Shown here in pieces: positions 1 to 24,776 of a DNA stretch of 24,776 nucleotides (positions within the stretch are counted from its first letter, which is position 1; every line of letters starts with the position of its first letter). The notes beneath the pieces were generated by a model. The model was not told where the DNA came from, did not search any database, and worked only from the letters and a program-made list of their open reading frames with translations. Position numbers and translations under genes: made by a program. Location: positions 1 to 24,776 of the forward strand of contig JABDLH010000014.1 in assembly GCA_013003145.1 (NCBI GenBank), read 5' to 3'. The DNA comes from Flavobacteriaceae bacterium (lineage in GTDB: Bacteria > Bacteroidota > Bacteroidia > Flavobacteriales > Flavobacteriaceae).

Positions 1-354
1 CTTAAATTCTATGCCTCTGTTCGACTGGATATCCGCAGGTCTACCCAGATCAAGGATACCGATGGAGGTGTACAAGGAAATAAAACACGTGTTAAAGTGG
101 TGAAGAACAAAGTGGCTCCACCATTTAAAACAGCAGAATTTGATATCATGTACGGGGAAGGGATCTCGAAGATAGGAGAGATCATTGACCTTGGAGTGCA
201 ATACGAGATCATTAAAAAGAGCGGATCATGGTTCAGTTATGGCGACACTAAACTAGGCCAGGGACGTGATGCGGTTAAGAACCTGCTGATCGATAATCCC
301 GAATTGCTGGACGAATTGGAAGGCAAGATCAAGGATGCCATCAGCGCTTTATAA
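1..354 (+). CDS. recA: RecA recombinase, C-terminal part (5' end outside window)
   Basis: This is the last 117 codons of RecA, the ATP-dependent strand-exchange protein of homologous recombination and SOS induction. The frame is open from base 1, so the Walker A region and most of the core lie upstream of the window. Visible are the end of the RecA core ([13 protein letters not shown], the [16 protein letters not shown] segment typical of the family, and [20 protein letters not shown]) and the small C-terminal domain ([23 protein letters not shown]). The protein ends soon after that domain and lacks the long acidic tail of E. coli RecA. A classical terminator follows directly, so recA is transcriptionally separate from the lipoprotein/sigma unit downstream. 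Identification is firm from motif order. Confidence 0.97.
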
Positions 355-365
355 CATTAACTTCC

Positions 366-397
366 AAGGGGCCAGGCAACTGAGCCCCTTTTTTTTT
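366..397 (+). terminator. Rho-independent terminator of recA
   Basis: A perfect 7-bp stem (AAGGGGC at 366-372 with GCCCCTT at 384-390, 11-nt loop) runs into an uninterrupted T-tract to 397. It begins 12 nt after the recA stop and should end the recA transcript. Confidence 0.9.
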
Positions 398-450
398 AGA
401 AGCAACCATTGACCGAAGATCGCATCTAAGGTTAAACAAATATAAAACGT

Positions 451-894
451 ATGAAGCTGAGAAAAACTTGGTTTTGTTGGTTGCTGATCTCCCTGTTCAT
501 GGTGAGTTCGTGCGATATTAGCGATGATAGGGCAAACTTCCATTTTATTTCGCTGAACATTTTAGAGGCAGAACTGCCCGAATCGTTTAACCTGAACGAG
601 ACCTACGAGATTAAGGTAACTTACCTGCGTCCTAACGGATGTTCTATCTTTGAGGGATTTGATATCAGGAAAGACGACCTGACGACAAGAACAGTAGTTG
701 CCGTAGGCTCTGAGTTTGAAGACCAGGGTTGTACTCAGGCAACAGAAGAAGTACAGACTTTCTTTAACTTCATCTGTCTATACGACGAAACATACACCTT
801 CCGGTTTTACGCAGGTGAGGAAGAAGATGGCACCCCTATCTTCTTAGAATACGAAGTACCGGTAAATCAGCAAACAGGAAATAATCAGAAGTGA
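451..894 (+). CDS. Small lipoprotein of unknown function, first gene of a sigma-factor unit
   Basis: A 147-residue exported lipoprotein with no family I recognise. The N-terminus is a lipoprotein signal peptide: basic MKLRK, a hydrophobic core, and lipobox V-S-S-C with Cys21 as the predicted acylated residue. The residues after the cysteine (D-I-S-D-D) are acidic and resemble the Ser/Asp-rich export signal that sends flavobacterial lipoproteins to the cell surface, so surface exposure is possible but only inferred. The mature part is acidic, probably beta-rich, with three further cysteines (64, 94, 109). The next gene starts 15 nt after the stop, in the same reading frame, so the lipoprotein is probably co-transcribed with the sigma factor and the beta-barrel gene and may act as an envelope partner of that system. 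I see no strong TAnnTTTG promoter in 398-450. Confidence 0.8.
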   Translation: MKLRKTWFCWLLISLFMVSSCDISDDRANFHFISLNILEAELPESFNLNETYEIKVTYLRPNGCSIFEGFDIRKDDLTTRTVVAVGSEFEDQGCTQATEEVQTFFNFICLYDETYTFRFYAGEEEDGTPIFLEYEVPVNQQTGNNQK

Positions 895-909
895 ACTAAG
901 GCGGTCAAC

Positions 910-1440
910 TTGGATCTGGAAGAACTAATAAACCAATGCAGGAAGGGTAGCAGGCAAGCACAGGAAGCTTTATATAAAAAGTATTCCCCGGTGCTCTATG
1001 GCATCTGCCTGAAATACTCGCGCAATAAAACGGAGGCAGAAGATAACCTGCATGATAGTTTTATTGTCATCTTCGATAAAATTGGTCAGTTCAAATTTAA
1101 AGGATCATTTGAGGGTTGGATGAAACGCATCACGGTGAATACCGTATTGCAGAAATACCGCAAGGAAGTCTATATGAAGGTGGTGAACGAAAATTCGGAA
1201 GCCGAGGAAGATGAACCTGCATACTATGACGAGATCAACCTCCAGACACTACTGGGCTATATACAGGAATTGCCCCACAAATACAGGCTGACCTTTAACC
1301 TGTATGTACTGGATGGATTTACCCACCAGCAGATCAGCGAAAAGCTGGGGACCTCTGCCGGCACCTCCAAATCTAACCTGGCCAGGGCGCGCGCTATTCT
1401 AAAAGAGAAAATCAAAAAAGCGAAGATCAATATCGCTTAA
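910..1440 (+). CDS. ECF-type RNA polymerase sigma factor
   Basis: A 176-residue sigma-70 family factor of the extracytoplasmic-function type. Sigma region 2 covers about residues 5-85: RKGSRQAQEALYKKYSP, then the region 2.2/2.3 segment EAEDNLHDSFIVIFDKI, then FEGWMKRITVNTVLQKYRK. An acidic linker (about 95-110) leads to region 4 (about 113-172), with the helix-turn-helix YVLDGFTHQQISEKLGTSAGTSKSNLARAR. The start codon is TTG at 910: a TGA lies in frame at 892 and no other plausible start precedes the conserved N-terminus. AAGGCGG at 897-903 is a Shine-Dalgarno-like match, unusual in a phylum that mostly lacks them. The next gene starts 12 nt after the stop and encodes an anti-sigma-like membrane protein, so this factor is expected to be held inactive at the membrane and released by an envelope signal. 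The target regulon cannot be read here. Confidence 0.93.
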   Translation: MDLEELINQCRKGSRQAQEALYKKYSPVLYGICLKYSRNKTEAEDNLHDSFIVIFDKIGQFKFKGSFEGWMKRITVNTVLQKYRKEVYMKVVNENSEAEEDEPAYYDEINLQTLLGYIQELPHKYRLTFNLYVLDGFTHQQISEKLGTSAGTSKSNLARARAILKEKIKKAKINIA

Positions 1441-1452
1441 AGCACATGAGTC

Positions 1453-2913
1453 ATGAAGAAAAATAATCTGGATAATTTGTTCCAAGACAGGCTGAAGGAT
1501 TACGAGGAATCCCCTCCGGAAGGGATGTGGGAAAGAATTTCCGGAACCCTGGACCAGCAAAAGAAGAAGAAAAGATTATTCGCGCTTTGGTGGCAATTGG
1601 GGGGAGTGGCTGCCGTACTGGCGCTATTCATCTACCTCGGTCTGAGGCCCGGTAGTACGGATCCCGATCTTATCCTTACCGATACCACAGAACAGGCTCC
1701 CGGGGAACAGCAGGGGGAACAAAATCCCGAACAGCCAACACCGGCTAATGCCGTGGCAGGTTCAGCCCAAGAAACGACCCCTATAACGAATACTCTTGCA
1801 GGGTCCGTTGATCAAGTACAGGAAAATCAATTGAGTGAGATTGACAAGAAAAACCCGAAGGAAAATCGCAATGCTACCCTGGCACGAGCTCAGCAGGACA
1901 TTGCTCAAAGTCCCGGGAAGAAAAACAGGACCGGAGCAGCCCGGGATCCAGAGCGTTCGGTAGCCTTAGTTCCCGTAAATACTGAAAACCGTCGGGAAAA
2001 TAACAAAGCATTAGCCACGAAGGGGGAAGATGATAATGAGCAAAATAAAAATAAATACCAATCGGAACAAAATTCCGGGATCGCTGAAAATCAAAGCGAT
2101 GAAGGCATTAAAGAACAAGAAGAAAAACGCTCCATCTTTGAAGTAGTGGATGCAGATAAAGAAGTATTGGCGCAACAGGACGACAGTCGGAAATGGTCTG
2201 TCGGGCCGCGTGTTGCCCCGGTCTATTTTAATTCTTTCGGCCAGGGCTCTCCCATTCACTCCAGTTTCACTGCCAATTCTAAATCAGGGAGTGTTAACAT
2301 GAGCTACGGGATAGCCGTCTCTTATGATCTCAGTCCCAAACTTAAAATACGTTCCGGCTTGCATAAAGTAGACTACGGCTATGACACCAATGACGTATCC
2401 TTCTCTGCCTCTCCCATTGCAGGGGAACAAACTAAACTGGATCATATCGTTTATAACAGGACCTCCAGGAACCTAGTGGTAAGAAGCGAGGCCGTCACTA
2501 AAGAACAACCATCAGCCGGGTTGGCCGATGTCAGCGCTCAAAACCCGGGGAAATCCGGGCGGATGAACCAGCAATTCGCTTACCTGGAAGTTCCCATGGA
2601 GATCAACTATGTGCTCAGTGATCGCAAACTAGGCGTGGATATCATCGGTGGCATCAGTACCCTCTTCCTGACTGATAACTCGATTATGCTTGAAGCCGAA
2701 GGAAGCCAGACCCTCGTAGGAGATGTCAACAATATCAATAAGCTCAATTTCAGCACTAATATCGGACTCGGGTTCTATTATCGTCTTGCGCCTAGCATCC
2801 AACTGAATATTGACCCGGTATTCAAGTACCAGCTCAATACCTTCTCCGATACTGCAGGTTCCTTTAACCCCTATTCCCTCGGTGTTTATAGTGGGCTGAA
2901 CATCAGGTTCTGA
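1453..2913 (+). CDS. Predicted dual-membrane anti-sigma factor with C-terminal outer-membrane beta-barrel (Dma-like)
   Basis: A 486-residue protein with three visible parts. Residues 1-40 are a charged cytoplasmic segment (LFQDRLKDYEESPPEGMWERI) of the kind found at the N-terminus of Bacteroidota anti-sigma proteins. Residues 43-64 form a single membrane helix after a KKKKR block. Residues 66-240 are a Q/E/N/K/P-rich, probably disordered linker. Residues 246-486 show alternating beta-strand patterns of an OmpA/PorT-type barrel and end in phenylalanine (GLNIRF), the usual barrel end signal. There is no cleavable signal peptide. The gene lies 12 nt after the ECF sigma gene. Established precedent: Dma proteins of Bacteroides thetaiotaomicron span both membranes and control a cognate Das sigma factor that affects vesiculation. 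Assignment to that type is inference from architecture and context. The first ATG at 1446 is out of frame and soon stops; 1453 is the start. The 3' end overlaps the convergent acyltransferase gene. Confidence 0.8.
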   Translation: MKKNNLDNLFQDRLKDYEESPPEGMWERISGTLDQQKKKKRLFALWWQLGGVAAVLALFIYLGLRPGSTDPDLILTDTTEQAPGEQQGEQNPEQPTPANAVAGSAQETTPITNTLAGSVDQVQENQLSEIDKKNPKENRNATLARAQQDIAQSPGKKNRTGAARDPERSVALVPVNTENRRENNKALATKGEDDNEQNKNKYQSEQNSGIAENQSDEGIKEQEEKRSIFEVVDADKEVLAQQDDSRKWSVGPRVAPVYFNSFGQGSPIHSSFTANSKSGSVNMSYGIAVSYDLSPKLKIRSGLHKVDYGYDTNDVSFSASPIAGEQTKLDHIVYNRTSRNLVVRSEAVTKEQPSAGLADVSAQNPGKSGRMNQQFAYLEVPMEINYVLSDRKLGVDIIGGISTLFLTDNSIMLEAEGSQTLVGDVNNINKLNFSTNIGLGFYYRLAPSIQLNIDPVFKYQLNTFSDTAGSFNPYSLGVYSGLNIRF

Positions 2914-3673
2914 CAGCTTCAGGAATTGGCTGCCTGGTTTCCGGTTGTAAGTCATTGAGGAAGATCTGCCGCACTTGCAGGCTTAATTGTCTCTTATCTT
3001 CTTCCTGCAGCTTGCCGGTATCGATAAATGGATGAACATTAACCCTCAGCGGTCCCGGTCTGCCTTTGGTCAAGGTAAAGGGCAGTCTTCTCTTATTATC
3101 TAAAAATGTGATGGGCACCAGGCGGATCTGGTGAGCGATGGACATACGGAAGGCCCCTTCTTTAAAACTGTCGAGCAGCACTGATTCTTCAGGGACTCCT
3201 CCTTCGGGGAAAATGCAGATACTCAGCCCCTGGTTCAACCTCTTCTGAGCCCGTCGGTATACCCCCATCCTGCTCCGACTGTCTTCACGATCAACCATGA
3301 TACAAACCCGTTTATAAAAGAACCCGAAGAGCGGGATGTTGACCAACTCTTTTTTTCCAACGAATACGAACGGACTTTTACTTACCCGTAGCATTAACAT
3401 GATATCCAGCATGCTGGTGTGATTGGCCACGAGCATATAACTTTCTCCCTTTACCAGCTTTTCCTTATACCTGATACGGGGCGGGCAGCCCATGCCATAT
3501 AATATTACGGGAGCCCAGATGTTCCGGGCCAACCAAAAGAACTGTTTGTAGGTGCGTTCAGATAAGGTGGTAAGGATCAGGAAGGGTAATGCGATCAGGA
3601 TAGGAACCGCGACCAGGATGTAGAACCAAATGTGATAGAGAACTCCCCCGATTTTAAAAAGGGCTTTACGCAT
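2903..3673 (-). CDS. plsC: 1-acyl-sn-glycerol-3-phosphate acyltransferase (PlsC family)
   Basis: A 256-residue membrane-associated lysophospholipid acyltransferase, likely making phosphatidic acid for phospholipid synthesis. Visible family blocks are motif I N-H-T-S-M-L-D (His85, Asp90 of HX4D), motif II around KKELVNIPLFGFFYKR (107-122), motif III FPEGG (155-159), and a later block around LVPITF. An N-terminal membrane segment spans about residues 14-36. The closest alternatives are other LPLAT-superfamily enzymes such as ornithine-lipid (OlsA-type) acyltransferases; sequence alone does not separate them. The ATG at 3671-3673 lies only 5 nt beyond a perfect TACTTTTG promoter element, which suggests a leaderless or nearly leaderless mRNA. 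The last 11 bp overlap the end of the convergent barrel gene, and no terminator lies between the two. Confidence 0.9.
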   Translation of the reverse strand: MRKALFKIGGVLYHIWFYILVAVPILIALPFLILTTLSERTYKQFFWLARNIWAPVILYGMGCPPRIRYKEKLVKGESYMLVANHTSMLDIMLMLRVSKSPFVFVGKKELVNIPLFGFFYKRVCIMVDREDSRSRMGVYRRAQKRLNQGLSICIFPEGGVPEESVLLDSFKEGAFRMSIAHQIRLVPITFLDNKRRLPFTLTKGRPGPLRVNVHPFIDTGKLQEEDKRQLSLQVRQIFLNDLQPETRQPIPEAVRT

Positions 3674-3678
3674 GGAAT

Positions 3679-3686
3679 CAAAAGTA
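3679..3686 (-). promoter_or_regulatory. -7 promoter element of the acyltransferase gene
   Basis: TACTTTTG on the minus strand matches the Bacteroidota -7 consensus TAnnTTTG exactly. It lies 5 nt from the ATG, placing the expected transcript start at or next to the initiation codon. No good -33 TTTG is present at 19-nt spacing. Confidence 0.6.
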
Positions 3687-3716
3687 ACAATTTTAGCAAG
3701 GTTTTAGATAATCTGT

Positions 3717-3724
3717 TACTTTTG
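3717..3724 (+). promoter_or_regulatory. -7 promoter element of trpS
   Basis: TACTTTTG on the plus strand matches TAnnTTTG exactly and lies 20 nt upstream of the trpS ATG, giving a predicted leader of about 15 nt. It is the mirror image of the element on the other strand: the 11-mer TGTTACTTTTG occurs once in each direction (3679-3689 and 3714-3724). Confidence 0.65.
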
Positions 3725-3744
3725 TCTTTTCCAAAAAAACGCAG

Positions 3745-4713
3745 ATGGCAAGAATCCTGACCGGCATACAGAGCACCGGAACTCCTCACCTTGGGAACAT
3801 CCTCGGAGCGATCATTCCCGCAATAAAAATGGCGAAGGATCCCGCTAATGAATCCTTCCTTTTTATCGCAGACATGCATTCGCTTACCCAGATCAAGAAC
3901 GGGGAGACCCTTAGGCAGAACACGTTTGCAACCGCAGCCACCTGGTTATCCTTTGGTTTAGATGTAAACAAAACAGTTTTTTACCGGCAGAGCGATGTTC
4001 CCCAGGTAACCGAACTATCCTGGTACCTGAGTTGTTTCTTTCCCTACCAGCGACTGACGCTTGCGCATTCATTCAAGGATAAGGCTGACCGGCTGGAGGA
4101 TGTCAATTCCGGGCTTTTCACTTACCCTATGTTAATGGCTGCCGACATACTGTTGTACGACGCCAATATTGTGCCTGTAGGCAAGGACCAGTTACAGCAC
4201 CTGGAAATGACTCGTGATGTTGCATCAAGGTTCCACGCACAACTGGGGGAAACCTTTGTCTTACCCGAAGCACAGGTACAGGAAGAGACCATGTATGTTC
4301 CCGGTACGGATGGTGAAAAAATGAGTAAGAGCAAAGGAAACCTCATCGATATCTTCCAGACCGACAAAAAACTGCGCAAGCAGATCATGGGAATTAAAAC
4401 AGACAGCACCCCACTGGAGGACCCCAAAGACCCGGATACAGATAATGTATTTGCCCTGTATAAAATTCTTGGCAGTCCCGAACAAGTGGCCGAGATGCGG
4501 AAGAATTACACCGGGGGTAATTACGGCTACGGTCATGCCAAGCAGGCTCTATTTGAACTCATCTGTGAACGTTTTAAAGAACCACGGGAAAAATTTGAAT
4601 ATTACAAGGTACACCCGGAAGAAGTGGAAGAAGCGCTTTCTGTAGGTGCTGAAAAAGCCGCCCTGGTCGCCTCAGAAGTACTTAAAAGAGTCCGGGAGAA
4701 GCTTGGATATTGA
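3745..4713 (+). CDS. trpS: Tryptophanyl-tRNA synthetase
   Basis: A 322-residue class Ic aminoacyl-tRNA synthetase that charges tRNA-Trp in the cytosol. The HIGH-type motif is TGTPHLGN (11-18), the class signature KMSKS is at 192-196 within GEKMSKSKGN, and VPVGKDQLQHLEMTRD (143-158) is the tryptophan/ATP pocket segment of the family. Length and N-terminus (MARILTGIQSTG) agree with bacterial TrpS, so the ATG at 3745 is secure. It is a single-gene unit with its own promoter and a strong terminator; I see no T-box or trp leader in the short 5' region. The divergent neighbour is the acyltransferase gene. Confidence 0.98.
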   Translation: MARILTGIQSTGTPHLGNILGAIIPAIKMAKDPANESFLFIADMHSLTQIKNGETLRQNTFATAATWLSFGLDVNKTVFYRQSDVPQVTELSWYLSCFFPYQRLTLAHSFKDKADRLEDVNSGLFTYPMLMAADILLYDANIVPVGKDQLQHLEMTRDVASRFHAQLGETFVLPEAQVQEETMYVPGTDGEKMSKSKGNLIDIFQTDKKLRKQIMGIKTDSTPLEDPKDPDTDNVFALYKILGSPEQVAEMRKNYTGGNYGYGHAKQALFELICERFKEPREKFEYYKVHPEEVEEALSVGAEKAALVASEVLKRVREKLGY

Positions 4714-4763
4714 TGAAAGAACTCTTTTTTGAGACTCTTTTTTCAACATACCCTTATATATAC

Positions 4764-4787
4764 AAAACCGACCGGCTGGTCGGTTTT
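4764..4787. terminator. Bidirectional terminator between trpS and dprA
   Basis: A perfect 10-bp stem (AAAACCGACC with GGTCGGTTTT) with a 4-nt loop GGCT. The stem starts with AAAA and ends with TTTT, followed by ATCTTTTT, so it can work on both strands for the convergent genes trpS and dprA. Confidence 0.85.
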
Positions 4788-4917
4788 ATCTTTTTCACCG
4801 ATCACTGTCCCTTTAGCAGGCCCCGGTATTAACCGGGATTTTATCGACCAAAGCACAATTTTTTCACGCTGCATCCTATTCAGGACATCATAACAAACCA
4901 CCGGGTTTGTATGAAGT

Positions 4918-6063
4918 TCAGGCCAGTTCAAAAAATTTTCCCGGTAAAGGACAGATAACCCCTTTCATTTCCAGCTCTAGAAGCAATCCTGAACATGCCG
5001 ACACCGGAAGTCCGCAATGAATGGCAATTTCGTCTAAATGTTGCTTCCCTCCTTTGGCCAGGAAATCCACAACTTGCTGCTCTACCGGCTTAAGACTTAC
5101 GAACAACTGCTTCTGAATTGCTCTTGATTTGATTCTTGCAGTATCCCAGTTCAGCATTTGAACCAGGTCTTCTGCAGAAGAAAGTAAATGCGCCTTATGG
5201 GATTTGATCAGGGTGTTACAACCCCGGCTGAAGACATCCGTGGTTCTGCCGGGAACAGCGAATACTTCCCGGTTATAGTCTGCGGCGAGATTTGCTGTGA
5301 CCAGGCTGCCCCCTCTTTCCCCGGATTCTACAACTACGGTAGCCTGGCTTAAGCCTGCGATGAGTCGGTTCCTTTTTAAAAAATTTTTCCGTAACGGCAG
5401 GCTTTTACTCCATTGTTCCGTAAAAAATCCGCCGTTTTTCATCACGCTGTCCCTGTATATCCCGTGCTCCGGTGGGTAAAGCCGGTTGAGCCCGTGAGCC
5501 AGGCAGCCTATGGTCTGTAACCCATGGGCCATAGCAGCACGCTGCACGCAAATATCCACCCCGTAGGCAAAACCACTGACAATGACAGGATCATAAGTAG
5601 CCAGGTCTTCTATTAAGCTATGACAGAATTCCCTCCCCCTACCGGTCATACTTCGGGTTCCGACAACACTGATCACCTTCTTCCCCCTCAGGTTTATGTC
5701 ACCCATATAAAAAAGAAGAATTGGGGCGTCCACACAGTGATAAAGTTTAGCCGGGTAGTCCCGGTGAAGGTAATAATGATAACCGATGCTGCGCTTCCGG
5801 AGAAAATCCAATTCCTTCTCCGCAGCACGGGCATGTACGGGATCGTGCAGCCCGGCTAGCATTGCAGACCCGATCCGGTCAATTTTCAGCAGCTTGTGCA
5901 TTTTATCGGTAAAAACCGCGGCAGGGCTGCCACAATGGGCGATTAATTTTTTGGCACTAATGTCGCCTAAATTGGGAATATGCTGCAGTCTAAGCGCTGC
6001 GAAGAGCTCATTTTCGGGCAATTCCGCGCTCTGGGAGCCCTTATTCACATTCGGTTGATCCAT
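4918..6063 (-). CDS. dprA: DNA-processing protein DprA/Smf
   Basis: A 381-residue DprA, which loads RecA onto incoming single-stranded DNA during transformation. Residues 20-75 form a helix-hairpin-helix-like domain (LRLQHIPNLGDISAKKLIAHCG). The Rossmann-like core follows: VVGTRSMTGRG (134-143), VSGFAYGVDICVQRAAM (162-178), GLNRLYPPEH (191-200), KRNRLIAGLSQATVVVE (230-246), GERGGSLVTA and AVPGR. A winged-helix domain closes the protein (about 322-380). The frame stays open up to a GTG at 6102, but I prefer ATG at 6063: a promoter-like TAACTTTT lies at 6075-6082 with TTTG 22 nt upstream of it, so the GTG would fall outside the transcript. The divergent HU-SPOR gene starts 65 bp away. Natural competence itself cannot be inferred, because DprA is widespread. 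Confidence 0.95.
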   Translation of the reverse strand: MDQPNVNKGSQSAELPENELFAALRLQHIPNLGDISAKKLIAHCGSPAAVFTDKMHKLLKIDRIGSAMLAGLHDPVHARAAEKELDFLRKRSIGYHYYLHRDYPAKLYHCVDAPILLFYMGDINLRGKKVISVVGTRSMTGRGREFCHSLIEDLATYDPVIVSGFAYGVDICVQRAAMAHGLQTIGCLAHGLNRLYPPEHGIYRDSVMKNGGFFTEQWSKSLPLRKNFLKRNRLIAGLSQATVVVESGERGGSLVTANLAADYNREVFAVPGRTTDVFSRGCNTLIKSHKAHLLSSAEDLVQMLNWDTARIKSRAIQKQLFVSLKPVEQQVVDFLAKGGKQHLDEIAIHCGLPVSACSGLLLELEMKGVICPLPGKFFELA

Positions 6064-6074
6064 ATCTGTTAATA

Positions 6075-6108
6075 AAAAGTTATCGTTTCTGCTTTTACCC
6101 ACTGCAAA
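6075..6108 (-). promoter_or_regulatory. Candidate promoter of dprA
   Basis: On the minus strand TTTG (6105-6108) is followed after 22 nt by TAACTTTT (6075-6082), one mismatch from TAnnTTTG. The predicted transcript start near 6070 supports the ATG at 6063 rather than the upstream GTG. It overlaps the promoter region of the divergent gene. Confidence 0.45.
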
Positions 6109-6115
6109 AATTTTC

Positions 6116-6123
6116 CATCTTTG
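6116..6123 (+). promoter_or_regulatory. Candidate -7 element of the HU-SPOR gene
   Basis: CATCTTTG differs from TAnnTTTG at one position and has TTTT at the -33 position 19 nt upstream. It lies only 5 nt before the ATG at 6129, again predicting a nearly leaderless mRNA. Confidence 0.4.
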
Positions 6124-6128
6124 TAGTT

Positions 6129-7079
6129 ATGAGTGCAGCATTTTATATAGAAGAACTTCTTTACCGTTATAATTGTGTCGTTGTACCCGGCTTCGGTGCC
6201 TTCCTGACACAAATGAAATCTGCTGTACTGCACAAAACAACCAATACTTTTGATCCACCATCTAAAGTGATCTCCTTTAACCAGCAACTGGACAGCAATG
6301 ACGGCCTGTTGGTTTCCTACATCGCCCATGCAGAGAACACCTCTTATGACGAGATGTTAGAAGCCCTCTCTAAAAAGGTGAAGGAGTGGAGACAGGAGCT
6401 GGAGACCCAGAAAAGCCTGAAATTTGGAAATCTTGGCGAATTCCGCCTGAATCGCGAAGGCAGGTTACTGTTCCGCCCGGCCAACCAGGTGAATTTCCTG
6501 ACCGCATCATTTGGATTGAGTTCAGTGGTTTCTCCCCAGGTGACCAGGGAAGCACTGAAAGAAGAGGTACAGGAACTGGAAGAACGCATCCCTTTTATCA
6601 TCACCCCGGAGGAGCGGAAAAAAAGCAATTTCAGGCCTTATTATAAATATGCAGCCATCCTATTGCTGGCTTTCTCAACGGGAGTGACAGGATTCAGGAT
6701 GTACGAAACCTCTGTTGAAAACCAGCAGATCGCCAGGCAGCAGACCCAGCAATTGGTCCAAAAAAATATACAGGAAGCAACCTTCTTCAGTGCTGCTCCG
6801 CTAGAATTACCCGCTATAAGTCTGAATGTCACTAAAAAACCTGCTACTCCAAAACATCACGTGATCGCAGGAGCGTTCCGCTACAAAGCCAACGCAGATA
6901 AGAAGGTTCGGCAATTAAAGCGAAAAGGCTTTGATACGGCTACTTACCTGGGCACCAACTCATTTGGACTCCACCAGGTAGTTTACGCCAGTTTCGTGGA
7001 TTCGCAAGAAGCCCTGGACTACCTTATGGACGTTAAGGAGAATGTTTCCAGGGATGCCTGGTTGCTTTCCAAGAAGTAA
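6129..7079 (+). CDS. Inner-membrane protein with N-terminal CCDC81-like HU domains and C-terminal SPOR domain
   Basis: A 316-residue protein. Residues 1-130 match the tandem bacterial CCDC81-like HU region (FYIEELLYRYNCVVVPGFGAF, then a second unit around SLKFGNLGEFRLNREGRLLF). A charged segment leads to one membrane helix at about 172-190 (YAAILLLAFSTGVTGF). A glutamine-rich stretch (198-212) follows, and residues about 242-315 form a SPOR domain (HHVIAGAFRYKANADKKVRQLKRKGF), a fold that binds glycan strands lacking stem peptides at division sites. Predicted topology puts the HU part in the cytoplasm and SPOR in the periplasm, so the protein could join DNA or a cytoplasmic partner to the septal wall. 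The domain calls are from sequence pattern; the linking role is inference. It lies divergently from dprA and 108 bp before the thioesterase gene. Confidence 0.88.
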   Translation: MSAAFYIEELLYRYNCVVVPGFGAFLTQMKSAVLHKTTNTFDPPSKVISFNQQLDSNDGLLVSYIAHAENTSYDEMLEALSKKVKEWRQELETQKSLKFGNLGEFRLNREGRLLFRPANQVNFLTASFGLSSVVSPQVTREALKEEVQELEERIPFIITPEERKKSNFRPYYKYAAILLLAFSTGVTGFRMYETSVENQQIARQQTQQLVQKNIQEATFFSAAPLELPAISLNVTKKPATPKHHVIAGAFRYKANADKKVRQLKRKGFDTATYLGTNSFGLHQVVYASFVDSQEALDYLMDVKENVSRDAWLLSKK

Positions 7080-7162
7080 TCTCCCTTATTTAACCATACC
7101 CGCATTAACGTATCGGCTCCGAATTTCTGTTGGATAGCTTCACTTGTGCCAACATTTGAACT

Positions 7163-7170
7163 TATCTTTG
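7163..7170 (+). promoter_or_regulatory. -7 promoter element of the thioesterase gene
   Basis: TATCTTTG matches TAnnTTTG exactly, 17 nt before the ATG at 7188. A TTG lies 16 nt upstream (7144-7146), somewhat closer than the usual -33 spacing. Confidence 0.6.
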
Positions 7171-7187
7171 CACAAAATTTTTAAACC

Positions 7188-7706
7188 ATGGAGCCTAAGA
7201 CGCCGAGCGAATCACGCACTATAATGACAGACCTGGTCCTCCCCAGTGAGACGAACCCCCTGAACAACCTGTTCGGCGGCGAATTACTGGCCAGGATGGA
7301 TCGCGCAGCCAGTATTGCTGCAAGGCGCCATAGCCGGAGGATCGTAGTTACGGCATCCGTCAACCATGTGGCCTTTAACCGTTCTGTCCCCCTGGGAAGC
7401 GTGGTTACCGTGGAAGCAGCGATATCACGCAACTTCAGGACTTCTATGGAGGTATTTATCGATGTCTGGATAGAGGATCGCTTTAGCGGGCAACGAACTA
7501 AAGCAAACGAGGCTATTTATACTTTTGTGGCCGTTGATGACACCGGGAAACCTACAGAGGTACCACCCCTTGTCCCCGAAACCCAACAGGAAAAAGAACG
7601 TTATGCCGCTGCACTCAGGAGAAAACAGCTTAGCCTTGTACTCGCAGGTAAAATGAAACCGGCCGAGGCTACGGAACTGAAGGCGCTTTTTGTTCCTTCC
7701 GAATAA
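7188..7706 (+). CDS. Acyl-CoA thioesterase (hotdog fold, YciA/BACH-like)
   Basis: A 172-residue hotdog-fold hydrolase that cleaves acyl-CoA to free acid and CoA. The family signature is N-N-L-F-G-G-E-L-L-A-R-M-D (26-38), with Asp38 in the usual active-site position on the hotdog helix, followed by the beta-strand block VTASVNHVAFNRSVPLGSVV and the RTSMEVFIDVW strand. The size fits single-domain YciA-type enzymes; a C-terminal helical extension (about 133-172) is rich in charged residues. Substrate chain length cannot be read from sequence. It has its own promoter, and its 3' end abuts the terminator of the convergent operon. Confidence 0.92.
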   Translation: MEPKTPSESRTIMTDLVLPSETNPLNNLFGGELLARMDRAASIAARRHSRRIVVTASVNHVAFNRSVPLGSVVTVEAAISRNFRTSMEVFIDVWIEDRFSGQRTKANEAIYTFVAVDDTGKPTEVPPLVPETQQEKERYAAALRRKQLSLVLAGKMKPAEATELKALFVPSE

Positions 7707-7710
7707 AAAG

Positions 7711-7733
7711 ATGGTCCGTTAAAAACGGGCCAT
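7711..7733 (-). terminator. Terminator of the flippase-to-aldo/keto reductase operon
   Basis: A 10-bp stem with one G-U pair (ATGGTCCGTT at 7711-7720, AACGGGCCAT at 7724-7733, 3-nt loop). On the minus strand it runs directly into CTTTTTATT, a good U-tract, 7 nt after the reductase stop. On the plus strand no U-tract follows, so it is mainly a minus-strand terminator. Confidence 0.8.
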
Positions 7734-7739
7734 TGTAGT

Positions 7740-8579
7740 TTAGAAATCGAAATTGTCCGGGTCCGGGCCAAACCGTTTGCCCTTATCCATGGCGTCTAGC
7801 TTTTCCATATCCTCTGGTGAAAGTTCAAAATCGAACAGTTGCGCATTGGCAATAATGCGTTCTTTATTAGTCGATTTTGGGATAGTGATGACCCCTTTCT
7901 GAAGATCCCACCTTAGAACCACCTGGGCAATGGTCTTACCATATTTATCGGCAAGTTTTGCGAATTCCTCTTTCTCAAAGATATTCCCCTGCATCATCGG
8001 CGACCACGCCTCGTACTGAATCTTATGCTTATTGCAGAAGTCGATCAGTTCTTGTTGTACCAGGTATGGGTGGAATTCCATCTGGTTGACCATAGGTACT
8101 ATTTCTGCCGAATCCATAAGGTCTTCCAAATGATGTTGCAGAAAGTTACTCACTCCTATAGCCCGTACCTTCTTATCTGCATATAACTTTTCCAATGCCC
8201 TCCAGGTTTCCTTGTATTTCCCGTCTACCGGCCAGTGTACCAGGTAAAGATCCAGGTAATGCGTACCCAGCCTTTCCAGGCTGGCTTCAAACGCTTTCAA
8301 GATATTCTCATATCCCTGCTCACTGTTCCATACCTTGCTGACCAGGAAAACCTCTTCTCGCCTAAGCCCGCTCTCTGAAATGCCCCGACCTACACCTTCT
8401 TCATTGCCATAAGCTGCCGCTGTATCTATATGGCGGTAGCCGGCATCAAGTGCCCACTTCACGGCATTCGCAACTTCCTGCCCGTCTTCGGCCAAGTAAA
8501 CCCCCAGCCCAAAATAGGGCATGGCTACGCCGTTATGCAGCTTAAATGTTCCCTGTAGATTTGTTATGTTGTGTTCCAT
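7740..8579 (-). CDS. Aldo/keto reductase (2,5-diketo-D-gluconate reductase-like)
   Basis: A 279-residue NADPH-dependent oxidoreductase of the AKR (alpha/beta)8 barrel family. The catalytic tetrad is complete: Asp52 and Tyr57 in HIDTAAAYGNEEGVG, Lys82 in LVSKVW, and His115 in LVHWP. The cofactor-phosphate segment IPKSTNKERI lies near the C-terminus, and IGVSNF and NQMEFHPY are typical of the AKR5-like group. The substrate is unknown; related enzymes reduce diketogluconate, methylglyoxal or other carbonyls. It is the last gene of a minus-strand operon, 11 nt after the EnvC-like gene and directly followed by the terminator. Nothing in its neighbours suggests a metabolic partner. Confidence 0.93.
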   Translation of the reverse strand: MEHNITNLQGTFKLHNGVAMPYFGLGVYLAEDGQEVANAVKWALDAGYRHIDTAAAYGNEEGVGRGISESGLRREEVFLVSKVWNSEQGYENILKAFEASLERLGTHYLDLYLVHWPVDGKYKETWRALEKLYADKKVRAIGVSNFLQHHLEDLMDSAEIVPMVNQMEFHPYLVQQELIDFCNKHKIQYEAWSPMMQGNIFEKEEFAKLADKYGKTIAQVVLRWDLQKGVITIPKSTNKERIIANAQLFDFELSPEDMEKLDAMDKGKRFGPDPDNFDF

Positions 8580-8590
8580 TGCCTAAGTAT

Positions 8591-9823
8591 TTATAGCCTG
8601 TAAATCCATTCTTCAGGGTTCAGCCTTGTAGCATCCCTGTAGAGGTAGAATTTTAATTGTGTCAACCCGCTGGCCCGGTTGGTGAAAATCTCTCCCAGTT
8701 CTTCTTTAGCCGCTACCTTGTCTCCCTTCTTTACATACAAGTTAGAAAGGTTGTAATAGGTGCTAATGTAATTTCCGTGCTTGATCTGTACGCCTTTATT
8801 TCCCCCCGGAACAGCAAGAATAGCAATCACTTCACCCTGAAAGACAGCCCTGGCCCTGGCCCCTTCATCGGTAGCTATGATAACCCCGTTGCTCTGGTGT
8901 TTAATTCCCGGGTAAACCGCGTCCTTATAAACTCCGAAACCCTGTCTCTTTATCCCCTTTTCTACAGGCCAGATCAATTTTCCCTTATTGGCAGAAAAAC
9001 TATTGGCCACCAATTCTGCTTCAGGGGTCAAAACGAATTTAGAATTGTCCCCACTGCTTTTCCCGGCTTCCCTATTGGCCGTGACTATAGCAGAGCGTAT
9101 TAATCTCTCGATCTGCTGATCTATCTTCCGCGCCTCTTTTTGTTTGGCCTCTATAGTTGCCGCGTATTTACTTTCATTCTGCCGTATCGTCTTGAGCAAT
9201 GTTTTCTGGTCTCCGATCTCTTTCATCAGCTGGTTCTTTACCTTCTGGTTCTCGGCTACCAGTGCATCTTTAGCTTTACGTTGTTCAGCCAGGGATTTAT
9301 TGAGTTCTGCCAGTTCATCCGTCTTGGCAACAATCGCTTCTCCCTGTTCTTTCCGGAATTGGGTATACTGCTTCATGTATTGCAGCCTTTTAAACGCCTG
9401 GAAAAAACTTTCAGCGGATAACAGGAACATCAGCCTGTTCTGCTTCGCCCTGCTTTGATAAGAGCGGCGGATCATCTGGGCGTAATCTTCTTTTAAAACC
9501 TCCAGGTCTTCCCTGAGTTTACTGATCTTGCGAATATTGGCATTCACTTGCCGGCTAAGAAGGTTAGACTCCTGGTTGGTCACCCTGATCAACTGCTGGC
9601 TCACCACGATCTTGCGATCCAGGGACTCCAGCTGGTCAACGATATTTCCCTTCTTCTTTTTTTGGACAGAGAGCAGCCGATTCATTTCAGCGATCTCTTT
9701 CTGAAGCCTTTCTCTTCGGGCCTCCAGAGCTTTCTGCTCACTGGACTGGGCATGAGAATGCAAACTGAGAAGCGTAAATAAAAAGATCAGTATTTTCAGT
9801 AGTTGTGAACCCCTAATTCTCAT
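8591..9823 (-). CDS. envC: EnvC-like murein hydrolase activator (degenerate M23/LytM domain)
   Basis: A 410-residue periplasmic protein. Residues 1-25 are a signal peptide ending in HSHA. Residues 27-250 are long coiled coils rich in K, E, Q and R. Residues 283-410 form a LytM/M23 fold (IWPVEKGIKRQGFGVY, VFQGEVIAI, GNKGVQIKHGNYISTYYNLS). The zinc site is broken: the HxxxD motif reads H309-Q-S-N-G, the usual HxH is replaced around Tyr356-Asn358, and the last histidine region reads LKFYLY. This is the state known for EnvC and NlpD, which activate amidases at the septum instead of cutting wall themselves. It lies 1 nt after the DUF4292 lipoprotein gene, within the envelope operon. The function by homology is cell separation; the amidase partner is not in this window. 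Confidence 0.92.
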   Translation of the reverse strand: MRIRGSQLLKILIFLFTLLSLHSHAQSSEQKALEARRERLQKEIAEMNRLLSVQKKKKGNIVDQLESLDRKIVVSQQLIRVTNQESNLLSRQVNANIRKISKLREDLEVLKEDYAQMIRRSYQSRAKQNRLMFLLSAESFFQAFKRLQYMKQYTQFRKEQGEAIVAKTDELAELNKSLAEQRKAKDALVAENQKVKNQLMKEIGDQKTLLKTIRQNESKYAATIEAKQKEARKIDQQIERLIRSAIVTANREAGKSSGDNSKFVLTPEAELVANSFSANKGKLIWPVEKGIKRQGFGVYKDAVYPGIKHQSNGVIIATDEGARARAVFQGEVIAILAVPGGNKGVQIKHGNYISTYYNLSNLYVKKGDKVAAKEELGEIFTNRASGLTQLKFYLYRDATRLNPEEWIYRL

Positions 9824-9824
9824 A

Positions 9825-10610
9825 TTATTTTAACACGATCTCATTAAAACCATTTGGTATTTTAAAGGGGAAATTCAAGCTGCGATTCACCTCGAGGCTC
9901 TTGTATTCCAGCTGTATATTGTTCTGCTTATCACCCTCTATAACGGTAATACCCACTTCTTCGGGCAACATCCTCTTAGAAATTTCCTGGTAATTCTTAT
10001 AGCTGACCTGTAGCAATCGCGCTTCCAGGGGTTGTGCGATCTGTTGAAAGGCCAACATAAAGAATTTGGGCTCCATATTGTATTCGGTTTTCAGGACTCC
10101 TCGCTCAGAACCAGGTCTCAGTAAATAACTGCCCGATGTTGCGGATAGGTTGTATTTATCTTCCCTCAGGTCGTATAAAGCCTGGCCCAACAACAGGTTC
10201 TGTATCTTCTCAAAATCCAGGGATGTTCCCAGCAGCTCACTGAAATAGCTATAGCCCCCGTCAAAGTACTCGTTTTCTAATTTATTGTAGAACGAAACTC
10301 GTTCCGGGGTGATATACGCCTTCACTACTCCCAAAGGAGCACTTATCCAGATTACCTTGTCTTTCTCCATACGCAGGCTTACGGTTACGCTCTGTGTGGC
10401 GTCGCCATCCTGGTAAGTAATGCGCATCCTCCCGCTCAGGGTTTTGAACTCCGGCAGGTTTTTATAGTGGTTTTTTATAACTGTCTTGGCAGAAAGTTTG
10501 GAATTCACCGTTCCATCCAGGGCTACCCTGGAGGAAGAACAGGAAAAAAGTATTCCTGAGCACATAATCGCCATTGCTAAACGAGTTGTGTATAGATATA
10601 GTTCTTTCAT
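9825..10610 (-). CDS. DUF4292 lipoprotein, possibly LolB-like
   Basis: A 261-residue lipoprotein with lipobox L-F-S-C (Cys24), followed by S-S-S-R without acidic residues, so periplasmic-facing outer-membrane retention is more likely than surface display. The mature part shows the beta-strand pattern of DUF4292 (TLSGRMRITYQDG, VSLRMEKDKVIWISAPLGV, AYITPERVSFYNKLENEYFDG), reminiscent of the LolA/LolB half-barrel that carries lipoproteins. A LolB-type role in inserting lipoproteins into the outer membrane is therefore a reasonable inference but not shown by sequence motifs. It sits 4 nt after the TPR gene and 1 nt before the EnvC-like gene, so the three are translated from one mRNA. Confidence 0.85.
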   Translation of the reverse strand: MKELYLYTTRLAMAIMCSGILFSCSSSRVALDGTVNSKLSAKTVIKNHYKNLPEFKTLSGRMRITYQDGDATQSVTVSLRMEKDKVIWISAPLGVVKAYITPERVSFYNKLENEYFDGGYSYFSELLGTSLDFEKIQNLLLGQALYDLREDKYNLSATSGSYLLRPGSERGVLKTEYNMEPKFFMLAFQQIAQPLEARLLQVSYKNYQEISKRMLPEEVGITVIEGDKQNNIQLEYKSLEVNRSLNFPFKIPNGFNEIVLK

Positions 10611-10614
10611 AGCA

Positions 10615-11526
10615 TTAAGAACCTTTTTTAGTTTTACTAAGATACATATTTGCCTTCACAGGATTTCCCACCGCCTCGTAAGCCAGTGCCAGTTCCCTGT
10701 AGAACTGTAATTCGAGTTTTGCATCATCAATCAGGTAATCAAGGCCTTCTTCCAATACCTCGATAGCCTCCTTATTGTTTCCATTCCGTTGCAGGGCCAG
10801 ACCATATGCATAATAGAAAAAAGGAATGGCGGGATAAATTTCCAATGCCTCCTCCGCCTCGGTTTGCAACTGTATATAATCCGCAGATTGCATCAACTCC
10901 TTTAGACTGTTTACCGCCGCATTTTGTGGAGTTTCCTCCACTTTTACTTCGGGTTCATCATCTGTGGCTGCAAGTGTTATTGAATCTTCCAGTTGTCTCT
11001 GCAACCGGGCCTGGAATGCACTTCTTTGCACCTCCTTAAGGATTTCCATTGATTCCCGGAATAATCCTTCCCTGTATAGCGCAAGGGACAGCTTTTCTTT
11101 AAAATCATTGTCAGACCACGGCAATCGATCCTTCAGAAGGGCTACAGGTAGGCCTTGCCGGCCTTGAATTCGCACCAAGGTCTGGATGTACCAAGCGTTG
11201 CCCGGTTCACCCGCTACGGCCTCCAGGGCAGATTCCCTGGCCTTTACCAGCGCACCCTGTTCCAGGTATACCCTGGCCAGTTCATGGTCTACCACCGTCA
11301 TCCCCGGTTGCAATTCCTTACATTCAATAAAGGATTTTACAGCTTTATCAAAGTTCCCTATCCCTTTTTGTTTTAACCCTTCAAAAAAAGATTCCTGGAA
11401 AGCATCGGTGTATATTTCGAGCGACAAGGCAGCACTTTCCTGTTCGGGCTCCTGCCCATAGCAGGGCCACAGGAATAAAAACATTCCCAGAACCGTCAGT
11501 ACAAAACTGCTGTATACCCTTTGCAT
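10615..11526 (-). CDS. Exported tetratricopeptide repeat protein
   Basis: A 303-residue protein with a signal peptide (residues 1 to about 24, ending PCYGQ). The rest is helical with TPR-like units: FEGLKQKGIGNFDKAVKSFIECKELQPG, LARVYLEQGALVKARESALEAVAGEPGNAW, and C-terminal units around FFYYAYGLALQRNGNNKEAIEVLEEGLDYL-type helices and FYRELALAYEAVGNPVKANMYL. An acidic low-complexity break (about 188-200) separates the two TPR groups. No enzymatic motif is visible; a scaffold for partner binding in the periplasm is the natural reading. It is followed 4 nt later by the DUF4292 lipoprotein gene, a plausible partner. Confidence 0.85.
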   Translation of the reverse strand: MQRVYSSFVLTVLGMFLFLWPCYGQEPEQESAALSLEIYTDAFQESFFEGLKQKGIGNFDKAVKSFIECKELQPGMTVVDHELARVYLEQGALVKARESALEAVAGEPGNAWYIQTLVRIQGRQGLPVALLKDRLPWSDNDFKEKLSLALYREGLFRESMEILKEVQRSAFQARLQRQLEDSITLAATDDEPEVKVEETPQNAAVNSLKELMQSADYIQLQTEAEEALEIYPAIPFFYYAYGLALQRNGNNKEAIEVLEEGLDYLIDDAKLELQFYRELALAYEAVGNPVKANMYLSKTKKGS

Positions 11527-11564
11527 TACCTCTTCTTCTATACCCCTTGGGGCATTAGCTCCTC

Positions 11565-11999
11565 TCAGTTCTTACCGGTGCTTCCGAAACCACCGCTCCC
11601 ACGGCTTGTTTCTGAAAGCTCTTCGGTCAATTCCCACTCGGCCCGTTCATGCCTGGCGATAACCATTTGGGCTACCCGGTCCCCATTTTCAATGGTAAAT
11701 GCCTCCTTACTGAGGTTCACGAGAATGATCCCGATCTCTCCCCTGTAATCTGCATCAATCGTGCCAGGTGTATTCAAAACTGTAACCCCTTTTTTAGCGG
11801 CCAAGCCGGACCTGGGTCGCACCTGTGCTTCAAAGCCTACGGGTAGCTCCATAAAAAGCCCGGTTGGAATAATGGCCCGCTCCAGGGAGTTGAGCACCAC
11901 TGCTTCTTTCAGGTTAGCCCTTAAATCCATCCCGGCCGAGGCCATGGTTTCATAACTGGGCAAGGCATGGGACGAACGATTTACGATCTTGATCTTCAT
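11565..11999 (-). CDS. dut: dUTP diphosphatase
   Basis: A 144-residue trimeric-type dUTPase that hydrolyses dUTP to dUMP, keeping uracil out of DNA and feeding dTMP synthesis. All five family motifs are present: AGMDLRA (22-28), RPRSGLA (61-67), [20 protein letters not shown] (76-95) with the catalytic Asp in [13 protein letters not shown] (106-113), and the C-terminal P-loop-like [10 protein letters not shown] (133-142). The ATG overlaps the stop of the flippase gene as ATGA, indicating translational coupling. The pairing of dut with a flippase gene is typical of flavobacterial gene order and has no obvious functional reason. Confidence 0.97.
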
Positions 12000-13456
12000 C
12001 TAAATTGTTTTAAGAATATTTGTTGCAAACGCTCTTTTTCCAATCGATAGACCAGGAAAAGGAATACCAGGAACAAGATAGTTCCAACGATCAGGTTACG
12101 GTCAAAAACGTAAAAAGAAAGTACGGAAAAGAGAATAGAAATTGAGCCGTAAAAGATAATTTTTCTGAAGTTATAGGGTACGGGGTAATACTGCTGTCCA
12201 AAATAGAACGATAGACCAAGCATAGTCCCGTATGCCGCCAAGGTAGCAATCGCCGAGGCATAGTACCCGATCTTCGGTATGAACATCACGTTGATCACAA
12301 TAGTGATAACCGCCCCCACAATAGATATAAGAGCACCAAACCGGGTGCGGTCCGTAACCTTATACCACACAGATAGATTGTGGTAGATCCCCAGGCAAAA
12401 ACCTGCCAGTACAATTATGGGAACTACAGGCATGGCTTCCCAGTACGCTTCATCAATGATAATTACTTTGAGAATGTCGGCATAGACCACTACACCCAGG
12501 AGTATAACACTTCCCAGGACTACGAAATAATTGGTGATCTGCGCATAGGCTTTCTGCGGGTTTTCAGAATTGGCATGGCTGAAGAAAAAGGGCTCTATTC
12601 CCAGCCTGAAAGCTGTGGCAAAGAGGGTCATAAAGAGCGCCAATTTATAACAAGCCGAATATTTCCCTATTTCACTCTTAGCGATATCCTCCGGCAATAA
12701 TTCTGATAGTAGGATACGGTCAAAAACCTCGTTCACCGTAAAAGCGATCCCGGCAATCATGACCGGCAGTCCATAACGCATCATTGACTTAAACATGCGT
12801 TGATTAAATACGTAAGGCCTGCGGAAATAAAGGCGGGACATGATCAGCAAAGTAATGCCACTGGCCAAAAGATTAGAAATAAAGATGTACGATATTTCAA
12901 AATCGGGCACGTAAAGGCTGTCAAAAATCGTCGTTTTCCCTTTTGCGAGTTTCGGCAGTAGGAGTAGGAAAAAAACATTGAGTCCAAGGTTTATCGCCAC
13001 GTTCACAATTTTTACCACCGCATAGCGCATGGGCTTCTCATTAGCTCTTAACCAGGCAAAAGGTACTATAGCCAGCGCATCAAGCCCCAGTATATAGATA
13101 AAGTAATTGAAATACTCAGCATCTATGTTGAGAATACCCACCAATGGGTCCTTCAGCAAAAAGCCAATCAGTACAAATAAAGCCGTGGAAGTCAGGAGGC
13201 TGATCAAGGCCGTGGAGACCACTTCTTTCTTTTGTTCTTCCTTGTTATAAAACCTGAAAAATGCGGTTTCCATCCCGTAGGAGAGGATGACGTTGAAGAT
13301 GGCAAACCAGGCGAAAATAAGGGTAACTTCCCCATAAGCTCCCGGCTCCATTACGCGAGTGTAGAGCGGGACCAAAATGAACGAAAGCATTCGCGGTAGT
13401 ACCGTGGCCAAACCGTATATAAAGGTTTGCTTAAAAAGTTTCTGAAATAAGCTCAA
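11996..13456 (-). CDS. Polysaccharide flippase (Wzx/MATE-like, MOP superfamily)
   Basis: A 486-residue polytopic inner-membrane protein with about 14 hydrophobic segments. The N-terminus ([43 protein letters not shown]) is the characteristic first pair of helices of the polysaccharide-biosynthesis branch of the MOP exporter superfamily, which moves lipid-linked sugars across the inner membrane. The start codon is TTG at 13454-13456, with AGAGGCGG just upstream; no ATG or GTG lies in frame before it. A well-formed promoter precedes the gene, so it opens the operon that continues through dut to the aldo/keto reductase. No glycosyltransferases lie nearby, so the transported glycan is unknown. 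Confidence 0.9.
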
Positions 13457-13479
13457 GTCCGCCTCTGTTAGGTAGTCAT

Positions 13480-13510
13480 TAAAAGTAGGTATTTAATACC
13501 TGCCAGCAAA
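13480..13510 (-). promoter_or_regulatory. Promoter of the flippase-dut-envC operon
   Basis: On the minus strand, -33 TTTG (13507-13510) is followed after exactly 19 nt by TACTTTTA (13480-13487), one mismatch from the TAnnTTTG consensus. Spacing and sequence are the best full match to the Bacteroidota promoter in the window. The predicted leader is about 17-20 nt. Confidence 0.7.
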
Positions 13511-13582
13511 GCAGCAGTTATGAATCATAAACGGGCAGGCGGAAATTTATTGTGTTCACAGCATCCCACTGCTATCCATAAA

Positions 13583-13606
13583 AAAACCCCGCAAATGCAG
13601 GGTTTT
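13583..13606 (-). terminator. Terminator of the ATP synthase operon
   Basis: On the minus strand a 10-bp stem with one G-U pair (AAAACCCTGC, loop ATTT, GCGGGGTTTT) continues into a run of T. It starts about 25 nt after the atpG stop and separates the ATP synthase operon from the flippase operon on the same strand. Confidence 0.88.
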
Positions 13607-13630
13607 AATCAATGGGATAAATTATTTGGA

Positions 13631-14491
13631 TTATCCGTTCAGCGCTTCCGCACCACCAACGATCTCAAGGATCTCGTTAGTAATGGCGGCTTGCCTTGCC
13701 TTGTTATAGGTAAGTTTAAGCTGATCTCTTAATTCCTTGGCATTATCGGTCGCCTTGTGCATAGCGGTCATCCTCGCTCCGTGCTCACTGGCAAACGAGT
13801 CGCGAATCGCCTTATACAATTGCGTCTTTAAAGTCTTAGGAATAAGTTCTTCAACGATCTCTTCTTTAGAAGGTTCAAAGATATAGTCCGTGCTCAACTG
13901 AACATCCTGTTCCAATGGTTTTATGGGCAGGAACTGCTCTGTCAGCACAAGCTGTGTAGCGGCGTTCTTAAAATGGTTGTAAACGATCTCTATCTTATCG
14001 TAAGCACCTGAACTGAATTTTTCCATCAGCTCTTCAGCGATCGCGGACACTTGATCAAAAGTCAGTTCGTCATAAACTTTACTGTGATCGTTTACCACTG
14101 CATGTCGCTTAGAAAGCAAGTCTTTCGCCTTTTTCCCTACGGTGACAAAATCGACCTTTTTACCGGCATATTTGTCCTGCGCAAGAGCTACACTCTGTTT
14201 CAGTACATTGGTATTAAATGCACCGCACAATCCCCGGTTAGAGGTGATTGCTACGATAAGCACTTTATTGACCTCTCGCTGTTCTGAAAACTGTCCGCCG
14301 GAATTCTCATCCAGGCTGGCACTTAAGTTCTGCAGTAGCTCATTCAGTTTATCCGCATAAGGACGCATGGCCGTAATGGCATCCTGCGCCTTTTTCAACT
14401 TTGCAGCAGATACCATCTTCATGGCACTGGTGATCTGCATGGTCGAATTAACCGATGTGATCCTGTTACGTATTTCCTTTAAATTCGCCAT
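13631..14491 (-). CDS. atpG: ATP synthase gamma subunit
   Basis: The 286-residue central-stalk subunit that turns inside the alpha/beta hexamer and couples c-ring rotation to catalysis. The N-terminal helix NLKEIRNRITSVNSTMQITSAMKMVSAAKLKKA and the C-terminal helix ending in RQAAITNEILEIVGGAEAL are the two coiled-coil arms of the family; ITSNRGLCGAFN is the conserved Rossmann-like block. It is the last gene of the operon; a GC-rich hairpin separates it from atpA and a strong terminator follows. Beta and epsilon genes do not follow, as expected for Bacteroidota, where they are encoded elsewhere. Confidence 0.97.
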   Translation of the reverse strand: MANLKEIRNRITSVNSTMQITSAMKMVSAAKLKKAQDAITAMRPYADKLNELLQNLSASLDENSGGQFSEQREVNKVLIVAITSNRGLCGAFNTNVLKQSVALAQDKYAGKKVDFVTVGKKAKDLLSKRHAVVNDHSKVYDELTFDQVSAIAEELMEKFSSGAYDKIEIVYNHFKNAATQLVLTEQFLPIKPLEQDVQLSTDYIFEPSKEEIVEELIPKTLKTQLYKAIRDSFASEHGARMTAMHKATDNAKELRDQLKLTYNKARQAAITNEILEIVGGAEALNG

Positions 14492-14510
14492 ACACTATGG
14501 TTCTTTGGAA

Positions 14511-14545
14511 GGCTGGCCGGTGCAGTTAAACCTGCACCGACAGCT
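14511..14545 (-). promoter_or_regulatory. Intercistronic hairpin between atpA and atpG
   Basis: A perfect 8-bp stem (CGGTGCAG at 14518-14525, CTGCACCG at 14532-14539, 6-nt loop) is extended after a small internal loop by GCTG/CAGC (14512-14515 with 14541-14544). No U-tract follows on the minus strand, so it is not a terminator; it is more likely an mRNA 3'-end barrier or processing element for the atpA message. Confidence 0.55.
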
Positions 14546-14559
14546 ACTCCCGGCTCTTA

Positions 14560-16140
14560 CTAGTTTCTATATTTAGCAGAAAGTTCTTTTGCGACCTCTC
14601 TGAGGGTATCAGTAATTTCATCTGTCAGTTTACCGGCCTTCAGCTGATCCAGGGTATCCCTGTGCTTAGCGTTCAAGAACTGCAGGAAATCTCTTTCAAA
14701 TTCTTTCACTTTCTCTACCGGCACATCGCGCAGCAGGTTTTTAGAACCGGCGTAGATAATAGCTACCTGGTCTTCAACAGTGAAAGGATCATTCTGTGCC
14801 TGTTTCAGGATCTCAACGTTCCTACGTCCCTTTTCGATAACATTCAGGGTTGCGGCATCAAGGTCAGAACCAAACTTGGCGAAAGCTTCCAGTTCACGGA
14901 ACTGTGCCTGGTCTAGTTTCAGGGTACCTGCCACTTTCTTCATCGATTTAATCTGGGCTGATCCACCTACACGGGATACAGAGATACCCACGTTGATCGC
15001 CGGACGAACACCTTGGTTAAAGAGGTCTTGCTCCAGGAAGATCTGACCGTCGGTGATCGAGATCACGTTGGTCGGGATATAAGCTGATACGTCACCCGCT
15101 TGTGTTTCAATGATTGGAAGTGCAGTAAGAGACCCTCCTCCTTTCACGATAGGCTTTAACACCTCCGGAAGATCGTTCATATTCTTTGCAATTTCATCGT
15201 CATTGATCACTTTCGCTGCACGCTCAAGCAAACGTGAATGCAGGAAGAATACGTCACCCGGGTATGCCTCACGTCCCGGTGGACGTCTTAGCAGAAGGGA
15301 AACCTCACGGTAAGCAACGGCCTGTTTAGATAAATCATCATAAATGATCAGTGCAGGACGCCCGGTATCACGGAAATACTCCCCGATAGCAGCCCCAGCG
15401 AAAGGTGCATATACCTGCATTGGAGCAGGGTCTGATGCATTTGCCGCTACGATGGTCGTGTAGGCCAAAGCACCTTTATCTTCTAATGTCTTAGCGATAG
15501 CCGCAACGGTAGAGGCTTTCTGTCCTATAGCGACATAGATACAGTAAACCGGCTCGCCGGCATCGTAAAATTCTTTCTGGTTCAGGATGGTGTCAATACA
15601 AACCGTAGTCTTACCGGTTTGGCGGTCACCGATCACCAACTCACGCTGTCCCCTACCGATCGGGATCATGGCATCAATCGCCTTGATTCCTGTCTGTAGC
15701 GGCTCGTTAACCGGCTGCCTGAAAATAACTCCCGGTGCTTTACGCTCCAGGGGCATTTCATAAGTATCACCTGATATAGGTCCTTTTCCGTCGATTGGGG
15801 TACCAAGGGTATCTACAACACGTCCTACGATTCCTTCTCCTACCTTGATAGAAGCGATCCTCTGGGTACGCTTTACAGTAGCGCCTTCTCCGACCTCCTT
15901 AGATGGTCCCAAAAGTACAACCCCTACATTGTCTTCCTCCAGGTTCAGGACGATCCCTTCTAGACCACCTTCGAACTCAACAAGCTCGCCGTACTGGGCA
16001 TTTGAAAGACCGTAAACCCTGGCGATACCATCACCAACCTGCAATACAGTTCCTACTTCATCCAGGGAAGCGGTAGCTTCATATCCTGATAATTGCTTCT
16101 TTAAAATTGCTGATACTTCAGCGGCTTTTACTCCTGCCAT
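14560..16140 (-). CDS. atpA: ATP synthase alpha subunit
   Basis: The 526-residue non-catalytic nucleotide-binding subunit of F1 (three copies). The Walker A loop is GDRQTGKT (171-178), the alpha/beta signature [17 protein letters not shown] carries the arginine finger that reaches into the catalytic site of the adjacent beta subunit, and IYDDLSKQA precedes the catalytic-interface loop [14 protein letters not shown]. Length and start ([10 protein letters not shown]) fit the family. The 49-nt gap to atpH and the 68-nt gap to atpG each hold an inverted repeat, in contrast to the 4-nt gap between atpF and atpH. Confidence 0.98.
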
Positions 16141-16158
16141 TTTCTATTAGATAAATAC

Positions 16159-16184
16159 AGTAGACCGGAAAGTTCCGGCTTACT
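16159..16184 (-). promoter_or_regulatory. Hairpin in the atpH-atpA gap
   Basis: An imperfect palindrome with inner stem CCGGAA/TTCCGG (16165-16170, 16173-16178) and outer stem AGTA/TACT (16159-16162, 16181-16184). It ends about 19 nt upstream of the atpA ATG and has no U-tract, so it may protect or shape the 5' end of an atpA message. Confidence 0.45.
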
Positions 16185-16189
16185 ATAGG

Positions 16190-16729
16190 TTATAGACTAT
16201 TCGTAAATTCTCTTTTAATATTATTCAGTTGCGTCGCGATGCTGGCATCGTACTGCATATCCCCTATCCTCAGGACAAATCCTCCAAGGATATCCTCGTC
16301 CACTTTGTTGGTCAGGGTAACTTTATTTTCTGTCATGGAAGCGATCTGCTTCAAGGCCTTCTTTTCTATGTCTTCGGTCATAGGAACAGCGGTGGTGATC
16401 ACAGCTTCTTCCTCTCCTTTTTTCTCCTTGTACAAGACCAGGTATTTGAACGCCACTTCTCTCAGCATCCCAATCCTTTTGTTGTCAACAAGCATAGTCA
16501 GTACGCCTTCGGTCATTGGGTTCATCCCCTCAAACAGCGCGATCAAAGCTTCTTTTTTAGCAGACCCTTTAATCACGGGGTTCCCCAGCATATCCTCAAC
16601 CCCTTTGTTAGAAGAAACGGTCTGTACGATCTGTTGCATATCCTGCTCAACAGCATCGGCCACCTTCTTCTCAAGGGCCAGGTCCAGGATTGCCCTGGCG
16701 TATCGTATTGCGGCTCTGGAATCGTTCAT
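16190..16729 (-). CDS. atpH: ATP synthase delta subunit
   Basis: The 179-residue delta subunit (OSCP type) that caps the alpha/beta hexamer and holds the b-subunit stalk. Typical features are the N-terminal helical domain (AAIRYARAILDLALEKKV, VSSNKGVEDMLGNPVIKGSAKKEALIALF) and the C-terminal GGFVLRIGDMQYDASIATQLNNIKREF block. It starts 4 nt after the atpF stop, which indicates translational coupling of the two stator genes. No unusual features. Confidence 0.96.
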   Translation of the reverse strand: MNDSRAAIRYARAILDLALEKKVADAVEQDMQQIVQTVSSNKGVEDMLGNPVIKGSAKKEALIALFEGMNPMTEGVLTMLVDNKRIGMLREVAFKYLVLYKEKKGEEEAVITTAVPMTEDIEKKALKQIASMTENKVTLTNKVDEDILGGFVLRIGDMQYDASIATQLNNIKREFTNSL

Positions 16730-16733
16730 GAGC

Positions 16734-17237
16734 TTATGCGTTCATTTTTATATCCCCCAACAAAGAATCAACCAGTTCCAGTTGTTTCTTGTTTTCAGAC
16801 AATTTTTCTTTAAGCACCTTTTCGGCAATGGCTACGGAAAGCTCTGCCACCTGGTTCTTGATATCAGCAACAGCGGCCTTTTTCTCACTTTCAATAGTGA
16901 GTTGCGCCTGCTTGATCATCTTATCACCTTCTACCTTGGCCAGGTCACGGGCATCGGAAACAATCTTATCTTTTATCTCCCTTGCCTCTTTTAACATAGA
17001 CTCTCGCTCTGCCCTTGCTTCTTTCAGTAACTTCTCACTGTCTGCAGTAACATTCTGCATCTCTCTCTTGGCATCCTCTGCGGCAGCAAGTGCACTACGG
17101 ATTCCTTCCTCACGGTCGTTTACCGCGTTGAGGATGGGTCCCCATGCAAACTTTCTAAGTAACCCCAGTAAGATGAGGAACAATACGGTCATCCAGACGA
17201 ACAGGCCTAACGAAAAATCGGATAATAGCTTTTCCAT
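16734..17237 (-). CDS. atpF: ATP synthase b subunit
   Basis: The 167-residue stator subunit. An N-terminal membrane helix (about 9-28, LGLFVWMTVLFLILLGLLRK) with the conserved FAWGPI junction is followed by a long charged coiled coil (about 36-155) rich in A, K and E. Two copies are needed per enzyme. The gene follows atpE after 81 nt containing a terminator-like hairpin, and an A/T-rich stretch of about 30 nt precedes its ATG. Confidence 0.97.
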   Translation of the reverse strand: MEKLLSDFSLGLFVWMTVLFLILLGLLRKFAWGPILNAVNDREEGIRSALAAAEDAKREMQNVTADSEKLLKEARAERESMLKEAREIKDKIVSDARDLAKVEGDKMIKQAQLTIESEKKAAVADIKNQVAELSVAIAEKVLKEKLSENKKQLELVDSLLGDIKMNA

Positions 17238-17265
17238 ATGTTTTTATTTTATGCTTTTAATTTTT

Positions 17266-17307
17266 AAAAAGGCAAGGGCCACAACCAACCGTTATGGCCT
17301 GTTGCCT
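17266..17307 (-). terminator. Terminator-like attenuator between atpE and atpF
   Basis: On the minus strand the stem AGGCAA-(CA)-GGCC pairs with GGCC-(C)-TTGCCT (17296-17307 with 17270-17280; 15-nt loop) and runs into TTTTT. It lies about 11 nt after the atpE stop. As an imperfect terminator it could end part of the transcripts after the c-subunit gene, or stabilise an atpE 3' end. Confidence 0.55.
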
Positions 17308-17318
17308 CATTTTTTGGG

Positions 17319-17522
<204 letters not shown>

Positions 17523-17577
17523 TTAAAAATTAAAAAAAATTCATTCTAAACTGCTACCACCGGGCAACAGACACTCC

Positions 17578-18705
17578 TTATAAATGAGCGATTTCTCCTT
17601 CGTGCTCCTCGTGGTGTTCTTCCGAGGCAAAACCGAAGTACAGGGCAGACAACATCGTAAAGATATACGCCTGCAATAGCGCCACCAACACTTCTATCAA
17701 CGAGATAGCGAATGCCAATGCAAAAGATAATGGGCTACCGATCCAACTCTTAAAAATGAACATCAGCCCGATAAGACTCATCAATACAATGTGGCCCGCG
17801 GTCATGTTCGCATACAAACGGATCAGCAGCGAAAAAGGTTTAACTATAGTTCCCAGCAATTCGATAGGAATAAGAATAATGTACAATGGAACCTTTGCGT
17901 ACCATGGCATGGTATCTCCAAGTGGATCAAAAAGGTGTTTCCAGTATGTTTTGGTCCCCGTAAAAGAGGTGATCAGGAATGTCATCAGTGCAAGTGCGAA
18001 TGTAATCGCGATGTTCCCGGTTACATTGACTCCCAGCGGAGTTAAGCCAAAAATGTTCAGGAACCAGATAAAGAAGAAAATGGTCAGCAGGAATGGCATA
18101 TACCTGCGGTAACGCTTCTCCCCGATATTTGGCCTGGCAATCTCATCCCTGATATAAAGCACTATCGGCTCCATAAAACGACCGAATCCTTTAGGCATGT
18201 TATTGTTCTTGGCATAAGACCTTGCAAGGCTGCTGAAGATCCACAGGATCAGAAGACCGGTAATGAAAATCATTACCACGTTCTTGGTTATAGAAAGATC
18301 GAGCGGCTTTTCATTGAGGACCTTGTGCTCCTCATTGTAGCGGATCTCACCATCTGCATTGGTCTCATAGATCTTGTTGTGGTATAACTTATAGTAAGAA
18401 CCGTCCACTTCGGCCAGGGTTTCTCCATGGTGGAACCTGGATGATGAAAAGACTTTCAGGCCTTCATCCCAAAGAATAACCGGTAACGGAACATCTACAT
18501 AGACATGCTCGCCGTTATCTTTAGTATAAGAAAATAAAGAGAAGGAGTGAGAATCTTTCAAGTGATGCTCAATGTATTCCTTGATCTCTGTCTTCTTGTC
18601 TTTTTCAGGTGCTTCTCCAGCTTCTTTTGCATCCTTCGCGAAGCCTGTGAAGCTCATCAGAAGTGCAGAAACAATTAGAAATTTACTCAGTAATGTATTT
18701 CGCAT
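17578..18705 (-). CDS. atpB: ATP synthase a subunit with extended periplasmic N-terminal domain
   Basis: At 375 residues this is about 100 longer than E. coli subunit a (271). A signal-peptide-like start (1-23, ending GFA) is followed by a hydrophilic domain to about residue 138 with no match I recognise, then five to six membrane helices. The proton path is intact: Arg296 in LLIRLYANMTAGH equals the essential E. coli Arg210, and His305, Glu338 and Gln345 occupy the positions of Glu219, His245 and Gln252, with the His/Glu pair exchanged relative to E. coli. The C-terminus is His/Glu-rich (EEHHEEHEGEIAHL). A TACATTTG promoter element lies in front of the gene. The extra domain is typical of Bacteroidota, though I cannot assign its role. 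Confidence 0.96.
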   Translation of the reverse strand: MRNTLLSKFLIVSALLMSFTGFAKDAKEAGEAPEKDKKTEIKEYIEHHLKDSHSFSLFSYTKDNGEHVYVDVPLPVILWDEGLKVFSSSRFHHGETLAEVDGSYYKLYHNKIYETNADGEIRYNEEHKVLNEKPLDLSITKNVVMIFITGLLILWIFSSLARSYAKNNNMPKGFGRFMEPIVLYIRDEIARPNIGEKRYRRYMPFLLTIFFFIWFLNIFGLTPLGVNVTGNIAITFALALMTFLITSFTGTKTYWKHLFDPLGDTMPWYAKVPLYIILIPIELLGTIVKPFSLLIRLYANMTAGHIVLMSLIGLMFIFKSWIGSPLSFALAFAISLIEVLVALLQAYIFTMLSALYFGFASEEHHEEHEGEIAHL

Positions 18706-18739
18706 AATGCCCTTACGTATAGGTCCCTAAAAATCCGTG

Positions 18740-18747
18740 CAAATGTA
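18740..18747 (-). promoter_or_regulatory. -7 promoter element upstream of atpB
   Basis: TACATTTG on the minus strand is an exact TAnnTTTG match, with TTTC at the -33 position 19 nt upstream (18767-18770). The predicted leader is about 28 nt. It would let the core atpBEFHAG genes be transcribed apart from the porW-bactofilin-atpZ genes upstream. Confidence 0.6.
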
Positions 18748-18811
18748 AGCTATTATCTCAAAAAGGGAAAAGCATTTTAGCTTTATTTTAAGCTGGTGAA
18801 TGACAGGGTGC

Positions 18812-19216
18812 TTAAGGCTGCTCATTTTCCATATTGCGAAGTATCCTGGCAACCCAGACCGTTTCCCATACCAGGCTTAGTACGTAAGGGATAAAAAACG
18901 CGGCAAATTCCGTACGCGACATCTCCCCGTCGGCCAGATAAGACGGGTAAAAAAGAAGGAAGAAAACGAGGAATTTTAACAGGCTGCCCCCCATGAACAG
19001 GAAACCGATCTGTGAACTCAGCCTATACCTCAGCAAGTATAAGGCGCAGAAAATTACAAACGCCAACACCAGGTTAACCACGTAACAAAGAATAATCTGG
19101 TTTCCGAAAAGCGGGAGTCCCAGCTTGCTTAAAATAAAAAGGTGAATAGCAAATGCCACCCCCATCAGGAGGACGGCGCCTAGCAGGAAAGCTGCCAGGG
19201 CATTCTTGTTGCCCAT
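18812..19216 (-). CDS. Four-helix membrane protein in the atpI position (DUF6168-like)
   Basis: A 134-residue protein with four predicted membrane helices (about 7-29, 41-62, 71-92, 106-126) and very short loops. No catalytic motif is visible. It lies between atpZ (1-nt gap) and atpB, where other bacteria encode AtpI/UncI, which helps c-ring assembly or ion supply. It may be the flavobacterial counterpart, probably of the family listed as DUF6168, but the sequence does not show AtpI motifs that I can recognise, so the role is positional inference. An A/T-rich 106-nt gap with a promoter follows it before atpB. Confidence 0.8.
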   Translation of the reverse strand: MGNKNALAAFLLGAVLLMGVAFAIHLFILSKLGLPLFGNQIILCYVVNLVLAFVIFCALYLLRYRLSSQIGFLFMGGSLLKFLVFFLLFYPSYLADGEMSRTEFAAFFIPYVLSLVWETVWVARILRNMENEQP

Positions 19217-19217
19217 A

Positions 19218-19451
19218 TCAGTACTTGATTTTTTTAATCTGCCTTAGTACCACCCATAGCGCCAATCCAAGGCCCAAAAGTGTCCCGATCAAGGTGAATA
19301 TTTTTTTCTCATTCTCATAATGGGCGTCCAACCATTTACCTCCTTTTGCTCCGAGGTAGATGATGATCCCCATTTCAGCGGCTATGCCGGAAAGTAAGGC
19401 TACGTTCCTTAAGGTGCTGTTCTTCTTTTCAGGTTGTTTTGGCTGCTTCAT
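19218..19451 (-). CDS. atpZ: AtpZ/AtpI-family protein
   Basis: A 77-residue inner-membrane protein with two helices (about 17-34 and 51-69) separated by GAKGGKWLDAHYENEKKIFTLIG, the family signature (small glycine-rich turn, W-L-D, then a short soluble loop). AtpZ proteins are encoded at the head of F-type ATPase operons; in some bacteria they form a magnesium channel or assembly factor with AtpI. The start overlaps the bactofilin gene by 23 bp and the next gene follows 1 nt after the stop, so expression is tightly coupled. Confidence 0.88.
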   Translation of the reverse strand: MKQPKQPEKKNSTLRNVALLSGIAAEMGIIIYLGAKGGKWLDAHYENEKKIFTLIGTLLGLGLALWVVLRQIKKIKY

Positions 19452-19893
19452 TGCTGTTGCCCCTCAGGGGAGCTTTAAATGAGGATGATTTGGTCGGGTT
19501 TTGCTCAGATCCTGTTTTCACAGAACTCTCGCCCTTTCCTTTCATATTACAGTTCGCATTGAAAGTAGCCCCGGGTTCCACAGCTAATTTGGCGACGGAA
19601 ACAGTGCCTTCAATGACCGCAGATGATTTCAGGGTGAGCAGTTCTGAGACCTGTAATTCACCATTGAAATTCCCTTCAATATCGGCGTTCACACATTCTA
19701 CTTTACCATGGATATATCCATCTTTGCCTATGACCACCTTTCCTGAAGTCTTTACGTTGCCATCGAGCTTGCCATCTATACGGAAATCAGCTTCAGAAAT
19801 GATATCTCCCTTTATCTTGGTGTTTTTTCCTATTCGGTTCGGTTGTGCGCCTGTGTCGTTCATAGCTCTGGGTTTTTTGTTGTCTGAAAACAT
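19429..19893 (-). CDS. Bactofilin (polymer-forming cytoskeletal protein)
   Basis: A 154-residue bactofilin. The central DUF583 region (about 22-115) is a repeating right-handed beta-helix: IGKNTKIKGDIISEADFRIDGKLDGNV, KVVIGKDGYIHGKVECVNADIEGNFNGEL, LLTLKSSAVIEGTVSVAKLAVEPGATF. Each turn carries the small-hydrophobic I-x-G spacing of the family. The N- and C-terminal tails are polar and presumably disordered. Bactofilins form membrane-attached, nucleotide-free filaments that organise the cell wall, polarity or motility proteins. It lies 3 nt downstream of porW/sprE and overlaps atpZ, which suggests a link to the secretion/gliding complex. Confidence 0.94.
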   Translation of the reverse strand: MFSDNKKPRAMNDTGAQPNRIGKNTKIKGDIISEADFRIDGKLDGNVKTSGKVVIGKDGYIHGKVECVNADIEGNFNGELQVSELLTLKSSAVIEGTVSVAKLAVEPGATFNANCNMKGKGESSVKTGSEQNPTKSSSFKAPLRGNSNEAAKTT

Positions 19894-19896
19894 GGA

Positions 19897-22455
19897 TTAA
19901 GGTTTTGGGGTTGAAATAAATTGCTGGTAGTCAGCCAGGTTCTTGTGTACTTGGATGGTTTTATAATTATCGGACAAAATTACAAAATTCTCAAAATCAA
20001 TGCGGTAATCCCTATTGATTTTTAAAAGTTCAACATAGCCTAAGGCAAAATCCCTTGACTTAAACCCATGAACCACGACAAATTCTTTTTCCAGGTCATA
20101 GATATCAACAGAGACCTTATTATTATAATTCAGTTCTTTTATAGAATTTTCAAGTCGACCCTTTAATTCCATAGCCTTAGAATGCATATTCCTCCTAAAC
20201 GGGAAGACTACTTTCCAGTTCCCCTGTCCTGCCGGTATATCTTCAGAGGTGAATTCGCGCGGTTCCAGCTTAGGGAGCTGTGCCGCCACAATTTCCTGGG
20301 CTTTTTTCCCTTCGGGCAGGTTGGGATAATTCAGAGCAACGTAGTTCAGGGCCTCCCTGAATTGTTCAAATCCCTGTAGCCGACCTATTGCGTTCGCCTT
20401 TAGCAACTCGAACTTTGCTACGATAGGTTCTCCCGTGTACTGGTTGATGTTTTCCTCGGCACCGGTAATGGTTTTCAGGTATTCCTGTTGTTCAAAAAGT
20501 TCATACAGGGCGGTATACCTGGCCTCCGGGCTGTCCTTGTCCCCTTCCAGAACAGCGCGGGGATTCAGCAGCAGTTCTGCATATCGGGATGAAGGATGTT
20601 CAGAAATAATTCGTTGTTTCATCGCTTCGGCCAGCGCCGGGGACGATTGTTCGTAGATCTTGTACAGGTTGTATTTGGACGGAAGTACGAGCCGTTCTTC
20701 TGGTGCATTGTCCAGAACCGCTTCCAGTTTGGCAGCGGCCAGGTTATACTCCCTGAACTTCTCCTTGTAAATTAACCCCAACTGGTAGTTGGCGAAATTC
20801 CGTTCCTTTTGAAGACTGTCTATCACGGATTGATCCTGGGGAACCCGGTCCATATAAAATTCAAGGGAATAGAGCTGTTCTTCGGGTATGATCTCGCCGG
20901 GCCCGGCCTGGTCCGCATCAGCTATGGTGCCGGCATCATCCCCGCCCAACACCTTGTTCTTATTACTCCATCGCCAGTTATCCTCCAGTTCCCGTTCTCC
21001 CCATTTATTTCTGAATTCGTTCCTGCCGTAACCCAGGGTGGTGATGTTATAGAAATAAAACTTCCCCTGGTTCTCTTTTCCTCCTTTAGACTTACCGAAT
21101 TGTGCAAAACCGGCCGCCTGCTTCTGGTTTTCAACTTTTTCACGGGCTTCAGCAACTGCTTTAAGCTCAGCAATATGATCCCCAAAATAGGCCAGGCGAT
21201 CATCGATACTCATTTCGTAGATCCCAATTACACTATCGGCATAGGCAACCTGAGTTTCGTAATTGACAACTTCTTCCAGGTTATCTCTTTTCTTTTTAAA
21301 GGTGCGGAATTTCTTGGTGTTCTCCGGGAGGTTGTTCAGAACACTATCGTAATAAGCGCCTGCCAATGGGTATTGGTTCTTATCAAAATAAAACTCGGCC
21401 AGCCGCTCGTAATTGAGGGCATTTAATTGTGAGCTACCATTGAGGTCCCTTAATGACTTGTTATAATAGGATATGCCAAGGCTGTCTTCCTGGTAGGCCA
21501 TGTGATATTCTCCAAGCTGGTGATAGATCTTACCCAGAAAGGGCCTGTTCTCCCTATTGTCTTCCATCCTGCTGAGCCATTCTAACAATTCTTCCCTCTT
21601 CCCCGGGCTGGTTTCGGTATTTGCGATCTGCTGCAGTTGAGCATTGACGTAATAGATCCTGGGTGAACTGCGATTCAGGTCTATGACCTTGTTAAACGCG
21701 TAATTAGCACTGTCCGGGTATCCGAGCTGATCATACAATTGCCCGATGATGTAATAGTATCTTCCCTTCTCCGGTTTTTTCCCGGTATAAGCCGCGGCAA
21801 TTTTTAACTGCTGAACGGCAGTATCCGGAATATTTAAATTAATGTAGGCCTGAGCCATCATTGCCCTGGCATCAGCATATTCCTGGTCCTTAAGAGATTC
21901 ATATTTTAAAAGACGCTTTAGGTTCTTAAGCGCCAGTTCCTCGTTCTCTAGCCGGATATTCGTCTTTTCCCTCCAGATCGTAGCTTCATTCAGCTTATCA
22001 CTTTCGGTATACTTCCTGAGGATATAATTAAAAGCCTCCAGGGCGGGGATATAGCGCTGGTCAAAATACCGGGCCTTTCCCAATAATAAGAAGGCCTCAT
22101 CGGTCTGTGGATTTCTTTCAATTCCCCCGATCTCCATACTGTGCTTCTGAATGGCTTTGGTGGCCTTTTCTTCTGCAATCAAAAAATTGGGATTGTTATC
22201 TTCAGAATCCAGCTTAATCTCTTCGGTAACTTCCATCCGCTCTACGGGTAGGATTTCCCAGTAATTATCCCTGTACGCTTCATTAAGGGTTTCCCTTCCT
22301 TTTTCAAAGGCGATGCCCCCATTATACAAGGTGTTGTACTGGGTATTCAGGGCGTGCCAATTGCGGTTGATGAATGTATCTTTCTTCGTAGAACAGGCAT
22401 GGAATAGCATAGCCCCTAATGCGATGGATAATGTAATCTGGTAACGAAGCTTCAA
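19897..22455 (-). CDS. porW: Type IX secretion/gliding lipoprotein PorW/SprE
   Basis: An 852-residue TPR-rich lipoprotein. The start codon is TTG at 22453-22455, preceded by an in-frame TAA and no other start; the next in-frame ATG (residue 15) would cut into the signal peptide. The lipobox is F-H-A-C (Cys21), followed by STKKDTFINRNWHALNTQYN, a conserved stretch of the SprE/PorW family. Many TPR units follow (for example AFLLLGKARYFDQRYIPALEAFNYILRKY), and a basic C-terminal region ends the protein. PorW/SprE is needed for type IX secretion and gliding in Flavobacterium and Porphyromonas and is placed at the outer membrane, where it is reported to link core components. It opens the operon that continues into bactofilin and ATP synthase genes. 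Confidence 0.93.
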   Translation of the reverse strand: MKLRYQITLSIALGAMLFHACSTKKDTFINRNWHALNTQYNTLYNGGIAFEKGRETLNEAYRDNYWEILPVERMEVTEEIKLDSEDNNPNFLIAEEKATKAIQKHSMEIGGIERNPQTDEAFLLLGKARYFDQRYIPALEAFNYILRKYTESDKLNEATIWREKTNIRLENEELALKNLKRLLKYESLKDQEYADARAMMAQAYINLNIPDTAVQQLKIAAAYTGKKPEKGRYYYIIGQLYDQLGYPDSANYAFNKVIDLNRSSPRIYYVNAQLQQIANTETSPGKREELLEWLSRMEDNRENRPFLGKIYHQLGEYHMAYQEDSLGISYYNKSLRDLNGSSQLNALNYERLAEFYFDKNQYPLAGAYYDSVLNNLPENTKKFRTFKKKRDNLEEVVNYETQVAYADSVIGIYEMSIDDRLAYFGDHIAELKAVAEAREKVENQKQAAGFAQFGKSKGGKENQGKFYFYNITTLGYGRNEFRNKWGERELEDNWRWSNKNKVLGGDDAGTIADADQAGPGEIIPEEQLYSLEFYMDRVPQDQSVIDSLQKERNFANYQLGLIYKEKFREYNLAAAKLEAVLDNAPEERLVLPSKYNLYKIYEQSSPALAEAMKQRIISEHPSSRYAELLLNPRAVLEGDKDSPEARYTALYELFEQQEYLKTITGAEENINQYTGEPIVAKFELLKANAIGRLQGFEQFREALNYVALNYPNLPEGKKAQEIVAAQLPKLEPREFTSEDIPAGQGNWKVVFPFRRNMHSKAMELKGRLENSIKELNYNNKVSVDIYDLEKEFVVVHGFKSRDFALGYVELLKINRDYRIDFENFVILSDNYKTIQVHKNLADYQQFISTPKP

Positions 22456-22714
22456 ATCGTACGGTATCTGTTCGTAATCTTAACTGAAAATACGCTTCTT
22501 TATTATACCCGGGCTCCGCTAATTATTGCTTTTTCAAGCTGTGGAATCCCGGGGCTGCCACCGGATGTTCTTTTCGTCAGCTAAATTTCCAAAGGCCATT
22601 ACCAATATTAAAGAAGCGATCTTTTTGATAATGAGTATCCCCACCAACTGCGTATAGCTGCATTTTGAGCTAATTTTTTACTCCTTAGTCATTAATTATA
22701 GTTCCAGCTTTTCT

Positions 22715-22722
22715 TAGTTTTG
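22715..22722 (+). promoter_or_regulatory. -7 promoter element of the oxidoreductase gene
   Basis: TAGTTTTG matches TAnnTTTG exactly, 16 nt before the ATG at 22739, predicting a leader of about 10 nt. The -33 region has only TTAA. The 283-nt gap to porW upstream otherwise shows no gene. Confidence 0.6.
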
Positions 22723-22738
22723 CAACAAATTTGAGAAA

Positions 22739-23788
22739 ATGGTTGATTTTCATCCTCTGGAAGTGACACAGGTCAAAACCCTTACCCCTGATTCTGTCGC
22801 GATAACATTTGGCGTTCCCAAAGAACTGGTACAGACCTTCAATTTTTCTGCAGGCCAGTATATTACTATAAAGAAAGAATTGCGAGGCAAAGAATTGAGA
22901 AGGCCTTATTCTATTAGTTCATCCCCAAAGAAGGACTCACTGACCATCGGGGTGAAACAAGTAGATAAAGGAGGATTTTCTGCCTACGCCAACCAGAAAA
23001 TCAAAGTGGGCGATGTTCTGGATGTACTTCCTCCACAGGGACGGTTTATTTTTAAACCCGCTGAGCAGCCCAGGAATATTGTGGCGTTTGCCGCCGGGAG
23101 TGGCATTACTCCTATTATGAGCATTGCGCGCACGGTCCTGGAAAGCAACCCGAAGAACACTATGGTTCTGCTCTTTGGCAACAAATCTTATAAAGACACC
23201 ATGTTCTATACGGACCTGGTTAAACTGCAATTAGAATACCCGGATCGATTCTTCCTATACTTCACCCTGACCGAGACCCGGGAAGAGGATTCACTTTTTG
23301 GAAGGATAGATACCGCGAACGTGAACTACGTGTTGAATAACAAACACGCAGACACAGCCTTTGACGATTACTATATCTGCGGACCGGAACCGATGATTAA
23401 CCTGGTCACGGACATCCTTGCCGAGAAAGAAATCCCGGAACACAAGATCCATTTTGAGCTATTTACTACGACCGAGATCAGCGATGAACTCCCGGAAAAA
23501 GTAGATGGGAAAACGAAGTTATCCGTCATGCTAGATGATGAGAGCTTCGAATTGGAAATGGACAAAAACACTAAAGTACTGGATGCCGTTCTCAAGGAAA
23601 ACATAGACGCTCCTTATTCCTGCCAGGGTGGGGTATGCAGTACCTGTATCGCCAAGGTTACCGAAGGTTCTGCAGAGATGGTCAAGAACCAAATCCTTAC
23701 CGACGGTGAAATCGCGGATGGTTATATCCTGACCTGCCAGGCACACCCTACGAGCCAGGTGCTTAAAATAGATTACGATGACGTATAA
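22739..23788 (+). CDS. NAD(P)H-dependent flavin/2Fe-2S oxidoreductase (PaaE/ferredoxin-NADP reductase-like)
   Basis: A 349-residue three-domain electron-transfer protein. The FAD domain (about 4-105) has RPYSISS (55-61), the NAD(P) domain (about 110-240) has GSGITP (120-125) and CGPEPM (214-219), and the C-terminal plant-type ferredoxin domain (about 258-349) has all four cluster ligands: Cys295, Cys300, Cys303 and Cys333. The arrangement matches the reductase of phenylacetyl-CoA epoxidase (PaaE), but no paa genes or other oxygenase components are adjacent, so it probably serves another acceptor, such as a fatty-acid desaturase or hydroxylase. It is a single-gene unit with its own promoter and terminator. 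Confidence 0.93.
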   Translation: MVDFHPLEVTQVKTLTPDSVAITFGVPKELVQTFNFSAGQYITIKKELRGKELRRPYSISSSPKKDSLTIGVKQVDKGGFSAYANQKIKVGDVLDVLPPQGRFIFKPAEQPRNIVAFAAGSGITPIMSIARTVLESNPKNTMVLLFGNKSYKDTMFYTDLVKLQLEYPDRFFLYFTLTETREEDSLFGRIDTANVNYVLNNKHADTAFDDYYICGPEPMINLVTDILAEKEIPEHKIHFELFTTTEISDELPEKVDGKTKLSVMLDDESFELEMDKNTKVLDAVLKENIDAPYSCQGGVCSTCIAKVTEGSAEMVKNQILTDGEIADGYILTCQAHPTSQVLKIDYDDV

Positions 23789-23823
23789 AGGATAGCTCTT
23801 TAGCTTCCCAAACAAACTACACG

Positions 23824-23864
23824 GTCGGTTTTCCTCTTTAAAAATGGGAAACCGACTTTTTTTT
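23824..23864 (+). terminator. Rho-independent terminator of the oxidoreductase gene
   Basis: An 11-bp stem with one G-U pair (GTCGGTTTTCC at 23824-23834, GGGAAACCGAC at 23846-23856, 11-nt loop) is followed by eight T (23857-23864). The stem start resembles one arm of the trpS terminator. Confidence 0.92.
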
Positions 23865-23938
23865 GGGCGAATACCCGATATATCATTCACTTCACCCCTT
23901 TACCATTCCGAACCCTTACATCCCCTGAATGTCGAATT

Positions 23939-23952
23939 AGACCAGCAGGTCT
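23939..23952. repeat. Short inverted repeat upstream of the permease gene
   Basis: AGACC-AGCA-GGTCT is a perfect 5-bp inverted repeat, about 83 nt before the permease ATG. It could be an operator half-site pair or a chance match; no regulator is encoded nearby. Confidence 0.25.
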
Positions 23953-24034
23953 GTTTACACTGATGCGATAGTTATAATAGTTCCCGGATTAATTTTTACG
24001 CTTAAATTTATAGGTAACACTTATCGATCGTCCA

Positions 24035-24776
24035 ATGAGCCTTGAAGTAGCACTGATTTTTATCATCATCCTCGCGATCATTATTCTTTTCGCCTTCGAG
24101 GTCTTCCCGGTGGATAAGATTTCCTTTAGCCTTATCGGTACTTTGCTGTTATTGGGCCTGGTAACCCCGGACGAGGCGATTAGTGGATTTTCAAACAGGG
24201 CTACGATCACTATACTCTGCCTGATGATCATAGCCGTGGCCCTGGAACAGAACGGGGTGATCACCTGGATGGCGAATGGCTTAAAGCGGGTAAAGAATTG
24301 GCCGATATACTTTATTATTCCCCTGTTTATGCTGATCACCGGGAGCATTTCTGCATTTATCAGCTCTACTGCCGTAGTCATCGTCTTTATAAAAATTATC
24401 ACCGAACTCTCTGAAAAATACCAGATCTCTGAAAGCAGGCTGCTATTACCTATTTCTTTTTCCAGTATCCTCGGTGGAAGTTGTACCCTGATGGGGACCT
24501 CTACCAACCTGATCGTAAACTCTATATACATTACCCGCACCGATGAAAGAATAGGATTCTTCGAATTCTCATGGATGGGAATCATCTTTTTGATTATCGC
24601 TGTTATCGTGATCACAGTGCTCTATAAAGTTCTCCCGGCGGAGACCGATAAGAACCTGGAAGATCAATATGATCTTGACAACTATATACTAACCCTGGAG
24701 ATAGCCCCGGACTCCGCCCTGGTGGGACAGGCCATACGGGATACCCCCTTTAAGGACGAAGATCACCTTACACTAC
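24035..24776 (+). CDS. SLC13-type permease with RCK/TrkA-C domain, 5' part (runs off window)
   Basis: The first 247 codons of a divalent-anion:sodium symporter-type permease; the frame is open to the last base. ATG at 24035 is the first start after an in-frame TAA at 24014. Five or more membrane helices are visible (about 4-22, 30-42, 56-72, 91-120, 138-165, 180-198). SAFISSTAVV (106-115) and LGGSCTLMGTSTNLIVN (146-162) match the helix-hairpin substrate and ion site of the SLC13/CitT family. From about residue 212 (YDLDNYILTLEIAPDSALVGQAI) a soluble RCK_C/TrkA-C domain begins, as in SLC13 proteins that carry such domains in the middle of the chain. The substrate (sulfate, dicarboxylate or other) cannot be read. 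A region of about 170 nt upstream holds no clear TAnnTTTG promoter. Confidence 0.9.
   Translation, partial: MSLEVALIFIIILAIIILFAFEVFPVDKISFSLIGTLLLLGLVTPDEAISGFSNRATITILCLMIIAVALEQNGVITWMANGLKRVKNWPIYFIIPLFMLITGSISAFISSTAVVIVFIKIITELSEKYQISESRLLLPISFSSILGGSCTLMGTSTNLIVNSIYITRTDERIGFFEFSWMGIIFLIIAVIVITVLYKVLPAETDKNLEDQYDLDNYILTLEIAPDSALVGQAIRDTPFKDEDHLTL

Follow-up and report, generated by a model that had tools for sequence, protein, structure and literature searches.

A conserved lipoprotein-ECF sigma-barrel operon in Flavobacteriaceae encoding a putative dual-membrane anti-sigma factor

We analyzed a 24,776-nt stretch of Flavobacteriaceae DNA (the window; contig JABDLH010000014.1 of assembly GCA_013003145.1), which comes from a genome that is 68% complete. 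The window holds a conserved three-gene operon that is spread across most Flavobacteriaceae. On the + strand, a promoter-like site (402-427) is followed by genes for a lipoprotein (451-894), an ECF sigma factor (910-1440) and a barrel protein (1453-2913). The end of a recA-like frame lies upstream on the same strand (97-354), and the barrel gene is followed at its 3' side by a plsC-like gene on the opposite strand and then by a trpS-like gene (all three flanking genes named by eye). In each of the 33 loci compared, the window's own among them, matches to the plsC-like and trpS-like genes lie 3' of the barrel gene. The nearest named relatives of the window are two Zeaxanthinibacter genomes, with barrel proteins 87% and 67% identical to that of the window over the whole protein.

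The loci used for comparison came from a subset of the 172 genomes that match the barrel protein (see below) and comprised 60 hand-picked regions together with loci returned by searches. Counted by unique barrel, they gave 130 unique loci (drawn from L001-L062, L078-L092 and L105-L164). A full-length barrel protein and at least 600 nt of upstream sequence define the set of 128 loci used for most counts, window included; outside it are L005, at a contig edge, and L033, which has a split frame and was also omitted from alignment A1. Alignments A2 and A3 each contained 23 of 32 loci, window included. The 12 weaker loci L093-L104 were tallied apart, with the distant-module loci described below. 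The split in L033, which comes from Maribacter litopenaei, affects the reading frame of the barrel gene (L033:4001-5470).

The sigma gene (910-1440, + strand) starts with TTG and encodes 176 residues, in which ECF sigma regions 2 and 4 both exceed curated cut-offs (PF04542, PF08281, TIGR02937). The initial annotation had described a sigma gene followed after 12 nt by a gene for a 486-residue protein, and these positions and sizes check out on the sequence. The unusual start is conserved: 116 of the 128 sigma genes have no possible in-frame ATG start (99 with TTG only, 17 with GTG only). An in-frame ATG is possible for 117 of 118 lipoprotein genes and for 117 of the 128 genes encoding the barrel protein; for 10 of the latter, the range scanned held no start. 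A conserved weak non-ATG start may hold the level of the sigma factor below that of its putative anti-sigma factor.

The 486-residue protein (1453-2913, + strand) can be divided into four parts and is a putative anti-sigma factor of the dual-membrane (Dma/Reo) type. Residues 1-42 (1453-1578) form a predicted cytoplasmic, anti-sigma-like module with helices at 4-14 and from 25, modeled with low confidence (pLDDT about 57-64). Residues 43-64 (1579-1644) form an inner-membrane helix according to hydropathy and charge asymmetry (helix 25-63 in the model), so that the helix assigned to this segment by the initial annotation stands, as does the C-terminal Phe. Residues 65-247 (1645-2193) are modeled as a periplasmic tether that is disordered apart from a short helix ahead of the barrel (228-241); pLDDT is below 50 over residues 64-226. 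Residues 248-486 (2194-2910), ending in Phe, are predicted to form an outer-membrane barrel.

The predicted structure and fold matches agree on eight strands with an OmpA/OmpW-like arrangement. The initial annotation had placed a barrel in the C-terminal half and had named structure prediction as the check, and the prediction bears this out; a globular periplasmic domain in its place is rejected on the predicted structure and the fold matches. The Pfam family OMP_b-brl (PF13505) scores 18.3 bits on the protein, under its 28.7-bit gathering cut-off, although the fold predicted for the protein remains a barrel. When solved structures were searched by sequence with the barrel protein, no meaningful match came back. 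The barrel is the best-conserved part of the protein, with a mean identity to the window of 59% compared with 13% over residues 65-224, and its outer loops 1, 3 and 4 are conserved whereas loop 2 is variable.

The tether has ~182 residues in the window (residues 66-247), and over 32 homologues its length varies only between 175 and 230 residues although its sequence is lost. Such a constant length would suit a mechanical gauge, in which swelling of the envelope or parting of the membranes pulls the tether and the tension frees the sigma factor. A disordered chain of 175 residues, however, stretches far past the usual width of the periplasm, so a tether of this length should be slack, which makes a mechanical gauge improbable.

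Of the 199 Flavobacteriaceae genomes sampled, 172 match the barrel-protein profile, corresponding to 171 of 198 genera; G030 and G111 match weakly, and the other 170 fall below E 1e-40. The system is thus spread through the family, so that the 'marine-flavobacterial' wording of the initial annotation finds no support and a marine-specific system is rejected. Single proteins that cross the entire envelope have been investigated in a small number of gut Bacteroidales; here the design appears in most of the sampled members of this family. Nineteen of 20 barrel-negative genomes listed, from 27 in total, are 1.6-2.7 Mb in size. Across the phylum, the profile matches 59 of 296 genomes, and 37 of 43 match rows outside Flavobacteriaceae start no later than profile position 18 and hence in the N-terminal module. 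In every one of the 128 full-length unique loci a sigma gene lies directly upstream on the same strand. The search for homologues suggested with the initial annotation therefore finds the sigma-barrel pairing kept, and none of these 128 homologues lacks an adjacent sigma gene.

To examine the N-terminal module in more distant proteins we took 49 weaker loci, inside and outside the family, from the phylum-search matches. One of these (L094) has no N-terminal match; each of the 48 that hold the module has an adjacent ECF sigma gene (L196 is a weak member, with a module E value of 1.1e-3 and a sigma score of 28 bits). The barrel was detected at E ≤ 1e-3 in 13 of these loci, weakly in three, and was undetected in 32 (L100, L103, L169-L171, L173-L179, L182, L184-L188, L190-L198, L200-L203, L205). 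The module rather than the barrel thus tracks the sigma gene. Since the N-terminus accompanies the sigma factor whatever it is fused to, it offers the best sequence evidence for the sigma-holding part, and residues 1-42 would be the segment that holds the sigma factor. Mean-field covariation over 128 pairs gave a top z of 5.9 between the sigma factor and residues 1-42, the same as in the barrel control; pairs above z 4 made up 0.06% for residues 1-42 and 0.19% for the sigma-barrel control, at an alignment depth that is too low. Within the sigma factor itself, short-range pairs made up only 7 of the top 40, a further sign of insufficient depth. Where the barrel is undetected (32 of 48), module and helix stand beside an ECF sigma gene in proteins of ~180-900 residues, which look like a modular anti-sigma group.

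The same loci bear on whether the two halves of the window's protein act together. If the barrel and the anti-sigma half were separated soon after synthesis, the N-terminal fragment would act alone, and both the polar, unconserved tether and the module loci with an undetected (32 of 48) or weak (three more) barrel are compatible with such early cleavage. The fusion is nevertheless kept in all 128 full-length homologues (a set selected for full length), only one of the 130 unique loci, that with the split frame, is not full length, and the barrel is conserved better than any other part. We regard early cleavage as very unlikely.

The outer-membrane state is usually reported to the cytoplasm through relay proteins. 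In the FecI-FecR-FecA system it reaches a sigma factor through three proteins in relay. The window operon resembles this system in signaling from the outer membrane to a sigma factor, but differs in that neither a FecR nor a TonB-receptor domain was found in the Pfam scan of its proteins; for the 486-residue protein, nothing besides OMP_b-brl appeared up to E 1. Some FecR-type sigma regulators act as pro-sigma factors, a precedent for a sigma factor that needs the barrel protein for activity instead of being restrained by it. Little probability attaches to this arrangement here: the Pfam scan found no FecR domain, and in the relatives described, loss of the barrel protein switches the response on (PMC9308784, PMC13088901).

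The closest counterparts by published description are the dual-membrane systems of Bacteroidales. The Dma family, said to occur across Bacteroidota, is described as having an N-terminal sigma-binding domain, a helix, a disordered tether, a C-terminal barrel and an adjacent ECF21 sigma gene (PMC13088901). Its members are characterized by a presence in both membranes and by a rise in sigma activity and vesiculation when they are lost. The window protein has one helix after its N-terminus, a long disordered tether, a predicted C-terminal barrel and an adjacent ECF sigma gene. It shares this layout with Das1/2-Dma1/2 of Bacteroides thetaiotaomicron, whereas the flavobacterial operon, as compared with the description in that source, is led by its own lipoprotein, has another promoter sequence and starts its sigma gene with a non-ATG codon (PMC13088901). 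The likeness to Das-Dma is drawn from the published description and from the proteins of family f11 (below). A sigma/barrel pair of the same design in P. vulgatus is described as answering envelope damage, with a 33-fold rise of the sigma gene (PMC9308784), and EcfO-Reo, again of this design, reacts to envelope damage, EcfO driving surface NigD lipoproteins (PMC13114119). EcfO-Reo of Bacteroides fragilis and Phocaeicola vulgatus thus shares the design; its sigma gene is induced with its own response and its regulon includes surface lipoproteins. There, by these accounts, NigD genes are members of the regulon, while the flavobacterial operon has a smaller lipoprotein built in (PMC9308784, PMC13114119).

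We searched 31 genomes of family f11 with the sigma profile, obtaining matches down to E 1.2e-42, and read 20 of the best sigma genes downstream. In 14 cases a separate protein of 350-470 residues comes next, with one helix near its N-terminus; at E ≤ 1e-3, in this small set of open reading frames, the whole-protein profile matches 12 of the 14 and the barrel part alone matches eight. The remaining six loci comprise two fused sigma-barrel frames, one truncated barrel frame and three without a clear partner. Profile-profile alignment (hhalign) of the window family with 13 f11 proteins, selected by sigma adjacency and not by likeness, gave, in single comparisons, Prob 98.9 and E 1.6e-17 end to end, 2.8e-10 for the N-terminus alone and 4.3e-11 for the barrel alone. 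Omitted from this alignment were the two fusions (L250, L251), the locus L248, whose partner came to light only afterwards, and L244, L246, L247 and L255.

The two fusions (L250, 592 aa; L251, 567 aa) match the barrel profile at E 5.8e-8 and 1.4e-4. They are like Dma3, the type described as carrying sigma factor and barrel in one protein (PMC13088901); the genes in the window are separate. Five more f11 sigma matches lie in open reading frames of 553-616 residues. Two f11 genomes carry three NigD_C genes each, among just five of the 296 sampled genomes that carry any; a Bacteroides ihuae genome, the positive control of this search, was matched. Because its genomes carry NigD_C genes, f11 is taken as Bacteroidales, and it is through f11 so assigned that common descent with the Bacteroidales Dma members is suggested. 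In both NigD-rich f11 genomes a sigma gene adjoins a NigD gene that runs in the opposite direction. The Dma-type reading of the initial annotation is partly supported: it keeps its architecture, its constant pairing with an ECF sigma gene and its predicted barrel, gains the homology to f11, and loses the word 'marine'.

The site upstream of the operon is a predicted autoregulatory ECF promoter (402-427, + strand), with a -35 element GCAACC (402-407), a 15-nt spacer and a -10 element CATCT (423-427). Allowing up to one mismatch, it is the only match in the window, where 0.12 are expected. The pattern GCAACC-N15-C[AG]TCT precedes the lipoprotein gene in all 32 loci first inspected. Of 124 unique loci, 100 carry it in the 400 nt before the operon, where the reversed pattern and a shuffle each gave 0, and the other 24 lack its exact form; three of the 124 loci have a 14-nt spacer, and no other spacing between 8 and 24 was found. 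The operon's own sigma factor presumably uses this promoter. In f11, GCAGTA-N15-[CT]ATTT precedes 9 of the 20 sigma genes (0.00 in a shuffle), a motif first seen by eye in these same 20 loci. The f11 and flavobacterial promoters have the same 15-nt spacing and related letters, which is compatible with one sigma type that has split into two lineages, the sigma factor of each transcribing its own gene. In the 46 more distant module loci examined, neither form turned up. In Flavobacterium psychrophilum, an ECF sigma/anti-sigma pair is apparently transcribed from promoters of its own class, SM6, whose -10 is termed a CGT box and whose regulon is said to hold secretion-system genes (PMC9723704). 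Compared by that description, the pair may or may not be the same system as the window operon.

The first gene of the operon (451-894, + strand) encodes a 147-residue lipoprotein with its lipid Cys at residue 21 and a predicted eight-strand beta sandwich (pLDDT 86.3). The lipoprotein gene precedes the sigma gene in 118 of the 128 unique loci. Among the 199 Flavobacteriaceae genomes it occurs in 145 of 172 barrel-positive but only 1 of 27 barrel-negative genomes, and the lipoprotein thus belongs to the sigma-barrel system. G190 is the one barrel-negative genome that still carries it. After the lipid Cys comes an acidic consensus, D/S-I/L-D-D-D, which resembles the lipoprotein export signals described for B. 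fragilis (SDDDD) and F. johnsoniae (SDDFE), although the acidic run starts later than theirs as reported (PMC5080379).

The predicted fold may resemble the NigD C-terminal domain, weakly and not uniformly. By sequence the lipoprotein is rejected as a NigD: the NigD family is absent from the 10 Pfam families matched by 23 lipoprotein orthologues at E up to 10, and hhalign of the mature domain with five proteins (two with NigD_C matches, three named NigD by eye) gave E 0.31. An hhalign value of 1.9e-6 against a mixed set was discarded, as only signal peptides had aligned and the set included non-NigD proteins. The NigD structures 4pqx, 4j8q and 3k6o were absent among the 50 matches listed for the lipoprotein (VIA list), and NigD_C was not found in the window's genome or in any Flavobacteriaceae genome among the 296 searched.

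A rival reading is that a ligand is sensed at the surface: lipoprotein and conserved barrel loops would form a receptor in which binding or loss of the lipoprotein triggers release of the sigma factor. The near-exclusive occurrence of the lipoprotein with the barrel, the conservation of three of four outer loops and the likeness to published export signals would all agree with a receptor (PMC5080379). We nonetheless think it unlikely, as barrel and sigma genes are present with the lipoprotein undetected in 10 of 128 loci, the acidic run begins later than in the signals described, and first place in a probably autoregulated operon suits an effector equally well. Most probably the lipoprotein is either an effector of the response at the surface or in the outer membrane, the role proposed for NigD, or else a partner of the barrel. 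In either role it may shed light on the function of NigD-type proteins.

We consider it likely that the operon is a flavobacterial EcfO-Reo/Das-Dma switch, in which a protein anchored in two membranes holds an ECF sigma factor and frees it upon an outer-membrane problem. The computed basis of this reading is the gene order, the architecture, the homology, the conserved promoter and the third gene, from which we infer the holding, the cleavage, the trigger and the loop. In the unstressed cell, residues 1-42 would keep the sigma factor at the inner membrane, with the barrel embedded in the outer one. A failure of barrel insertion, or a disturbance of the surrounding outer membrane, would probably lead to cleavage of the tether or anchor and free the sigma factor. 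Such a failure or disturbance, read out by cleavage of the tether, is the likeliest trigger, though we put it slightly below even odds; cleavage is favored as the readout because a tether that is disordered and unconserved would transmit a change of shape poorly but offers proteases an easy target. The freed sigma factor would then transcribe its own operon from 402-427, giving the lipoprotein first and then more sigma factor from its presumably weak non-ATG start. New barrel protein, made last, would shut the system off, so that the response amplifies and then terminates itself. With one protein apparently set in both membranes, the bacterium is probably able to sense trouble at its outer surface directly.

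The dual-membrane anti-sigma design is known; added here are its family-wide spread, the fixed promoter and the third gene. We found no description of the three-gene operon among the openly licensed papers that our searches listed, and members from flavobacteria may already be included in the founding PNAS paper of 2024. A bolder proposal, which we hold to be rather unlikely, is that the operon is an outer-membrane alarm on one transcript, with the NigD-like lipoprotein serving both as first product and as the ligand that docks to the conserved barrel loops and recloses the switch. If this were true, the scattered nigD regulons of gut Bacteroides would derive from, or parallel, a compact unit of lipoprotein, sigma factor and barrel, and most Flavobacteriaceae would have their envelope guarded in the same way.

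The fixed promoter provides an immediate reporter for finding the signal. A scan of 10 genomes with the exact promoter gave 23 matches, compared with three for the reversed pattern, and eight of the 10 genomes have the site at the operon. Among the genes behind the other matches are a SusD-like gene, genes for small lipoproteins and the divergent neighbor of the operon (names by eye); because the matches are too few, we make no claim about a regulon. The divergent neighbor, whose product is rhodanese-like or U32-peptidase-like by eye, has the same motif in four of the 10 genomes (L266/L273, L267/L274, L268/L275, L260). In two genomes of the Zeaxanthinibacter group, including that of the window, the exact motif lies 132 nt upstream of a SusD-like gene named by eye (L271, L277).
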